Positions 1 to 64,000 of a stretch of DNA of 64,000 nt are shown here, one piece after another. The first letter of the stretch is position 1. The number at the start of each line of letters is the position of its first letter. Origin of the DNA: Diaminobutyricibacter sp. McL0608 (lineage in GTDB: Bacteria > Actinomycetota > Actinomycetes > Actinomycetales > Microbacteriaceae); the NCBI RefSeq assembly GCF_039613825.1, contig NZ_CP154826.1:2108001-2172000 (forward strand), written 5' to 3'. The notes beneath the pieces were generated by a model. The model had not been told where the DNA came from. It worked only from the letters and a program-made list of their open reading frames with translations, and did not search any database. The translations under genes were made by a program, and so were the position numbers.

Positions 1-107
1 AGAGAGATCTCGGTCGGCGCATTCGCTGTTCACGGCATGCGGCGCGCACCAGGCCGCTGCACACACGACTGCTGCACGCGCAGTCGCCGCACACGACAGG
101 AGGCGCC

Positions 108-947
108 GTGTCCACTGAGACTCTCGCCGCGTGGCTGAGATGCCCCACGTGCACCGAGCCCCTCATGCCTGCAGCGGCGACCGTTCTCGGTTGTGTCAAC
201 GGCCATCGTTTCGACGTCAACAAGCGCGGCTATGTCACGTTGCTCGGATCGCGGTCGCGGGTCGTCGGCGACACGCCTTCGATGCTGGATGCGCGCGCAC
301 GCGTTCTCGAACAGGGAACCTACACGCCGATCGTCGAAGAAGTGAGTGCGTTGCTCGAGCTTCGCCAGGAAGAACATCGGATCCTCGACGCCGGGGCCGG
401 CACGGGTTACTACCTGCAGTCGGTTCTCGCGGTGCGGCCGACCGCGCGGGGACTGGCTCTGGACCTCTCCCCCGCTGCCGTCGCACGCGCCGTCAAGGCT
501 GCCAGTACAATCGACGGCCTCGTCGCGGACACCTGGCAGCCCCTGCCGATCCGTGACGGCATCGCCGACGTGATCCTGAACATCTTCGCGCCGCGCAATC
601 TGTCCGAATTCCACCGCATCCTCGCTCCGAACGGAACGCTCGTCGTCGTGGTTCCGCGCGCCGAACATCTGCATGAGCTTCGCGAGAACGGTCGGATGCT
701 GGACGTGCCGGCCGACAAAGCGCCGACGCTCATCGAAACGGCTCGCGACCAGTTCACCCTTGTCGCGAGCACCAGCGTCGTCCTCGACATCGCCTACGAC
801 GAGGTGCTAGCCGATTCGCTTGTGGCGATGGGGCCGTCGGCACATCACACGCCCGAGAGCGTGCACGAACAGGTCGGTCCGCTCGAAGTTCCTGCGCATG
901 CAAGCGTCACCGCAGCTGTGGACGTCCTCGCCTTCGCGGCTCGCTGA
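108..947 (+). CDS. 23S rRNA (guanine-N1)-methyltransferase, RlmA family
   Basis: Probable SAM-dependent methyltransferase acting on a guanine of 23S rRNA hairpin 35 (RlmA/TlrB/RrmA family). The N-terminus carries the family's zinc-ribbon residues C12, C15, C29 and H33. A Rossmann methyltransferase domain follows, with motif I as LDAGAGTGYYL near residues 92-102. The 279 aa length is normal for the family. The GTG start at 108 is chosen because AGGAGG lies about five bases upstream. It converges on the TetR gene. Target position (G745 or G748 type) cannot be told from sequence alone; TlrB-type members confer tylosin resistance, which is not implied here. Confidence 0.85.
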   Translation: MSTETLAAWLRCPTCTEPLMPAAATVLGCVNGHRFDVNKRGYVTLLGSRSRVVGDTPSMLDARARVLEQGTYTPIVEEVSALLELRQEEHRILDAGAGTGYYLQSVLAVRPTARGLALDLSPAAVARAVKAASTIDGLVADTWQPLPIRDGIADVILNIFAPRNLSEFHRILAPNGTLVVVVPRAEHLHELRENGRMLDVPADKAPTLIETARDQFTLVASTSVVLDIAYDEVLADSLVAMGPSAHHTPESVHEQVGPLEVPAHASVTAAVDVLAFAAR

Positions 948-990
948 CGCCGATCTCGGAGTGCTGAGCCGGATGCCGTCCACCGCTACC

Positions 991-1632
991 TCAGGGGCGC
1001 AGCCCCGGTTCGGCACCGACGATGATCGATTCGACCACCTCTTCGACAGCGTCATCGTCCGGCAGGCCGCCGAGTTCTCCGGCGAACAGCAGGTGCCCGG
1101 TGCCGATCAGAGCGAATGCGAGTCTCTCCGTGTCCGCCTGCAGCGTCAGTCGCCCTAACTGTCGCTCGGCACGCAGATAAGAGGCGATCATTGCCGTCGA
1201 TTCGGTGAGGATCGGGATGCCTGACGGGGTGCCCGCTCGCAACCTGACGCGAACGTCGTTGCGGGTGCCCGCCACGGCTATGAGCCCCAGGGCCGTCGGG
1301 GTGAAGATGCGCATCAGTGCGTCGGCAAGGTTCGACACGAGACTTCCCCTGCCGACCGATTCATCGAGCCGCGAACTCTCCACGCCGAGCAAGGCGATGT
1401 GATCGCGGATCAACTCGGCGAGAAAATCATCGAAGTCGACGAAATGACGATGTAGGACACCCTTGGCGACGCCCGCCTCCTCGGTTACCGCCCGGCTGGT
1501 CAATCCACCCACGCCGTCCCGTATCAGTACCCGCTCCGCTGCGGCAAACAAGGTCGCTCGCGGATCCTGCAGCGCGATTCCGGTCGGCACGAGACTCTCA
1601 TTCGATACGTGGACAAATGGGCGAGCGCCCAC
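991..1632 (-). CDS. TetR/AcrR-family transcriptional regulator
   Basis: Small helix-turn-helix repressor. Residues about 20-65 form a typical TetR DNA-binding domain (ATLFAAAERVL, then SRAVTEEAGVAKGVLHRHF), followed by an all-helical ligand-binding domain of about 140 aa that gives no ligand clue. It is divergent from the methyltransferase at 1646, and a perfect 8-bp dyad (1633-1658) fills the gap, so it probably represses itself and that neighbour. Start is uncertain: the GTG at 1632 is the longest reading, and a GTG at about 1590 would give an N-terminus closer to other TetR proteins and a 5' leader. Confidence 0.85.
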   Translation of the reverse strand: MGARPFVHVSNESLVPTGIALQDPRATLFAAAERVLIRDGVGGLTSRAVTEEAGVAKGVLHRHFVDFDDFLAELIRDHIALLGVESSRLDESVGRGSLVSNLADALMRIFTPTALGLIAVAGTRNDVRVRLRAGTPSGIPILTESTAMIASYLRAERQLGRLTLQADTERLAFALIGTGHLLFAGELGGLPDDDAVEEVVESIIVGAEPGLRP

Positions 1633-1658
1633 TTAGAGTGGGCATGTGGTCACTCTAA
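1633..1658. promoter_or_regulatory. Dyad operator between tetR-like gene and methyltransferase
   Basis: TTAGAGTG (1633-1640), ten bases, CACTCTAA (1651-1658): a perfect 8-bp inverted repeat of 26 bp, typical in size for a TetR operator. It abuts the regulator start and contains the GTG start of the methyltransferase, so binding would block both genes. The repeat is read directly; the binding protein is inferred from position. Confidence 0.7.
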
Positions 1659-2455
1659 CGCCTCCTCCGGACCCGGTACCGCATCACCATCGCTCGATCG
1701 CCGAGTCCTTCGGCGATGACGCCACTCGTTATGATCGCTCCCGACCCCGCTATCCGCAGGCTCTCGCCGACGCAGTCCTGGCCGGCTTGACCGGTCGCCG
1801 GGTGCTCGACGTGGGTATCGGCACCGGAATCTCCGCGCTGCCGTTCCGTGAGGCCGGTGCAGAGGTCTCGGGCGTCGAGGTCGATCCGCGTATGGCTGAA
1901 CTCGCACGCTCGCGCGGGTTTGCAGTCGACGTTTCTCGTTTCGAAGACTGGGACTCAGGGGGTAGATTCTTCGACGCGGTGATTGCGGGCCAGACCTGGC
2001 ACTGGATCGATCCGGTAGCCGGTGCTGCGAAGGCAGCTCACGTTCTTCCGTCGGGGGGACGGCTGGCGGTCTTCTGGAACGTCGGCGACCCGGACCCAGA
2101 AATCGCCGCGGCCTTCGCGGACATCTACCGTTCCGTGGACACCGGATTGCCGTTCACGCCGTGGGTTGCACAAGCCCTGGACGGCTATGACGCCATCACC
2201 TCGAACACCATCGACGGGATCAGCACGAGCGGTGCGTTCGCGGAACCCCGACGACTGCGCTTCGATTGGTCGACCGCTGTCACGCGGGATGCGTGGCTCG
2301 ACCTGGTTCCCACCATGGGCGGCCACAATCGCATTCCCGCGGACCGACTCGCCGAACTCCTCGCCCGGTCCGCACGCGTCATCGACGAGCATGGCGGCAG
2401 CTTCACCATGTACTACGCCAGCGTCGCCATCACGGCAGATCGCGCAGCCGCCTGA
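1646..2455 (+). CDS. class I SAM-dependent methyltransferase
   Basis: Probable small-molecule methyltransferase of the UbiE/Methyltransf_11 type. SAM-binding motif I is VLDVGIGTGISALPF near residues 53-67, and the acidic motif II is VSGVEVDPRMAEL. The later WHWIDP segment is common in this subgroup. About 269 aa. Substrate is unknown. The GTG start lies inside the dyad operator with no ribosome-binding site, so the message may be leaderless; there is no good ATG downstream before the SAM motif. Likely controlled by the divergent TetR protein. Confidence 0.8.
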   Translation: MVTLTPPPDPVPHHHRSIAESFGDDATRYDRSRPRYPQALADAVLAGLTGRRVLDVGIGTGISALPFREAGAEVSGVEVDPRMAELARSRGFAVDVSRFEDWDSGGRFFDAVIAGQTWHWIDPVAGAAKAAHVLPSGGRLAVFWNVGDPDPEIAAAFADIYRSVDTGLPFTPWVAQALDGYDAITSNTIDGISTSGAFAEPRRLRFDWSTAVTRDAWLDLVPTMGGHNRIPADRLAELLARSARVIDEHGGSFTMYYASVAITADRAAA

Positions 2456-2482
2456 GAGGCTCCTGCGCGGCCTCCTGAGGCG
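2449..2482. terminator. hairpin between convergent methyltransferase and ctaF
   Basis: CGCCTGAGAGG (2449-2459) can pair with CCTCCTGAGGCG (2471-2482) around an 11-base loop, spanning the methyltransferase stop codon and reaching close to the ctaF stop at 2485. It has no clear U-tract, so bidirectional terminator function is an inference from its place between convergent genes. Confidence 0.4.
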
Positions 2483-2484
2483 TG

Positions 2485-2901
2485 TCAGCGCGCGAAGTAG
2501 CCGCGGTAGTACTCGTACGTCCAGCCGACCAGGCAGACGATCGTGAAAGCCACACCGATGTAGGCGATCCAGAAACCGACAGCGATTCCGAGCACCACGA
2601 GGCCCGCACCGAAAGCGAGAGCGATCGGCCACCAACTCCACGGGCTGAAGTGCCCGAGCTCCGGATCGCCGTCGTCGACGTTCGCATCGAGGCGGTCCTC
2701 AGGGAGTTCACCACCCTGTGACGAGTACGACCGACCGATGTAGAACGCGAGGAACGTCGCCAGGATCGTGCTCAGCGTGAGCGCGACGGTTCCGACCCAC
2801 TCGACCTTGCCGTAGTACAGCAGGCTCCACACCGTGTAAAGCGCGGCCGAGAGGAGGAAGAATCCGGCGAGGATCCAGAACAGGTTCGAGTTTGCCCTCA
2901 T
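2485..2901 (-). CDS. ctaF: cytochrome c oxidase subunit 4, actinobacterial type
   Basis: Small accessory subunit of the aa3-type cytochrome c oxidase in the cytoplasmic membrane. The 138 aa protein shows about four hydrophobic helices: an N-terminal pair (FWILAGFFLLSAALYTVWSL and VALTLSTILATFLAFYIG) and a C-terminal pair after a soluble loop (WPIALAFGAGLVVLGIAVGF, AYIGVAFTIVCLVGW). This matches the actinobacterial CtaF family. It starts one base after the ctaD stop, so ctaC-ctaD-ctaF is one operon. No catalytic residues are expected in this subunit. Confidence 0.9.
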   Translation of the reverse strand: MRANSNLFWILAGFFLLSAALYTVWSLLYYGKVEWVGTVALTLSTILATFLAFYIGRSYSSQGGELPEDRLDANVDDGDPELGHFSPWSWWPIALAFGAGLVVLGIAVGFWIAYIGVAFTIVCLVGWTYEYYRGYFAR

Positions 2902-2902
2902 C

Positions 2903-4657
2903 TCACTTCACCTTCTCACTGTCGAGGTCGTACACGGGTGTATCGGGTGCGTCTTTTCCGCTTCCGATTCCGAGCGGGATACCCGCCTCGGGGTGGTTGA
3001 GGTCGAACGCAGGCGACTCGCTGCGGATGCGGGGAATCGAGGTGAAGTTGTGCCGGGGTGGCGGGCAGCTGGTCGCCCACTCGAGCGATCGGCCGTAACC
3101 CCACGGGTCGTTCACCGTCACCCGCGGAGCATTGCGCGCGGTCAGATACACGTTCACGAAGAACGGGATCATCGAGACGGCGAGGATGCCGGCACCGATG
3201 CTCGACACCTGGTTCATCCAGGTGAATCCGTCCTGCGGCAGGTAGGTCGCGTACCGTCGCGGCATGCCGATCACGCCGAGCCAGTGCTGGATGAGGAACG
3301 TCGTGTGGAATCCGATGAAGAGGAGCCAGAAGTGCCATTTGCCGAGTCGGTCGTTGAGCATCTTGCCGGTCCACTTGGGCCACCAGAAGTAGAAGCCCGA
3401 GAACATTGCGAAGACGACGGTTCCGAAGACCACGTAGTGGAAGTGGGCCACGACGAAGTACGTGTCTGACACGTGGAAGTCGAGCGGCGGCGATGCCAGG
3501 ATCACACCGGTGAGGCCACCGAAGGTGAACGTGATGAGGAAGCCGATCGCCCAGAGCATCGGGGATTCGAACGTGATCGACCCACGCCACATCGTGCCGA
3601 TCCAGTTGAAGATCTTCACACCGGTCGGGACTGCGATGAGCATCGTCATCAGCGAGAAGAACGGCAGGAGCACCGATCCGGTCACGTACATGTGGTGTGC
3701 CCACACAGTGACGGACAGCGCAGCGATGGAGATCGTCGCGTAGATCAGCGTCTTGTATCCGAAGATCGGCTTGCGGCTGAACACAGGGAACACCTCTGAG
3801 ACGATGCCGAAGAACGGCAGCGCGATGATGTACACCTCGGGATGGCCGAAGAACCAGAACAGGTGCTGCCAGAGGAGCACACCACCATTGGCCGCGTCAT
3901 AGACGTGGGCGTCGAACACGCGGTCGGCCGCCAGCGCGAACAGCGCCGCAGCGAGTACCGGGAACGCCATCAGCACGAGGATCGACGTGACGAGTGCGTT
4001 CCAGGTGAAGATCGGCATGCGGAACATGGTCATGCCGGGAGCACGCATCGTGATGATCGTCGTGATGAAGTTCACCGCGCCGAGGATGGTTCCGAAACCG
4101 GACAACCCGAGACCGAGCACCCAGAGGTTGCCGCCCACGCCGGGTGAGAACGTCGTGCTCGACAGCGGCGCGTAGGCGAACCATCCGAATGAGGCCGCGC
4201 CCTGCGGGGTGAGGAACCCGGCTACCGCGATGAGCGAGCCGAAGCTGTAGAACCAGTACGCAAGCGCGTTCAACCGAGGGAACGCCACGTCAGGCGCACC
4301 GATCTGGAGCGGCATGAGTGCGTTCACGAAGCCGGCGAACAGTGGCGTCGCGAACATCAGCAGCATGATCGTGCCGTGCATGGTGAACAGCTGGTTGTAC
4401 TGTTCCTTGGTCTGCACGACCTGGAGGCCCGGCTCGAAGAGCTGTGCCCGGATGATCAGCGCCATGACGCCGCCGATGAGGAAGTAGAGGAACGAGGTGA
4501 CCAGGTACAGGTAACCGATGGTCTTGTGGTCCGTCGAGGTGATGTAGCTCACCAGGAGGTTGCCCTTGCGCTCCACGTTGCCTGCGGTGAACGCCTGCGT
4601 GGCTTTGGGGAGCGGGGTCGCCGTCGATGCGGGAGCGGGTGCTGTAGTCGTAGTCAT
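2903..4657 (-). CDS. ctaD: cytochrome c oxidase subunit I
   Basis: Catalytic haem-copper subunit of aa3 oxidase, reducing O2 to water while pumping protons. The 584 aa protein has the family's metal ligands: H94 (TMHGT, low-spin haem), H272 in HPEVY (Cu-B, with the crosslinked Tyr), H321-H322 in AHHMYVTG (Cu-B), and H405/H407 in HFHYV (haems a3 and a). Twelve membrane helices are expected from the hydropathy. It begins with ATG 8 bases after ctaC and is followed immediately by ctaF. The ctaE-qcrCAB genes usual nearby in actinobacteria are not in this window. Confidence 0.97.
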
Positions 4658-4665
4658 GGATGCCC

Positions 4666-5553
4666 CTACTGGTTTACCTTCGGCGGGGTGGTGCCGGGCA
4701 GGTTGTTGTTGCGGTCGTACTCGATGCCGAGCTGTCCTTCGAATCCCTTGTCACGCAGCGACTGGATGTGCGCGTCGTATTCAGCCTGCGGAACGATCTT
4801 CAGGTTGAAGAGCATCGCCGAGTGGTACTCGCCGCAGAGCTCCGCGCACTTTCCGACGAATGTTCCCGTGCGGCTGGTCGTGCTGAAGTACATGTAGTTC
4901 GTCTTACCGGGGATGACGTCTTTCTTGTAGAGCATCGCCGGCACCCAGAACGAGTGGATCACGTCACGCGAGTCGAGAATGATCGTGACCGTCTTGTTCT
5001 CGGGGAGGTACAGGGTCGGGATCTTGCTCTCTTCGACCGCTCCCGGCTGCGAGCTCTTGTCATCCGGCTGCGCCTGGATTCCGGGGTCGTAGACGTTCTC
5101 GTTGACGTAGTTGAAGTCCCATGCCCACTGCTTCGCGAGGACGTGGATCTTGATGTCGGGGTTGGCGTACGGCTGCTCGATCGCCTCCTGATCCCTCGCC
5201 GTGAAGGCGAAGAATCCGAGAACGAGGATGAGCGGCACGATCGTGTAGAAGATCTCGATCGGCATGTTGTACCGCAGCTGTGCGGGAAGGCCCGTCTGCC
5301 CCTTGCGGCGGCGATAGACGATGACCGCCCAGATCACAAGGCCCCAGACGATCACACCCACGACCAGCAGGACGATCCAGCTCGTCACCCAGAGGCCGCT
5401 GATGCGCTCCGTGTGGTTGGTGACGGGAGGCTGTCCGGCTTGGAAGCCGGGCAGGAATCCGTGCAGCTGGGCCTCAGTGCACCCTGCGAGTACGAATGCA
5501 AGTGTCGCTGCGATCGGAATAGCAGCCCATCGGAGACGACGATTGTGACGCAC
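4666..5553 (-). CDS. ctaC: cytochrome c oxidase subunit II
   Basis: Cu-A electron-entry subunit of aa3 oxidase. It has a lipoprotein-type signal with lipobox VLAGC (lipidated Cys at about residue 25) and two membrane helices. A periplasmic cupredoxin domain follows, with DVIHSFWVP and the binuclear Cu-A motif [12 protein letters not shown] near residues 229-240. Length 295 aa is normal. The GTG start at 5553 is preceded by AAAGGTC. It is the first gene of ctaC-ctaD-ctaF; the promoter should lie in 5554-5640, where no convincing consensus was seen. Confidence 0.97.
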
Positions 5554-5644
5554 CGGTGACCTTTCGAGAGACTCGTGAACAGTTCAGTAGCAACTGTATT
5601 GACCGTAACTACCCTACTCCGAGACACACGCCGGAATGAACCAG

Positions 5645-5669
5645 AAAGGGCCACCCCGAAGGGCGGCCC
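5645..5669 (-). terminator. Rho-independent terminator after the Fe-S carrier gene
   Basis: On the minus strand GGGCCGCCC, a stable TTCG tetraloop, and GGGTGGCCC form a 9-bp stem with one G-U pair, followed by TTTCT. It lies about 30 bases past the stop of the iron-sulfur carrier gene and separates it from the cta operon. Confidence 0.8.
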
Positions 5670-5696
5670 GAGCTGGATTCTTGTGGTAAAGAGCGG

Positions 5697-6053
5697 CTAG
5701 TGGAACGAGTCTCCACAGGCGCAGCTGCCCGATGCGTTCGGGTTGTCGATCGTGAAGCCCTGCTTCTGGATCGTGTCCTCGAAGTCGATCGTCGCGCCAT
5801 CGAGGTATGGGACGCTCATCTTGTCGACGATCACCTCGACACCGTCGAAGTCCACCGTCGCGTCCCCGTCGAGCATGCGCTCGTCGAAGTACAGCTGGTA
5901 GATGAGGCCCGAGCAGCCGCCGGGCTGCACAGCAACGCGCAGGCGAAGGTCATCGCGACCCTCCTGCTCGAGCAGGCTCCGGACCTTGCCGGCGGCCGTG
6001 TCGGTGAGGCCCACGCCGTGGGCTCGGGTCTCAGCGAGTGTCGTGTCGGTCAT
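5697..6053 (-). CDS. erpA: A-type iron-sulfur cluster carrier (HesB/IscA/ErpA family)
   Basis: Carries and inserts Fe-S clusters into apo-proteins in the cytoplasm. The three conserved cysteines are visible: one in GGCSGLIYQL and two in the C-terminal CACGDSF. The start is taken as the ATG at 6053 (MTDTTLAETR), giving 118 aa, the normal family length; the 46-codon upstream extension has no family likeness. It follows the dipeptidase gene by 79 bases and ends at a strong terminator. The name erpA is a family-level choice; a housekeeping role near aa3 oxidase is plausible but inferred. Confidence 0.9.
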   Translation of the reverse strand: MTDTTLAETRAHGVGLTDTAAGKVRSLLEQEGRDDLRLRVAVQPGGCSGLIYQLYFDERMLDGDATVDFDGVEVIVDKMSVPYLDGATIDFEDTIQKQGFTIDNPNASGSCACGDSFH

Positions 6054-6132
6054 AGTGCTCCTGACGAGTTGTGAGGGTGATCCATCGAAATCTAACGAGA
6101 TTCTACGTCGGAAAACTCGAAAGTCGCCGTGA

Positions 6133-7584
6133 TCATTCCGTCGTGCGCCGATCCAGCCGTGAAAGCAGGAGCGCCTCGGTGAGGACGGCACGCCTGAAGA
6201 CGCCCAGGTGAAGGGACTCGTTCGGGCTGTGCGCCCGGGAATCCGGGTCTTCGACGCCGGTCACGAGGATCTGTGCGCCGGGGAAGACCCGCACGAGGTC
6301 GGCGATGAAAGGGATGGACCCTCCGACGCCCATCTCGACGGGCTCGGATCCCCACGCATCCGCCATCGCACGCTTCGCTTCGGCCACAGCCCAGCCCGAC
6401 GTGTCCACCAGGAACGGATCGCCGAGGTCGACATCGTCGATCTCGATGTGGGCGCCGAACGGGGCGTTGTCGCGCAGGTGGCGCTCGAGGGCCGTGTACG
6501 CATCAGATGCTGCCTGCCCGGGCGCGATCCGCGCGCTGATGCGGACCGCTGCCGACGGAGCGAGCGTGTTGGATGCATTGGCCACGCTGGGTGCGTCGAT
6601 CCCGGTCACGGTGATCGACGGCTTCGACCAGATGCGGCTCAGGATGGTTCCCGACCCGACCGGGGTGACCCCGTCCAGGAGGGCTGCCTCGTGGCGGAGC
6701 TGGTCCTCGTCGTATGCCGGGGTCTCGCCATCGTGCTCGGTGAGGCCTTCGACGCCGACCGACCCGTCCTCAGCGTGCAGGGTCGAGAGCAGCCGGATCA
6801 TGGCGAGCATCGCATCCGGTACCGCTCCCCCGAACATGCCTGAATGCGACGCGTGCCCCAGCGTCCTGACGGTCAGGCGGAACGTGACGTTACCGCGCAG
6901 GCCGACGGTGAGCGCGGGAGTGTCGAGATCCCAGTTGTCGGAGTCCGCGACGACGATGACGTCGGCCGCCAGCGCGTCGCGATGGAGCTGGAGGAAGTTC
7001 GCGAAGGATCGGGATCCGAACTCCTCCTCCCCTTCGATGAAGACCGCGAGTCCCAGGTCGAAATCGTCACCGTGTGCTTCGAGGAGGGCGCGCACCGAGG
7101 CGACGTGCGCCATCACACCTGCCTTGTCGTCGGCCGCGCCACGGCCGTAGAGCCGGTCTCCGCGCACGGTCGGCTCGAACGGCGACGTATCCCAGTCCTC
7201 GTCGCGACCCTGCGGCTGCACGTCGTGGTGCGCGTAGAGAAGGACTGTCGGGCGCCCGTTGCGTGCCGCGCGCGTCGCGAGGACGGCCGGCTGGCCGAGC
7301 TCCGGGCCTTCGCCGATCGGCGCCTGAGCCACACGGACCTCGTCGAAGGCGCCGGTCCCCTCGAGGAGGGCCGCCACCGCCCGCGAACTCGCTGCGACGT
7401 TCTCGGCATCGAAGGCCGCCCACGAGACCGAAGGGATGCGCACCAGGTTCGACAGATCGGCGATCGTGGACGGGATGCCCCCTTCCACCGCTTCACGCAC
7501 GCGTGCCTCGAGTGCCGCTGATGCGTCGTCGTTCGTTCCGGGCGTAGTCGACTGTGGATCATTCGTCTGTGGGTGGTTCGTCAT
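6133..7584 (-). CDS. M20 family dipeptidase/metallopeptidase
   Basis: Di-zinc aminoacyl dipeptidase or related exopeptidase, cytoplasmic. Metal and catalytic motifs of the M20 family are present in order: YAHHDVQP (first zinc His and catalytic Asp), GRGAADDKAGV (bridging Asp), EGEEEFGS (catalytic Glu and zinc Glu) and ADSDNW (zinc Asp). A lid/dimerisation domain occupies about residues 220-370. The 483 aa length fits. ATG at 7584. It is divergent from the DUF3043 gene with only 38 bases between. Substrate is not predictable; the DUG1/carnosine-dipeptidase branch looks closest. Confidence 0.88.
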   Translation of the reverse strand: MTNHPQTNDPQSTTPGTNDDASAALEARVREAVEGGIPSTIADLSNLVRIPSVSWAAFDAENVAASSRAVAALLEGTGAFDEVRVAQAPIGEGPELGQPAVLATRAARNGRPTVLLYAHHDVQPQGRDEDWDTSPFEPTVRGDRLYGRGAADDKAGVMAHVASVRALLEAHGDDFDLGLAVFIEGEEEFGSRSFANFLQLHRDALAADVIVVADSDNWDLDTPALTVGLRGNVTFRLTVRTLGHASHSGMFGGAVPDAMLAMIRLLSTLHAEDGSVGVEGLTEHDGETPAYDEDQLRHEAALLDGVTPVGSGTILSRIWSKPSITVTGIDAPSVANASNTLAPSAAVRISARIAPGQAASDAYTALERHLRDNAPFGAHIEIDDVDLGDPFLVDTSGWAVAEAKRAMADAWGSEPVEMGVGGSIPFIADLVRVFPGAQILVTGVEDPDSRAHSPNESLHLGVFRRAVLTEALLLSRLDRRTTE

Positions 7585-7622
7585 GCAGGTAATCTTAGCC
7601 GGACACCAATCGAGGGCTTACC

Positions 7623-8225
7623 GTGGCAAAACGAGACACAACGCCGAGCGCGACCGCTCCGGCGAACCAGCCGGTCCAGGAGACCGCAGAAGAGACTGCA
7701 GCGCGAATCGCGGGCAAGGGAGCCCCGACGCCGACGCGCCGTGAGCAGGAGGCCGCCCGCAAGCGCCCCCTCGTGCCCAACGACCGTAAAGAGGCGGCAC
7801 GCCAGGCTCGAGTCAAGACGTCGGAGGCACGCGAGCGCGCCCGCGTCGGCATGGCGGCCGGCGACGACAAGTACCTCACCGCGCGCGACCGTGGTCCTCA
7901 GCGCCGTTTCGTGCGCGACTACGTCGATGCGCGCTTCAACATCGGCGAGTTCATGATCCCCGTCATGCTGCTCGTCATTGTGCTGACATTCTTCCCGCAG
8001 CGCGACGTCCAGCTGTACGGCATCATCGCCCTCTGGGCGTTCTTCATCATCGCCGTGCTCGACTGCTTCTTCCTCGGCTACCTGGTCCGCAAGGGCCTCG
8101 GCGCCAAGTTCGGCAAATCGAAGGTGGAGAAGGGCGTCCGCTGGTACGCAGCGATGCGCGCCCTCCAGCTGCGCGTCATCCGTCTGCCGAAGCCGCAGGT
8201 CAAGCGCGGACAGTACCCCAGCTGA
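7623..8225 (+). CDS. DUF3043 membrane protein
   Basis: Actinobacteria-specific protein of unknown function. The first 100 residues are charged and Ala/Arg-rich (cytoplasmic, probably disordered). Two adjacent membrane helices follow (about 118-155: IPVMLLVIVLTFFPQ and GIIALWAFFIIAVLDCFFLG), then a basic tail ending KPQVKRGQYPS. This pattern matches DUF3043. It ends three bases before the RNase H gene, so the two are probably cotranscribed. No functional residue can be named. Confidence 0.85.
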   Translation: MAKRDTTPSATAPANQPVQETAEETAARIAGKGAPTPTRREQEAARKRPLVPNDRKEAARQARVKTSEARERARVGMAAGDDKYLTARDRGPQRRFVRDYVDARFNIGEFMIPVMLLVIVLTFFPQRDVQLYGIIALWAFFIIAVLDCFFLGYLVRKGLGAKFGKSKVEKGVRWYAAMRALQLRVIRLPKPQVKRGQYPS

Positions 8226-8227
8226 CC

Positions 8228-9175
8228 GTGACGATCGTCGCTGCTGCGGACGGCTCTGCCCTCGGCAACCCCGGTCCGGCCGGATGGGCATGGTACGTCG
8301 ATGACAACACCTGGGCCGCGGGCGGCTGGCCGCACGGGACCAACAACCAGGGCGAGCTGATGGCGGTCATCGACCTGCTCGACTCGACCGCCCATCTCGA
8401 TGACGACCTGCGCATCCTGTGCGACAGCCAGTATGTGATCAATGCGGTCACGAAGTGGATGCCCGGCTGGAAGCGCAAAGGCTGGCGCAAGGCCGACGGC
8501 AAACCGGTGCTCAACCGCGAACTGCTCGAACGTCTCGACCGCGCGACCACCGGCCGCCGTTACACCTTCGAGTGGGTGAAGGGTCACGCCGGGCACGAGC
8601 TCAATGAGGCAGCGGATGTGCGCGCGCGCGCCGTTGCGACGGCGTACCAGAACGGCTCGCCGATTCCGATCGGTCCGGGATGGCCGGGGCGCGGAAGCGA
8701 GGGTCGGCCCGCTGTCGAGCCGGCGCCCGAACCCTCCGGCGAGCCCGTCACCGCCGTGAGCGCGCCGCCTGCTTCGACCGCGACGACGGCTCCCCAGCTG
8801 GACCTGTTCGGCGACGACGACATCGTGGCCCCGACGGACGACCATCAGCTGGTGGAGACCCTCGAACGCGAACTGCTGAATCCGACCGTCCGGGCGGATT
8901 CTTCTCGCGTCGCGGCCATCCTGCACTCCGAATTCGAGGAGATCGGGAGTTCGGGTCGCCTGTGGAGCCGAGACGCGATCGTCAACGAACTGGCCGGTCA
9001 GCAGCCAGAACGCATTGACTTCGAGGTGCTCGGGAGCGAACTGGTCGCACCGGATGCGATCCTTCTGACCGCGCGCACCTCCGACTCGCGCGGGTCAGCC
9101 CTTCGCAGCTCGCTCTGGCTTCGCGTCGACGGACGCTGGCGCCTGCGGTTCCACCAGGGAACGCCCGAATCCTGA
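8228..9175 (+). CDS. rnhA: RNase HI fused to a DUF4440/SnoaL-like domain
   Basis: Degrades the RNA strand of RNA-DNA hybrids. Catalytic carboxylates are all present: D8 (ADGSALGNPGPAGW), E43 (NNQGEL), D66 (LCDSQYV) and D130, with the conserved KGHAGHELNEAAD loop. Residues about 140-200 are a Pro/Ala linker. Residues about 200-315 form a second domain of the DUF4440 (NTF2-like) type: ERELLNPTVRADSSRVAAIL, then a WSRDAI segment and a final RWRLRFHQGTP strand. Single-domain RNase HI is about 150 aa, so this is a fusion. GTG start, tightly spaced after the DUF3043 gene. Confidence 0.88.
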   Translation: MTIVAAADGSALGNPGPAGWAWYVDDNTWAAGGWPHGTNNQGELMAVIDLLDSTAHLDDDLRILCDSQYVINAVTKWMPGWKRKGWRKADGKPVLNRELLERLDRATTGRRYTFEWVKGHAGHELNEAADVRARAVATAYQNGSPIPIGPGWPGRGSEGRPAVEPAPEPSGEPVTAVSAPPASTATTAPQLDLFGDDDIVAPTDDHQLVETLERELLNPTVRADSSRVAAILHSEFEEIGSSGRLWSRDAIVNELAGQQPERIDFEVLGSELVAPDAILLTARTSDSRGSALRSSLWLRVDGRWRLRFHQGTPES

Positions 9176-9176
9176 C

Positions 9177-9207
9177 CCGGCGCGGCGATGCGGCAAGCCG
9201 CGGCCGG
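9177..9207. terminator. hairpin between convergent rnhA and pyrD
   Basis: CCGGCGCGGC (9177-9186) pairs with GCCGCGGCCGG (9197-9207, one bulged base) around a ten-base loop in the 33-base gap between convergent genes. It is GC-rich without a U-tract; a bidirectional terminator is the simplest reading. Confidence 0.45.
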
Positions 9208-9208
9208 A

Positions 9209-10246
9209 TCAGCGCGTGACGAGGTTGCGCGTGACGAGTCCCCGGTTGATCTGGCGCGCCCAGAGCGGACCGCGATACAGAAACGCCGTGTAGCCCTGCA
9301 CCAGAGTGGCTCCTGCAGCGAGCCGTTCGGCGACATCGTCGGCAGTTTCCACCCCGCCCACGGAGATCACGCAGAGATCGCTCGGCACGATCGACCTGAT
9401 CAGGCGCAGCACTTCGAGCGACCGGGCTGCCAGCGGGGCGCCGGAGAGCCCTCCCGCGCCCGCCGCCTCGACGATGGCTGCTTCGGTGCGCAGGCCCTCC
9501 CGCGAGATCGTCGTGTTCGTCGCGATGATGCCGTCGAGTCCGATTCGGACGACGAGACCGGCGATCCTCTCGACCTGATCGTCGGTGAGGTCGGGTGCGA
9601 TCTTCACGAGGAGCGGGACACGGCCGGCCTCGGCCTTGACCGATGCGAGCAGAGGTTCCAGCTGTTCGAGCTCCTGGAGGCCGCGCAGTCCGGGCGTGTT
9701 GGGCGAGCTGACATTGACCACGAGGTAGTCGGCCACCGGCGCGAGGGCGCGAGCACTCGTCAGGTAGTCGGCGGTGGCGTCTTCGACTGCGACCACCCGG
9801 CTCTTTCCGATGTTCACGCCGAGCACTGCCCGGGTCGTACGTCGCGCTATCCGCGCCAGACGGTCTGCTGCGGCTACTGCTCCCCCGTTGTTGAATCCCA
9901 TCCGATTGATGACGGCGCGGTCAGGGATGAGGCGGAACAGCCGCGGCTTCTCGTTCCCCGGCTGGGCGATCGCGGTGATCGTTCCGACTTCGACGTGGCC
10001 GAAGCCGAGCTGGCCGAGCCCGATGACGGCTTTACCGTCTTTGTCGAATCCGGCGGCGACGCCGAACGGAGAGTCGAACTCGAGGCCAAGGGCTTTCGTC
10101 TTCAGGGTCGGGTCGGGGCGGGTGAATCGTCGCACCAGGCGACCGAAGCCGAGGGTCGGGAGCGCCTGGATGACGACGAACGCCAGATGATGCGCCCGTT
10201 CGGGGTCGAGCTTCGACAGGACGAGGGTGAAGAGTGTGCGATACAT
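9209..10246 (-). CDS. pyrD: dihydroorotate dehydrogenase, class 2 (quinone)
   Basis: Membrane-associated FMN enzyme of de novo pyrimidine synthesis, oxidising dihydroorotate to orotate with quinone as acceptor. The N-terminal helices (residues 1-40) typical of class 2 enzymes precede a TIM barrel. Visible features include [11 protein letters not shown], the NRMGFNNGG segment, [10 protein letters not shown] with the catalytic Ser, [11 protein letters not shown] and the phosphate-binding [11 protein letters not shown]. Length 345 aa is standard. It stands alone between rnhA and nrdR, away from other pyr genes. Confidence 0.95.
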
Positions 10247-10284
10247 GCCTGTGTCAGCGTACCGGCATGGCCGACGTGACCGGC

Positions 10285-10758
10285 TCAGTTCGCAGCGTCG
10301 ACGCGCTCAGAGCCGTGCTCGACCCGCAGCTGGGTGATCGCATCTTCGAAGTCGTCGAGAGAATCGAACCCCTGGTACACGCTGGCGAAACGCAGGTACG
10401 CGACCTCATCGAGTTCGCGAAGCGGCGGAAGGATCGCGAGCCCGATGTCGTTCGCGTCGATCTGGGACGCCCCGGTCGAACGGATCGTCTCCTCGACCTT
10501 CTGGGCCAGCACGGCAAGGTCGGAGTCGGTGACCGGGCGACCCTGGCAGGCCTTGCGCACGCCGCTGACGATCTTCTCCCGGCTGAACGGCTCGGCCACG
10601 CCGCTTCGCTTGATCACGCTCAGGCTCGCGGTCTCGGTCGTGCTGAAACGCCGACCGCATTCCGGGCACTGGCGGCGGCGGCGGATCGACATCCCGTCGT
10701 CGCTCGTACGGGAGTCGATGACGCGAGAGTCGGGGTGGCGGCAGAAGGGACAGAACAT
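10285..10758 (-). CDS. nrdR: transcriptional repressor NrdR
   Basis: ATP/dATP-sensing repressor of ribonucleotide reductase genes. The N-terminal zinc ribbon has C3, C6, C31 and C34 with the family's [13 protein letters not shown] segment. The ATP-cone domain runs from about residue 46 ([16 protein letters not shown]) to 136. Length 157 aa is typical. It lies 28 bases after hisD on the same strand, so it may be cotranscribed with it; nrd genes, its usual targets, are not in the window. Confidence 0.95.
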
Positions 10759-10786
10759 GGTGCTCGAATCCTAACCGAGTTCGGAC

Positions 10787-12097
10787 CTACGGGGCCGTGA
10801 AGCGAGCCGTGACGGCCTCACCGTGGGCAGGGAGATCTTCTGCACCGGACAATGCGACGATTCGCTCGGCGACCTCGCCCAGGGCGTCACGGTCGTAGCG
10901 GATGACCTGCTGCGGCCGGAGGAACGAGTACGCACCGAGTCCCGGTGAGAATCGTGCCTGTCCGCCGGTGGGAAGCACGTGGTTCGAGCCGGCGAGGTAG
11001 TCGCCGAGGCTCACCGGTGAGTGCGCTCCGAGGAAGATCGCTCCGGCGTTCTCGATATCGGCCAGCACGGCCTCCGGGTCCGCCGTCTGGATCTCAAGGT
11101 GCTCGGGCCCGTACGCGTTGCTGAAGGCCGCAGCTGCTGCAAGATCGTCGACCAGCACGATCGCCGACTGCGGACCGGACAATGCAGCGGTGACGCGCAC
11201 GGAGTGCCGCGTAGCGCGTGCGAGGCGTTCCAGTTCACGCATGACGCGATCAGCGAGCTCAGGACTGTCTGTGGCGAGCACCGCTGCGGCCGCCTCGTCG
11301 TGCTCCGCCTGACTCACGAGGTCGGCGGCGACGAGGGTCGCATCCGCCGAATCGTCGGCGATGACGAGGATCTCGGTCGTACCGGCCTCAGAATCGATAC
11401 CTGCCTGTCCGCGAACCACCCGCTTCGCCGCGGCGACGTAGATGTTGCCGGGCCCGGTGATGACCTGCACCGGATCGAGTCCGAGCTCTTCCACCCCGAA
11501 GGCGAGCGCTCCGATCGCCCCGGCCCCGCCCATCGCGTAGACCTCGTCGATGCCGAGCAGACCCGCGGCACCGAGGATGGTCGGGTGAACGGCCCCGCCG
11601 AACGCCGCCTGCGGCGGGCTCGCCAGGGCGATCGAGCCGACACCGGCGACCTGGGCGGGCACCGCGTTCATCACGACGCTGGAGGGATAGACCGCTTTGC
11701 CGCCGGGAACGTACAACCCGGCGCGGGCGACAGGCTGCCAGCGCTGGACGATGGTCGCCCCCGGGCCGATCGTCGTCAGCACCTCGGCAGGGACCTGTGC
11801 AGCAGTAGCCTGCCGGACGCGGACGATGGCCTCGTCGAGCGCCTCGCGCACGTCGGCGGGAAGCCCCCGGACGGCCGCCTCGATCTCGGACGCGGGTACA
11901 CGGATGCTCGTCGCACGGCCACCGTCGAACTTCTCTGCCTGTTCGTCGAGGGCGGCACGCCCGCGTGAACGAACATCGTCGATGAGTTCTGTCGCGACAT
12001 GAAGCGCAACAGAGACGTCGACGGCGGGCCGCGGCACCAGACTGGTGAAGGCGGCGCGATTAGGCTGTATTCCGCGAAGATCGATGGTCTGCATCAT
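10787..12097 (-). CDS. hisD: histidinol dehydrogenase
   Basis: Catalyses the last two steps of histidine synthesis, NAD-dependent oxidation of histidinol to histidine, with a zinc ion. Recognisable family segments include VPGGKAVYPSSVVMNAVPAQ, GPGNIYVAAAKR, the SEAGTTEILVIAD strand, SQAEHDEAA with zinc ligands, and GPEHLEIQ. Length 436 aa is standard. Two consecutive ATG codons open the gene; either could be used. It is followed by nrdR rather than the usual hisC-hisB operon, which is not in the window. Confidence 0.96.
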   Translation of the reverse strand: MMQTIDLRGIQPNRAAFTSLVPRPAVDVSVALHVATELIDDVRSRGRAALDEQAEKFDGGRATSIRVPASEIEAAVRGLPADVREALDEAIVRVRQATAAQVPAEVLTTIGPGATIVQRWQPVARAGLYVPGGKAVYPSSVVMNAVPAQVAGVGSIALASPPQAAFGGAVHPTILGAAGLLGIDEVYAMGGAGAIGALAFGVEELGLDPVQVITGPGNIYVAAAKRVVRGQAGIDSEAGTTEILVIADDSADATLVAADLVSQAEHDEAAAAVLATDSPELADRVMRELERLARATRHSVRVTAALSGPQSAIVLVDDLAAAAAFSNAYGPEHLEIQTADPEAVLADIENAGAIFLGAHSPVSLGDYLAGSNHVLPTGGQARFSPGLGAYSFLRPQQVIRYDRDALGEVAERIVALSGAEDLPAHGEAVTARFTAP

Positions 12098-12189
12098 GGC
12101 CTGTCAAGCCTATCCGTTCCGGCCTTCGCGCCCTGATCCATCCACAGGCAAGGAATAACCGTGAGGCGCGCGGCGCTTCATGCATACGT

Positions 12190-12732
12190 ATGAACAGCTT
12201 CGCGATTCCCGAGAACCGGCTCCCGTCCGACAGGGTGGAGCCGGATGTCACGCCTGACCTGGCGGCGTTCCGGCAGGGATTCCGCCGTCATGCCGCCGGC
12301 GTCGCGATCATCACCGCCCTCACTGCCGACGGGCTCCCCGTCGGGTTCACGGCCACCTCGCTTGCGTCTCTGGCGGCGGTGCCTCCGCTGGCCACGTTCA
12401 ACATCGCCCGGAGTGCGTCCAGCTGGCCCGCACTCGCCGAGACCGATCGGCTCGTCATCCACACCCTGGGCGTGCGGAATCGGAGCGTTGCGCAGAAACT
12501 CGCCGCCGACAACAGCGTGCGGTTCGACGGGGACCATTGGTATCCGGGGCCGCACGGACTGCCGATCATCAAGGACGTGACGAGCTGGATGATCGGCCGG
12601 ATCGTCGAGCGGTTCCCGGTTCACAACAACGCCGTCGTCGTGGTGCAGATCGAGCAGGGCGAGCTCAACGACGACGACTCGCCGCTCCTTTATCACGAGC
12701 GCACCTACTTCGCGCCGGGCGATCCCGCCTGA
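12190..12732 (+). CDS. flavin reductase-like FMN-binding protein
   Basis: Probable NAD(P)H:flavin oxidoreductase or FMN-binding component of a two-component monooxygenase. Residues about 22-175 match the flavin_reduct domain: FRQGFRRHAAGVAIITA, the GFTATSLASLAAVPPLATFN FMN-binding strand, and SSWPALAETDRLVIH. Length 180 aa is typical. No monooxygenase partner is nearby, so the physiological acceptor is unknown. It is divergent from hisD (92-base gap, no operator seen) and converges on dnaE. Confidence 0.85.
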   Translation: MNSFAIPENRLPSDRVEPDVTPDLAAFRQGFRRHAAGVAIITALTADGLPVGFTATSLASLAAVPPLATFNIARSASSWPALAETDRLVIHTLGVRNRSVAQKLAADNSVRFDGDHWYPGPHGLPIIKDVTSWMIGRIVERFPVHNNAVVVVQIEQGELNDDDSPLLYHERTYFAPGDPA

Positions 12733-12763
12733 GCCGGCGCGCGATTCTCGCTCCCGCCGCGAC

Positions 12764-15700
12764 TCAGCTCAGGCAGTTCGGACCGAGCAGCCCCTTCAGC
12801 TCGCCGTAGAGATCGGCGCTTACCGACACCGGGTACGGCACTTCGAACACACGCGCCGTCTGGCCTTTGATGAGTCTCAGGCGCACTTCGTTCTTGCCCG
12901 CGTGCCGGATGAGCACATCGTTGAGCGCTTTGACCGTATCGGTCGTCGCCCGCTGATCGGGAAGTGAGATCACGAGCGGACCGGACCCCAGACTCTGGCC
13001 CAGGTCGGGCGTGAACAGACTGAACGCGTGGAGGTTCATTCCGTCGTCGCGCATGCTGACACGCCCACGGATGACCACGATCGAGTCGCCGACGAGCGCA
13101 GGCGCGAATTCCTGGTACGCCTTGCCCATGAACATCACGGTCATCTCGCCGCCGAAGTCCTCGACCTGGATCAAGCCGTACTGATTGCCCGAGTTCTTGG
13201 CCGTGCGGTGCTGCACCGAGGTCACCAGGCCCGCGATCGTGACCGTGTCGCCGTCCTGGGTCGATTCAGAGGCGATGAGGTCGGCGATTCCCGTGCTGGC
13301 GTGCTTTGCCAGTTGGAGTTCGAGACCGGCGAGCGGATGGTCCGAAACGTACAGACCGAGCATCTCGCGTTCGAAGGCGAGCTTGTCACGTTTCGCCCAC
13401 TCGGGCCTGTCGGGAACGCGCTCGTGCACCTCGTCGAACTCGAACATGCCGGCGAACAGATCGACCTGCCCGTTCGCCTCGTTGCGTTTGAGGCTCACCG
13501 CCGATTCGACCGCGTCTTCGTGGACCTCGACGAGCGCACGCCTCGTCGCACCCAGCGAATCGAATGCGCCTGCCTTGATCAGGGATTCGATCGTCCGCTT
13601 GTTTGCGACATGGATCGGAACCTTCGACAGGAAGTCGTGGAACGACTCGAATCGCCCCTTCGCTTCGCGTGCAGCGCGGATGCCGTCGACGACGTTGGTG
13701 CCGACGTTGCGCACCGCCCCGAGGCCGAAGCGGATGTCGGACCCGACTGCGGCGAAGAATCCGATCGACTCGTTCACGTCGGGCGGCAGCACCTTGATTC
13801 CCATGCGCCGGCACTCGTTGAGGTAGATCGCCATCTTGTCCTTGGAGTCACCGACACTGGTGAGCAGCGCGGCCATGTACTCCGCGGGATAGTGCGCCTT
13901 GAGGTACGCGGTCCAATAGGAGACGACGCCGTATGCGGCCGAGTGGGCTTTGTTGAAGGCGTAGTCGGAGAACGGGAGCAGGATCTCCCACAGCTTGTTG
14001 ACGGCCGCCATGGAATAGCCGTTCGCCTGCATTCCGGACGCGAAGCCCTCGAACTGCTTGTCGAGCTCGGACTTCTTCTTCTTTCCCATCGCGCGCCGGA
14101 GGATGTCCGCCTGGCCGAGCGAGAACCCTGCGACCTTCTGGGCGATCGCCATCACCTGCTCCTGGTAGATGATGAGCCCGTAGCTGGTCGAGAGGATCTC
14201 GGCGAGCGGCTCGGCAAGCTCCGGATGGATCGGCGTGATCTCTTGCAGGTGGTTCTTGCGGAGGGCGTAGTTCGTGTGCGAGTTGGCGCCCATCGGGCCC
14301 GGCCGGTACAGCGCGATCAGTGCCGAGATGTCTTCGAAGTTGTCGGGCTTCATGAGGCGCAGCAGGGATCGCATCGGCCCGCCGTCGAGCTGGAACACCC
14401 CGAGGGTGTCTCCCCGCGAGAGCAGGTCGTAGGCGGGCCGGTCGTCGAGCTCCAGCTCTTCGAGCACCGGCCGGATGCCGCGGTTGGCCTCGATGTTGTC
14501 GAGCGCGTCGTTGATGATGGTGAGGTTCCGCAGCCCCAGGAAGTCCATCTTGATGAGGCCGAGCGACTCGCACGCCGGATAGTCGAACTGCGTGACGATC
14601 TGGCCGTCCTGCTCCCGCTTCATGATCGGGATGATGTCGATCAGCGGATCGGAGGACATGATCACGCCGGCGGCGTGCACGCCCCACTGGCGCTTCAGGT
14701 TCTCGAGGCCGAGTGCGGTGTCGAACACCGTCTTCGCCTCCGCGTCCGTCTCGACGACGCCGCGGATGTCCGCAGCCTCCTTGTAGCGCGGATGATCGCG
14801 GTCGAAGATGCCGGTGAGCGGGATGTCCTTGCCCATGACGGGCGGCGGCATCGCCTTGGTCAGCTTCTCGCCCATCCCGAACGGGAATCCGAGCACCCGG
14901 GAGGAGTCCTTCAGCGCCTGCTTGGCCTTGATCGTGCCGTACGTCACGATCTGCGCCACGCGCTCCTCGCCGTACTTCTCCGTCACGTACTTGATGACCT
15001 CGCCGCGACGGCGGTCGTCGAAGTCGACATCGAAGTCAGGCATCGACACTCGGTCGGGATTGAGGAACCGCTCGAAGATGAGTCCGTGCCGCAGCGGGTC
15101 GAGATCGGTGATCTTCATCGCGTATGCGGCCATGGAGCCCGCACCGGATCCACGACCGGGACCGACCCGGATTCCGTTGCGCTTCGACCAGTTGATGAAG
15201 TCGGCGACGACGAGGAAGTAGCCGGGGAAGCCCATCTGCGAGATCACGCCGATCTCGTAGTCGGCCTGCGTGCGCACCTCGTCGGGGATGCCGGCCGGGT
15301 AGCGTTCGTGCAGGCCGTTCTCGACCTCCTTGATGAACCACGTCTCCTCGGTCTCGCCGGCGGGCACCGGGAATCGGGGCATGTAGTTCGCGGAGGTGTT
15401 GAACTTGACATCGCAGCGCTCGGCGATCAGCAGGGTGTTGTCGCAGGCTTCGGGGTAGTCCCGGAAGAGCTGGCGCATCTGCGCGGCCGACTTGAGATAG
15501 AACTCGTCGGCGTCGAACTTGAAGCGATTGGGGTCGTCGAGAGTCGAGCCGGACTGCACGCAGAGCAGCGCCGCATGACTTGTCGCGTCGTGCGCGTGCG
15601 TGTAGTGGAGGTCGTTCGTCGCCACCAGGGGCAGGTCGAGCTCTTTCGCGAGCCGGATCAGGTCGCTCATGACGCGGCGCTCGATGCCGAGCCCGTGGTC

Positions 15701-16276
15701 CATGATCTCGCAGAAGAAATTCTCTTTGCCGAAGATGTCGCGGAACTCGGACGCCGCCTTCTTCGCTTCGTCGTACTGACCCAGCCGGAGCCTCGTCTGC
15801 ACCTCGCCGCTGGGGCATCCCGTCGTGGCGATGAGCCCGTCGGAATACTGGTTCAGAAGCTCGCGATCCATACGCGGCTTGAAGTAGTAACCCTCGATAG
15901 ACGCGCGCGACGACAGCCTGAAGAGATTGTGCATCCCCTGCGTGGTCGCCGACAGCAGCGTCATGTGCGTGTACGAGCCCGCCCCGGACACGTCGTCTTC
16001 GCCGCCGTCGCCCCAGCGGATGCGCGTGCGATCCTGCCGGGCCGTGCCTGGCGTGAGGTAGGCCTCGGTGCCGATGATCGGTTTGATTCCGGCATCGGTC
16101 GCCGTCTTCCAGAAGTCGAACGCGCCGAAGACGTTGCCGTGGTCGGTGACCGCCACCGCGGGCATCCCCTGTTCGACGGCTGCATCGATCAGAGGTTTGA
16201 CGCGTGCAGCCCCGTCGAGCATGGAGTACTCGCTGTGAACGTGAAGGTGAACGAACGAGTCGCCGCTTGATGGCAC
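12764..16276 (-). CDS. dnaE: DNA polymerase III subunit alpha
   Basis: Replicative DNA polymerase catalytic subunit, DnaE1 type. The N-terminal PHP domain begins at FVHLHVHSEYSMLDG. The palm domain carries the catalytic acidic motif MPDFDVDFDD near residue 405 and GPGRGSGAGSMAAYAM just before it. The fingers region includes YQEQVMAIAQ and the SDYAFNKAHSAAYG segment. An OB-fold domain lies at about residues 1000-1080. Length 1170 aa is typical. GTG start at 16276, 36 bases after rluD on the same strand. The enzyme is essential and intact here. Confidence 0.97.
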   Translation of the reverse strand: MPSSGDSFVHLHVHSEYSMLDGAARVKPLIDAAVEQGMPAVAVTDHGNVFGAFDFWKTATDAGIKPIIGTEAYLTPGTARQDRTRIRWGDGGEDDVSGAGSYTHMTLLSATTQGMHNLFRLSSRASIEGYYFKPRMDRELLNQYSDGLIATTGCPSGEVQTRLRLGQYDEAKKAASEFRDIFGKENFFCEIMDHGLGIERRVMSDLIRLAKELDLPLVATNDLHYTHAHDATSHAALLCVQSGSTLDDPNRFKFDADEFYLKSAAQMRQLFRDYPEACDNTLLIAERCDVKFNTSANYMPRFPVPAGETEETWFIKEVENGLHERYPAGIPDEVRTQADYEIGVISQMGFPGYFLVVADFINWSKRNGIRVGPGRGSGAGSMAAYAMKITDLDPLRHGLIFERFLNPDRVSMPDFDVDFDDRRRGEVIKYVTEKYGEERVAQIVTYGTIKAKQALKDSSRVLGFPFGMGEKLTKAMPPPVMGKDIPLTGIFDRDHPRYKEAADIRGVVETDAEAKTVFDTALGLENLKRQWGVHAAGVIMSSDPLIDIIPIMKREQDGQIVTQFDYPACESLGLIKMDFLGLRNLTIINDALDNIEANRGIRPVLEELELDDRPAYDLLSRGDTLGVFQLDGGPMRSLLRLMKPDNFEDISALIALYRPGPMGANSHTNYALRKNHLQEITPIHPELAEPLAEILSTSYGLIIYQEQVMAIAQKVAGFSLGQADILRRAMGKKKKSELDKQFEGFASGMQANGYSMAAVNKLWEILLPFSDYAFNKAHSAAYGVVSYWTAYLKAHYPAEYMAALLTSVGDSKDKMAIYLNECRRMGIKVLPPDVNESIGFFAAVGSDIRFGLGAVRNVGTNVVDGIRAAREAKGRFESFHDFLSKVPIHVANKRTIESLIKAGAFDSLGATRRALVEVHEDAVESAVSLKRNEANGQVDLFAGMFEFDEVHERVPDRPEWAKRDKLAFEREMLGLYVSDHPLAGLELQLAKHASTGIADLIASESTQDGDTVTIAGLVTSVQHRTAKNSGNQYGLIQVEDFGGEMTVMFMGKAYQEFAPALVGDSIVVIRGRVSMRDDGMNLHAFSLFTPDLGQSLGSGPLVISLPDQRATTDTVKALNDVLIRHAGKNEVRLRLIKGQTARVFEVPYPVSVSADLYGELKGLLGPNCLS

Positions 16277-16312
16277 TGTTTCTCCGTCTGGCGATGGTGG
16301 TGGATGTCTAGC

Positions 16313-17233
16313 CTAATTCTCGCGGAGGACTGCGAGTGCGTGTTGGAGATCGCTCGGATAGTCGGAGGTGAAACTCACCCACTCGCCTGTGGAGGGATGG
16401 TTGAACGCCAACTGCACGGCGTGAAGCCACTGCCGGGTGAGGCCGAGCCGCGCGGACAGCGTCGGGTCGGCCCCGTACATGGCGTCACCGACGCACGGAT
16501 GCCTCTGCGCCGCCATGTGGACGCGGATCTGGTGCGTCCTGCCCGTCTCGAGGTGGATCTCGAGCAGGCTCGCCGCGGGGAACGCCTCGATCGTCTCGTA
16601 GTGGGTGACCGACGGCTTGCCGTCGGCGATGACGGCGAACTTCCAGTCGGATCGCGGATGGCGACCGATCGGCGCGTCGATGGTTCCTGTGAGCGGGTCA
16701 GGATGCCCCTGGACGACGGCGTGGTAGATCTTCTCGACTTCTCGGTCGTGGAACGCACGCTTGAGCGCGGTGTACGCGCGTTCCGACTTCGCCACGACCA
16801 TGAGACCGCTGGTGCCCGCGTCGAGCCGGTGAACGATTCCGGCTCGCTCGGCAGCTCCGGAGGTGGAGATGCGGAAGCCCGCCGCCGCCAGCGCGCCCAG
16901 GACGGTCGGCCCGGTCCAGCCGACGGACGGATGCGCGGCGACCCCGACCGGCTTGTCGATCACGACGATGTCGTCGTCGTCGTAGACCACCGTGAGCTCA
17001 GGTACCGCGATCGGCACGATGACCGCTTCGCTGCGCGGCTCCCAGACGACCTCGAGCCAACTGCCGGCGCGCAGCCGGTCGGATTTGCCGACGACCGCGC
17101 CGTCGAGGGTGACTCCCCCGGCCTCGGCCACCTCGGCGGCGAAGGTGCGTGAGAAGCCGAGCAGTTTGGCGATGCCGGCGTCGACGCGGCTGCCGGCCAG
17201 GCCGTCGGGCAACGGGAGGCTTCGTGACTCCAT
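16313..17233 (-). CDS. rluD: RluA/RluD-family 23S rRNA pseudouridine synthase
   Basis: Isomerises uridines to pseudouridine in 23S rRNA. An S4 RNA-binding domain occupies about residues 15-75 ([20 protein letters not shown]). The catalytic domain contains the signature [16 protein letters not shown] with the catalytic Asp. The C-terminal [13 protein letters not shown] segment is also diagnostic. Length 306 aa. It starts 8 bases after lspA, an arrangement (lspA-rluD) conserved widely in bacteria. Exact target uridines (RluD-type 1911/1915/1917) are inferred from the family. Confidence 0.93.
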
Positions 17234-17241
17234 TGCGCGGC

Positions 17242-17916
17242 CTACGCTGCGTCGGAGCGCGACTCCGGCCTGAGCGGCGTTTCGCCGTCGGGGCTGCCGG
17301 AGGCGGACGTGCCGGATGCCGGGCTGCCGCCGTCTCCCGCTCCCCCGGCCTCAGCCGAGGTGCTCTCGTCGCCGTCGAGCGCGGATCCCGTTCCGGACCC
17401 GCCGTCGTGGTGGCGCGATCCGTCGAGTCCGACACCGCGAATCGTGAGGATGATGAACAGGACCATGCTCGAGACGATCGCGACATCGGCCATGTTGAAG
17501 ATCGCGGGAAGAAGCGGGATCTGGATGAAGTCGACCACGTGGCCGACGCCGAAGCCCGGTTCGCGCAGCAGTCGGTCGGTCAGGTTGCCGAGGAGACCGC
17601 CCAGAAGGAGACCGAACAGGACAGCCCAGGCCACGGACTTGATCTTGGGTGCGTACCAGATCACGAAGATCAGCACGCCGACACCGACGATCGAGAAGAT
17701 CCAGGTGGACCCGCTCCCGATGGAGAAGGCCGCACCCGAATTCTTCACGAAACGGAACTGAAGCAATTGGCCCAGGACCTGGACCTGCTCGTCCTCGACG
17801 AGGTTCTTGACGACGAGGAACTTCGTGATCTGGTCGATCGCGTACACGCAGAGTGCGACGATGGCCAGAACGACGAGCGCCCGAACGCTGACCTTCGCCC
17901 TGGCGCTAGCCTCCAA
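17242..17916 (-). CDS. lspA: prolipoprotein signal peptidase (signal peptidase II)
   Basis: Membrane aspartyl protease that cleaves lipoprotein signal peptides. Four membrane helices are seen; the conserved motifs are [27 protein letters not shown] and FNMADVAI, giving the two catalytic aspartates. After the last helix comes a 60-residue low-complexity Gly/Ser/Asp tail, so the protein (224 aa) is longer than the usual 160-170. The only workable start is TTG at 17916, inside the last codons of wag31 (11-base overlap); that TTG overlaps its own GGAGG, so initiation is unusual and likely depends on wag31 translation. Confidence 0.92.
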
Positions 17917-18691
17917 AGCCCTGGAACGTCGGCGGCTGCGGAGCCGACTCCTGCGAGCCCTCGTTCGCGGCCGGGAGCGCCGGCGCCGGAGCAGAGGCTA
18001 CGACGGGAACCTGACCGGAGGCCGGCGACTGGCTTGCCTGCGCCGGCGCTGCATAGCTGCCGGTGCCCGAGACGCTGGACGTCTCGAGGTCGCGAAGCTG
18101 GCTCTCGATGTAGCTCCTGAGCTGCTGACGATATTCGCGCTCGAACGTGCGGAGCTCGTCGATGCGGTGCTCGAGCAGCGCACGCTCCTGGTCGAGCTGG
18201 CTGATCTGGGCACGCTGCTTCGACTCGGCCTCGGCGACGACCCGTGCCGCGGTGGCATGGCCCTCCGCGATGAGCGCGTCGCGCTTCTCGATGCCCTCGC
18301 GCACGTGCTCCTCGTGGAGGCGGCGCGCGAGCTGGAGCAGGTTGTTCGTGCTCGACGGGTCGACCGCGTTCGCGTCGACCGGAGTCGGTGCGGCGTAGGC
18401 GGCTGCGACCGGAGTTGCTGCAGCGGCGACGACCGGAGCGGCAACGGTGGCCGGCTGCTCGGGTGCCGCAGGGGCGGCCTGGGCGGCCTGTGCGCCGCTG
18501 CGCTGGAGTTCGGCGATGCGCGAGTCGCTCGCCACGAGTCGCTGCTTCAGCTCCTCGTTCTCCTGGTTGAGCCGACGAAGCTCTACGACCACCTCGTCGA
18601 GAAAGTCGTCGACCTCGTCCTGGTCATAGCCCTCACGGAACTTCGTCGGTTGGAAACGCTTGTTGACTACATCTTCCGGAGTCAGCGCCAT
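17906..18691 (-). CDS. wag31: DivIVA/Wag31 polar growth scaffold
   Basis: Coiled-coil protein that marks negatively curved membrane and directs polar or septal wall synthesis in actinobacteria. The N-terminal DivIVA domain is clear (PEDVVNKRFQPTKFREGYDQ, then DEVDDFLDEVVVELRRLNQEN). An Ala/Pro-rich linker (about 70-120) and a long coiled coil (about 125-210) follow, with a disordered Pro/Ala tail. Length 261 aa. AAGGTGG precedes the ATG at 18691. It overlaps lspA and follows yggT with a 170-base leader holding a dyad that may carry its own promoter. Confidence 0.93.
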   Translation of the reverse strand: MALTPEDVVNKRFQPTKFREGYDQDEVDDFLDEVVVELRRLNQENEELKQRLVASDSRIAELQRSGAQAAQAAPAAPEQPATVAAPVVAAAATPVAAAYAAPTPVDANAVDPSSTNNLLQLARRLHEEHVREGIEKRDALIAEGHATAARVVAEAESKQRAQISQLDQERALLEHRIDELRTFEREYRQQLRSYIESQLRDLETSSVSGTGSYAAPAQASQSPASGQVPVVASAPAPALPAANEGSQESAPQPPTFQGFGG

Positions 18692-18718
18692 GTCAAGCCA
18701 CCTTAGATCTTGAAATGC

Positions 18719-18735
18719 GAACAGAAATCGTGTTC
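18719..18735. promoter_or_regulatory. 17-bp dyad upstream of wag31
   Basis: GAACA, seven bases, TGTTC: a perfect 5-bp inverted repeat about 28 bases upstream of the wag31 ATG, in a 170-base gap that is otherwise without a gene. A site for a dimeric regulator is possible. It does not match the actinobacterial LexA box (CGAAC-N4-GTTCG spacing). Function is inference. Confidence 0.35.
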
Positions 18736-18861
18736 AGCCAACGCTAGCAAAGTCGAACCGGGGTCCGCACGCCGCACGACACGCCAGCGTCGGCTTCGCC
18801 TAACACTACAGCCCGGTCCCGCGCGCAACGACGAGCGACCTGAGCGAAATGCCGAGCGACC

Positions 18862-19161
18862 TCAGCGGAAGAGCACCGTCACGTACAAACCCACGATGAC
18901 GACCAGCATCGTGAGGCTCCAGCCGAAGTCGATCGCCACCGGCCCCATCGACAACGGCGGGATCAGTTTGCGGAAGAACTTGATCGGCGGGTCGGTCGCC
19001 ACGTACATGGACTCGGCGAGCACGAGGCCGAAGCCGTGCGGACGCCACGATCTGCTGAAGGCGCGCACCAGGTCGACCACGAACCGCGCCCAGAGGAGGA
19101 AGAAATAGAGCAGCAGCAGATAGTAGACGATGGTCGCGAGGATGGAGACGACGGAGGACAC
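18862..19161 (-). CDS. yggT: YggT family membrane protein
   Basis: Small integral membrane protein found between sepF and divIVA in most actinobacterial dcw clusters. Its 99 residues show two hydrophobic helices: the N-terminal one (VSILATIVYYLLLLYFFLLW) and a C-terminal one (FGWSLTMLVVIVGLYVTVLF). Between them is the conserved R-F-V-x-D-L segment and a PPIKFFRKLIPP loop typical of YggT. The precise role is unknown, with links to membrane or division-site organisation. GTG start, no strong ribosome-binding site, 65 bases after sepF. Confidence 0.9.
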   Translation of the reverse strand: MSSVVSILATIVYYLLLLYFFLLWARFVVDLVRAFSRSWRPHGFGLVLAESMYVATDPPIKFFRKLIPPLSMGPVAIDFGWSLTMLVVIVGLYVTVLFR

Positions 19162-19226
19162 GAGTTAAGTATGCGGAAGCACGCGCGATGCCCGGTCATC
19201 GACCGGGCTGCGTGAGATCGCTCCGC

Positions 19227-19727
19227 TCAACCCTGCGCGAAGAAGGAGGCTTCGACCTCGGCGTCCTGGCCGCCGTGCTCGCCCGAGACGACGACGTGCG
19301 ATGGCGAGAGCAGGAACACCTTCGCGGTGACCCGCTCGATCTTGCCGTAGAGGCCCTGCGACAGGCCGCTGGCGAAGTCGATGAGGCGACGCGCGTCGCC
19401 TTCGCTCATCTGGGACAGGTTGATGATGACGGGGATGCCCTCGCGGAAGGACTCGGCGATGACCTGTGCATCGCGGTACTGGCGGGGGTGGACCGTGAGG
19501 ATCTCGTTCATTTCTTGGACCGTCGCATTCCGTGCGGAGTTCGACTTGCGCAGCGGCGTGACCGGTGCGCGACCGGGCGCAGGGGCGACCGGAGCGGGGT
19601 GGGGAACGGGTGCGACGGGAGACTGGTGCGCCTGAGGCTGGTGCTGCTGCACCGGCTGCTCGTCGTATTCGAGCTCTTCGTCGGCCAGGCCGAGGTAGAC
19701 CATCGTCTTCTTCAGCGGGTTGGTCAT
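19227..19727 (-). CDS. sepF: cell division protein SepF
   Basis: Membrane anchor for FtsZ in organisms without FtsA. The amphipathic N-terminal helix ([14 protein letters not shown]) is followed by a Pro/Gln/Ala-rich linker (about 25-65) and the globular SepF core from about residue 70 ([17 protein letters not shown], then [20 protein letters not shown]). Length 166 aa is typical. ATG at 19727 is set by GGAGG six bases upstream. It lies downstream of yggS and ftsZ. The absence of ftsA from the cluster fits its role as the main FtsZ tether. Confidence 0.95.
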
Positions 19728-19805
19728 CGCATCCTCCGTGTAAACCTTCGCGCGTGTGAACCGGGTCGATACGTCGCCGCACCGAACGGAACCTTCTCTT
19801 CGAGA

Positions 19806-20507
19806 TTAACCGTGCTCCGGCCGTTTCCCGGTAATGGCCGTACCAATTCGAAGGTGTGTCGCTCCTTCGGCGATGGCGGCCGCGTAGTCCTGGCTCATCC
19901 CCGCCGAGATCGCGGTCGCGCTCGGCGCCAGGCGCCGCACCCGCTCGGATGCGCTCCGCACTCGCGCGAACGCAGCGCGCGGGTCCTCGTCGATGGGCGC
20001 CACCGCCATCACTCCGAGCAGCCGGAGCCCTGGCGTCTCGAGCACGTGCTCGACGAGGTGTTCGAGCTCACCGTCAGCGATCCCACCCCGTGCCGGGTCC
20101 GATGTCAGGTTCAGCTGCACGAAGCAGTCGACCGTGGACTCGTCGGAGCGGAGCGCGTCGACCAGCGCCCTCCGGTCGATCGAGTGGATGACCTGTGCGT
20201 ACGACCGGACCTGCCGCGCCTTCTTGCTCTGCAGCTGGCCGACGAAATGCCACGTGAGCGCGAGGTCGGAGAGTTCGGCGGCCTTCGCGCTCGCCTCCTG
20301 GTGCCGGTTCTCCCCCACATCCGTCACGCCCAGAACCGCCAGCTCGCGCACCAGCGACGCGGGATGGAACTTGGTCACGACGATGGTGGTGAGCTCCTCC
20401 GGGTCCCGCCCGGCAGCGCGTGCAGCATCCGCGATGCCCCGGCGGGCGAACGCGAGACGCTCCGCGAGACCGCTACTTGAGGAAGTCGGGGATGTCGAGG
20501 TCGTCAT
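19806..20507 (-). CDS. yggS: PLP homeostasis protein, YggS/PROSC family
   Basis: Pyridoxal-phosphate binding protein that buffers PLP; non-catalytic TIM-barrel fold. The PLP-lysine motif is visible in [20 protein letters not shown], with [13 protein letters not shown] and the [13 protein letters not shown] segment following. The phosphate-binding C-terminal region includes [20 protein letters not shown] and RIGTAITG. Length 233 aa from the ATG at 20507; longer readings run through ftsZ in another frame without family likeness. It overlaps the ftsZ 3' end by 35 bases. The pgeF/ylmD gene that often sits between ftsZ and yggS is absent. Confidence 0.92.
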
Positions 20508-21642
20508 TCTCGTCGTCGAAGGCGGGGTCGATGGGGGCGGCGTCTCCGACGGGGCTCTCGGCTGCGGACCACGCAGTCGCCGGGGCGGGGATGTCCTCGG
20601 GGTCGAGCGCCTGCGTGTCGGGGAGTTCCGCGCCGGAAGTTCCAGACGCGACGAACGTCGTGCGTCGCGCATCCACGGCGGAGTGACCGCCGGGCTCACC
20701 ACCGTCGAAGCCCGCGGCGATGACGGTCACGCGGACCTCGTCGCCGAGGGTGTCGTCGATGACGGCACCGAAGATGATGTTCGCCTCGGGGTGCACTGCC
20801 TCCTGCACCAGCCTGGCGGCGTCGTTGATCTCGAAGATGCCGAGGTTCGAGCCACCCTGGATGGAGAGCAGCACGCCGTGGGCTCCGTCGATGCTCGCCT
20901 CGAGCAGTGGGGATGCGACGGCGAGCTCGGCGGCTTTGATGGCACGATCGGCACCGCGCGATGAACCGATGCCCATCAGGGCGGAGCCGGCGCCCTGCAT
21001 GACCGACTTGACGTCGGCGAAGTCGAGGTTGATGAGTCCCGGGGTGGTGATGAGGTCGGTGATCCCCTGGACACCGGCGAGGAGCACCTGGTCGGCGGTG
21101 GAGAACGCCTCGAGCATGCTGATGCCGCGGTCGCTGATCTCGAGGAGGCGGTCGTTCGGAACGACGATGAGGGTGTCGACCTCTTCTTTCAGACGGACGA
21201 CGCCCGCCTCGGCCTGCTCGGAACGCCGCTTGCCCTCGAAGCCGAACGGCTTGGTGACGACACCGATGGTGAGAGCGCCGATCGACTTCGCGATCCGCGC
21301 GACGACGGGTGCGCCGCCCGTACCGGTTCCGCCACCCTCGCCGGCTGTCACGAAGACCATGTCGGCGCCCGCGAGCGCCTCTTCGATCTCTTCTGCGTGG
21401 TCTTCTGCAGCGCGACGGCCGACCTCGGGGTCTGCGCCGGCGCCAAGACCGCGAGTGATCTCGCGGCCGACATCGAGTTTGACGTCGGCGTCGCTCATCA
21501 GGAGCGCCTGGGCGTCCGTATTGATGGCGATGAACTCGACGCCGCGAAGCCCGAGTTCGATCATCCGGTTGACGGCGTTAACGCCGCCACCGCCAATGCC
21601 GACGACCTTGATCACGGCGAGGTAGTTCTGGTTTGATGTCAC
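20473..21642 (-). CDS. ftsZ: cell division GTPase FtsZ
   Basis: Tubulin homologue that forms the Z ring and recruits the divisome. GTP-binding motifs: [17 protein letters not shown] at the N-terminus and the tubulin signature [15 protein letters not shown] near residue 100. [20 protein letters not shown] and the T7-loop [11 protein letters not shown] are present. The variable linker ends in the conserved C-terminal peptide [10 protein letters not shown], which binds SepF. Start is the GTG at 21642 (389 aa), with GGAGG upstream, rather than the ATG 21 codons earlier. It is preceded by its own 150-base leader after ftsQ. Confidence 0.97.
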
Positions 21643-21668
21643 GTCCGGCCTCCGCTGGGAACCTTCAA

Positions 21669-21681
21669 CCTCAAGTCGAGG
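21669..21681. promoter_or_regulatory. imperfect palindrome in the ftsZ leader
   Basis: CCTCAAGTCGAGG is a 13-bp imperfect dyad 27 bases upstream of the ftsZ GTG, in the 150-base ftsQ-ftsZ gap. The gap is relatively AT-rich (around 21682-21720), as expected of an internal ftsZ promoter. An FtsR-like regulator is encoded at 58900 and could bind here, but that link is only inference. Confidence 0.3.
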
Positions 21682-21792
21682 CTTAAAGTTATGCTCAGTA
21701 TGCAATTCCTGATTCGACGTTAGGTGTCGCCTGCCCGCGCCCCGGTAGGCGACCCGCGTGTCGCAAAAGTCCAGTGTGCACTGGGCGCCTGA

Positions 21793-22893
21793 TCACTTCC
21801 TGACGACGCTGTGCGGAGAGGACACGTCGAACACGCTGCCCGACGTCCCACCAGCCGACTTCATGATCGCAGCGAGATCAGCAGCTTTCAGCTCCGACTG
21901 GTCGGGGCTTCCCCAGACGACCTTCGCACCACTGCCGAGAAGCGTGAACGTCACATCGTCCCTCGTGGCCGCAGTGACGGTGTCCACCGTGCTGAGCACA
22001 TTCGCCGGGAGCGCCTGCAGGACCGCGACGGCCGCGTCGAAACCGCTCTGCGCATCCGAGCTGCCCGCGGGGCCCGACGCGTGGATGATCGGAAAGCCGG
22101 CCGGACGCGAGGCGGACTGGCTGATCGTCACTTTCGCAGCGTCGACCAACCGGAACGTCGTGCCGTCGGTGATGATGCCGACCGGGACGCGCTCGACGAT
22201 CCTCACGACGAGGGTGCTCGGTGGATGGCTCTCGGTGCTGAAGCTTCGGATCAGCGGGAAGGCGGCCAGATCCGCGCGGATCGCAGTGAAGTCGACCAAC
22301 GGCAGCGGTCGCCCGAGCTGGTCCTTCAATGCGGCGCTCACCGCCGAAGCCTTGATCCGGCTGGTGCCCTGCACGTCGATCGTACGCAGCGCCATCAGCG
22401 GGGAGAAGGCGGTGAGCGTGACGGCGACCACGAGGAACACAGCGGTGCCGGCCGCGCTGATCCACATCATCCGCCGCCGCCGCGACCGCTTCGTGAAGCG
22501 GCGGACCTCGCCGCGTTCCACGCGCGAGCGATCCTTGCGGGCCCGGCGCAGCGCGCTGCGGACCTCCCGGTTCGACGGGGCGCCGTCACTCGATTTCGCG
22601 TCGCGCCGAGGGGGTTCTGCGGGTGCGGCGGACGTCGCGGACTCGGACGCCGTGGACTCGGACTTCGGTGCCGTCGGCGGCGGCGACGAAGAATCACGCG
22701 ACGACCCTTTCGGGCCGACCAGCGAAATCGGCTCGGTGATGGTCCGGTCATCCGCCGCCGAGCGAAGCTGCGGCGAGTTCGACTGCGGCGTCGCCTTCGG
22801 CGGACGCGACGGCGTGGACGACCGCGCAGGCGCCGTGCGCGAAGGAACGGCCGGCGGCTGCGGTGGCCGGTCGAAACCCTGAGGACGCTTCAT
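21793..22893 (-). CDS. ftsQ: cell division protein FtsQ/DivIB
   Basis: Bitopic divisome protein linking early and late division proteins. Residues 1-135 are a long disordered Ser/Pro/Arg-rich cytoplasmic region, unusually long for FtsQ. One membrane helix follows (about 140-165: AAGTAVFLVVAVTLTAFSPL), then the POTRA domain (MALRTIDVQGTSRIKASAV) and the FtsQ beta domain (LPLVDFTAIRADLAAFPLIR, then VRIVERVPVGI). Length 366 aa. It starts 13 bases after murC and is the last gene before the ftsZ leader. Confidence 0.93.
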   Translation of the reverse strand: MKRPQGFDRPPQPPAVPSRTAPARSSTPSRPPKATPQSNSPQLRSAADDRTITEPISLVGPKGSSRDSSSPPPTAPKSESTASESATSAAPAEPPRRDAKSSDGAPSNREVRSALRRARKDRSRVERGEVRRFTKRSRRRRMMWISAAGTAVFLVVAVTLTAFSPLMALRTIDVQGTSRIKASAVSAALKDQLGRPLPLVDFTAIRADLAAFPLIRSFSTESHPPSTLVVRIVERVPVGIITDGTTFRLVDAAKVTISQSASRPAGFPIIHASGPAGSSDAQSGFDAAVAVLQALPANVLSTVDTVTAATRDDVTFTLLGSGAKVVWGSPDQSELKAADLAAIMKSAGGTSGSVFDVSSPHSVVRK

Positions 22894-22906
22894 GCCGGTC
22901 GTAGCG

Positions 22907-24303
22907 TCAGCCGCGGACGCGCTGCAGCGAGTCGAGCAGCTGCGGGACGATGCGATACACGTCCCCGCAGCCGAGGGTGATCACGAAATCCCCGTCTCGT
23001 GCGATCTCGGCGGTGTGGTCGGCGGCGGCCTGCCAGTCGGCGATGAACGCGACGTGCTCCGGATGCTCGAACCGCTCGGACACCAGGGCGCCGGTCACGC
23101 CCGGCTCCGGATCTTCACGAGCGCCGTAGACGTCGAGCACCACCGTCTCGTCCGCGTACTTCTCGAGGGTCGCTGCGAACTCCTTCGCGAACAGACGCGT
23201 GCGGCTGTACAGGTGAGGCTGGTGCACCGCGATGATGCGACCGTCTCCGACCACCGTGCGGGCGGCGGACAGCGCGGCGGCGACCTCCGTCGGGTGATGG
23301 GCGTAATCGTCGTACACGCTGACTCCCCCGACGGTCCCGTGCAATTCGAAGCGGCGCTCGGTGCCTCCGAACGTCGCGATCGCGGCGAGCGAGGATTCAG
23401 GGTCGAACCCGAGGCCGACCAGGACGGCGAACGCGCCGGCCGCGTTGATCGCGTTGTGGCGCCCGGGATCCGCAGCCGGGCACTGTACTCGGAGCCCGCG
23501 AAGCTGAGAGAGAAGGCGACTGGACCGTCGGTGACGATCGAGTGGACCCGCACATCCGCATCCGCTGCCTCACCGAACGTGATGATGCGCTTGTCCGTCA
23601 GCCTCGACGTGACATGGACCGCTCCCGGGTCGTCCGAGGACACGACGACGAATTCGCTCGAGGCCTGGGCGAAGGTGACGAACGCCTGCTCGAATGCTTC
23701 GAGCGAGCCGTAGTGGTCGAGATGGTCGGGGTCGACGTTGGTGATCAGCGCCACCGCCGTCTCGTAGAGCAGGAAGCTGCCGTCGGACTCGTCGGCCTCG
23801 ACGACGAACAGTTCGCCGTCCCCGGTCGCCGAACTGACGCCGAGCGACTCGATGACGCCGCCGTTGACGAAGCTCGGGTCCTCGCCGATACCGAGCAGAC
23901 CGGTGATGATCATGCCGGTCGACGTGGTCTTGCCGTGCGCGCCGGCAACCGCGATGAGGCGCTTGTGGTGGATCAGCCAGGCGAGAGCCTGCGACCGGTG
24001 CAGCACCGGCAGGCCCTTCTCCCTGGCGAGGACGTATTCCGGGTTATCCAGCCAGAGCGCCCCTGTGACGACCAGCGTGTCGGCGTCACCGACGTTCGCG
24101 GCGTCATGGCCGATCGTGATGGTCGCACCGAGGTCGCGAAGCGCGTGCACATTAGACGAATCGCGCACGTCTGAGCCCGTCACCGTGTAACCCGCTTCGA
24201 GGAACAGGCGGGCGATGCCGCTCATCCCCGATCCGCCGATCCCTACGAAATGCAGAGAGCCGAGGTCGTCGGGGATGGTCATGGTCAGGTCGGGCTTGAT
24301 CAC
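22907..24303 (-). pseudogene. murC: murC, UDP-N-acetylmuramate--L-alanine ligase, frameshifted in this sequence
   Basis: Adds L-alanine to UDP-MurNAc in peptidoglycan synthesis. The reading starts at GTG 24303 (AAGGA upstream), shows the Mur N-terminal GxGGSGMSG motif and the ATP loop [13 protein letters not shown], and runs in frame to about 23465. There LRIPG should continue as [11 protein letters not shown], but one base (a C on the coding strand) is missing. The C-terminal domain continues in another frame to 22907 ([10 protein letters not shown]). The span is 1397 bases; one added base gives 465 codons, the usual length. murC is essential and single here, so a sequence or assembly error is more likely than real loss. 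Confidence 0.9.
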
Positions 24304-24374
24304 GTGTACTGCTTTCCTTCTCGGTTCACTTCTCGGTTCGACCGGCCGCTCACGCGGCACCCTCCAGTATGACG

Positions 24375-25451
24375 CTACGCTCTCGCGAGCGAAGTGTGGA
24401 TGAGCGACACCATGCGGTCCGAACCGTCCCGCACTCCGACGCTCGCCGCCCGCTCCCCCATCGCCGCCACCCTGTCGCGGTCGAGCAACAGCGGGATGAG
24501 CCGGTCGTCGACCCATTCCGGTAGGAACCGGGCGTCGTCGACGAGTATTCCGCCGTCCGCTCCGACCACGCCTGCGGCGTTGAAGCGCTGCTCGCCGTTG
24601 CCCACCGGGAACGGCACGTAGACGGCGGGGATGCCGAGAGCGGCGAATTCGCACACCGTCGCCGCACCGGCACGCGCGACCGCGACATCGGCGATCGCGA
24701 GTGCCAGGTCCATGCGGTCGCAGTAGTCGAGGAGGCGGTAGTGCTCGATGCCGGGATCGGTCAGCTCGCCGCGACCCCCCTGGATGTGGAGCACCTGGTA
24801 GCCGGCGGCGATCACCTGTGCGGCCCGATCGAAGACGGTCTGATTGATGCGCCGCGCGCCCAGCGATCCCCCGGTCACCAGCAGGGTGGGACGATCGGCG
24901 TCGAGCCCGAACTCCGCCGCGGCCGCGGGCCGGGATGCTGTGCGGTCGAGTTCCTCGATCTCCACTCGAAGCGGCATCCCCACGAACCGGGCGTGCGGCA
25001 GGCGCGTGCCCTCGAACGCCACACCGACGAACGGGGTGTAGCGCGCCCCGAGGCGATTGGCGAGCCCCGGCCGGGCGTTCGCCTCGTGCAGGACCTGCGG
25101 GATCCGTGCCTTACGAGCCGCCGAATATGCCGGCGCAGCCGCATACCCCCCGAAGCCGACGACGACGTCGATCCCGCGCTCCTGGAGGAGCGCTACGACA
25201 CGAGAGATCGAGCGGCGGTATTCCGCAGGGAATCGAGCCGCGGCCGCATTCGGGCGACGCGGGAACGGCAGCCGAGGGATGGTCGCCAGCTCGTAGCCCC
25301 GATCGGGCACCAGACGCGCCTCCAGGCCCTCCGCGGTTCCGAGGACGAGGACGTTCGCTGCGGGGTCGTCGCGGCGGAGCCGGTCGGCGACGGCGAGCAA
25401 GGGGTTGACGTGTCCGGCGGTGCCCCCGCCGGCGAGCAGGTAGTTCGTCAT
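24375..25451 (-). CDS. murG: UDP-GlcNAc:undecaprenyl-pyrophosphoryl-MurNAc-pentapeptide transferase
   Basis: Membrane-associated glycosyltransferase that converts lipid I to lipid II. The N-terminal G-loop [20 protein letters not shown] and the second G-loop [14 protein letters not shown] are present. [10 protein letters not shown] and the UDP-GlcNAc binding segment [21 protein letters not shown] are also clear. Length 358 aa from ATG at 25451, which overlaps the ftsW stop by four bases (ATGA), showing translational coupling. A 71-base gap separates it from murC. Confidence 0.96.
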
Positions 25452-26740
25452 GCGCGCGATGAGATCCCACGTGCTGCGCGTTCGTTCTCGCGGCTGGTCT
25501 CCCGGGCGAATGACAGGACGATACCTATTGCGATCATGGAACTGATCATTGCAGTTCCACCTGCGGAGATCAGGGGAAGCGGCACTCCGAGGACAGGGAT
25601 GACCCCGAGCACGACGCCGATGTTCACGAACGCCTGGGCGATCAGCCACACGAGGATGGCGGCGGTCGTGATCTTCGCGAACGGGTCGCTGCTGGCGTGG
25701 ATGATGCGCAGGAACGTGATCGCCAGCAGCACGAACAGGACGAGCACGACGATGGCGCCGATCAGACCCAGCTCCTCGCCGATGATCGCGAAGATGAAGT
25801 CGGTGTCGGCTGCCGGGAGCCAGGACCATTTGGAATGCGAGTTGCCGAGGCCGACCCCAAAGACGCCACCGGAGGCCAGCGCGTAGAAGCCGTTGTTGAT
25901 CTGCCAGGTGACATCCGGGTTGGCCGCACTGTGACCACCGAAGAATGCCATGATGCGCCCGACCCGGCTCTTGCTCGAGAAGGCGATCAGCAAGGCGAGC
26001 CCCGAGATCACCAGGCTGCCGACAGCCAGGTGCCGGATCTTGACACCTGCGAAGAACAGGGCGCCGAGGACGATCCCGGCCATGATCACGGTCGTTCCGA
26101 GGTCGCCGCCCATGATGACCAGGAGGATCGCTCCGCCCGCCACCGGAACCACCGGGATGAGAAGGTGCTTCCAGTTGTCGAGCAGGTCGCGTTTGCGCGC
26201 CAGAACGACGCCGAGCCAGACGACGAGCGCCACCTTGATCGCTTCGGATGGCTGACCGGCGAACCCGCCGATCCGCAGCCAGTTGCGGTTGCCCCCGATC
26301 TCGACGCCGAGCGGGGTGACGAGCACCAGCAGTTGAAGTAGGCAGGCGAGACCGAGGAACACCCAGACCGTCTTCTTCCAGAACGCGGTCGGGAGTCGCG
26401 ACACCAGCAGCATGAGCGGCAGGCCGACCAGGGCATAGATCCCCTGTGACCAGAAACGGGAGAAGAAGTTGTCGGTGTCGGTGTGCGACTCGACGGAGGA
26501 CGACGAGAGCACCATCACCAACCCGAACACGACCATGAACAGCGTGATCCCGAGCAGCATGAAGTAGTTCGCGGATTCGGCCTGGAAGACCCGGCCGAGC
26601 GAGATGCGCGCGGCGGTGCCCGGAGCCTGCTCCCGCTCGGCGCCCCGTCCGGCGCCCTGCTCGTGCGCAGTCTGCCGTGGGACCGGCCGGCCGATGCCGC
26701 CCACCCGGGGAGCGCGCACGCTGCGGGGCGGATTCGTCAT
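25448..26740 (-). CDS. ftsW: SEDS peptidoglycan glycosyltransferase FtsW
   Basis: Polytopic SEDS-family polymerase that extends glycan strands from lipid II at the septum, with FtsI as partner transpeptidase. About ten membrane helices are seen from residue 55 onward. Family segments include SSSSVESH, GNRNWLRIGGFAGQPSE, the MGGDLGTTVIMAGI helix, NNGFYALASGGVFGVGLGNS and GVPLPLISAGGTAMI. Start chosen at ATG 26740 (430 aa) because AGGTGA lies just upstream; the longer in-frame extension is unlike FtsW. A 153-base gap follows murD. Confidence 0.94.
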   Translation of the reverse strand: MTNPPRSVRAPRVGGIGRPVPRQTAHEQGAGRGAEREQAPGTAARISLGRVFQAESANYFMLLGITLFMVVFGLVMVLSSSSVESHTDTDNFFSRFWSQGIYALVGLPLMLLVSRLPTAFWKKTVWVFLGLACLLQLLVLVTPLGVEIGGNRNWLRIGGFAGQPSEAIKVALVVWLGVVLARKRDLLDNWKHLLIPVVPVAGGAILLVIMGGDLGTTVIMAGIVLGALFFAGVKIRHLAVGSLVISGLALLIAFSSKSRVGRIMAFFGGHSAANPDVTWQINNGFYALASGGVFGVGLGNSHSKWSWLPAADTDFIFAIIGEELGLIGAIVVLVLFVLLAITFLRIIHASSDPFAKITTAAILVWLIAQAFVNIGVVLGVIPVLGVPLPLISAGGTAMISSMIAIGIVLSFARETSRENERAARGISSRA

Positions 26741-26893
26741 CCGGTCACCTGCTTTCTGGCGGACGTGAACTGTCTCAAGGCGGTCGCCTCCCAACCGGAA
26801 GACTAAAGGCACCGGCACCGCATCTCGTGGAGACCCGGCGGGCAGTTGCAATTTCACAGCGCGGCAGCCGCCGACGCGGCTCTGCGGCCGCGG

Positions 26894-28423
26894 TCAGTCG
26901 TCCGTCTCGTCGCCCAGCAAGTCGTTCACGGCCTGCTGGAAATGGCGGCCACGCTCCGCGTAGTCGGTGAACTGGTCCATGGATGCCGCAGCGGGCGCGA
27001 GCAGCACCGTGTCTCCCGGCTGGGCCGCCTCCGCCGCGAACCGTACCGCCTCGCGCATCACATCGGCGGGAGCATCCGCATCGACCTCGAACACCGGAAG
27101 GTCCGGGGCGTGACGCCGCAGCGCATCCCGGAGCCGTTCGCGCTCCACCCCGATCAGGACGGCGGCGCGCAGGTGATCCGCATGGCCTTTCACCAGCTCT
27201 TCGACTTCGACTCCCTTGAGAAGTCCGCCGGCGACCCAGACCACCGACCGGAACGCGCGCAGCGACGCGTCAGCGGCATGCGGGTTGGTCGCCTTGGAGT
27301 CGTCGACCCAGCTGATGCCGCCCTCGATGCGGATGAGCTCGATCCGGTGCGCGTCCAGCCGGAAAGCGGTGAGCACTTCACGGATGACCGCCGCCTCGAC
27401 GCCGTACGACCGTGCCAGCGCGCTGGCGGCCAGGATGTTCGCGACCACATGCGGAGCGGCGAGTCCGGCTTCGCGGAGATCGTCGAGCGTTGTCAGCTCG
27501 ATCGCACTGGTGAACCGGTCCTCGAGGAAGGCGCGATCGCAGAGGATGCCGTCGACGACACCGAACCCGCTCGGACCGGGAACATCGAGGCCGAAGCTGA
27601 TGGCGCGGGCACCCTCGATCACCTCGGCGTCCTGCACCATCAACTCAGTGGCCGAATCGGCGCGGTTGTACACGCACGCCACCTGAGTGTTGTCGTACAC
27701 CTTCGCTTTGGCCGCGCGGTACGCGTCGAAGGAGCCGTGCCAGTCGAGGTGGTCGTCGGCGATGTTCAGGCAGGCGCTCGAGAACGGCGAGAGCTCGCCA
27801 CCCGGGTTGCGGTTGATCCAGTGCAGCTGGTAGCTGGAGAGCTCCACCACGAGCACGTCGAAGCCCTGCGGGTCGCGGATGGCGTCGAGCACCGGGATCC
27901 CGATGTTCCCGCACGGCGCCGCACGATAGCCGGCGGCTGCAAGCATCGTCGCAGTGAGCTGAACGGTGGTGGTCTTGCCGTTGGTGCCGGTGACCGTGAT
28001 CCAGTCGGCGGGCTCCCCCACCTTGTCACGCAGACGCCACGCGAGTTCGACGTCGCCCCAGAGCGGGATGGCGCGCAGTTCCGCCCAGCGGAGCAGAGGG
28101 TGGTCGTAGTGAAAGCCGGGCGAGACGACAATCAACTCGGGGTCGAAGTCGAGCAGCCGCTGTGGCGGGTCGGCGAGGTCGGGATCTTCGACGAGCTCGG
28201 CGCCGATGACGCTCAGCAGCATCGCGCGCTCCTCGTCGGCCCTGGCCGCGACCACCAGCACACTCGCGCCCAGTTCGGTCAGCGTGTCAGCGACCGAGAA
28301 CCCCGTTATCCCGATCCCGAGCACGGCGACCCGCAAGCCCGACCAGTCCGATCGCCAGCTGGTGAGCCCGGCGAGCCGATCTGCGGGGGTCTCCGAAGGT
28401 CCGGCAGAGGATGAGTCGCTCAT
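26894..28423 (-). CDS. murD: UDP-N-acetylmuramoylalanine--D-glutamate ligase
   Basis: Cytoplasmic ATP-dependent ligase adding D-glutamate to UDP-MurNAc-L-Ala. The N-terminal Rossmann domain begins [17 protein letters not shown]. The Mur ATP loop is [15 protein letters not shown]; the central domain has [12 protein letters not shown], and the C-terminal domain has [16 protein letters not shown] with the ATP-binding NPHA residues. Start at ATG 28423 (509 aa), overlapping the mraY stop by four bases (ATGA). Length is slightly above the usual 450-480. Confidence 0.95.
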
Positions 28424-29529
28424 CGCGCAAGCCACTCGAGGTAGAACGAACCGACGCCGGCCGCGACCAGCAGGCCGCCGATGATCCAGAACCGTACGAC
28501 GACGGTGATCTCCGCCCACCCCTTCAATTCGAAGTGATGGTGGATGGGACTCATCAGGAAGATGCGTTTACCGTGCGTCAGCTTGAAGTAGAGGCGCTGC
28601 ACGATCACCGACCCGGCCTCGATCACGAAGATGCCGCCGATCAGGAGAAGCAGAAGTTCGGTGTGGCTGAGGATCGCGAGCGCGGCGACCGCGCCACCGA
28701 GAGCGAGCGAGCCGGTGTCGCCGAGGAAGATCTGCGCAGGAGACGTGTTCCACCACAGGAAGCCGACGATGGCGCCGACGATCGCCGTCGCGACGATGGC
28801 CAGGTCGAACGGGTCGCGCACGTCGTAGCACTTGTAGATGTTCGCCGGGTCGATCTTGCTGGTGAAGCACGACTGGATCGACTGCCAGAAGCCGATGATG
28901 ATGTACGAACCGAGCGCCAGGATCGAAGCGCCCGCCGCCAGTCCGTCGAGCCCGTCGGTGACGTTCACGCCGTTGGACGTCGCGGTGACGATGAAGTTGA
29001 TCCACAGCAGGTACAGGCCGTAGGCCAGAATCACGCCGATCACGCCGAACCGGGTGAGCGACATGAAGTCGATCGGGGTGTCACGGATGAGCGACACGCT
29101 CGTCGATGCCGGCGTCACCCCGTTCTGCGGGAAGTTGATCGCGAGGATGGCGAAGATCGTGGCGACGACGACCTGCCCCGCCACCTTCGCCCATCCGCCC
29201 AGCCCGAGACTGCGCTGATTGCGGGTCTTGAGGAAGTCGTCGATGAACCCGACGATCCCGAGTCCCACCATCATGAACAGGACGAGGAGCGCCGAGACGG
29301 ACGTCGGATCGCCGGTGATGAGAAGTGCGGTGAAATACCCGAACAACGTGGCCAGGATGATGATGATGCCGCCCATGGTGGCGGTTCCGCGCTTCGCGTG
29401 GTGGCTCTTCGGACCGTCGTCACGGATGAACTGCCCCCACTGCAACCGCCGGAAGAGGCGGATGAAGAGCGGGGTGAGAAAAAGGGTGAAAGCCATCGAC
29501 AGGGCACCGGACGTCAGGAGAGCTCTCAC
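28420..29529 (-). CDS. mraY: phospho-N-acetylmuramoyl-pentapeptide transferase
   Basis: Integral membrane enzyme forming lipid I from UDP-MurNAc-pentapeptide and undecaprenyl phosphate. Ten membrane helices are predicted. The conserved cytoplasmic loops are visible: [17 protein letters not shown] near residue 40, FIDDFLK with the catalytic Asp pair, [24 protein letters not shown] and the [12 protein letters not shown] histidine motif. Length 369 aa. The GTG start overlaps the murF stop by four bases (GTGA). Confidence 0.96.
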
Positions 29530-30965
29530 GAGAACAATTCTCCCAGTCGATCGCCCAGAAACCGGAGGCCGGCCGAGTTCGAGGACTTCACGAGCACCGT
29601 GTCGCCCGTTTTCAGGGCGGTAGCGAGGTGCTCGTACGCCTCATCCGGCGTGTCGAAGTAGAGGGACTCGCCGTCCCATGACCCCTCGTTGATCGTCGAG
29701 ATGTGCATCCGCCGGGCGGCCGGCCCGACGATCACGAGCTGGCCGATGTTCAGGCGGACCGCGAGGAGACCGATGCGGTCGTGCTCCTCGCCGGAGAACT
29801 CGCCCAGCTCGCTCATCTCGCCGAGGACTGCGACGGTGCGCTCGCCGGGGCCGGAGATCTGGGCGAGCGTCTTCAGGGCTGCAGCCATCGAGTCCGGGCT
29901 CGCGTTGTATGCGTCGTTGATGATCGTCACCCCGCGCGCGCCGCCCATCACCTCCATTCGCCACCGCTCGGCCCGCTGGACCGATTGGAGGGCCGAGACG
30001 ATGTCGTCGATGCCGACGCCGAGCGTATGCGCTGAGGCTGCTGCGGCCAGCGCGTTCATGACATGGTGTTCGCCGAGCACGCGGAACCTGACGGGGCGCT
30101 CGACGGTCGCGGACGCACCCGTCGCACCGGGCTCGGCCGGAAGCACGAGGACGAACGAGGTCCCCTGCGAGCTCGAGACCACATCCGTCGCTCGGACGTC
30201 GGCGCGGGCGTCCAGCCCGAACCACAGCACCCGGGCCGACGTCTTGTCCGCCATGGATGCGACCCTCGGGTCGTCGAGGTTGAGGATCGCGACGTCGGTC
30301 GGGAGAAGGTCGGTGACCATTTCGGTCTTCGCAGTGAGCGTCGCCTCGATTCCACCGAACTCGCCGGCGTGGGCCAGACCGACTTTGAGCACGACCCCGA
30401 TGTCGGGGCGCGCCATGCGCACCAGGCGCGTGATCTCGCCGATGCCGCTCGCGCCCATCTCGGCGACCAGGAACTCGGTCTCGTCCGTGACCTCGAGCAT
30501 CGTGATGGGAGCACCCACCTCGTTGTTGAACGACGCGCGCGGCGCGATGGTCGGCCCGACAGGCTCCAGGATCGCCCGCAGCAGGTTCTTGGTCGTGGTC
30601 TTGCCGTTCGAGCCGGTGATGCCGACGATCCTCAGAAGGCCCCCGGCGCGCACGCGCGCGATGACCTCGGTCGCCAGGGCGCCGAGCGCGACGACCGTGT
30701 CCTCGACCACGAGCTGCGGAACGGGAAGATCGAGTTCGTGGTCGACGACGATCAGCGCTGCGCCGTTCTCGACGGCCTGTGGCGCGAAGAGGTGGCCATC
30801 GGTGAACTCACCGGGCTTCGCGAAGAAGATGGAGCCAGGAGTCACATCCCGGGAATCCGTGTGCGAGAGTCCTGAGACGGTCGTCGCGGGGGTCGAATCG
30901 GTCGGGCCGAAGACGAGCCTGCCCGCCGTCGCCCGGGCGATCTCTTCCAGGGTGAGGTCGATCAT
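29526..30965 (-). CDS. murF: UDP-MurNAc-tripeptide--D-alanyl-D-alanine ligase
   Basis: ATP-dependent ligase that completes the pentapeptide stem by adding D-Ala-D-Ala. The ATP loop is [37 protein letters not shown] and the C-terminal [15 protein letters not shown] with [11 protein letters not shown] are characteristic. Length 479 aa. Its ATG directly abuts the murE stop and its stop overlaps mraY, so murE-murF-mraY are coupled. The ddl gene needed for its substrate is not in this window. Confidence 0.95.
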
Positions 30966-32519
30966 CTACAGCCACCCCGCCTCACGGAGGGCCAGCTTTG
31001 CGTCCTCACGCGCGGAATACGGGATCCTCTCGCCCGCGACCTCCTGGTAGTCCTCGTGTCCCGGCCCCGCATAGAGCACCACGTCGCCCTCGCCTGCCAG
31101 TGAGAGCGCCTTGCGGAACGCGGCGCGCGGGTCGGGAACTTCGTAGAGTTCGAGATCGGGAACCGCGTGACGGGCGCCCTCGAGGAGGGCGGCACGGATG
31201 GTCGCCGGATCTTCGTAACGCGGGTGGAAATCGGTGATGACCACGGCATCCGAGCCACGCGCAGCGATCGCGCCCATATCGGTGCGCTTGGTCGTGTCGC
31301 GGTCGCCGTCGGCACCGAACACCATCACGATCCGGCCGTCGGTGACCTTGCGGAGGGCGCCGAGCGTCGAGAGGAAGGCATCAGGGCTGTGGCCGTAGTC
31401 GATGAACACGACCGGTCCGGCATCGCCCGAGATACGCTCAGCGCGCCCGGGGATGAACGCGTCGATCCCGCCGTCGCGGTCGAGTGCCTGGGCGATGGCG
31501 CCGAGATCGTAGCCGGATTCGACGAGCATGACGATGGCGAGGGCGGCATTTGCCGCCATGTACCAGCCGAGGAGCGGCACACGGGTCTGCAGGTGGCGGC
31601 CGTCCGGCCCTTCGAGCACGAACTCGGTGTGGTCGACGCTCTCGTCGACCACGGTCATGGTCCACTCCGCGTCGCCTCCGGCGGAGCTCGACAGGGTGGT
31701 GACCGGGATGCGCGACCGCTCGACGAGGGTGCGCCCCCAATCGGAGTCCACCGTCACGACGCCCCGGCGTGCACGATCGGGCTGGAAGAGTTCGAGTTTC
31801 GCGGCGAAGTAGTCGTCCATCGCCGTGTAGTCGTCCAGGTGGTCGTGGCTCAGGTTCGTGAAGCCGACCACGTCGAAGACGATGCCGTCGACACGGTGAC
31901 GGGTGAGCGCCTGGGCGGAGACCTCGACCGCGACCGCGCGCACCGCTTCTTCGCGCATCCGGGCGAGCAGGGCGTGGAGCTCGCTCGCCTCCGGGGTGGT
32001 GAGCTTGCTCGAGATCGCCGTGGTGCCGATGCGGCGCTCGGCCGTCGAGCTCAGCCCCGAGACGACGCCGAGCTGACCGAGGATGGCGTTCAGCAGATAG
32101 ACGACGCTCGTCTTGCCGTTCGTGCCGGTGACACCGAACAGGGTCGCGGTGTTCTCGTCTGTGCGATAGATCCACGCGGCGACCGCGCCCAGCGCAGCGC
32201 GCGCATCCTGCGTGACGATGATCGGCAGCCCCGAGTCGGCGGCGATGGCCGCCCCCTCCTCGTCGGTGAGCACGGCGACGGCGCCGGCCTCCGCGGCTGC
32301 CGCGGCGAAACGGGCACCGTGCGCGTTCTTTCCCGGCACGCCGACGTACAGGTCGCCGGGCTCGACGGACGCCGAGCTGAGGGCCACGCCGGTCACCTCG
32401 ACAGCGTCGAGATCACCGCGGCATTCGAGCCCGAATTCCGCCACGAGTTGTGCGAGCGGTCGGGCGACGGGATGCTCCGGGCGCAGTGTTGAGGGCGCCG
32501 ATCCTGTCACGGGGCTCAC
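30966..32519 (-). CDS. murE: UDP-MurNAc-L-Ala-D-Glu ligase for the third stem residue (MurE)
   Basis: Adds the third (diamino) residue to the peptidoglycan stem peptide. The ATP loop is [15 protein letters not shown], and FTNLSHDHLDDY and the VFGADGDRDTTKR segment are conserved. The specificity loop, DNPR in diaminopimelate enzymes, reads FHPR here (within D430-R434, DFHPR), while the later GPGHEDYQ keeps the Gly and Glu. This suggests a third residue other than standard meso-DAP, consistent with the Lys/Orn/DAB walls of Microbacteriaceae; that is inference. GTG start, 517 aa, two bases after ftsI. Confidence 0.93.
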   Translation of the reverse strand: MSPVTGSAPSTLRPEHPVARPLAQLVAEFGLECRGDLDAVEVTGVALSSASVEPGDLYVGVPGKNAHGARFAAAAAEAGAVAVLTDEEGAAIAADSGLPIIVTQDARAALGAVAAWIYRTDENTATLFGVTGTNGKTSVVYLLNAILGQLGVVSGLSSTAERRIGTTAISSKLTTPEASELHALLARMREEAVRAVAVEVSAQALTRHRVDGIVFDVVGFTNLSHDHLDDYTAMDDYFAAKLELFQPDRARRGVVTVDSDWGRTLVERSRIPVTTLSSSAGGDAEWTMTVVDESVDHTEFVLEGPDGRHLQTRVPLLGWYMAANAALAIVMLVESGYDLGAIAQALDRDGGIDAFIPGRAERISGDAGPVVFIDYGHSPDAFLSTLGALRKVTDGRIVMVFGADGDRDTTKRTDMGAIAARGSDAVVITDFHPRYEDPATIRAALLEGARHAVPDLELYEVPDPRAAFRKALSLAGEGDVVLYAGPGHEDYQEVAGERIPYSAREDAKLALREAGWL

Positions 32520-32521
32520 TT

Positions 32522-34282
32522 TCAGTAGTACGGGTCGTAGTTCGCGGGAGCTGTCGTCGACGGCTTGACCCGGAACGTCTTCAGCACCTGGCTCATGATC
32601 GTTTTGAACAGTGGCGCCGCTGCTGCCGACGAAGTAATCGTAGTCGGGTACCCGATGTTGACCGAAACGACATATTGCGGATCGTCGACCGGAGCGACGC
32701 CCATAACAGAGACGTAGTAGCTCGGCAAGTAGCCGCCTCGTCCGTCCGGCTGCTGTGCCGTACCGGTCTTCGCAGCGACCCGGTAGCCGGGGATGTTGAG
32801 CTGCTTGGAGAGCTCACCCTGCTGCACGACGGATTCCATCATTCCCAGCGTCTGCTGCGAAGCAGACCGGGAGATCACCTGCGTCGCCTTGGGCTTCGGA
32901 ACATCGGTCATGGTTCCGTCGGCCTGCTTGCAGCCGTCGATCAGCTGCAGCGGGATGCGCTTGCCCCCGTTCGCGAGCGCCTGGTACGCGCTCACCATTT
33001 GGATCTGGGTCGCCGAGACGCCCTGGCCGAACATCGTCGCGTACTTGGTCTGGTCGTCCCACGAGCTGACCGGGTGCAGGATGCCCGACGATTCGCCCGG
33101 GAAGTCGATGCCGGTGTCCTGCCCGATCCCGAAGGCCTTCAGATAGTTGTAACGGACCGTGTCGTCCATTTTGCTGCCGAGGATCGACATGCCGGTGTTC
33201 GACGACAGCATGAGCACGCCGGTCAGCGTGAGCCGTTCGGTGTCGTGGAAGCCCGAGTCGTGGAGGTCGGCCCCGTGGCCGGAGACGAAGCGGTACGGCG
33301 CCATGACCTGGGACGCCGGGGTCGCTTTGCCGTTGTCGATGAGCGCGGACGCGGTGAGCGCCTTGAAAGTGGAGCCCGGCTCGTACGGGGTCGTGAACGG
33401 CAGCGCACCCCAGTAGTTCGACGGCGTCCCGTCGACGTTGTTCGGATCGACGGACGGGTATTGCGCCACGGCGCGGAGCTTGCCGGTCTTGACCTCGGCC
33501 ACGGTCACGAAGCCGAACTTCGCACCGAGCGCCGGCACGACCTGGGCGAGCTCCTGCTGGGCGAACCACTGCAGGTCGCTGTCGATCGTGGTGACCAGCT
33601 GGCCGCCGTTCTTCGCCGGCTTCTCGACGACCGTGCTTCCCGGGATGGCCACACCGTCGGCGCCGAGCTGCGATGTCTCCTTGCCGTTCTGGCCGGCGAG
33701 GCACGCGTTCTGACTCAGCTCCAGTCCGGCCTGCGCCTGACCCTCCCCACTGACGAAACCGACCAGGTTGCCGCCGACGGCGCCGTTCGGATAGGTGCGG
33801 GACGGTGTCTTCGTGAAGCTCAGCCACGGGATGTTCAGCTTGTCCAGCTGGTCGAACATCGTCACATCCATGCCCGACTTCACCAGGGCGTACTTGGACT
33901 GCGGATCCGACTTGAGCGCGTTCTGGATGAGCGCGAGGATCGCTGGTCCGCCCTTGCCGGTGATGCGGCCGATGTCGTTCACGGCCTTCGTCAGCGTGGA
34001 CTGCCCATCCTGTTTCGCCGCCTCGTTCGCATCGAATGGCGACAGGGCCGCCGTGTACCGCCAGACGCTCCCGGCCAGGGTGTTCCCGGCTTCGTCCACG
34101 ATGTCGCCGCGGATGCCGTACAGAGGCTGCGAGTACGACTTCGCGTTCACCGACTGCCGTTGCAGTTCGTCGGCACGCACGACCTGGATGTCCACCAGCT
34201 TGCCGCCGAGAACACCGACGGTCACGACGATGGCGGCAACCGTGACGGCCGTTCGGCGCCGCATCGACTTGCGGGTCATCAC
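32522..34282 (-). CDS. ftsI: division-specific class B penicillin-binding protein (FtsI/PBP3)
   Basis: Septal DD-transpeptidase crosslinking peptidoglycan, partner of FtsW. A short cytoplasmic tail and one membrane helix (AVTVAAIVVTVGVLGGKLVDI) are followed by a PBP dimerisation domain. The transpeptidase domain has the three active-site motifs: SxxK in EPGSTFKALTASAL, SxN in MLSSNTGMS, and KTG in AAKTGTAQQPDG. Length 586 aa. Start is GTG or the adjacent ATG at 34279-34282, with GGAAGG upstream. It follows the FtsL-like gene by 65 bases. Confidence 0.95.
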   Translation of the reverse strand: MMTRKSMRRRTAVTVAAIVVTVGVLGGKLVDIQVVRADELQRQSVNAKSYSQPLYGIRGDIVDEAGNTLAGSVWRYTAALSPFDANEAAKQDGQSTLTKAVNDIGRITGKGGPAILALIQNALKSDPQSKYALVKSGMDVTMFDQLDKLNIPWLSFTKTPSRTYPNGAVGGNLVGFVSGEGQAQAGLELSQNACLAGQNGKETSQLGADGVAIPGSTVVEKPAKNGGQLVTTIDSDLQWFAQQELAQVVPALGAKFGFVTVAEVKTGKLRAVAQYPSVDPNNVDGTPSNYWGALPFTTPYEPGSTFKALTASALIDNGKATPASQVMAPYRFVSGHGADLHDSGFHDTERLTLTGVLMLSSNTGMSILGSKMDDTVRYNYLKAFGIGQDTGIDFPGESSGILHPVSSWDDQTKYATMFGQGVSATQIQMVSAYQALANGGKRIPLQLIDGCKQADGTMTDVPKPKATQVISRSASQQTLGMMESVVQQGELSKQLNIPGYRVAAKTGTAQQPDGRGGYLPSYYVSVMGVAPVDDPQYVVSVNIGYPTTITSSAAAAPLFKTIMSQVLKTFRVKPSTTAPANYDPYY

Positions 34283-34347
34283 TGTGCTGGTCGTCCTTCC
34301 GTCAGCGTCACCAGTCCGCGTCGCGTCGGTGTCGCGTCCATGTCACG

Positions 34348-34968
34348 TCAGTGCGTCACCGGCGTCGGCAGCGCTCCGTTCAACGGTAGGGTCGTGGGCG
34401 CCGCGGGCGTGGCAGGCACGCTCGTGCTTGATGTATTCACAGTCTTCGGCGTCTTCGGGGGTGCCGCGTGCTGGTTCACCAGCGGGACGCCCGCCAGCAA
34501 CGCGTTCGGAACCAGGTTGCCCTGGCCGCCCGTGACGGTTCCGGCAGCGGATGACGCGGCCTCGGGCGCGCCGAGGATCGCGCCGTCGGAGAGCCGGAGG
34601 TACGCGGGGCTGCTGTTGCTCACCATGCCGAGGGCGTTCGCACTGGCCGCCAGGTATTGGGGCGAGGCGAGGCGGTCGAGATCCTCCGACGCGGCCTGGT
34701 AGTCCCGCTGCAGTTGCTTCTGGCTGTCCTGGAGGGTGTTGAGCTGGTACGCACCCTGCGAGATCGTGATGCTCAGCAGAAGCTGCGCGATGACGATGGC
34801 GAGGAGGGTCGCGACAGCTACGATCGCGTAGACCGTGCGCGGACGAGCGCGACGCTGGCCGCGCGTCGAGACGACCTCGAGGTGGCTCGTGTGCTCCTCG
34901 TCGTGGGTGAGGGGCGCGGTTCGACCGATCCACAGCGCCCGGCGGTCTTCAGCCACGTTCGTGCTCAT
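34348..34968 (-). CDS. ftsL: FtsL-like bitopic division protein
   Basis: Probable FtsL, the small coiled-coil partner of FtsB/FtsQ in the divisome. After a 45-residue cytoplasmic region comes one membrane helix ([20 protein letters not shown]) and a short coiled coil ([20 protein letters not shown]). A long Ala/Pro/Thr-rich extracellular tail follows. Sequence conservation in this family is poor, so the call rests on topology and on its place between rsmH and ftsI. 206 aa, ATG overlapping the rsmH stop by four bases. Confidence 0.75.
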
Positions 34969-35930
34969 GAGCCCCTCCTCACTCGTTCGGCTGCTCGCAG
35001 GCGGACCGGAGTCGCGCGCGGGTTGGCCGCCTTCTCGTCGTCGTCCGCGAGCTCGGCGCCGCGGATCAGCAGTTTCAGTTCAGGTCGGTGCTCAGGGAGC
35101 TCGACCGGCAGGCCGGCGGGAGCACTCGAGGTCGATTTCGCCTGGAGGACGCGCTTGACGATGCGGTCCTCGAGCGACTGGTAGGCCTCGACGACGATCC
35201 GTCCGCCGACGGCGAGGGCGTCGATCGCAGCCGGTATCGCGCGCTCGAGCACGGCCAGCTCCTGATTGACCTCGATGCGCAGCGCCTGGAACACGCGCTT
35301 CGCCGGGTGCCCCTGACGTTGGACAGCGACCGGCGTCGCCTGCGTGATCACATCGACCAGCTGCGCCGAGCGGACGAACGGATGCTCCTGCCGGGCTTCG
35401 ACGATGCGGTGCGCGTACCGCTGCGCCAGCTTCTCTTCGCCGTAGTCGCGGAAGATGCGCCGCAGGTCCGCTTCGCTGTAGGTCGCGAGAATCGTCTCTG
35501 CCGTCAGCTCGCTCGTCGAATCCATACGCATGTCGAGCGGGGCATCCTTCGAGTAGGAGAACCCCCGATCGACCCGGTCCAGCTGGAGGGAGGAGACACC
35601 CAGGTCGAACAGCACCCCGTCGATCTCGTCGAAACCCAGCTCGTGCACCGCATCTGCGATCCCGTCGTAGACCGTGTGCACCAGGTGTACGCGGTCGCCG
35701 AAACGGCCGAGCCGTTCTCCGGCGATCGCCAGCGCCTCCGGGTCGCGGTCGAGGCCGACGAGCACCAGTTCGGGGAAACGCTCGAGGAACGCCTCCGAGT
35801 GTCCGCCCATGCCGAGCGTGGCATCGACGAAGACCGCGCCGGGAGCCTGGAGCGCCGGTGCGAGCAGTTCGACGCAGCGCTCGAGGAGGACTGGCGTGTG
35901 GAGACGGTCTGCGGGAGTGTTGTCGGTCAT
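34965..35930 (-). CDS. rsmH: 16S rRNA (cytosine(1402)-N4)-methyltransferase
   Basis: SAM-dependent N4-methylation of C1402 in the ribosomal decoding centre. Diagnostic segments are [29 protein letters not shown] (SAM motif I), [30 protein letters not shown] and [13 protein letters not shown]. Start is placed at ATG 35930 (321 aa), which puts HTPVLL about ten residues from the N-terminus as in homologues; an ATG at 35969 adds 13 residues and has a weak AGG upstream. It follows mraZ with a 100-base gap. Confidence 0.94.
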
Positions 35931-36030
35931 GGCGGCGGGTGCTGCTCCTGATTCCTGATCCCCATCCATTCCGACCTGGCACCGGGGAAGTGTGTCAGGG
36001 CGGCGAATGGCTGGGAGTCAGGCGCCAGGG

Positions 36031-36462
36031 CTAGAAGAGTCCCGGGATCACCTCCTCCGTCGTGTTCGCGAATGAAGCCTCCTGCTCAGCGAGGTAGGTC
36101 TCCCATGCCTCTGCGTCCCAGATCTCTGCACGACTGCCGGCGCCGATGACGACCAGGTCGCGGTCGAGCCCCGCGTAGCTGCGAAGCGACTGGGGAACCG
36201 TCACGCGGTTCTGCTTGTCGGGTGTCTCGGCGCTGGCACCGGACAGGAACACACGGAGATAGTCACGGGCCTGCTTGCTGGTGACGGGCGCCTGACGGAT
36301 CTTCTCGTGCAGCGACTCGAACTCGCGCTGGCTGAAGACGTACACGCAATGCTCCTGGCCGCGGGTCATCACGATGCCGGAGGCGAGCTCATCCCGGAAT
36401 TTGGCCGGCAGGATGATGCGGCCTTTTTCGTCGAGCTTCGGAGAGTACGTGCCAAGGAACAT
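36031..36462 (-). CDS. mraZ: transcriptional regulator MraZ
   Basis: First gene of the dcw cluster; a ring-forming DNA-binding protein of the AbrB/SpoVT fold that regulates its own operon. Two tandem SpoVT-AbrB modules are seen, the first with [16 protein letters not shown] near residues 11-26, the second around [14 protein letters not shown]. Length 143 aa is typical. Its promoter carries three GTGGA repeats spaced exactly 10 bp (36505-36529), the arrangement known for MraZ operators, so autorepression is likely. Confidence 0.95.
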
Positions 36463-36504
36463 CGGCTTCTCCCCCCACTCTTCCGGCCAAGGTTGCGGTG
36501 TGAC

Positions 36505-36529
36505 TCCACTTTACTCCACTACCATCCAC
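36505..36529 (-). promoter_or_regulatory. MraZ operator: three GTGGA repeats, 10-bp spacing
   Basis: On the minus strand GTGGA occurs at 36529-36525, 36519-36515 and 36509-36505, each start exactly 10 bp (one helix turn) from the next. MraZ is known to bind short direct repeats of this kind upstream of its gene. The array fills the spacer and overlaps the -10 of the promoter described separately. Confidence 0.8.
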
Positions 36530-36536
36530 GATTCAA
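36508..36536 (-). promoter_or_regulatory. predicted sigma-70-type promoter of mraZ/dcw cluster
   Basis: Minus strand: -35 TTGAAT (36536-36531), 17-bp spacer, -10 TAAAGT (36513-36508). It would start transcription about 40 bases before the mraZ ATG. The boxes are read from sequence; activity is inferred. Overlap with the GTGGA array implies repression by occlusion. Confidence 0.65.
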
Positions 36537-36607
36537 TGAAATATGCTCGCTTAGCCCCACATTGGGGTCATTCGGCCGCCAAATATCAGGGATTTCAGCG
36601 GTGGAGG

Positions 36608-36642
36608 AAAATGGAGGCCCCGGGAGCCGGCCGAGGCCTCCA
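36608..36642 (-). terminator. second hairpin of a tandem terminator after the DUF3040 gene
   Basis: Minus strand: TGGAGGCC and GGCCTCCA arms (8 bp) with a 15-base GC-rich loop, followed by TTTT. It stands just beyond the stronger poly-T terminator at 36648-36677 and may protect the mraZ promoter from read-through. Confidence 0.5.
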
Positions 36643-36647
36643 GGCAC

Positions 36648-36677
36648 AAAAAAAGGGGCCGATCCGAAGATCGACCC
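36648..36677 (-). terminator. Rho-independent terminator after the DUF3040 gene
   Basis: Minus strand: GGGTCGATC, TTCG loop, GATCGGCCC (one mismatch), then seven T residues. It is a textbook intrinsic terminator about 40 bases after the DUF3040 stop and directly upstream of the mraZ promoter region. Confidence 0.85.
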
Positions 36678-36715
36678 AGATTCTGTTCCGCCGATGGAGG
36701 CGGGTGGAGGAGCGC

Positions 36716-37108
36716 CTAGTTGTTGTGGCCGTCCTGCCGCTTGTCCCACCGGTCGTTGAGCTTGTCCATGAAGCCCGGCTGCGCGGAGCTACTGCCGCCG
36801 TTGTGGTTGGCCGGGCGATCGGTCACGTCTTCCGGCGCTGCCGAACTGCGACGTGGCGGAGCGATTGCCAGGAGCACCCCGGCGAACATCAGGACGAATC
36901 CCACGACGCCGACGATCGGCACCTGGATGAACACGCCTGTGATGAGCACGCCGACCCCGACGACCGCGAGCAGGATGCCGAGGACGATCGACCGGTATGC
37001 TGGTCGACCCCGTCTGCCGCCCACTGTGGCTACGAAGTCTGCATCGTTGTGATAGAGGCTGCGCTCCATCTCTTCGAGGAGGCGCTGCTCGTGTTCTGAA
37101 AGCGGCAT
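36716..37108 (-). CDS. DUF3040 membrane protein
   Basis: Small actinobacterial protein of unknown function. The N-terminus MPLSEHEQRLLEEMERSLY is the hallmark of DUF3040. Two membrane helices follow (about 40-62 SIVLGILLAVVGVGVLITGV and 64-84 PIVGVVGFVLMFAGVLLAIA), then a polar tail rich in Asp/Asn/Gly. Start at ATG 37108 gives 130 aa, the usual length; the much longer open frame upstream is antisense to the polyprenyl synthase gene. It lies next to the dcw cluster in many actinobacteria and is divergent from the synthase gene. Confidence 0.9.
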   Translation of the reverse strand: MPLSEHEQRLLEEMERSLYHNDADFVATVGGRRGRPAYRSIVLGILLAVVGVGVLITGVFIQVPIVGVVGFVLMFAGVLLAIAPPRRSSAAPEDVTDRPANHNGGSSSAQPGFMDKLNDRWDKRQDGHNN

Positions 37109-37183
37109 CCAGGTCCCCCTCTGCTCGGGTTCGACGCGTTGTGAAGCTGATTCTAACCCCGCTGGGGTAGCTAGGCTAGGCGT

Positions 37184-38302
37184 GTGGGAGAAAGCATACG
37201 ATTCGTCGACCTGGTGCAGTCCCGAATCGATGATTTCCTCGACACCCGCTCCCCCATTCTCGTCTCGATCGGTGCCGAACTCTCCCCGATCCAAGCGTTC
37301 TCTCGGGACTTTCTCAGCGGCGGAAAGAGGTTCCGCGCCCTGTTCTGCTATTGGGGCTGGCAGAGTGCACGGTCCGTCGGTTCCGACCCCGATTCGGCAT
37401 TCGTCGAATCGACCGGAGCGCTTGCTCCCGTGGTCTCGGCTGCAGGCGCACTCGAGCTCTTCCACGCCGCAGCTCTCGTCCACGACGACATCATCGACAA
37501 CTCGGACACCCGCCGCGGTTCTCCGGCGGCCCATCGTCGATTCGAGACACTTCACCGTCAGGAGGGCTGGACCGGCGATCCAGCCGATTTCGGGTCGAGC
37601 GCCGCGCTCCTTCTCGGCGACCTGCTGCTCAGCTGGAGTGACGAACTCTTCGACGAAGGACTTCAGGAGCTCCCCAGCGCTTCCGGTCGCCGTGCCGCCC
37701 GTGCGGAGTTCAACCGGATGCGCATCGAGGTGACCGCCGGCCAGTATCTGGACATCCTCGAGGAGCGCGCCTGGAACACTCAGGACGAAGCCGAGCATCT
37801 GTCGCGCGCCGAGCGGGTGATCGTATACAAATCGGCCAAATACAGCGTCGAAGCACCGCTCGTCATCGGAGCCCAACTGGCCGGTGCGACGGTCGGGCAG
37901 ATCGACTCCCTGCGGAGCTTCGGGCTGCCTCTCGGTATCGCGTACCAGCTGCGAGACGACCTGCTCGGAGTCTTCGGCGATGCATCGGTCACCGGCAAGC
38001 CGAGCGGCGACGACCTCCGTGAGGGCAAGCGCACGGTGCTCATCGCGCTGGCGAGGAAGCAACTGTCGAACGGGCAGCGACGACTCCTCGACGAACTCCT
38101 CGGCGACCCCGACCTCACCGCGCAGCAGGTGGACATGTTGCAGCGCACCATTCGGGAGAGCGGCGCAGTCGATGCCATCGAGGCCATGATCGCCGAGAAC
38201 GTCGAGCGTGCCATCGCCGCAGTCGATGCCGCCCCTTTGGCGGCGCAGGCCCGTTTCCAACTCAGGGAACTCGCAACCACGGTCACCCGACGCGACTTCT
38301 GA
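37184..38302 (+). CDS. polyprenyl (all-trans) diphosphate synthase
   Basis: Condenses isopentenyl diphosphate units into a polyprenyl chain, for menaquinone side chains or related isoprenoids. The first aspartate-rich motif is HDDIIDNSDTRRG (D101-D105), the second LRDDLLGVFGD around residue 265. GGKRFRALFCYWG near residue 47 binds diphosphate. Length 372 aa. GTG start, with only a weak ribosome-binding site. Its 3' end overlaps the end of the convergent DUF222 gene by 20 bases. Product length (geranylgeranyl or longer) cannot be set by eye. Confidence 0.9.
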   Translation: MGESIRFVDLVQSRIDDFLDTRSPILVSIGAELSPIQAFSRDFLSGGKRFRALFCYWGWQSARSVGSDPDSAFVESTGALAPVVSAAGALELFHAAALVHDDIIDNSDTRRGSPAAHRRFETLHRQEGWTGDPADFGSSAALLLGDLLLSWSDELFDEGLQELPSASGRRAARAEFNRMRIEVTAGQYLDILEERAWNTQDEAEHLSRAERVIVYKSAKYSVEAPLVIGAQLAGATVGQIDSLRSFGLPLGIAYQLRDDLLGVFGDASVTGKPSGDDLREGKRTVLIALARKQLSNGQRRLLDELLGDPDLTAQQVDMLQRTIRESGAVDAIEAMIAENVERAIAAVDAAPLAAQARFQLRELATTVTRRDF

Positions 38303-39694
38303 CGCGAACCTGTCCGCGTCTACGTGTCGGCATCGGCCTGGGCCGCTGTTGCGCGTCGAGTTCTCGCGGCGGTATCAGCGCGAATTGGCCCGGATCCCTT
38401 GCCCGTACCACTCTCCAACCGTTGTTGTGAAGAAGCAGATGGTGATGGCGGCAGAGCAGTACCCCGTCGTCGAGGTCGGTGCGCCCACCGGCGGCCCAGG
38501 GGTCGATGTGATGCGCTTCCGTCCAGGACGGCGGCCGATCGCACCCCGGCCACCGGCATCCGCCATCCCGTTCGGCGAGTGCGACGCGCTGCGAACCCGT
38601 GAACAGCCTGCGTGCGCGGCCGACGTCGAGCACTTCACTCGCTCCGCCGAACACGATGGGGAGGACACCCGCGTCGCACGCGATTCGTCGCGCAGTCGCC
38701 GCGCTGATCGGCTCCGCCGACGTCTCGTGCCTCGGCTGACGTCGTTCAGCTCACGCCGGAGATCTGTGTAATCGACCGAGACCCGAACTGCCGGCTTCGT
38801 CGCACCGAAGACGCGGCTGTCGTCGACTTCCCCTGCTATCCGCACCATCTCGACGACCGCATCGACTGCGAGTTGACCCACCGAACGGCCGTCGTCGACG
38901 ACGCCCTCGGCTCGCCTCCTGTCGCCGACCTCGATGAACCTCGGACCACCCCGTCGGGGCGCCGTCACGGCATCGACGGCCGAGACGATCACTGCGGCCG
39001 ACTCCGGGTCGAGGAGACCGCTGAGCCTCCGCATCCCGTCGATCTCGGGACCGATGCGGAGGAATCGCTTCTCACGCAGCACCTGCTCCCGCTCCGCAAC
39101 GCCCTGTCGGTCGAGCGTGTCACGCGCCGAGGCAGCCATACGCGCGACTGCGTCCGAGTGGGTGCTCCGTGATTCACGGGCGAGGGCCCCGATCACCGAC
39201 CCGAAGGCGGACGGGTCGACCGAGCCGGAAACCGGACTCAGCGACCTGAGGATGCCGTCAGCGGCATCCAACGCAATCGTTGCGTCGAGCAGCCCGGCGA
39301 CAACCGGGCCGAATTCCACGCCCTGGGCGCCGACTCCTGGTTCGTCGACCGCGCCGCCGGACGCTGCAGCGATCGCAGACCCGACCCTCACCAGTGCGGC
39401 GGCCTCGCGGTAGCTCGACCCGGACAGCTGCCGCACCAACGATGCAGCGTTGCGATGCCCGTGCCGTGCCGCCAGGCCGGAATGCCCGGCCTCGCGCCCC
39501 GATCTGGTCGCGATCTCTCCCGCCAGCCGGGCACTCGCCGCGTCGACCAATCGCTTGAGCCGGGACACGTCGACCATGCGCCCCTGGAGCTCCCTGTCGG
39601 AAAGCACCGCCGGCTCCCCGACAAGGTCGTTCAGAGCAGAGCCGAGCAACGTTTCGCATGAAGCCTCGCCTCGGTTGCGCTGGTCGGTGGTCAT
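38283..39694 (-). pseudogene. DUF222/HNH endonuclease-domain gene, frameshifted
   Basis: Member of the large actinobacterial DUF222-HNH family, thought to be mobile-element-like nucleases (13E12 repeat family). The DUF222 domain reads in one frame from ATG 39694 to about 38745 (ending LRRELNDVSRG). The HNH part reads in another frame from about 38725 (EPISAATARRIACDAG) to 38283 and holds C-x4-C-type CRWPGC, AHHIDPWAAGG and the CRHHHLLLHNNGW motif. One missing base near 38727 explains the break: 1412 bases plus one gives 470 codons. It may be a real pseudogene or sequence error. Confidence 0.85.
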
Positions 39695-39788
39695 GCCTTG
39701 AGTCAACCAGCCGCGACAACGGCGCGAAGGGCCGCGCTGCGATCGGTTGAGAGCAGATGCGTCGGGTCGATTGTGGAGGAGCCGCAGC

Positions 39789-40616
39789 TCAGACGGGCGA
39801 GGAACCGGACGCGCCGGCTGAGTACACCGCAACCAGTGAACCTTCGAACTGGGCGACCGAGCGAAGCGTCCCATATCGTTCATCCCAGGTCCCGTCAGCG
39901 AGGTCCCGGCCCAACTCCTGTTCGAAGCGTTCGTGAACATCCGCCGGAACGAAGCTCCACGCCGAGTTCGCGCGGCGGGCGCCCGGGTCGAGCAGCAGCT
40001 CGGGCCGGCCGTAGTAGGCCTCGCCGAAGCCGTCCACGCATGCCAGCGGAACCGGCACGGGCTCGACGATCGCGTCGTCACCGAGAATCCTCGCGATTCG
40101 CCGCGGCGCCGGGTAACGTCGGCGCTCGACCTCGATCACCTCCGGCGCATAGTCGACCAGCCAGAAGCGGTCGAGGGCGTCTGGATCGCACGTCAGGACG
40201 ACCACCGGCCCCCTCGTGACCCGTCGCAGTTCCGACAGCCCGCGTTTCAGGTCGCGCCACTGGTGCACTGAGAACGTCGACATCCCGCCATCGAACTCGT
40301 CGTCGCGGAACGGCAGGTCCTCCGCCAACGCGTCCACGGCTGCCGGCAATTGGCCGCCTCGCTGCGATCGCATCACCGCGGACGGCTCGATCGCGGTGAC
40401 CCGACGACCACGCGGTTCGTATGAGCCCGCCCCGGCGCCGACGTTGACGACAGTGACAGCCGAACCGAGCATCCGGTGGATGACCGCTGCGATCGCCGGC
40501 TCTTCGCGTCGATAGTGCGCGTACTCGGTCCCGATGACGCCATAGTCGGCGTCGCCTCCACGTGGGACAGCCTCGCGATCAGCCGGCGAGGCTCGGGAAC
40601 TCGCCGACTCGTTCAT
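39789..40616 (-). CDS. class I SAM-dependent methyltransferase
   Basis: Probable methyltransferase of the Methyltransf_11 type. Motif I is VVNVGAGAGSYEPRG, followed by VTAIEPSAVM (motif II) and AEDLPFRDDEFDGGMS (motif III region), the layout of small-molecule methyltransferases. Start at ATG 40616 (275 aa); the upstream in-frame extension has no likeness to the family. No neighbour suggests a substrate. It is 40 bases downstream of the Rv2175c-like gene on the same strand. Confidence 0.8.
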   Translation of the reverse strand: MNESASSRASPADREAVPRGGDADYGVIGTEYAHYRREEPAIAAVIHRMLGSAVTVVNVGAGAGSYEPRGRRVTAIEPSAVMRSQRGGQLPAAVDALAEDLPFRDDEFDGGMSTFSVHQWRDLKRGLSELRRVTRGPVVVLTCDPDALDRFWLVDYAPEVIEVERRRYPAPRRIARILGDDAIVEPVPVPLACVDGFGEAYYGRPELLLDPGARRANSAWSFVPADVHERFEQELGRDLADGTWDERYGTLRSVAQFEGSLVAVYSAGASGSSPV

Positions 40617-40656
40617 CCCTGCAGACCCGCCGGCTACCACCACTACACGCCTTCCG

Positions 40657-40998
40657 TCAGGCGAGCGCCTGGGCGACCCGCCGTACTTCGGCCTTGCGTC
40701 CTGCCCGCAGCGCGTCGATCGGCGCGACTCCCAGTGTGTCGTCGTACTCCAGGAGCCAGGCCACAGCTTCATCGTCGTCGAAACCGTCGTCGCCGAGAAC
40801 GATCAGAGTCCCCCGCAATTCGGTCAGTGGCTCGTCGTCCTTGATGAAGTCGGCCGGGACCTTGAGCACGCCGTCGACACGCATGGCAGCAAGGTGCCGG
40901 TCTTCGATGAGTCTGCGAACGCGGCTGACGGACAGCCCCAGACGTTCGACGAGATCGGGAATGGTCAGCCACTCACGGGCGGCGGATTGCTCGGTCAC
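40657..40998 (-). CDS. Rv2175c-family DNA-binding protein
   Basis: Small winged-helix DNA-binding protein resembling mycobacterial Rv2175c, a substrate of Ser/Thr kinases. An N-terminal helix-turn-helix reads EWLTIPDLVERLGLSVSRVRRLIEDRHL, and the C-terminal domain includes KVPADFIKDDEPLTELRGTL and ALRAGRKAEVRRVAQAL. Length 113 aa is typical. GTG start sits almost on its GGAGG, an unusually short spacing. It is divergent from the LysM hydrolase and near the PASTA kinase, as in mycobacteria where Rv2175c lies near pknL. Confidence 0.85.
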   Translation of the reverse strand: MTEQSAAREWLTIPDLVERLGLSVSRVRRLIEDRHLAAMRVDGVLKVPADFIKDDEPLTELRGTLIVLGDDGFDDDEAVAWLLEYDDTLGVAPIDALRAGRKAEVRRVAQALA

Positions 40999-41041
40999 CC
41001 TCCTAGAGTGCCACGCGCAGCGCCCGCTGACGAACGCCCTT

Positions 41042-41106
41042 GATTGTTACGATTGTGTAAACTCAATTCACTTTCGTCACTCTAATTGACTCCTTACACA
41101 TTGTGT
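41042..41106. promoter_or_regulatory. AT-rich regulatory region between Rv2175c-like gene and LysM hydrolase
   Basis: This stretch is strikingly AT-rich against its surroundings. It holds a direct repeat, GATTGTTAC (41042) and GATTGTGTA (41051), spaced 9 bp, and a perfect 11-bp palindrome ACACATTGTGT (41096-41106). Divergent promoters are expected here. Repeats of this kind upstream of wall hydrolases suggest a response-regulator site (for example MtrA-like), which is inference. Confidence 0.45.
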
Positions 41107-41148
41107 GCCAGCGTTGGAGACCGACGAGGCAAACGGACGGGGGTCACG

Positions 41149-42333
41149 ATGTCGCCACTTCACGCCGCGTTCGATCGACCAGAACACCAGCAGAACGAGC
41201 AGCCGAACAGGCCGCGCCACATCCGGTCACGCCAGGGCCGCCGTTCGCCGCGAGCCGTTCTGGCAACCGTGCCGATCGCCATAGCGAGTTCGCTGGCGAT
41301 GACGCTGAGTCTGATCACGCCCGCGCAGGCGGCAGCACCCGTTAAGGGAGAGAGCGACCGACCCCGCGACAAGGCTCCGGATGCGGCGGGAAGCGTGACG
41401 TCGACGATCACGTCGAAGGACTCCGCATCCGCACCCAGATTCGCTGCGGCCGCTGCTCCCGCGCGCTACACCGTGGTATCGGGCGACACCGTCAGCGGAA
41501 TCGCCGGGCGCTTCGGCCTGTCGACAGCGAGTGTGCTCGCGCTGAACGGACTCAGCTGGAAGAGCCTCATCTTTCCGGGCCAGGTGCTCGCGCTCGTGAG
41601 CGCGAATGCAGCCGCCCCGGCCCCGAAACGCGCTGCACCCGTCACTCACGCCCCGACGGTCGCGCGCCACATCGTCGTCTCCGGTGACACGATCAGCGGC
41701 ATCGCCCAGGCGCACGGCGTCTCCACCCAGGCCGTCCTCTCGGCCAACGGACTCGACCGCTCGAGCCTCATCTTCCCCGGCCAGTCGATCACCATCCCGC
41801 TCGGTCTTGCGCTCGCAGCGCACAACACGCCCGTGTCGCGCCCGGCAGCCCCGGCTCCGGCCGCACCGAAACCCGCACCGAAACCAGCGCCGGCACCCGC
41901 GGCGCCCGCGCCAGGCAAGATCATCGCGCTGACCGACGAGATGCGTGCCAACGCCGCGATCATCGTCTCCGTCGGCCGGCGCGAGGGCGTCGACGACTAC
42001 GGCCTCGTGATCGCGCTCGCCGCCGCCGCTCAGGAGTCCGGTCTCCGGAACGTGCACTATGGCGATCGCGACTCGCTCGGAATCTTCCAGCAGCGTCCGA
42101 GCACCGGGTGGGGAACGCCGGCCCAGGTCATGGATCCGTACCGCGCAGCGCTCGCATTCTTCGGGGGCCACCACAACCCGAACCCTGGCAGGACCCACGG
42201 CCTTCTCGACATCCGGGGCTGGCATTCGATGACGGTGACGCAGGCAGCCCAGGCTGTTCAGCTCTCAGCCTTCCCGAACGCATACGCGAAGTGGGAGGCA
42301 TCCGCGCGTGTATGGGTCGCCCACCTCCGCTGA
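41149..42333 (+). CDS. secreted LysM-domain peptidoglycan hydrolase (transglycosylase-like)
   Basis: Exported wall-binding enzyme. After a basic N-terminus comes a signal sequence (about 35-61, ending PAQAAA). Two LysM domains follow (about 106-149 RYTVVSGDTVSGIAGRFG and 173-217 RHIVVSGDTISGIAQAHG). A Pro/Ala/Lys linker (230-256) leads to a C-terminal lysozyme/transglycosylase-like domain with a probable catalytic Glu in AAAAQESGLRN (E296) and SLGIFQQRPSTGWG. ATG at 41149 with GGGGG upstream, 394 aa. Its long AT-rich leader suggests regulation. Cleavage specificity is not established. Confidence 0.85.
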   Translation: MSPLHAAFDRPEHQQNEQPNRPRHIRSRQGRRSPRAVLATVPIAIASSLAMTLSLITPAQAAAPVKGESDRPRDKAPDAAGSVTSTITSKDSASAPRFAAAAAPARYTVVSGDTVSGIAGRFGLSTASVLALNGLSWKSLIFPGQVLALVSANAAAPAPKRAAPVTHAPTVARHIVVSGDTISGIAQAHGVSTQAVLSANGLDRSSLIFPGQSITIPLGLALAAHNTPVSRPAAPAPAAPKPAPKPAPAPAAPAPGKIIALTDEMRANAAIIVSVGRREGVDDYGLVIALAAAAQESGLRNVHYGDRDSLGIFQQRPSTGWGTPAQVMDPYRAALAFFGGHHNPNPGRTHGLLDIRGWHSMTVTQAAQAVQLSAFPNAYAKWEASARVWVAHLR

Positions 42334-42403
42334 AGCCGCCTTCTCCCCCGCGTTCACGGTGTTTTGTCCGGTTCGTGAGCATCCCCTTCCTTAGACTCAG
42401 AAG

Positions 42404-44317
42404 GTGACCACGAGCCAGACCGATCCGATGATCGGCCGTCTAATCGACGGCCGATATCAGGTGCGCTCGCGGATCGCTCGAGGCGGGATGGCGACCGTCT
42501 ATCTGGCCACCGATCTGCGCCTCGAACGCCGCGTCGCGATCAAGGTCATGCACGGCCACCTCGCCGACGACAACACGTTCAAGAGCCGCTTCGTTCAGGA
42601 GGCGCGTTCGGCCGCCCGTCTGGCACATCCCAACGTCGTCAACGTGTTCGACCAGGGTCAGGACTCCGACATGGCGTACCTGGTGATGGAGTACCTGCCC
42701 GGCATCACGCTGCGCGACCTGCTCAAGGATTACGGCAAGCTCACCCCCGAGCAGACCATCGACATCATGGAGGCGGTGCTCAGCGGACTCGCCGCCGCTC
42801 ACAAGGCCGGCATCGTGCACCGCGACCTGAAGCCCGAGAACGTGCTCCTCGCCGACGACGGACGCATCAAGATCGGGGACTTCGGGCTCGCCCGCGCGGC
42901 TTCGGCGAACACGGCGACGGGGCAGGCGCTCCTCGGAACCATCGCGTACCTCTCCCCCGAACTCGTCACCCGGGGCGTCGCCGACGCGCGAAGCGACATC
43001 TACGCCCTCGGCATCATGATGTACGAGATGCTCACCGGAGAGCAGCCCTTCCAGGGCGAGCAGCCGATGCAGATCGCCTACCAGCACGCCAACGACACAG
43101 TGCCGACACCGAGCAGCAAGAATCCGTCGGTGCCACCCGAGCTCGACGAGATCGTGCTGTGGGCGACCGCGAAAGATCCGGACCACCGTCCGAAGGATGC
43201 ACGGGAAATGCTCGATCGCGTGATCGACGCCGAGAAGTCGATCCGCGGTGAGACGGCGGCGTTCCACCAGACGATGGTGATGTCGCCTGCGCTGGTCGCT
43301 GGAGCCGGTGACGCGGATACGCAGATCATCAACCCGGCCATCCGCCAGCAGGTCGCCTCCACCACTCCCGACAATGTCACCCGCCTCACGCAGACGGCCC
43401 AGAAGCGGCGCGGTCGCGGCTGGTGGCTGTTCATCCTGGTGCTGCTGCTCGCGGGGGTCGCGGGTGGAACGGGCTGGTACTTCGGCTCAGGACCCGGCTC
43501 CATGGTCGCCATTCCCGACGTCTCGTCGAAGGCTCCGGATGCGGCGGCCACCACCCTGAAAGATCTCGGCTTCGAGACGAAGCAGGGCACGGCTTACAGC
43601 ACGACGATCGCGAAGGGACTGGTCGCGAGCACCGATCCGCCCTCGGGCGCCCACGCCAATCGTGGAAGCACGGTCACGATCAACGTGTCGCAGGGGCCGG
43701 CCCCGATCACCGTGCCGACGCTCGCTGGCCTCACACAGGACGCCGCGATCGAGAAGATCACCGGGGTCAAGGCGGTTGTCGGAGCCGTCGACAAACAGTT
43801 CAACGCGACGGTGCCGAGTGGCATCGTCATCTCCGCATCGTCGGCAGACGGCAAGGATCTCTCCAACGGCGGACCGTACTTCGAGGGCATGAAAGTGAAC
43901 CTCGTGGTCTCCGTCGGTGCGATTCCGAACGTCAAGGGCGCGTCCGTCGACGATGCGACCGCGAAACTGACGGCAGCGGGACTGAAGACGACACCGGGTC
44001 CGCAGTCGTACAGCGACACGATTCCGAAGGATGCGGTCATCTCGGCCAATCCGCAGAAGGAGGGTCCTGTGCGCCCCGGCGACACCCTGGCTCTCGAAGT
44101 GTCGCGCGGACCGGCGCCAGTGCCGGTGCCGGACAACCTCGTCGGGACGACATGGGACGTCGCGAAGAAGGCACTCCTGGACGCCGGCTTCAAACTGAAG
44201 TACAACGCCCTCGCCGACGTGGCGCCGGCAGCGTTCACTGTTTCGAAGGTCACCCCGGCATCCGGAACCGAGGTCCCGAAGGGGTCCGAGATAACCGTCA
44301 ACTTCGCAGGGTTCTAG
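42404..44317 (+). CDS. PASTA-domain Ser/Thr protein kinase (PknB/PknL type)
   Basis: Transmembrane eukaryotic-type kinase sensing peptidoglycan fragments. Kinase domain 15-275: Gly-loop RIARGGMATVYLA, K47 in VAIKVMH, HRDLKPENVLL (catalytic D141), DFG at 159-161, and the APE-like SPELVTRG. A juxtamembrane Thr/Gln-rich region leads to one helix (340-360) and four PASTA repeats (about 367-637). Length 637 aa. A TTAGACT box lies just before the GTG start, so a leaderless message is possible. The window also has likely substrates: the FHA/GarA-like protein, the Rv2175c-like protein and Wag31. Confidence 0.93.
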   Translation: MTTSQTDPMIGRLIDGRYQVRSRIARGGMATVYLATDLRLERRVAIKVMHGHLADDNTFKSRFVQEARSAARLAHPNVVNVFDQGQDSDMAYLVMEYLPGITLRDLLKDYGKLTPEQTIDIMEAVLSGLAAAHKAGIVHRDLKPENVLLADDGRIKIGDFGLARAASANTATGQALLGTIAYLSPELVTRGVADARSDIYALGIMMYEMLTGEQPFQGEQPMQIAYQHANDTVPTPSSKNPSVPPELDEIVLWATAKDPDHRPKDAREMLDRVIDAEKSIRGETAAFHQTMVMSPALVAGAGDADTQIINPAIRQQVASTTPDNVTRLTQTAQKRRGRGWWLFILVLLLAGVAGGTGWYFGSGPGSMVAIPDVSSKAPDAAATTLKDLGFETKQGTAYSTTIAKGLVASTDPPSGAHANRGSTVTINVSQGPAPITVPTLAGLTQDAAIEKITGVKAVVGAVDKQFNATVPSGIVISASSADGKDLSNGGPYFEGMKVNLVVSVGAIPNVKGASVDDATAKLTAAGLKTTPGPQSYSDTIPKDAVISANPQKEGPVRPGDTLALEVSRGPAPVPVPDNLVGTTWDVAKKALLDAGFKLKYNALADVAPAAFTVSKVTPASGTEVPKGSEITVNFAGF

Positions 44318-44318
44318 C

Positions 44319-44334
44319 CCGAGCACAGGCTCGG
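44319..44334. terminator. short hairpin between convergent kinase and DAHP synthase genes
   Basis: CCGAGC, ACAG loop, GCTCGG: a 6-bp perfect stem in the 32-base convergent gap. No U-tract follows; terminator function is inferred from position. Confidence 0.4.
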
Positions 44335-44349
44335 CGAACACCCGACGCT

Positions 44350-45726
44350 CTACGAGTGACGGCCGCCGAGCTCCTCAGCCACCAGGAACGCGAGCTCCAG
44401 TGACTGCATGTGGTTCAGCCGAGGGTCGCACAGTGACTCGTAGCGCGTGGCGAGGGTGGCCTCGTCGATCTGCTCGGAGCCGCCCAGGCACTCGGTGACG
44501 TCGTCTCCGGTCAGTTCGACATGGATGCCGCCCGGGTTCGTTCCCGCCGCCCGGTGCGCCTCGAAGAAGCCCTTGACCTCGTCGACGACGTCATCGAAAC
44601 GACGCGTCTTGTAGCCGTTCGGCGTTGTCAGACCGTTGCCGTGCATCGGGTCGGTCACCCAGAGGGGATTGGCGTCGCTCGCCTTGACCGCTTCGAGAAG
44701 CGGAGGCAGCGCATCCCGGATCTTCCCGGACCCCATCCGCGTGATGAACGTCAGGCGACCGGGCTGCCGTTCGGGGTCGAGCTTGTCGATGAGCCGCAGC
44801 ATGTCGTCGATCGTCGTCGTCGGCCCGAGCTTGACGCCGATGGGGTTGCGGACCCGCGAGAGGAAGTCGACGTGCGCGCCGTCGAGGTCGCGCGTGCGCT
44901 CGCCGATCCAGATGAAGTGGGCCGACGTGTTGTAGGGGGTACCGGTGCGCGAGTCGATGCGCGTCATCGGGCGCTCGTAGTCCATCAGCAGGCCCTCGTG
45001 GCTGGAGTAGAACTCCACCCGCTTCAGCTCGTCGAAGTCGGCACCGGCCGCCTCCATGAACTTGATGGCCCGGTCGATCTCGCCGGCGAGACCTTCGTAA
45101 CGCTGGTTGGCCGGGTTGGCCGCGAATCCGCGGTTCCAGCTGTGCACCTGGCGCAGGTCGGCGAAACCACCCTGCGTGAACGCGCGAATGAGGTTCAGCG
45201 TGGATGCGGCGGTGTGGTACCCCTTCACCAGCCTGCTCGGGTCGGCCGCTCGCGACTCCGGCGTGAAGTCGTAGCCGTTGACGATGTCGCCGCGGTACGC
45301 GGGGAGCGTGACTCCGCCGCGCGTCTCGGTGTCGCTCGACCGGGGCTTCGCGAACTGGCCGGCCATGCGGCCCATCTTGACGACGGGCACGGAAGCGCCG
45401 TAGGTGAGGACGACCGCCATCTGCAGCACTGTCTTGACCCGGTTGCGGATCTGGTCGGCCGTCGCGCCCGCGAATGTCTCGGCACAGTCACCGCCCTGCA
45501 GGAGGAATGCCTTGCCTTCGGCCGCGCGCCCGAGCCGCTCGCGGAGCTGGTCGACCTCACCGGCGAACACCAGCGGCGGAAGCGTCGCGATCTCCGCGGA
45601 TGCGGCACGCACCGCTTCGGCGTCTGGCCAGTGCGGCTGCTGCTTGATCTCGAGCGTGCGCCAATAGTCCAGCCCGGCAATCACAGATTCGTCAGCCATT
45701 ACGACGGGATCGGTGGTGTCTAGCAC
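44350..45726 (-). CDS. aroG: 3-deoxy-7-phosphoheptulonate synthase, class II
   Basis: First enzyme of the shikimate pathway, condensing PEP and erythrose 4-phosphate. Class II (plant/mycobacterial) type: LLQGGDCAETFAGATAD, MAGQFAKPRSSD, NGYDFTPESRAADP, the SHEGLLMDYERPMTR segment and WVTDPMHGNGLTT are diagnostic. The metal ligand Cys is in GGDCAETF. Length 458 aa. GTG start at 45726 with GGAAG five bases upstream. It is a single-gene unit converging on the kinase gene. Gene symbol follows the usual actinobacterial naming. Confidence 0.94.
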   Translation of the reverse strand: MLDTTDPVVMADESVIAGLDYWRTLEIKQQPHWPDAEAVRAASAEIATLPPLVFAGEVDQLRERLGRAAEGKAFLLQGGDCAETFAGATADQIRNRVKTVLQMAVVLTYGASVPVVKMGRMAGQFAKPRSSDTETRGGVTLPAYRGDIVNGYDFTPESRAADPSRLVKGYHTAASTLNLIRAFTQGGFADLRQVHSWNRGFAANPANQRYEGLAGEIDRAIKFMEAAGADFDELKRVEFYSSHEGLLMDYERPMTRIDSRTGTPYNTSAHFIWIGERTRDLDGAHVDFLSRVRNPIGVKLGPTTTIDDMLRLIDKLDPERQPGRLTFITRMGSGKIRDALPPLLEAVKASDANPLWVTDPMHGNGLTTPNGYKTRRFDDVVDEVKGFFEAHRAAGTNPGGIHVELTGDDVTECLGGSEQIDEATLATRYESLCDPRLNHMQSLELAFLVAEELGGRHS

Positions 45727-45784
45727 TGGACTTCCGCTTCGTGATCGTGGGCGCGGCTGCAGCCGTTCGCCTCAAACTGGCAGG

Positions 45785-45809
45785 AAGGCGCCGCAGAAGT
45801 CGGCGCCCT
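45785..45809 (-). terminator. hairpin after the acyltransferase gene
   Basis: GGCGCC (45787-45792) and GGCGCC (45802-45807), extended by flanking A-T pairs, form a stem 10 bases beyond the acyltransferase stop, followed on the minus strand by TTCCT. A weak intrinsic terminator of the glucokinase-acyltransferase unit is likely. Confidence 0.4.
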
Positions 45810-45819
45810 GAACCTGAGC

Positions 45820-46509
45820 CTATCGCGAAAGGGCTCCTCGCTTTTCTTTCACGCTGGTCGCGTAGACGTCGACGTATTCCTGCTCGCTCAGTGCGTGCAG
45901 CTCGTACATGATCTCGTCGGTGACCGACCGGAGGATGAACCGGTCGCCCTCCATACCTTCGAACCGCGAGAAGTCGAGCGGCTTGCCGATGATGAGGCCG
46001 ATGCGCCCGACCTTGGGGAGGCGGCGACCGATCGGCATGATCTTCTCGGTGTCGATCATGGCCACCGGGACGACAGGGACCTGGCCTTCGAGGATCATCC
46101 GGGCGACACCCGTGCGACCGCGGTACAGCTTGCCGTCGGGGCTGCGGGTGCCCTCGGGGTAGATGCCCAGCATCTTGTCCTGGGCGAGGACGGCAAGACC
46201 GGAGTTCAGCGAGTCTTCTGACGCCTTGCCGCCGGACCGGTCGATCGGCAGCTGGCCGGTGGCGAGCATGAAGTTGCGGGTCATCCAGCCTTTGAAGCCT
46301 GTGCGCGTGAAGTACTCGCTCTTGGCGAGGAACGCCACGCGCCGGTCGACGATCAGCGGCAGGAAGACCGAGTCGATGAACGAGAGGTGATTGCTCGCGA
46401 GGATCACACCGCCGGTCTTGGGCACGTTCTCCAGGCCGACGACCCACGGACGGAAGATGCCCTTCAGCAGCGGACCTGCGATCAGGTGCTTCATGATCCA
46501 GTAGAACAT
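45820..46509 (-). CDS. plsC: 1-acyl-glycerol-3-phosphate acyltransferase family (PlsC)
   Basis: Membrane-associated acyltransferase of phospholipid synthesis. The HX4D catalytic motif is NHLSFIDSVFLP, and the glycerophosphate-binding motif is YPEGTRSPDGKLYRG. Both are in the usual order. Start at ATG 46509 (229 aa), with AGGAG about ten bases upstream; the longer in-frame extension lacks likeness. It follows the glucokinase gene by 34 bases on the same strand, a pairing common in actinobacteria. It could be a paralogue with other lipid substrates. Confidence 0.88.
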   Translation of the reverse strand: MFYWIMKHLIAGPLLKGIFRPWVVGLENVPKTGGVILASNHLSFIDSVFLPLIVDRRVAFLAKSEYFTRTGFKGWMTRNFMLATGQLPIDRSGGKASEDSLNSGLAVLAQDKMLGIYPEGTRSPDGKLYRGRTGVARMILEGQVPVVPVAMIDTEKIMPIGRRLPKVGRIGLIIGKPLDFSRFEGMEGDRFILRSVTDEIMYELHALSEQEYVDVYATSVKEKRGALSR

Positions 46510-46543
46510 GGGGGCGAATTCTCCTCGACGAGTGCGACTCAGC

Positions 46544-47494
46544 CTAACGCTGCGAAGCGTGCAGGCGGGCGAGATCCGCGGCCCCGACCACACCGGCGTC
46601 GTTGACCAGTTCGGCGATGCGGAACTCGGGCTCCGGATGATATCCGCGCGCCGGCAGGTTCTCGAGGTACGCGAGACGGATCGGTTCGAGGAGCAGGTCA
46701 CCGGCCTGCGCAACGCCGCCGCCGAAGACGAAGAGCTGCGGGTCGAGGACGGCGCCGAGGCTGGCGCAGGCCTGGCCGAGCCAGTCGCCCAGCTGACGCA
46801 GGGCTGCGATCGCGCCGGGATCGCCGTCGAGGATCAGCTTGCTGATGTCCTTGCCTTTGAGCGCACCCTTGCGCGTTCGCACATCGGCGAGGGCCTGACC
46901 GATCCCTCCCGCGTCGGCAAGTTCGCCCGCGAATCGTTCCAGCGCGCGTCCTGAGCCGTACTGTTCGATGCAGCCGTGGGCACCGCATCCGCAGGGCAGC
47001 CCGCCCGGGACGACCCGCATGTGCCCGACCTCGGCGCCGGCACCGAAGCCGCCCCGGAACAGGCGGTCGTTGCTGACGATCGCGCCGCCGACACCGGTAC
47101 CGATGGTGAGGATGACCATGTCGCTGACCAGGCGGCCGGCGCCATAGCGGAACTCCGCCCATCCGGCCGCGTTGGCATCGTTCTCGATGATGATGGGCAT
47201 GTCGAGTCGTGACTCGAGCTTCTCGCGGAACGGTTCGTGCCGCCAGTTGATGTTCGGCGCGTAATAGACGATCGACTGCGCAGCGTCGATGAACCCCGCG
47301 GCCGCGACACCGGCCGCGACGATCTCCTCCGGTCCGCCGGAGAGCCGCTCGATCATCTCGACGACAGTGTTCTCGATCTCCTCCGGCTGCCCGGCGGTCG
47401 TGGGCTGGCGGTCCTCGCGCACGATCGAACCGAACTCGTCGACGACGGCCCCCGCGATCTTGGTACCACCGATGTCGATACCGATCGAATGCAC
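46544..47494 (-). CDS. glk: ROK-family glucokinase
   Basis: Phosphorylates glucose to glucose 6-phosphate in the cytosol. The ATP-binding start is GIDIGGTKIAGAVVDEFG. The ROK zinc motif is CGCGAHGCIEQYGSG near residue 170, and the sugar-binding/catalytic segment ENDANAAGWAEFRYGA holds the conserved Asn-Asp. Length 316 aa is typical of actinobacterial Glk, which also takes part in carbon catabolite control. ATG at 47494, divergent from the acyl-CoA ligase across a 180-base gap. Confidence 0.93.
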   Translation of the reverse strand: MHSIGIDIGGTKIAGAVVDEFGSIVREDRQPTTAGQPEEIENTVVEMIERLSGGPEEIVAAGVAAAGFIDAAQSIVYYAPNINWRHEPFREKLESRLDMPIIIENDANAAGWAEFRYGAGRLVSDMVILTIGTGVGGAIVSNDRLFRGGFGAGAEVGHMRVVPGGLPCGCGAHGCIEQYGSGRALERFAGELADAGGIGQALADVRTRKGALKGKDISKLILDGDPGAIAALRQLGDWLGQACASLGAVLDPQLFVFGGGVAQAGDLLLEPIRLAYLENLPARGYHPEPEFRIAELVNDAGVVGAADLARLHASQR

Positions 47495-47674
47495 AGACGG
47501 GCGCCTTTCTCGAAGGTGGGGGTGAGGTGACTCGGATGTGGGGTACGCAGGCTCAAAACGGCGCTACCCGCACCATCTAGAGTGTAGTTAACCAATTTGC
47601 CGATGGCCATTTGGTGCGAAATCCACAATTGCACGGGTCGCGCCGTGGCCCCCACCGGTACCAAAGGAGTTACC
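47495..47674. promoter_or_regulatory. divergent intergenic region glk / acyl-CoA ligase
   Basis: This 180-base gap has a locally AT-rich core (47570-47635) where promoters for both genes are expected. ACCAA (47591-47595) and TTGGT (47611-47615) form a short dyad with 15 bases between. No confident -35/-10 pair could be assigned. Confidence 0.3.
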
Positions 47675-49507
47675 GTGCAACAGTTCGATGTACCCGCCGT
47701 CGTCCCGGCAGACCCCGAGGCGAACGCCACCGACCTGCTGATCGACCGTGTCGCCGCAAGCCCGGATGCCGCCCTCTTCGCCACCCCGAAGGACGGCGGC
47801 TGGCAGGACGTCACCTCGGCGGAGTTCCTCCGCCAGGTCATCGCACTCTCGAAAGGCCTCGTCGCTTCCGGCATCCAGCCCGGCGACAAGATCGGCCTGA
47901 TGTGCAAGACGCGCTACGAGTGGACCCTCATCGACTTCGCCACCTGGTTCGCGGGAGCCGTGCTCGTCCCCGTCTATGAGACGTCTTCACCGACCCAGGT
48001 CCACTGGAACCTGAGCGACTCGGGCGCGGTCGCCGTGATCCTCGAGACCCCCGACCATTTCACGAAGTTCGACGAAGTGCATCCCGAGCTCCCGCTGATC
48101 GGGAACATCTGGCAGATCGACCTGGGCGACCTGGACAAGCTCGCCGCAGCCGGCGTCGACGTGCCAGACGCGGAGATCGAGCGTCGCCGCAACCTCGCCC
48201 GCGGCGAGGACATCGCGACCCTCATCTACACCTCCGGTTCCACCGGTCGACCGAAGGGCTGCGTTCTCACCCACTCGAACTTCGTCGAGCTCTCGCGCAA
48301 CGCCGCCGTCGCCCTGCGCGATGTGCTGGATGCGCCGGGTGGAGCATCCACTCTCCTCTTCATCACGACCGCGCACGTCTTCGCACGCTTCATCGCGGTG
48401 CTCAGCGTCCACGCCGGCGTCAAGGTCGGACATCAGCCGGACACCCGGCAGCTGCTCCCCTCGCTCGCGTCGTTCAAGCCGACCTTCCTCCTGGCCGTGC
48501 CGCGCGTGTTCGAGAAGGTCTACAACTCCGCCGAGCAGAAGGCCGAAGCCGGCGGGCGGGGCAAGATCTTCCGCAAGGCGGCGGACGTCGCGGTCGAGCA
48601 CTCGAAGGCGGTCGAGGCCGGCGGCAGCATTCCGCTCGGGCTGCGCCTGCGCTTCGCCCTTTTCGACCGGCTCGTCTACAGCAAGCTGCGGGATGCCATG
48701 GGCGGCCGCGTGAAATACGCGGTCTCGGGTTCGGCTCCACTCGGCTCGCACCTCGGACACTTCTTCCACAGCCTCGGCATCAAGATCCTCGAAGGCTACG
48801 GCCTGACGGAGACCACGGCTCCCGCGACCGTGAACCTCGCAACCAAGTTCAAGATCGGCACGGTCGGCCCGGCCCTGCCCGGCGTCTCGGTGCGCCTGGC
48901 GGACGACGGCGAGATCCAGGTCAAGGGCGTCGACGTGTTCAAGGAGTACTGGAAGAACCCGGAAGCGACCGCCGCTGCGTTCGAGGACGGCTGGTTCAAG
49001 ACCGGTGACCTCGGCAGCTTCGACGCCGACGGCTTCCTCACGATCACGGGGCGCAAGAAGGAGATCATCGTCACTGCGGGCGGCAAGAACGTCTCGCCCG
49101 CAGCTCTCGAGGACCCGATCCGCGCCAATCCGCTCGTCAACCAGGTGATCGTCGTCGGCGACCAAAAGCCGTTCATCGCAGCTCTAATCACGCTCGACCC
49201 CGAGATGCTTCCGGCCTGGCTCGCGAACAACGGTGAGGACAAGGAGCTGACCCTGAGGGAGGCGTCGGTGAACCCGGCCGTCCTCGCGGAGATCCAGCGG
49301 GCGGTCGACGTCGCGAACACCCACGTGTCGCGGGCCGAGTCGATTCGCAAGTTCGTGGTGCTCTCAACTGAGCTCAGTGAAGCCAGTGGCCACCTGACGC
49401 CGAAGCTCAGCATCAAGCGCCACGTCATCCTCGAGGACTTCGCCGACGTCGTCGACGGGATCTACAGCGGCTCACCGGCGACTCAGGGCATCTCGCTGTC
49501 CCACTAA
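47675..49507 (+). CDS. fadD: long-chain fatty acid--CoA ligase (AMP-binding)
   Basis: Activates fatty acids through acyl-adenylate to acyl-CoA. The P-loop-like AMP motif is LIYTSGSTGRPKGCVLTHSN; the second motif is ILEGYGLTETTAP, followed by GWFKTGDLGSFDADGFL and the catalytic Lys region near the C-terminus (PKLSIKRH). Start at GTG 47675 is set by AAGGAG six bases upstream, giving 610 aa; the longer reading has no likeness. It belongs to the FadD15-like (FACL) group. A long hairpin follows the stop. Confidence 0.93.
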   Translation: MQQFDVPAVVPADPEANATDLLIDRVAASPDAALFATPKDGGWQDVTSAEFLRQVIALSKGLVASGIQPGDKIGLMCKTRYEWTLIDFATWFAGAVLVPVYETSSPTQVHWNLSDSGAVAVILETPDHFTKFDEVHPELPLIGNIWQIDLGDLDKLAAAGVDVPDAEIERRRNLARGEDIATLIYTSGSTGRPKGCVLTHSNFVELSRNAAVALRDVLDAPGGASTLLFITTAHVFARFIAVLSVHAGVKVGHQPDTRQLLPSLASFKPTFLLAVPRVFEKVYNSAEQKAEAGGRGKIFRKAADVAVEHSKAVEAGGSIPLGLRLRFALFDRLVYSKLRDAMGGRVKYAVSGSAPLGSHLGHFFHSLGIKILEGYGLTETTAPATVNLATKFKIGTVGPALPGVSVRLADDGEIQVKGVDVFKEYWKNPEATAAAFEDGWFKTGDLGSFDADGFLTITGRKKEIIVTAGGKNVSPAALEDPIRANPLVNQVIVVGDQKPFIAALITLDPEMLPAWLANNGEDKELTLREASVNPAVLAEIQRAVDVANTHVSRAESIRKFVVLSTELSEASGHLTPKLSIKRHVILEDFADVVDGIYSGSPATQGISLSH

Positions 49508-49519
49508 GCGCGCTGGCCG

Positions 49520-49578
49520 GCGAGCACAGGAAAAGTCGGCTGAAACCTTCGGTTCAGGCTGACTTTTCCTGTGCTCGC
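49520..49578. terminator. long two-tier hairpin between fadD and epimerase genes
   Basis: A perfect 18-bp stem (49520-49537 with 49561-49578: GCGAGCACAGGAAAAGTC and its complement) is topped by a second stem CTGAAACC/GGTTCAG (one bulge) with a TTC loop. It lies between convergent genes. It has an internal A4/T4 block but no U-tract outside the stem. A bidirectional terminator is likely; the length and perfection also suggest a REP-like repeat. Confidence 0.75.
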
Positions 49579-49602
49579 GGGACCGGGTGGGCCAGGGCGG
49601 TA

Positions 49603-50448
49603 CTAGACCGCGTCGCGCCAGGAGTGCGCCGGGGCGTAGCCGAGGACCCGTCGCGCCTTGTCGATCGAGAGCAGCGTGTCGTTCAGCCCGAGGTCACCCT
49701 TCACCGGCACGCCGGGGAAGACCGCTTCGACCAGGTCGACGTTGGGCCGGCTCATCACGGTGTCGGCGGCGGCGATGATGAAGCGGTGGAAGCCGGTCGC
49801 ATCCCAGTCGAGCGCGCGGCGGACAGCCTGAGCCCCGTCGCGACCGTCGATGTAGCCCCACAGGTTCCACTTGCGGAGCATCGGATCGGCGTCGAACGAG
49901 GGGAACTCGGCGTAATCGGCGTCGTCCATCACGTTCGAGAATCGCAGGGCGACGATCTTGAGCGCCGGGTCCCAGCGCACCATCTCGATCGCCATCTGCT
50001 CTTCGAGGTGCTTGACCAGCGAATACGTGCTCTCGGGCCGGGCGGGGTAGTCCTCGTCGACCGGGATGTAGGGCGGCGGCACGTCGAACGGCAGCCCGAG
50101 GACGGTCTCGCTCGACGCATAGACGACGTTGCGGATGCCCGCCCGGCGCGCCGCCTGAAACACGTTGTAGGTGACGCGGATGTTGTTGTGGAACGTCGCC
50201 GCATCGCCGAGGATGCCCGGGGCCGGGATCGCAGCCAGGTGGACGATGGCGTCGAAGCCGTCATGCTTGTCGTCGATGCCGAGGATGGCATCGAGCGTCT
50301 GCCCGAAATCGGTCAGGTCGACTCTGACGAATCCGGGGCCACGCTCCCCCGCGGTGTCGAGATTGATGACCTGGTTACCCTCTTCGGCGAGTGTGCGCAC
50401 AACGGTGCGCCCCAATTTTCCTGAACCACCGGTGACTGCAATGCGCAT
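49603..50448 (-). CDS. NAD(P)-dependent epimerase/dehydratase
   Basis: Extended short-chain dehydrogenase, probably acting on a nucleotide sugar or similar. The NAD-binding motif is VTGGSGKLGRTVVRTL at the N-terminus; DLTDFGQT and VHLAAIPAPG follow. The catalytic Ser and YxxxK are in VYASSE and TYSLVKHLEEQM, where Y-S-L-V-K is intact. Length 281 aa. Substrate is unknown. It converges on fadD and is 34 bases downstream of the peptide deformylase gene on the same strand. Confidence 0.85.
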   Translation of the reverse strand: MRIAVTGGSGKLGRTVVRTLAEEGNQVINLDTAGERGPGFVRVDLTDFGQTLDAILGIDDKHDGFDAIVHLAAIPAPGILGDAATFHNNIRVTYNVFQAARRAGIRNVVYASSETVLGLPFDVPPPYIPVDEDYPARPESTYSLVKHLEEQMAIEMVRWDPALKIVALRFSNVMDDADYAEFPSFDADPMLRKWNLWGYIDGRDGAQAVRRALDWDATGFHRFIIAAADTVMSRPNVDLVEAVFPGVPVKGDLGLNDTLLSIDKARRVLGYAPAHSWRDAV

Positions 50449-50482
50449 TGTCCAAGTCTAGGGAGCGAAACCACGCAACGGG

Positions 50483-50974
50483 TCAGAACCAGTCGCTCTC
50501 CCGAACCTGCTTCATCGCTTCGCGCCGGCGCTCCTTGTCGAGCCGGTCGAGGTACAGCGTGCCGTTGAGGTGGTCCGTCTCGTGCTGAAGCGCCTGCGCC
50601 ATCACCCCGGTACCGGAGAGCTCGATGGTGTGGCCCTCCAGGTCGGTCCCGGTCACCCTGGCGAACGGATAGCGCATCGTCGGGAACCACAGTCCGGGAA
50701 CCGACAGACAGCCTTCGTCGACGAGCTCCGGTTCGCCGGAGAGCTCGACGATCTCCGGGTTGAGAATGTACCCGACCTCACCGTCGACGTTGTAACTGAA
50801 CGCCCGCAGGTTCACACCGATCTGCGGCGCAGCCACCCCGGCGCGACCCGGCGGCAGGACGCTGTCGATCAGGTCTTCGACGAGACCGTGCACACCGGCA
50901 TCGATGGTGCCGATCGGGTCGGACACGGTCTTCAGCACGGGGTCTCCGAAGAGGCGGATCTGGCGTTCGGTCAC
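50483..50974 (-). CDS. def: peptide deformylase
   Basis: Iron/zinc hydrolase that removes the N-formyl group from nascent proteins. The three active-site motifs are present: GVAAPQIG (residues 46-53), EGCLSVPG with metal ligand C89, and QHETDHLNG with ligands H131 and H135 and catalytic E132. Length 163 aa. GTG start 16 bases after the mycothione-reductase-like gene, so it may be cotranscribed. The Met-tRNA formyltransferase gene (fmt), often adjacent, is not seen here. Confidence 0.94.
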   Translation of the reverse strand: MTERQIRLFGDPVLKTVSDPIGTIDAGVHGLVEDLIDSVLPPGRAGVAAPQIGVNLRAFSYNVDGEVGYILNPEIVELSGEPELVDEGCLSVPGLWFPTMRYPFARVTGTDLEGHTIELSGTGVMAQALQHETDHLNGTLYLDRLDKERRREAMKQVRESDWF

Positions 50975-50990
50975 GAATCTTCCTTCGTAG

Positions 50991-52412
50991 TCACAGGGCC
51001 TCTTCGGCCTTCAGCAGGGCGTTCTCGACGACTTCGCTCGCGGCAGGATGCGGCCAGTACTGACCGCGGGCGAGCCCACGGACCGAGATCCCGAAGCTCG
51101 CTGCCTGCACGAGCGGCTGGATCAGGATGCTCGCCTCCGGACCGATGATGTGCGCACCGAGGATCTCGCCGCTCTCCCGCTCGACGACGAGCGTGCAGAA
51201 ACCGGTCTCGTCCTCGGTCGCCCACCCGTAGGCGGTGTGCCGGTAGTCCTGCGTGACGGCGACCGCGTCGATGCCGTCACTCAGCGCATCCGCCTCGGTG
51301 AGCCCGAAGTGCGCTATCTGCGGTCGGCTGAAGATCGCGGCCGGGATCGGGCCCGGGTCTCCCCCGATCGGCGAGTCCGGATGCAGGATGTTGTGGGCGA
51401 CCACCCTCGCTTCATGATTCGCGACATGCTTCAGTTTCGTGACCCACGTGATGTCGCCGAGGGCGTAGAGCCCGGGCACTGGGATGCCGCGGCTGAGCAT
51501 CCGCTGCTGGCTGTCGACCACCAGGCGTCCGTCGCTGTACAGGTCGAATCCGGCCGCGGCAGCACCGAGGGTGTCCGTGTTCGCGGTGCGGCCCTGCGCC
51601 ACCAGCACGAGCTCGGTCTCGACCTGGCGACCCGATTCGAGCGTCACCACGAGGTGATCGCCGACGCGGTCGATCGCCTCGACCATCTCTTCGGTCAGAA
51701 GTCGCCACTTCTCGGCAGCGCACTCCGTGAACCGTTCCGAGACCGCGGCGTCGAGGCGGGTGAGGAGTCGTTCCGACCGGGTGACGATCGACACGTCTAC
51801 CCCGAACGACGAGAAGATGTGAGCGAACTCGACCGCCACCGGGCCGCCGCCCACGATCACGAGCGACTCGGGCAGCGATTCGATGCGCATGACCTCATCA
51901 GAGTCGAGGATGGCCGGATCGGGGTCGTAGGACGCCAGCAACGGGCGCGGCCGCGACCCGGCGGCGACGACGATGCGGTCGGAGCGGAGTCGCACACCGC
52001 TCGCGCTCATCAGTGTGTGCTGGTCTTCGAAGCCGAAGGTCTCACGGAAGACGGTGACATTCGGCGAGGTCGCATCGCGGAAAAGGAGACCGGCTTCGGA
52101 GATCGCGTCGGTGCGGGCGAAGATCCTGTCCCGCACGCGCGCCCAGTCGACCGGGTCGACGGATGCGGTCAGTCCGAGCCGCGCACCCGCCGCGGCCGCG
52201 GCTGCGACGTCGGCCACCTGCACGAACATCTTGCTCGGGATCGACGCCGCATTGAGGCTGGCACCGCCGAACCGTTCGCCATCGTCGATCAGCGCCACCG
52301 ACCAGTGTGCGAACTCGGGTCCCACGAGGGCGTTGCCGGAGCCGGCGCCGACGACGATCAGGTCGAAGGTCCGTGCATCCGCCCCAACGCCCGGGGCAGG
52401 CTCAGGAGCCAC
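50991..52412 (-). CDS. mycothione reductase-like flavoprotein without redox cysteines
   Basis: Pyridine nucleotide-disulfide oxidoreductase fold closest to mycothione reductase. FAD motif DLIVVGAGSGNA, NAD(P) motif VIVGGGPVAVEFAHIFSSFG and second FAD motif GLYALGDI are intact, and the C-terminal HPAASEVVENAL keeps the His-Glu pair. The redox motif, normally GGTCLNxGCIPTK, reads GGASLNAASIPSK: both cysteines are serines (S52 AGC, S57 TCG). Disulfide reduction is therefore not expected. Start is taken as GTG 52412 (473 aa), overlapping the MinD-like gene by 11 bases. A diaphorase, quinone reductase or sensor role is possible. Confidence 0.85.
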   Translation of the reverse strand: MAPEPAPGVGADARTFDLIVVGAGSGNALVGPEFAHWSVALIDDGERFGGASLNAASIPSKMFVQVADVAAAAAAGARLGLTASVDPVDWARVRDRIFARTDAISEAGLLFRDATSPNVTVFRETFGFEDQHTLMSASGVRLRSDRIVVAAGSRPRPLLASYDPDPAILDSDEVMRIESLPESLVIVGGGPVAVEFAHIFSSFGVDVSIVTRSERLLTRLDAAVSERFTECAAEKWRLLTEEMVEAIDRVGDHLVVTLESGRQVETELVLVAQGRTANTDTLGAAAAGFDLYSDGRLVVDSQQRMLSRGIPVPGLYALGDITWVTKLKHVANHEARVVAHNILHPDSPIGGDPGPIPAAIFSRPQIAHFGLTEADALSDGIDAVAVTQDYRHTAYGWATEDETGFCTLVVERESGEILGAHIIGPEASILIQPLVQAASFGISVRGLARGQYWPHPAASEVVENALLKAEEAL

Positions 52413-53757
52413 GGTTCGCAGGCAGGCCCTCGACCACGAGGGCTGCGAGCGTGCGGGCGGCATCCTTCGTATACGGCTTCAGGTCCTTGTACGAGATGAC
52501 GGACCCCGCTGCGAGCTGCGGGTCGTAAGGGATGCGGACGATCTCGCGCACACGGGAACGGAAGTGCGACTCGATCTCGTCGAGCTTCACCAGGTTCGTG
52601 CCCTGCGTCGCCGTGTTGAGCGCGACGATTGCGTTGCGCACGAGCTCGCCGTAGCCGTTCGCTTCGAGCCAGGTCAGTGTCTCGGATGCGAGGCGGGCCT
52701 CGTCGACGCTGCCGCCGGAGACGATGACCAGGGAATCCGCGCGCTGGAGCGTCGCACGCATCACCGAGTGGACGATGCCCGTGCCGCAGTCGGTCAGCAC
52801 GATCGAGTAGAACCGGGCGGCCAGGTCGGCGACGACGTTGTAGTCGTTCTCGTCGAACGCTTCGGACAGCAGGGGGTCGGTGTCCGAAGCCAGGATGTCG
52901 AGTCGTGTCTCATCGCGCGAGACGAGCGCCGAGAAGTCGGTGAAGCCGCTGATGCTCGGCGCCTTGTGGACGACATCCCGCACGGTCGCGCGGGTCTGCT
53001 TCGTCACCCGCTCGGACAGGGTGCCCCGGTCGGGGTTGGCGTCGACGGCGATGATGCGGTCTTCGCGGGCGTCGGCGAGAGCCATGCCGAGGAGTGTGGT
53101 GACCGTCGTCTTGCCGACTCCGCCCTTGCGGGTGAGGACGGGCACGAAGCGCGTGCCGCCCTCGAACTGCTTCTGGATGCGGTGATCGAGTTCTTTGCGC
53201 GCCCGCACCTTGGCGGAGTCGCCGAGGTTCAGGGTGTGGAACGTGATCGCGTAGACGAACCGGTTCCAGCCGCCCTCGGGGGCCGGCCGGGTCTTGCGAT
53301 TGACCTCGAGGAGACGGTCGGCCGTCAGCATTGCCGCGGGCTCGGGCTGGGTCGAGTGCTCGCCGCGAAGGCGGTCACGGCGCGACTGGGAGAACTGGTC
53401 GGCGTGATGGACAGGTTCGGAACCGTCGGCGAGGGCCACACCGGCGATCGTGGCGGTCGGTCCGGTGGCGACCCGCGGAGTCACGATGGCCATCGACGTG
53501 GTGGTCGGCTCGCTCGCGTTGACGAAGCCGGGGTTGACCGGCACATCGTCGATCGCGACCGCGATCTCGTCTTCGGGGATCTCCGGACTCGGCACCGGCG
53601 GGAGGTCGACGACGATGCTCAGGCTCTCCGGAAGCGAGATCGCGAGGTCGTCGCCTTCGTCGGGAAGGAGTTCACCGTGGAACTCCTCCGCCGCATCCGT
53701 CGAATCGGATTCGAGGACCTGACCTTGCGCATCGCGCTTCTCCGGCTTTTCTGCCAC
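52402..53757 (-). CDS. MinD/ParA-like ATPase with long N-terminal region
   Basis: Deviant Walker A ATPase. Residues 1-150 are acidic and Pro/Val-rich, probably disordered. The ATPase domain has the signature LTRKGGVGKTTVTTLLGMAL near 210, the IIAVDANPDRGTL Walker A' segment and a switch II-like FYSIVLTDCGTGI. Mycobacterial relatives include MinD-like proteins of secretion (EspI type) and division loci. Start GTG 53757 (451 aa) is chosen because AAGGAG lies nine bases upstream; a TTG six codons earlier lies on that site. It sits between pyc and the flavoprotein gene on one strand. Role unknown. Confidence 0.82.
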   Translation of the reverse strand: MAEKPEKRDAQGQVLESDSTDAAEEFHGELLPDEGDDLAISLPESLSIVVDLPPVPSPEIPEDEIAVAIDDVPVNPGFVNASEPTTTSMAIVTPRVATGPTATIAGVALADGSEPVHHADQFSQSRRDRLRGEHSTQPEPAAMLTADRLLEVNRKTRPAPEGGWNRFVYAITFHTLNLGDSAKVRARKELDHRIQKQFEGGTRFVPVLTRKGGVGKTTVTTLLGMALADAREDRIIAVDANPDRGTLSERVTKQTRATVRDVVHKAPSISGFTDFSALVSRDETRLDILASDTDPLLSEAFDENDYNVVADLAARFYSIVLTDCGTGIVHSVMRATLQRADSLVIVSGGSVDEARLASETLTWLEANGYGELVRNAIVALNTATQGTNLVKLDEIESHFRSRVREIVRIPYDPQLAAGSVISYKDLKPYTKDAARTLAALVVEGLPANRGS

Positions 53758-53833
53758 GTGAACAGTCTCCTTCAATCGTCACAGTCCGTGACTCAGTTTA
53801 GCGTGGAGGCCGATCACACCCCGCCGCGGGGGC

Positions 53834-56800
53834 TCACACGGCAGGCGTGATGACGACCAGGAGGTCCCCGGCGTCGACCTGCTGGGTCTTCGGGATCGCG
53901 AGACGTTCGATCGTTCCGGCGATGGGCGCCGTGATGGCTGCCTCCATCTTCATGGCCTCGATCGACGCGACGCTCTGGCCAGCACCGACGACATCGCCGA
54001 TGGCGACCTGGAGAGTGACCACGCCCGAGAACGGTGCTGCGACCTGGCCCGGCTTGGCGCTGTCCGCCTTCTCGGCGGCCTTCGCCTCCACGGTGATGCC
54101 GCGGTCGCGCACGAACACGGGCCGCAGCTGCCCGTTGAGCGTGGTCATGACCGTGCGCATCCCTTTGTCGTCGGCCTCGCCGATCGCTTCGAGGCCGATG
54201 TACAGGCGAACGCCCTTGTCGATCTCGATCACGTGCTCGGTGCCCTGCTTGAGCCCGTACAGGTAGTCGACGGTGTCGACGACCGAGAGGTCGCCGAACA
54301 GCTCGCGGATCTGCTCGAAGATGCGGGTCGGAGCAGGGAACAGCAGCCGGTTGAGTGTTGCGCGGCGCTCAGCGCTCGAGCCGTTCAGCAACTCCGCATC
54401 GGCTTCGCTCAGGTCTTCGACCCCCACCTTGACGGTCTTGCCGGCGAGCACCTTCGTGCGGAAAGGCTCAGGCCAGCCGCCGGGCAGCTCGCCGAGCTCG
54501 CCGGCCATGAATCCGACGACCGAGTCCGGCACGTCGTAGTTCTGCGGGTTCTCTGCGAAGTCGTCGGGGTCGGCGTGAACGGCGGCCAGGTGGAGGGCGA
54601 GGTCGCCGACGACCTTCGACGACGGCGTGACCTTGGGGATGCGGCCGAGGATGCGGTTCGCCGCGGCGTACATGTCCTCGACGAGCTCGAAATCGTCGGC
54701 CAGGCCGAGAGCCTTCGCCTGCTGGCGCAGGTTCGACAGCTGGCCGCCCGGGATCTCGTGCTTGTACACGCGCCCGGTCGGGCCCGGAAGACCGGACTCG
54801 AACGGCCGGTACACCTGGCGCACGGCCTCCCAGTACGGCTCGAGGTCGCTGACGGCGGCCAGCGAGAGTCCGGTGTCGCGCTCCGTGTGCGCGAGCGCTG
54901 CGACGAGAGCGGACGCTGACGGCTGGCTGGTGGTGCCCGCCATCGGCGCGCTCGCCACATCCACAGCATCCGCACCGGCCCGGCTCGCCGCGAGGAGAGT
55001 CGCGAGCTGTCCACCCGGGGTGTCGTGGGTGTGCACGTGAACGGGCAGGTCGAACCGTTCGCGGAAGGCCGAGACCAGCTTCTCGGCGGCCGTCGGGCGC
55101 AGCAGGCCGGCCATGTCCTTGATGGCGAGGATGTGCGCGCCGGACTGGACGATCTGCTCAGCCAGGCGCAGGTAGTAGTCGAGGGTGTAGAGGTCTTCCT
55201 TCGGGTCGAGCAGGTCGCCGGTGTAACAGACGGCGACCTCGGCGATCGAGGTGCCCGTCGACAGGACGGATTCGATGGCGGGGCGCATCTGAGAGACGTC
55301 GTTCAGCGCGTCGAAGATGCGGAAGATGTCGACGCCGGTCGCCGCGGCCTCGCGCACGAACGCATCGGTCACCTGCGTCGGGTACGGCGTGTAGCCGACC
55401 GTGTTGCGGCCGCGGAGCAGCATCTGGATGTTGATGTTCGGCAGCGCCTCGCGCAGTGCGGCAAGGCGGTCCCACGGGTCTTCGCCGAGGAACCGGAGGG
55501 CGACATCGTAGGTGGCACCGCCCCAGGCCTCGACCGAGAGGAGCTCGGGCGTGAGCCTCGCGACGTACGGCGCCACGGCGAGCAGGTCGCGTGTGCGCAC
55601 CCGCGTCGCCAGCAGCGACTGGTGCGCGTCGCGGAACGTCGTCTCGGTGACCGCAAGGGCGGTCTGCGCGCGGAGAGCCTGCGCGAACCCGGCCGGGCCG
55701 AGCTCGAGAAGCCGCTGCCGCGATCCGGACGGGGCCGGAGCGTTCAGGTCGATCTTCGGGAGCTTGTCCTCCGGCTCCGCCCTCTCCGGCCGGGGGCCGT
55801 TGGGCAGGTTGACCGTCACGTCGGCCAGCCAGTTGAGCATCTTCGTGCCGCGGTCCTTGGACGCGCGGCCGCGGAAGAGCTCGGGTCGCTCCTCGATGAA
55901 CGAGGTGCTGACGTTGCCCGCGATGAAGTCGGGGTCGTCGAGAACGGCCTGGAGGAACGGGATGTTCGTGGACACACCGCGGATGCGGAACTCGGCCAGC
56001 GCACGACGCGCGCGGCTCACTGCGGCGCCGAAGTCACGCCCGCGGCAGGTCAGCTTTGCGAGCATCGAGTCGAAGTGGGGGCTGATCTGGGCGCCCGGGT
56101 TGATGGTTCCGCCGTCGAGGCGGATGCCGCCGCCGCCGGGCGAACGGTAGGTGGTGATCTTGCCCGTGTCGGGACGGAAGCCCGCGGTCGGGTCCTCGGT
56201 CGTGATACGGCATTGCAGGGCGGCGCCGCGGATGTGCACCGTCTCCTGGCTCAGGCCCAGGTCGTCGAGGGACTCCCCCGCTGCGATCCGCATCTGGGAC
56301 TGCACGAGGTCGACGTCGGTGATCTCCTCGGTGACCGTGTGCTCGACCTGGATGCGCGGGTTCATCTCGATGAACACGTGCTCCCCCGCACGCTCGCCCG
56401 CGGTGTCGAGCAGGAACTCGACCGTGCCCGCGTTGACGTAGCCGATGGACTTCGCGAACGCGACGGCGTCGCGATACAGGGCCTGGCGCGTCTCTTCGTC
56501 CAAGTTGGGCGCCGGGGCGATCTCGATCACCTTCTGGTGACGCCGCTGAACAGAGCAGTCGCGCTCGAAGAGGTGCATCGTGTTTCCGGAAGCGTCGGCC
56601 AGGATCTGCACTTCGATGTGGCGAGGACGCAGAACGGCCTGTTCGAGGAACATCGTGGGATCGCCGAAGGCACTGTCCGCTTCGCGCATGGCCTCTTCGA
56701 GTGCGCCACGAAGATCGTCCTTCGTGTTGACTCGCCGCATGCCGCGACCGCCGCCACCGGCGACCGCCTTCGCGAAGATCGGGAAGCCGATCTCGTCGGA

Positions 56801-57241
56801 CTGCGAGATCAGGAGGTCGATGTCCTTCGACGGAGGCGTCGACCTGAGGACCGGTACGCCCGCGGCGATCGCGTGCTCCTTCGCCGTCACCTTGTTGCCC
56901 GCCATCTCCAGTACCCGCGGGGGCGGACCGATGAAGGTGATGCCGGCCTCACGGGCGGCCTCGGCCAGTTCGGGGTTCTCGGAGAGGAAGCCGTAGCCCG
57001 GATAGATCGCGTCGGCGCCGCACTCCTTCGCGACCCGGATGATCTCCTTCACATCGAGGTACGCGCGCACCGGATGGCCCGGCTCCCCGATCTGGTAGGC
57101 CTCGTCGGCCTTGAGGCGGTGCATCGAATTCCGGTCTTCGTACGGGAAGACGGCGACCGTCTGGGCGCCCAGTTCATAGGCGGCCCGGAAGGCCCGAATT
57201 GCGATTTCACCGCGATTGGCAACGAGGATCTTGCGGAACAT
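53834..57241 (-). CDS. pyc: pyruvate carboxylase
   Basis: Biotin-dependent anaplerotic enzyme making oxaloacetate from pyruvate and bicarbonate. Biotin carboxylase domain 1-455: KILVANRGEIAIRAFRAA, the AVAGGGGRGMR ATP loop, FIEMNPRIQVEHTVTEE. Carboxyltransferase domain about 530-800 with LRFLGEDPWDRL and the HTHDTPGG metal site. Biotin carrier domain at the C-terminus with biotinyl lysine K1098 in EAMKMEA. Length 1135 aa. ATG at 57241 with AAAGG upstream; divergent from parA across 79 bases. The downstream MinD-like gene may be cotranscribed. Confidence 0.97.
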   Translation of the reverse strand: MFRKILVANRGEIAIRAFRAAYELGAQTVAVFPYEDRNSMHRLKADEAYQIGEPGHPVRAYLDVKEIIRVAKECGADAIYPGYGFLSENPELAEAAREAGITFIGPPPRVLEMAGNKVTAKEHAIAAGVPVLRSTPPSKDIDLLISQSDEIGFPIFAKAVAGGGGRGMRRVNTKDDLRGALEEAMREADSAFGDPTMFLEQAVLRPRHIEVQILADASGNTMHLFERDCSVQRRHQKVIEIAPAPNLDEETRQALYRDAVAFAKSIGYVNAGTVEFLLDTAGERAGEHVFIEMNPRIQVEHTVTEEITDVDLVQSQMRIAAGESLDDLGLSQETVHIRGAALQCRITTEDPTAGFRPDTGKITTYRSPGGGGIRLDGGTINPGAQISPHFDSMLAKLTCRGRDFGAAVSRARRALAEFRIRGVSTNIPFLQAVLDDPDFIAGNVSTSFIEERPELFRGRASKDRGTKMLNWLADVTVNLPNGPRPERAEPEDKLPKIDLNAPAPSGSRQRLLELGPAGFAQALRAQTALAVTETTFRDAHQSLLATRVRTRDLLAVAPYVARLTPELLSVEAWGGATYDVALRFLGEDPWDRLAALREALPNINIQMLLRGRNTVGYTPYPTQVTDAFVREAAATGVDIFRIFDALNDVSQMRPAIESVLSTGTSIAEVAVCYTGDLLDPKEDLYTLDYYLRLAEQIVQSGAHILAIKDMAGLLRPTAAEKLVSAFRERFDLPVHVHTHDTPGGQLATLLAASRAGADAVDVASAPMAGTTSQPSASALVAALAHTERDTGLSLAAVSDLEPYWEAVRQVYRPFESGLPGPTGRVYKHEIPGGQLSNLRQQAKALGLADDFELVEDMYAAANRILGRIPKVTPSSKVVGDLALHLAAVHADPDDFAENPQNYDVPDSVVGFMAGELGELPGGWPEPFRTKVLAGKTVKVGVEDLSEADAELLNGSSAERRATLNRLLFPAPTRIFEQIRELFGDLSVVDTVDYLYGLKQGTEHVIEIDKGVRLYIGLEAIGEADDKGMRTVMTTLNGQLRPVFVRDRGITVEAKAAEKADSAKPGQVAAPFSGVVTLQVAIGDVVGAGQSVASIEAMKMEAAITAPIAGTIERLAIPKTQQVDAGDLLVVITPAV

Positions 57242-57320
57242 AGGGACCTTTCGAGCAGGGGGCGCGCCACACAGCAAACGGTTAGGTTCTCTAAGACTAG
57301 TGAAGGTAACGTAGCTACTT

Positions 57321-58126
57321 GTGCACGTACTCAGCGTTAGTTCCCTCAAAGGTGGTGTCGGTAAGACAACGGTGACGCTGGGCCTCGCATCCGCGGCGTT
57401 CGCGAAAGGTTTGCGCACGCTCGTCGTCGACCTGGACCCGCAGTCCGATGTCTCGACCGGCATGGACATCTCGGTCGCCGGTCACCTGAACGTCGCCGAC
57501 GTCCTCGCATCGCCGAAAGAGAAGATCGTGCGCGCGGCCATCGCCCCGAGCGGGTGGACCAAGGGTCGCACGGGCAAGATCGACGTGATGATCGGGTCGC
57601 CTTCTGCGATCAACTTCGACGGACCGCACCCGAGCATCCGCGACATCTGGAAGCTCGAAGAAGCTCTCGCCAATGTGGAACACGACTACGACCTCGTGCT
57701 GATCGACTGCGCTCCGTCGCTGAACGCGCTGACCCGCACGGCCTGGGCCGCGAGCGACCGCGTGACCGTCGTGACCGAGCCGGGACTCTTCTCCGTGGCC
57801 GCCGCCGACAGGGCGCTGAGGGCGATCGAAGAGATCCGCCGCGGCCTGTCACCGCGACTCCAGCCGCTGGGGATCATCGTCAACCGGGCGCGCGTTCAGT
57901 CGCTCGAGCACCAGTTCCGCATCAAAGAGCTGCGCGACATGTTCGGACCGCTCGTGCTGAGCCCTCAGCTGCCGGAGCGCACGTCCCTGCAGCAGGCACA
58001 GGGGCAGCGAAGCCGCTCCACGTGTGGCCCGGCGAGAGCGCACAGGAGATGGCGCACAACTTCGACCTGCTGCTGGAGCGTGTGCTGCGCACCGCCCGCA
58101 TCGGGGAGTATGCAAATCAGGCCTAG
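57321..58126 (+). pseudogene. parA: parA-like ATPase gene, frameshifted near the 3' end
   Basis: ParA/Soj-type ATPase for chromosome or cargo partitioning (mycobacterial Rv1708-like). The deviant Walker A is SLKGGVGKTTVTLGLA and the Walker A' segment is VVDLDPQSDVSTGMD. Reading is in frame from GTG 57321 to about 58001, where the run GGGG appears to lack one G; adding it restores the family C-terminus (AAKPLHVWPG, then a final EYANQA) and the TAG at 58124-58126. 806 bases plus one gives 268 codons. The stop lies in the loop of a perfect hairpin, supporting this end. Sequence error is the likeliest cause. scpA/scpB are not adjacent. Confidence 0.85.
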
Positions 58127-58136
58127 CCTGATTTGC
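58112..58136. terminator. hairpin overlapping the parA stop codon
   Basis: GCAAATCAGGC, loop CTA, GCCTGATTTGC: a perfect 11-bp stem that encloses the TAG stop codon of the restored parA frame. It has no U-tract on the plus strand; on the minus strand the arm ends in GATTTGC. A terminator or transcript-end stabiliser is likely. Confidence 0.6.
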
Positions 58137-58141
58137 ACCTA

Positions 58142-58203
58142 CCGCACTAGATCTGCCTCGGCGCACTAGGTCTACTTAGTGCGCCCGGACCAAACTAGTG
58201 CGG
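58142..58203. repeat. nested four-copy dyad (CGCACTA repeats)
   Basis: Outer arms CCGCACTAG (58142-58150) and CTAGTGCGG (58195-58203) enclose inner arms GCGCACTA (58161-58168) and TAGTGCGC (58177-58184). Four copies of the core CGCACTA are thus arranged as two nested inverted pairs, in the convergent gap between parA and a MerR-type gene. It can form a long cruciform or serve as a multi-site operator or partition-like site; function is unknown. Confidence 0.7.
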
Positions 58204-58230
58204 TGACCGGGAACGCAGACGGGAAGCGGG

Positions 58231-58779
58231 TCAGGAGGCCTTGACGACGCGACGTGCGGCCAGCTCATCCATCGGATCGACCGTCTGGGTGTCCAGCTCG
58301 ACCAGGCTGCTCTCGACCTCGCGGAGCACCTTGCCGACGGCGATGCCGAAGACGCCCTGTCCACGGCTGACGAGGTCGATGACTTCATCGTTCGAGGTGC
58401 AGAGATACACGCTGGCGCCGTCGCTCATGAGGGTGGTCTGGGCCAGGTCGTTGACGCCGGCTTCGCGCAGCTGGTTGACAGCCGTGCGGATCTGCTGCAG
58501 CGAGATTCCGGTGTCGAGCAGCCGCTTGACCAGCTTGAGAACGAGGATGTCGCGGAAGCCATAGAGACGCTGCGACCCGGAGCCCGCTGCTCCACGGACC
58601 GTGGGCTCGACGAGACCCGTGCGGGCCCAGTAGTCGAGCTGGCGGTAGCTGATTCCTGCCGCGCGTGCCGCGACCGCGCCACGATAGCCGGCGGTGTCGT
58701 CCATCTCAGGGAGACCGTCCGTGAAGAGCAGACCGAGGTCGTACTTGGGCGAGTCGTTGTTTCGACTGAGTTCACTCAT
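58231..58779 (-). CDS. MerR-family transcriptional regulator (Rv1830-like)
   Basis: MerR-type DNA-binding protein without a metal-binding signature. The helix-turn-helix is AARAAGISYRQLDYWARTGLVEPTVR near residues 35-60, followed by QRLYGFRDILVLKLVKRLLDTG. The C-terminal 80 residues form a small effector or dimerisation domain (SDGASVYLCTSNDEVIDLVSRG). Start at ATG 58779 (182 aa) with GAGAGG upstream. It lies next to the FtsR-like and FHA genes as Rv1830 does in mycobacteria. Targets unknown; it may sense metabolic or division state. Confidence 0.87.
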   Translation of the reverse strand: MSELSRNNDSPKYDLGLLFTDGLPEMDDTAGYRGAVAARAAGISYRQLDYWARTGLVEPTVRGAAGSGSQRLYGFRDILVLKLVKRLLDTGISLQQIRTAVNQLREAGVNDLAQTTLMSDGASVYLCTSNDEVIDLVSRGQGVFGIAVGKVLREVESSLVELDTQTVDPMDELAARRVVKAS

Positions 58780-58899
58780 TCGTTTGCCTCTCACCCCGGA
58801 CTGGACCGCGCCGGTTCGACGACGCTTCATCCACGGTACCCATGCTCAGGGTCGCTATCAATGACATTCGGCGAAACCCGCCCGGCGTGTCGAAGTCGG

Positions 58900-59598
58900 T
58901 CACGGGATGAGCCGCCCGAGAGCTGAACGGATCAGGCTGTCACGCACGACCTCGAGCTGGGCCGCGATCTCCCGCGCGAGCTCCGCTGCCTGGGCGCGAC
59001 CCGACACATCGTTGCGCCGGACGCTGGACACCAGTGCGCTCTCGATCAGCCCGAGCTCACGCTCTGCCGCAGCCCGGAATCCGCGCAGATGCCGAGGTTC
59101 GATCCCGCATTTCTGCAGTTCTGCGAGTGCCTTCAGCACCCCGAGCGAGTCTTCGCCGTATACCTCGGCCGGCACGATCAGTGAGGCCGACACCGCGTCC
59201 TGCAGGAGCGCGTTCGACGCTCCGGACTCACGCAGCAGGTCGGCCTTCTTGAAACGGCGTCCGGTGGCGAGCATCGAGGTCCCGGATGCGGCGGACGCCC
59301 CCGGGATCGCCGGCGACCGTCCGGCGTCCAGATCGTCGAGATAGGTGCGGATGACCTTCAGCGGCAGGTAGTGGTCGCGCTGCATCCCGAGGATGATGCG
59401 CAGCCGTTCGACGTCGCCGGGCGAGAACTTGCGGTAGCCGGATGCGGTGCGCGCCGGAGACACGAGTCCGCGCTCTTCGAGGAAGCGCAGCTTGGACGAC
59501 GACAGGTCAGGGAATTCGGGAGTCAGGTGTGCGAGCACCTGACCGATGCTGAGCAATGCCGGCCCAGCGGTGCGAGCCTGAGCGGCCTGCCGCGCCAC
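58900..59598 (-). CDS. ftsR: FtsR-like MerR transcriptional regulator (Rv1828-like)
   Basis: MerR-family regulator; the corynebacterial relative FtsR activates ftsZ expression. The winged helix-turn-helix begins LLSIGQVLAHLTPEFPDLSSSKLRFLEERGL-type sequence near residues 15-45, with SGYRKFSPGDVERLRIILGMQRDHYLPLKVI following. The C-terminal half is helical (RRFKKADLLRESG, then ELGLIESALVSSVRRND). GTG start, 232 aa. It sits between the FHA protein gene and the other MerR gene. ftsZ, its likely target, is at 20473-21642 in this window. Confidence 0.87.
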   Translation of the reverse strand: MARQAAQARTAGPALLSIGQVLAHLTPEFPDLSSSKLRFLEERGLVSPARTASGYRKFSPGDVERLRIILGMQRDHYLPLKVIRTYLDDLDAGRSPAIPGASAASGTSMLATGRRFKKADLLRESGASNALLQDAVSASLIVPAEVYGEDSLGVLKALAELQKCGIEPRHLRGFRAAAERELGLIESALVSSVRRNDVSGRAQAAELAREIAAQLEVVRDSLIRSALGRLIP

Positions 59599-59636
59599 TA
59601 GGGTGTGTCTCCCGCTGCGTTGCGTGCGGAGCGCAT

Positions 59637-60143
59637 CTAGCTGGACGCCGAAGCGGCGAGGTCGTGCCTGGATGCATAGAACGTGAGGCGGAACTTGCCG
59701 ATCTGCACCTCGGCCGTGTCGGCGAGGAGGGCGGCTTCGATGCGGACACCGTCGTAGTAGGTGCCGTTGAGCGAGCCGAGGTCTTTGACCTCGAACACCG
59801 TGCCGCGACGGGTGAACTCCGCGTGGCGACGCGACACCGTCACATCGTCGAGGAAGATGTCGGCGTCGGGGTGGCGGCCGGCAGTGGTCACGTCGGCGTC
59901 GAGGAGGAACCGGGCCCCGGAGTTCGGGCCGCGTCGCACGATCAGCAGAGCGGACCCGGAGGGCAGCGCAGCGATCGCTTCCTGCTCTTCGATCGAGACG
60001 TCACCGTCGACCGGGTACATCTGCGACACGAACTCCTCGCCGAAGCGTGCAGTCGTGTCTTCATTCCCCCGGGACGCGTCGCGCAGGGGGTTCGCGGGCT
60101 CGTTCTCCGGTTTGTTCTCCGGTTCGTTCTTTTCGTCAGGCAC
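59637..60143 (-). CDS. garA: FHA-domain protein, GarA/OdhI-like
   Basis: Phosphothreonine-binding regulator of 2-oxoglutarate metabolism, switched by PknB/PknG-type kinases. The N-terminal phospho-acceptor pair is T30-T31 in GNEDTTARFGEEF, as in GarA. The FHA core is GARFLLDADVTTAGRHPDAD, then DVTVSRRHAEFTRRG with the phosphopeptide-binding Arg/Ser/His, and DLGSLNGTYYDG. Length 168 aa. GTG start overlaps the pgsA stop by eight bases. The window's PASTA kinase is a plausible partner. Confidence 0.9.
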   Translation of the reverse strand: MPDEKNEPENKPENEPANPLRDASRGNEDTTARFGEEFVSQMYPVDGDVSIEEQEAIAALPSGSALLIVRRGPNSGARFLLDADVTTAGRHPDADIFLDDVTVSRRHAEFTRRGTVFEVKDLGSLNGTYYDGVRIEAALLADTAEVQIGKFRLTFYASRHDLAASASS

Positions 60144-60771
60144 CGTCGACCTCCTCTCCTTCCAGCGTATCGGATGGTCCCGGCCCGGCAGCGGCCGGAA
60201 TCCGGATTACCCGACGAGTTTCGCCGATATACACGATTCCAGCCCACCAGTACAGGAATGCACCCCAGAGTGCGAATGCCCATCCGAGAGGTAACGATAT
60301 CGGTGCGAACGCATCGAACGCCTCCCCCAACATGAGGAGGGGTAGGGCGACGAAGAGGCAGAAGGTCGCGACCTTCCCGAGGTGGTGAACGGGCAGCGGT
60401 CCGTACCCGTGGTTGGCGAGGATGACACCCAGAATCGCGAGCATCACGTCGCGCGCGAGGATCACAGCGACCAGCCACCACGGCAGAACATCCCGCCAGG
60501 CGAGACCGATGAGGGCCGCGAAGATGTAGAGGCGGTCGGCGGCCGGATCGAGCAGCTGGCCGAGCCGCGACACCTGGTTGAGGCGGCGGGCGAGGTACCC
60601 GTCGAGGAAGTCGGTGATGCTGGAGACGATGAGGACCAGCAGGGCCAGCGCGTCCTCCCCGACGATGATGAACGCGAGGAAGAGCGGCACGAGCGCAAGC
60701 CGGAAGAAGCTCAGGATGTTCGGCAGCGTGAACACCCGCGAGCTCACCTGGGTCACACCGTTTGCGTCCAC
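60136..60771 (-). CDS. pgsA: CDP-diacylglycerol--glycerol-3-phosphate 3-phosphatidyltransferase
   Basis: Integral membrane enzyme of phosphatidylglycerol synthesis. The CDP-alcohol phosphotransferase motif D-G-x2-A-R-x8-G-x3-D-x3-D is intact in DGYLARRLNQVSRLGQLLDP and the following AAD. About six membrane helices are seen. Length 211 aa. GTG start at 60771. Order pgsA-garA-ftsR-merR resembles Rv1822 to Rv1830 of mycobacteria. Exact alcohol acceptor (glycerol phosphate rather than inositol) is inferred from synteny and the motif context. Confidence 0.88.
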   Translation of the reverse strand: MDANGVTQVSSRVFTLPNILSFFRLALVPLFLAFIIVGEDALALLVLIVSSITDFLDGYLARRLNQVSRLGQLLDPAADRLYIFAALIGLAWRDVLPWWLVAVILARDVMLAILGVILANHGYGPLPVHHLGKVATFCLFVALPLLMLGEAFDAFAPISLPLGWAFALWGAFLYWWAGIVYIGETRRVIRIPAAAGPGPSDTLEGEEVDGA

Positions 60772-60782
60772 AGCCTTCGAGT

Positions 60783-60805
60783 CTAGTAATCCATCGGCCT
60801 ACTAG
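60783..60805. repeat. short inverted repeat between divergent pgsA and DUF1295 genes
   Basis: CTAGTA, 11 bases, TACTAG: a 6-bp dyad in the 43-base gap between the two divergent starts. It may be part of overlapping promoters or an operator; nothing more can be supported. Confidence 0.3.
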
Positions 60806-60814
60806 TATTCAGCC

Positions 60815-61639
60815 GTGGACCCCTTCTTCGCGTGCCTCTGGATTCTCACCGGCGCCTGTGCCCTGACCTGGATCCTGTCGCTGGTCACCGGCGAGCATTC
60901 CTGGGTCGACCGAATCTGGTCGATCGTTCCCGTCGTGTACGTCTGGGTATTCGCCGCTGCCGCCGGCCTGGCGGATGCGCGCCTCGACCTGATGGCGGCC
61001 CTGGTGACTCTGTGGGGCATCCGTCTCACCTTCAATTTCGCGCGGAAGGGCGGCTACGCACCGGGCGGCGAGGACTACCGGTGGGAGACCCTCCGCGGTC
61101 GCATGGCGAAATGGCAGTTCGCGCTTTTCAACCTCTTCTTCATCGTGATCTACCAGAACGTGCTGCTTCTGCTCATCGCACTGCCTGCGTGGACCGCGTT
61201 CCAGCACCAGCGTCCGCTGGGCATCCTCGACGTCGTCGCGACGGTCGTCTTCCTCGCCTTCCTGGTCGGGGAGACGGTCGCAGACCAGCAGCAGTGGCGT
61301 TTCCAGAACTGGAAGAAGTCGGAGACCGCCGCCGGAAGGACTCCGCGGCCGCGGTTCGTCCAGACCGGCCTGTTCCGTTTCTCACGTCACCCGAACTTCT
61401 TCTTCGAGCAGGCGCAGTGGTGGGTGGTCTTCCTGTTCGGCGCGATCGCGGCCGGGTCGCTGCTGCAGTGGACCGTGATCGGCGCGGTGCTCCTGACGGC
61501 ACTGTTTATCGGGTCGACGATCTTCACCGAGAGCATCACACTCTCGCGCTACCCCGAATACGCCGCGTACCAGCGGACGACATCGCCGGTCGTTCCCTGG
61601 TTCCGCCGCGGAGCGCGCGACGCGGTCACTGCTCCGTAG
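60815..61639 (+). CDS. DUF1295 membrane protein (steroid 5-alpha-reductase-like)
   Basis: Polytopic membrane protein of the DUF1295 family, related to isoprenylcysteine methyltransferases and steroid 5-alpha reductases. Six to seven helices are seen, starting LWILTGACALTWILSLVTG. The family's C-terminal signature is present: LFRFSRHPNFFFEQAQWW, and then SRYPEYAAYQRTTSPVVPWF. Length 274 aa. GTG start. Its 3' end overlaps the convergent membrane-protein gene by 14 bases. Substrate unknown, possibly a lipid or isoprenoid. Confidence 0.87.
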   Translation: MDPFFACLWILTGACALTWILSLVTGEHSWVDRIWSIVPVVYVWVFAAAAGLADARLDLMAALVTLWGIRLTFNFARKGGYAPGGEDYRWETLRGRMAKWQFALFNLFFIVIYQNVLLLLIALPAWTAFQHQRPLGILDVVATVVFLAFLVGETVADQQQWRFQNWKKSETAAGRTPRPRFVQTGLFRFSRHPNFFFEQAQWWVVFLFGAIAAGSLLQWTVIGAVLLTALFIGSTIFTESITLSRYPEYAAYQRTTSPVVPWFRRGARDAVTAP

Positions 61640-62147
61640 CGACGCCCCGTGCTGCTTCGGCAGCTCTGCGACGAGCGGGCCGGGGGAACGCGGCACGCAT
61701 GTGGTCGGAGTCGAGGTAGTCGGCGACCCCGATCAGAATGAGGCTGAAGACGATCTGTTCGGTCACCATCCAGAGCGGGTAGAGCCCGGGGATCGCGGCG
61801 ATGACCAGGGTGACCACCGGGAAGATCTTGCTGAACAATCGCAGCCGCGAGTACGCCCAGTAGTAGCCGCTCTGGGCGCGCCAGGCGAAGTAGAACAGCG
61901 TCAGCGTCATGCCGAGGACCACGGCGCAGCGCATCCACACCGCCCACTGGACCGGATGCCCGCTCAGCTGCAGGACGACCGCCACGATGACCGCGGCGAG
62001 CCCGAGCACGAACTCCGCGACGAGCAGCCAGGTGATGACGACGAAGGCACGCCTCGTGCGAGGGTCGTCGCGCGCCTCGGCCGGGATTGTGTAGTCGGCG
62101 TGGCGGCCGCCCGCGATCCGGTCGAGCTTCGCCAGCAGGTTCTTCAT
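61626..62147 (-). CDS. hypothetical four-helix membrane protein
   Basis: No family recognised with confidence. The ATG at 62147 with GAAGG adjacent gives 173 aa. A 30-residue cytoplasmic N-terminus (MKNLLAKLDRIAGGRHADYT) precedes about four hydrophobic segments (around 36-62, 68-90, 108-125, 128-145) and a basic Arg/Ala-rich tail. Similar small actinobacterial membrane proteins are common and uncharacterised. Its 3' end overlaps the convergent DUF1295 gene by 14 bases. It is divergent from the LRV protein (72-base gap). Confidence 0.7.
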   Translation of the reverse strand: MKNLLAKLDRIAGGRHADYTIPAEARDDPRTRRAFVVITWLLVAEFVLGLAAVIVAVVLQLSGHPVQWAVWMRCAVVLGMTLTLFYFAWRAQSGYYWAYSRLRLFSKIFPVVTLVIAAIPGLYPLWMVTEQIVFSLILIGVADYLDSDHMRAAFPRPARRRAAEAARGVATEQ

Positions 62148-62219
62148 CCTTCGACGATAACCCGCACGACATGCCGATTGCTGACTGCGCTGCCGGTGGC
62201 GAGCGCGTAGCGTTGAAGG

Positions 62220-62666
62220 ATGTCGTGCATCCGTTTCAACACCCCGGCCCAGCGGCAGGCCATGCGCGAGCAGGCGCCCGTCATGCTCACGCCGGAGGAG
62301 GCCGCCGCCCTGCACCCGTCTCCGCCGGTCACCGAGAGCAAGATCCGCCGGCTGCGGCTGCTCGCCTCTCACGAGAACCCGAAGATCCGCGAATCGGTTG
62401 CGAGCAGCTACAACACGCCCGACGATGTGTTCCTGGCGCTGGCGACCGACCCCGACGAGGGCGTCAGGTCGTGCCTGGCCCGCAACGAAGCGACGCCCTG
62501 CGACGTGCTCCGGATACTCGCCGCCGACCGCTCGGAGACCGTCCGAGGGTGGGTGGCCGTGAATTATTTCGTCCCTGAGGACGTGATGGAGCGTCTCGCC
62601 AGCGACACGAGCCGGACGGTGCGCAGTCTCGTGAAGTGGAAGTCGCAGCTGGCCGACGCCGGATGA
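62220..62666 (+). CDS. leucine-rich repeat variant (LRV)-like helical repeat protein
   Basis: Small protein built from about four helical repeats of 24-25 residues in the LRV/HEAT-like pattern L-A-x-D-P-x3-V-R-x2-V-A-x-N-x-x-T-P. Repeats begin at RRLRLLASHENPKIRESV, FLALATDPDEGVRSCLAR, LRILAADRSETVRGWVAV and MERLASDTSRTVRSLV, roughly residues 43-148. The N-terminal 40 residues are unrelated. Such domains mediate protein or RNA binding. No function is known. Its stop overlaps the next start (ATGA), so it is coupled to the S4 protein gene. Confidence 0.72.
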   Translation: MSCIRFNTPAQRQAMREQAPVMLTPEEAAALHPSPPVTESKIRRLRLLASHENPKIRESVASSYNTPDDVFLALATDPDEGVRSCLARNEATPCDVLRILAADRSETVRGWVAVNYFVPEDVMERLASDTSRTVRSLVKWKSQLADAG

Positions 62667-63046
62667 GCGGCCAGGTTCCCGCGAGCGTGCGGGTGGACAG
62701 CTGGGTCTGGGCGGTGCGCCTCACGAAGACGCGGTCGCTGGCCGCAGCCGCCTGTCGTGGCGGGCATGTGAAGGTCAACGGCGACAAGGCGAAACCGGCG
62801 CAGGCGGTGCGGATCGGCGACGAGGTGCGCTTCCGGGACGCGGACGTGGAGCGCATCGTGACGGTGCGCAGGCTGATCGTCAAGCGGGTCGGGGCGTCGG
62901 TCGCCGCCGAATGCTTCGACGACCTCACGCCGAAGCCGGTCGCACCCGTGGAGGTGCCCGCAGCGGTGATCCGTGAGCGGGGCGCCGGGCGCCCGACCAA
63001 GCGCGATCGACGCGTTCTCGATCGCCTGCGGGGTCACGGAGCGTGA
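62663..63046 (+). CDS. S4-domain RNA-binding protein (Hsp15/RqcP-like)
   Basis: Small RNA-binding protein. An S4 domain covers about residues 9-65 (VRVDSWVWAVRLTKTRSLAA, then GGHVKVNGDKAKPAQAVRIGD), followed by a basic C-terminus (GAGRPTKRDRRVLDRLRGHG) as in Hsp15. Hsp15/RqcP relatives act on stalled 50S subunits and nascent chains. Start at ATG 62663 (127 aa), overlapping the LRV gene stop; the stop overlaps the DUF72 gene start. Assignment between Hsp15 and RqcP is not settled. Confidence 0.85.
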   Translation: MSGQVPASVRVDSWVWAVRLTKTRSLAAAACRGGHVKVNGDKAKPAQAVRIGDEVRFRDADVERIVTVRRLIVKRVGASVAAECFDDLTPKPVAPVEVPAAVIRERGAGRPTKRDRRVLDRLRGHGA

Positions 63047-63882
63047 CAGAGGCGCGTGTGCGGGTCGGAATCTCCGGCTGGACGTACGCCCCGTGGCGGT
63101 CGATGTTCTATCCGCAGGGTCTCCCCCACAAGAACGAACTGCGCTACGCCGCCGAACGGCTGGACTCGATCGAGCTCAACGGCAGCTTCTACGCACTGCA
63201 GCGGCCGTCGAGCTACCGGCACTGGGCCGAGGAGACCCCAGCCGACTTCGTGTTCTCGATCAAGGGCGGCCGCTATGTCACGCACATCCGGCGTCTGCAG
63301 AACCCGACGGAAGCGCTCAGCAGCTTCTTCGCATCCGGACTGCTCACCCTCGGCGACAAGCTCGGACCGCTACTGTGGCAGCTTCCGCCGAACCTCCGCT
63401 TCGACAGCGACCTGGTCGACACCTTCTTCTCCACCCTGCCGCGCACGACCTTCGAGGCCGCGGCTCTCGGGCGCAACTCGACCCTCGACGAGAGCCGCAC
63501 CTGGACGGCGGTCACGGTGGATCGCCCGCTCCGGCACGCGATCGAGGTGCGGCACGACAGCTTCGTCGACGACGCCTTCATCGGGCTGGCGCGGACTCAC
63601 GGCATTGCGATCGTCGTGGCAGACACCGCCGGACGCTGGCCGCTCCTCCGCGAGGTGACGGCCGACTTCCTGTACCTCCGACTGCACGGAGACGAGGAGC
63701 TGTACGCGAGCGGCTACACACCGGAGTCCCTCGAGACCTGGGCGCGCGACGTCCGGGGCTGGGTCGCGGGCGACGCGTGCCCGGACGGCGTCGGACGCGA
63801 TGTGTACGTCTACTTCGACAACGACACGAAGGTCAGGGCCCCGTACGACGCCATGAGCCTGCGCGAGCTGCTGCGCGGCTGA
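63043..63882 (+). CDS. DUF72 family protein (YecE-like TIM barrel)
   Basis: Protein of the widespread DUF72/YecE family with a TIM-barrel fold and unknown activity. Family segments: VRVGISGWTYAPWRSMFYPQ at the N-terminus, SIELNGSFYALQRPSSY, and DFLYLRLHGDEELYASGYTP followed by DVYVYFDNDTK near the C-terminus. Length 279 aa is typical. GTG start overlaps the S4 gene stop by four bases (GTGA), so LRV, S4 and DUF72 genes form one coupled unit. Confidence 0.9.
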   Translation: MTEARVRVGISGWTYAPWRSMFYPQGLPHKNELRYAAERLDSIELNGSFYALQRPSSYRHWAEETPADFVFSIKGGRYVTHIRRLQNPTEALSSFFASGLLTLGDKLGPLLWQLPPNLRFDSDLVDTFFSTLPRTTFEAAALGRNSTLDESRTWTAVTVDRPLRHAIEVRHDSFVDDAFIGLARTHGIAIVVADTAGRWPLLREVTADFLYLRLHGDEELYASGYTPESLETWARDVRGWVAGDACPDGVGRDVYVYFDNDTKVRAPYDAMSLRELLRG

Positions 63883-63887
63883 AGACG

Positions 63888-64000
63888 CTAGTCCTGGAGC
63901 ACCGAGAGCACGTTGCCCGCCGGATCGCGGAACCAGGCGATATCCGGTCCCTGGCCGACGGACTTCCCGCGAGCGATGCCCTTCTCATCCGTGGGAAACG
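63888..64000 (-). CDS. VOC/glyoxalase-family protein, C-terminal fragment (runs off the window)
   Basis: Only the last 36 or so codons are present; the gene continues past the window end. The minus-strand reading ends [18 protein letters not shown] then TAG. D-P-x-G-N with preceding W-F-x is the typical C-terminal strand of vicinal-oxygen-chelate (glyoxalase/bleomycin-resistance) proteins. Function cannot be told from the fragment. It converges on the DUF72 gene with 5 bases between stops. Confidence 0.7.

Follow-up and report, generated by a model that had tools for sequence, protein, structure and literature searches.

In the catalytic cycle described for mycothione reductase (Mtr), electrons pass from NADPH to FAD and on to the Cys39-Cys44 disulfide and Cys39 attacks mycothione; proton transfer is assisted by His442, a member of the His-Glu pair that the other subunit provides (PMC10910545). 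Relatives without such a cysteine pair have also been described. Irc15p of Saccharomyces cerevisiae, a relative of Lpd, has neither cysteine but still the His-Glu pair; NADH reduces it rapidly, and it donates electrons to menadione, DCPIP and ferricyanide with production of H2O2, while disulfides are not reduced (PMC6296175). LpdA is reported to be a quinone reductase and SthA to be devoid of the catalytic His (PMC6296175). Proteins with the cysteines removed in the laboratory (MerA C42A/C47A, 4k7z; RclA C43S, 6kod; S. aureus MerA C43S, 8ajk; C44S and C49S of E. coli Lpd), several of them with structures, are still folded flavoproteins.

Here we consider a gene of Diaminobutyricibacter sp. McL0608 whose product, designated below as Ser-Mtr, is related most closely to Mtr (8qcj, 8rx5; NF005884), being orthologous to it by synteny and tree and retaining the fold, the cofactor motifs and the His-Glu pair, but carries Ser in place of both redox Cys and resides in a genome without the mycothiol pathway. 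With Irc15p it shares the absence of both cysteines, the retained His-Glu pair and the FAD fold; however, Irc15p stems from a duplication of Lpd1 (Cys changed to Tyr and Ala) and Lpd1 persists, whereas Ser-Mtr is the converted sole orthologue with no Cys-containing Mtr (Cys-Mtr) left. LpdA, or NAD(P)H-quinone dehydrogenase (Rv3303c, 1xdi; NF005883), likewise has a disulfide-reductase fold without a working disulfide, but it also lacks the His-Glu pair and forms a separate family, of which the Ser-Mtr genome has its own copy, while the Si-specific soluble transhydrogenase SthA (NF003585) combines this fold with the lack of an intact Cys pair in yet another family. Unlike the laboratory-made mutants, Ser-Mtr is a natural conserved state. 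It takes its place beside Irc15p, LpdA and SthA as a natural Cys-less member of the superfamily, one that arose without a surviving Cys copy, although as precedents Irc15p and LpdA belong to other superfamily branches and apply by analogy.

The gene and its lineage

The window, i.e. the whole analysed stretch of 64,000 nucleotides, contains the following features to be discussed, all on the minus strand:

52402-53775, minus strand: upstream gene (ParA/MinD-like ATPase) whose stop runs into the start of mtr; it adjoins mtr in most Cys-Mtr relatives, excluding two
50991-52412, minus strand: Ser-Mtr, a Cys-less mycothione reductase orthologue of 473 amino acids (GTG at 52412, stop at 50991)
50483-50974, minus strand: downstream gene def (peptide deformylase), a conserved neighbour of mtr
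52230-52268, minus strand: former redox-disulfide motif, residues 49-61, GGASLNAASIPSK, with Ser52, Ala56, Ser57 and Ser60 for Cys, Gly, Cys and Thr
51840-51842, minus strand: Pro191 at the nicotinamide gate position, a residue found there only in the two Ser-Mtrs of the alignment
51048-51050, minus strand: His455 of the C-terminal His-Glu pair, retained (103/103 in Cys-Mtrs)
51033-51035, minus strand: Glu460 of the same pair, retained (103/103 in Cys-Mtrs)

The GTG start overlaps the stop of the ParA-like gene by 11 nt, so that both are probably co-translated; the ATPase itself carries a long N-terminal extension. In hmmscan, Ser-Mtr passed the cut-off of the mycothione reductase family NF005884 (557.8 bits against 501) and stayed below that of the stricter TIGR03452 (500.7 vs 635.65 bits), while its scores for LpdA (NF005883, 177.9 vs 479) and SthA (NF003585, 205.6 vs 465 bits) place it outside both families. 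The FAD and NAD(P)H Rossmann domains, the dimer domain and the His-Glu pair of the flavoprotein disulfide reductase fold are all present, and the predicted structure (pLDDT 91.6) is closest to the solved Mtr 8qcj (Z 48.5, rmsd 1.4 A over 452 residues).

Nine genomes and a named Rathayibacter share the common gene order ParA2, pyc, (parA), mtr, def, (epimerase), acs, glcK, plsC, with the exceptions that parA is not beside mtr in two genomes and that one contig stops within the cluster. Since this order is shared with Cys-Mtr relatives, Ser-Mtr is a positional orthologue rather than a duplicate. The set of neighbours, being identical in Cys-Mtr genomes, proved uninformative as a functional clue. 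A gene for NAD-dependent epimerase/dehydratase (window 49603-50448), located between def and acs in both genomes with Ser-Mtr and in no other compared genome, is the sole genus-specific insert in this neighbourhood. In the tree, the Ser pair forms a clade (100/100) nested inside the Cys-Mtrs of Microbacteriaceae (97/97), its stem branch being somewhat long (0.36). The derivation from mycothione reductase proposed by the first-pass annotation is therefore borne out by the NF005884 match, synteny and tree, and as a gene lineage Ser-Mtr is a mycothione reductase. As an enzyme it is probably not one, having neither the CxxxxC disulfide nor, by gene content, a mycothiol-making genome around it, and "mycothione reductase" is therefore wrong as its annotation.

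The search for a canonical Cys paralogue, suggested earlier as a check, revealed no second Mtr in the window genome, so Ser-Mtr is its sole Mtr. Four other relatives from the family are encoded there: dihydrolipoyl dehydrogenase, an LpdA-type NAD(P)H-quinone dehydrogenase, an RclA-like protein scoring below the RclA family cut-off, and one further, unassigned member. The LpdA-type protein (C1:945690-946634, about 1033-2481 of the locus) reaches 718.8 bits with NF005883, and its motif GGSAVITDVVPSK has Cys at neither redox position. Among the homologues, a contig labelled as an Acidobacteria MAG bears an Mtr of actinobacterial type whose closest company is Micrococcaceae, probably because of a binning error.

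The redox motif and selective constraint

Compared with the canonical motif GGTCLNxGCIPTK, both catalytic cysteines are replaced in Ser-Mtr, and the codons read in the first pass are confirmed: AGC for Ser52 (window 52257-52259) and TCG for Ser57 (52242-52244), both in the minus-strand gene. These positions correspond to Cys39 and Cys44 of the Rhodococcus Mtr and are occupied by Cys in 103/103 other aligned Mtrs. The possibility that the motif was misaligned and true cysteines lie nearby did not materialize, as the alignment offers no replacement: over the whole sequence the only cysteines of Ser-Mtr are residues 231 and 406, and residue 231 is Ser in the sister species. The His-Glu pair was correctly described as intact, both residues being invariant in the alignment. 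The gate position, where the Ser pair has Pro191, corresponds to Phe178 of the Rhodococcus Mtr; every Cys-Mtr carries F, Y, A, V or S there. The Ser pair further carries Lys326, adjoining the conserved LKHVANHEA stretch. Both features could shift the tuning of the flavin.

The sister species of the genus encodes a protein 90% identical to Ser-Mtr with the motif GGTSLNAASIPSK. As to the conservation of the Ser motif within a clade, it is shared in the genus (2/2 genomes compared) but not beyond it: all other Mtrs read, namely the 103 aligned and those from 15 further Microbacteriaceae loci, have the canonical motif. Across 396 Actinomycetota genomes, a DNA pattern for the Ser-Ser motif, restricted to one combination of Ser codons, matched no genome but that of the window, and no Ser-type Mtr turned up in a literature search.

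Between the two Ser-Mtrs dN/dS is 0.093 at dS 0.59, while pairs of Cys-Mtrs in the family give 0.11-0.35; normalized to six neighbouring genes, the dN of mtr is 2.2 in the Ser pair vs 1.35-4.8 in Cys pairs. Conserved columns were defined as those conserved in at least 95% of the 103 Cys-Mtrs, which yields 104 positions, and 98 of them are kept in Ser-Mtr. Only four are changed in both Ser proteins (Cys to Ser at 52, Gly to Ala at 56, Cys to Ser at 57 and Thr to Ser at 60), all inside the redox motif, for which the chance is ~1e-4 if changes fall at random over conserved columns. By these comparisons Ser-Mtr is under purifying selection, with the parts serving FAD, NADPH and dimerization as well as the His-Glu pair unchanged. 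The gene is not decaying, in agreement with the earlier view, and is constrained as strongly as normal Mtrs.

Mycothiol genes in the genus and the family

Profile search of the genomes found no MshC in either Ser-Mtr species: the strong match to the MshC model in the window genome is only the cysteinyl-tRNA synthetase, and the sister species has a single match of equal strength. In two relatives mshC lies between two genes that are 148 bp apart in the window genome (C1:2040864-2041013), i.e. its absence from the conserved locus is clean. Full-length MshA was also not found in either species, where only a partial-length paralogue, present in Cys-Mtr genomes too, is detected; full-length matches occur in 7/7 Cys-Mtr genomes tested, though themselves below the curated cut-off. 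Mca, above cut-off in 7/7 tested Cys-Mtr genomes, is absent from both. Despite these losses, an orthologue of MshD (mycothiol synthase) is kept in synteny (C1:2912694-2913521), possibly in another acetyltransferase role. By gene content, the genus appears to have lost mycothiol synthesis, and because MshC, full-length MshA and Mca are missing, mycothione reductase is no longer needed. As a candidate replacement system, CoA-disulfide reductase gave no match above cut-off in any of nine genomes.

Among 200 genomes of Microbacteriaceae, 25 bear Mtr, and those clearly without MshC are just the two with the Ser motif. Cys-Mtr was found in 22/117 MshC-positive and 0/82 MshC-negative genomes (199 scorable; Fisher p 3.9e-6, phylogeny not corrected), leaving out one Cys-Mtr genome of 0.9 Mb with an ambiguous MshC match of 300.6 bits, so that the Ser-Mtrs are the sole two Mtrs on the MshC-negative side. 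The loss of the cysteines and of mycothiol counts as a single evolutionary event, in one genus represented by two genomes. Other MshC-less Microbacteriaceae are without Mtr, while in this genus the gene has survived, with changes at conserved positions confined to the redox motif, which makes it a natural experiment on the fate of an enzyme whose substrate pathway vanishes. As a separate observation, 95 of the 117 MshC-positive Microbacteriaceae give no Mtr match at E 1e-60, so that a recognisable mycothione reductase seems to be missing from many family members that likely make mycothiol; sparse use of mycothiol in Microbacteriaceae was noted earlier (PMC6106888).

Probable function and competing explanations

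By the established chemistry of the family, Ser-Mtr cannot reduce mycothione or any other disulfide by the classical mechanism, while the NADPH to FAD step should survive, since the fold is intact in the predicted model. Ser-Mtr was probably given another redox job after mycothiol loss, and the best explanation, with a probability of about 0.62, is that a former mycothione reductase, orphaned by this loss, now acts as a Cys-less NAD(P)H:acceptor flavoreductase of diaphorase or quinone type, which is favoured because of the Irc15p and LpdA precedents. The loss of mycothiol synthesis in the ancestor would have left the disulfide half of the enzyme without a substrate, and both cysteines would then have turned into Ser along with two nearby changes in the same motif. 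NAD(P)H would reduce FAD, which would hand its electrons directly, bypassing the dithiol step, either to an acceptor occupying the former disulfide pocket or to a quinone or O2, with the His-Glu pair as a presumable proton donor; the retention of this pair hints that substrate binding at the si-face may persist. By analogy, the diaphorase, quinone reductase or redox sensor roles put forward by the first-pass annotation are plausible; its account holds for the origin, the loss of cysteines and the absence of both decay and sequence error, but it missed the absence of the mycothiol pathway as the explanation. A more particular proposal is in-place conversion, with FAD itself handing hydride to a substrate lodged in the former mycothione pocket, the His-Glu pair donating a proton and the new activity gained by deletion of the catalytic disulfide; we consider it tentative and rather unlikely. 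In any case, Ser-Mtr provides a clean test case for a disulfide reductase taking a new function.

There is also some small chance that Ser-Mtr is a non-catalytic or moonlighting product, namely a dimeric binding or sensing protein whose FAD/NADPH state is read by a partner, with incidental electron transfer. Such a role would be reminiscent of Irc15p, which is associated with microtubules and changes shape with redox state (PMC6296175), and would fit the overlap of the start codon with the gene of a ParA-like ATPase; yet this neighbour is common to Cys-Mtr genomes and hence not specific, and conserved columns outside the motif, the His-Glu pair included, are as conserved as in Cys-Mtrs. It is improbable that mycothiol or its close analogue is still made by an unrecognised route, Ser-Mtr binding it or reducing another mycothiol adduct: the syntenic MshD orthologue and the retained conserved columns outside the motif, pocket positions among them, would agree with this, but MshC, full-length MshA and Mca are found in neither species and the mshC locus shows a clean absence of the gene. 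Slow decay of an orphan gene on its way out, with cysteines lost first, is strongly disfavoured: the substrate pathway is indeed gone and Mtr is missing from other MshC-less genomes, but dN/dS is 0.093 between two species that have diverged by about 0.6 synonymous changes per site, no relaxation is seen against neighbouring genes and the shared changes in conserved columns are confined to the motif. Finally, sequencing or assembly error, doubted already in the first pass, is refuted since the independent genome of the second species has identical substitutions embedded in different synonymous codons, the motif stretch reading GCC GCA TCC in the second species vs GCG GCG TCG in the window genome.
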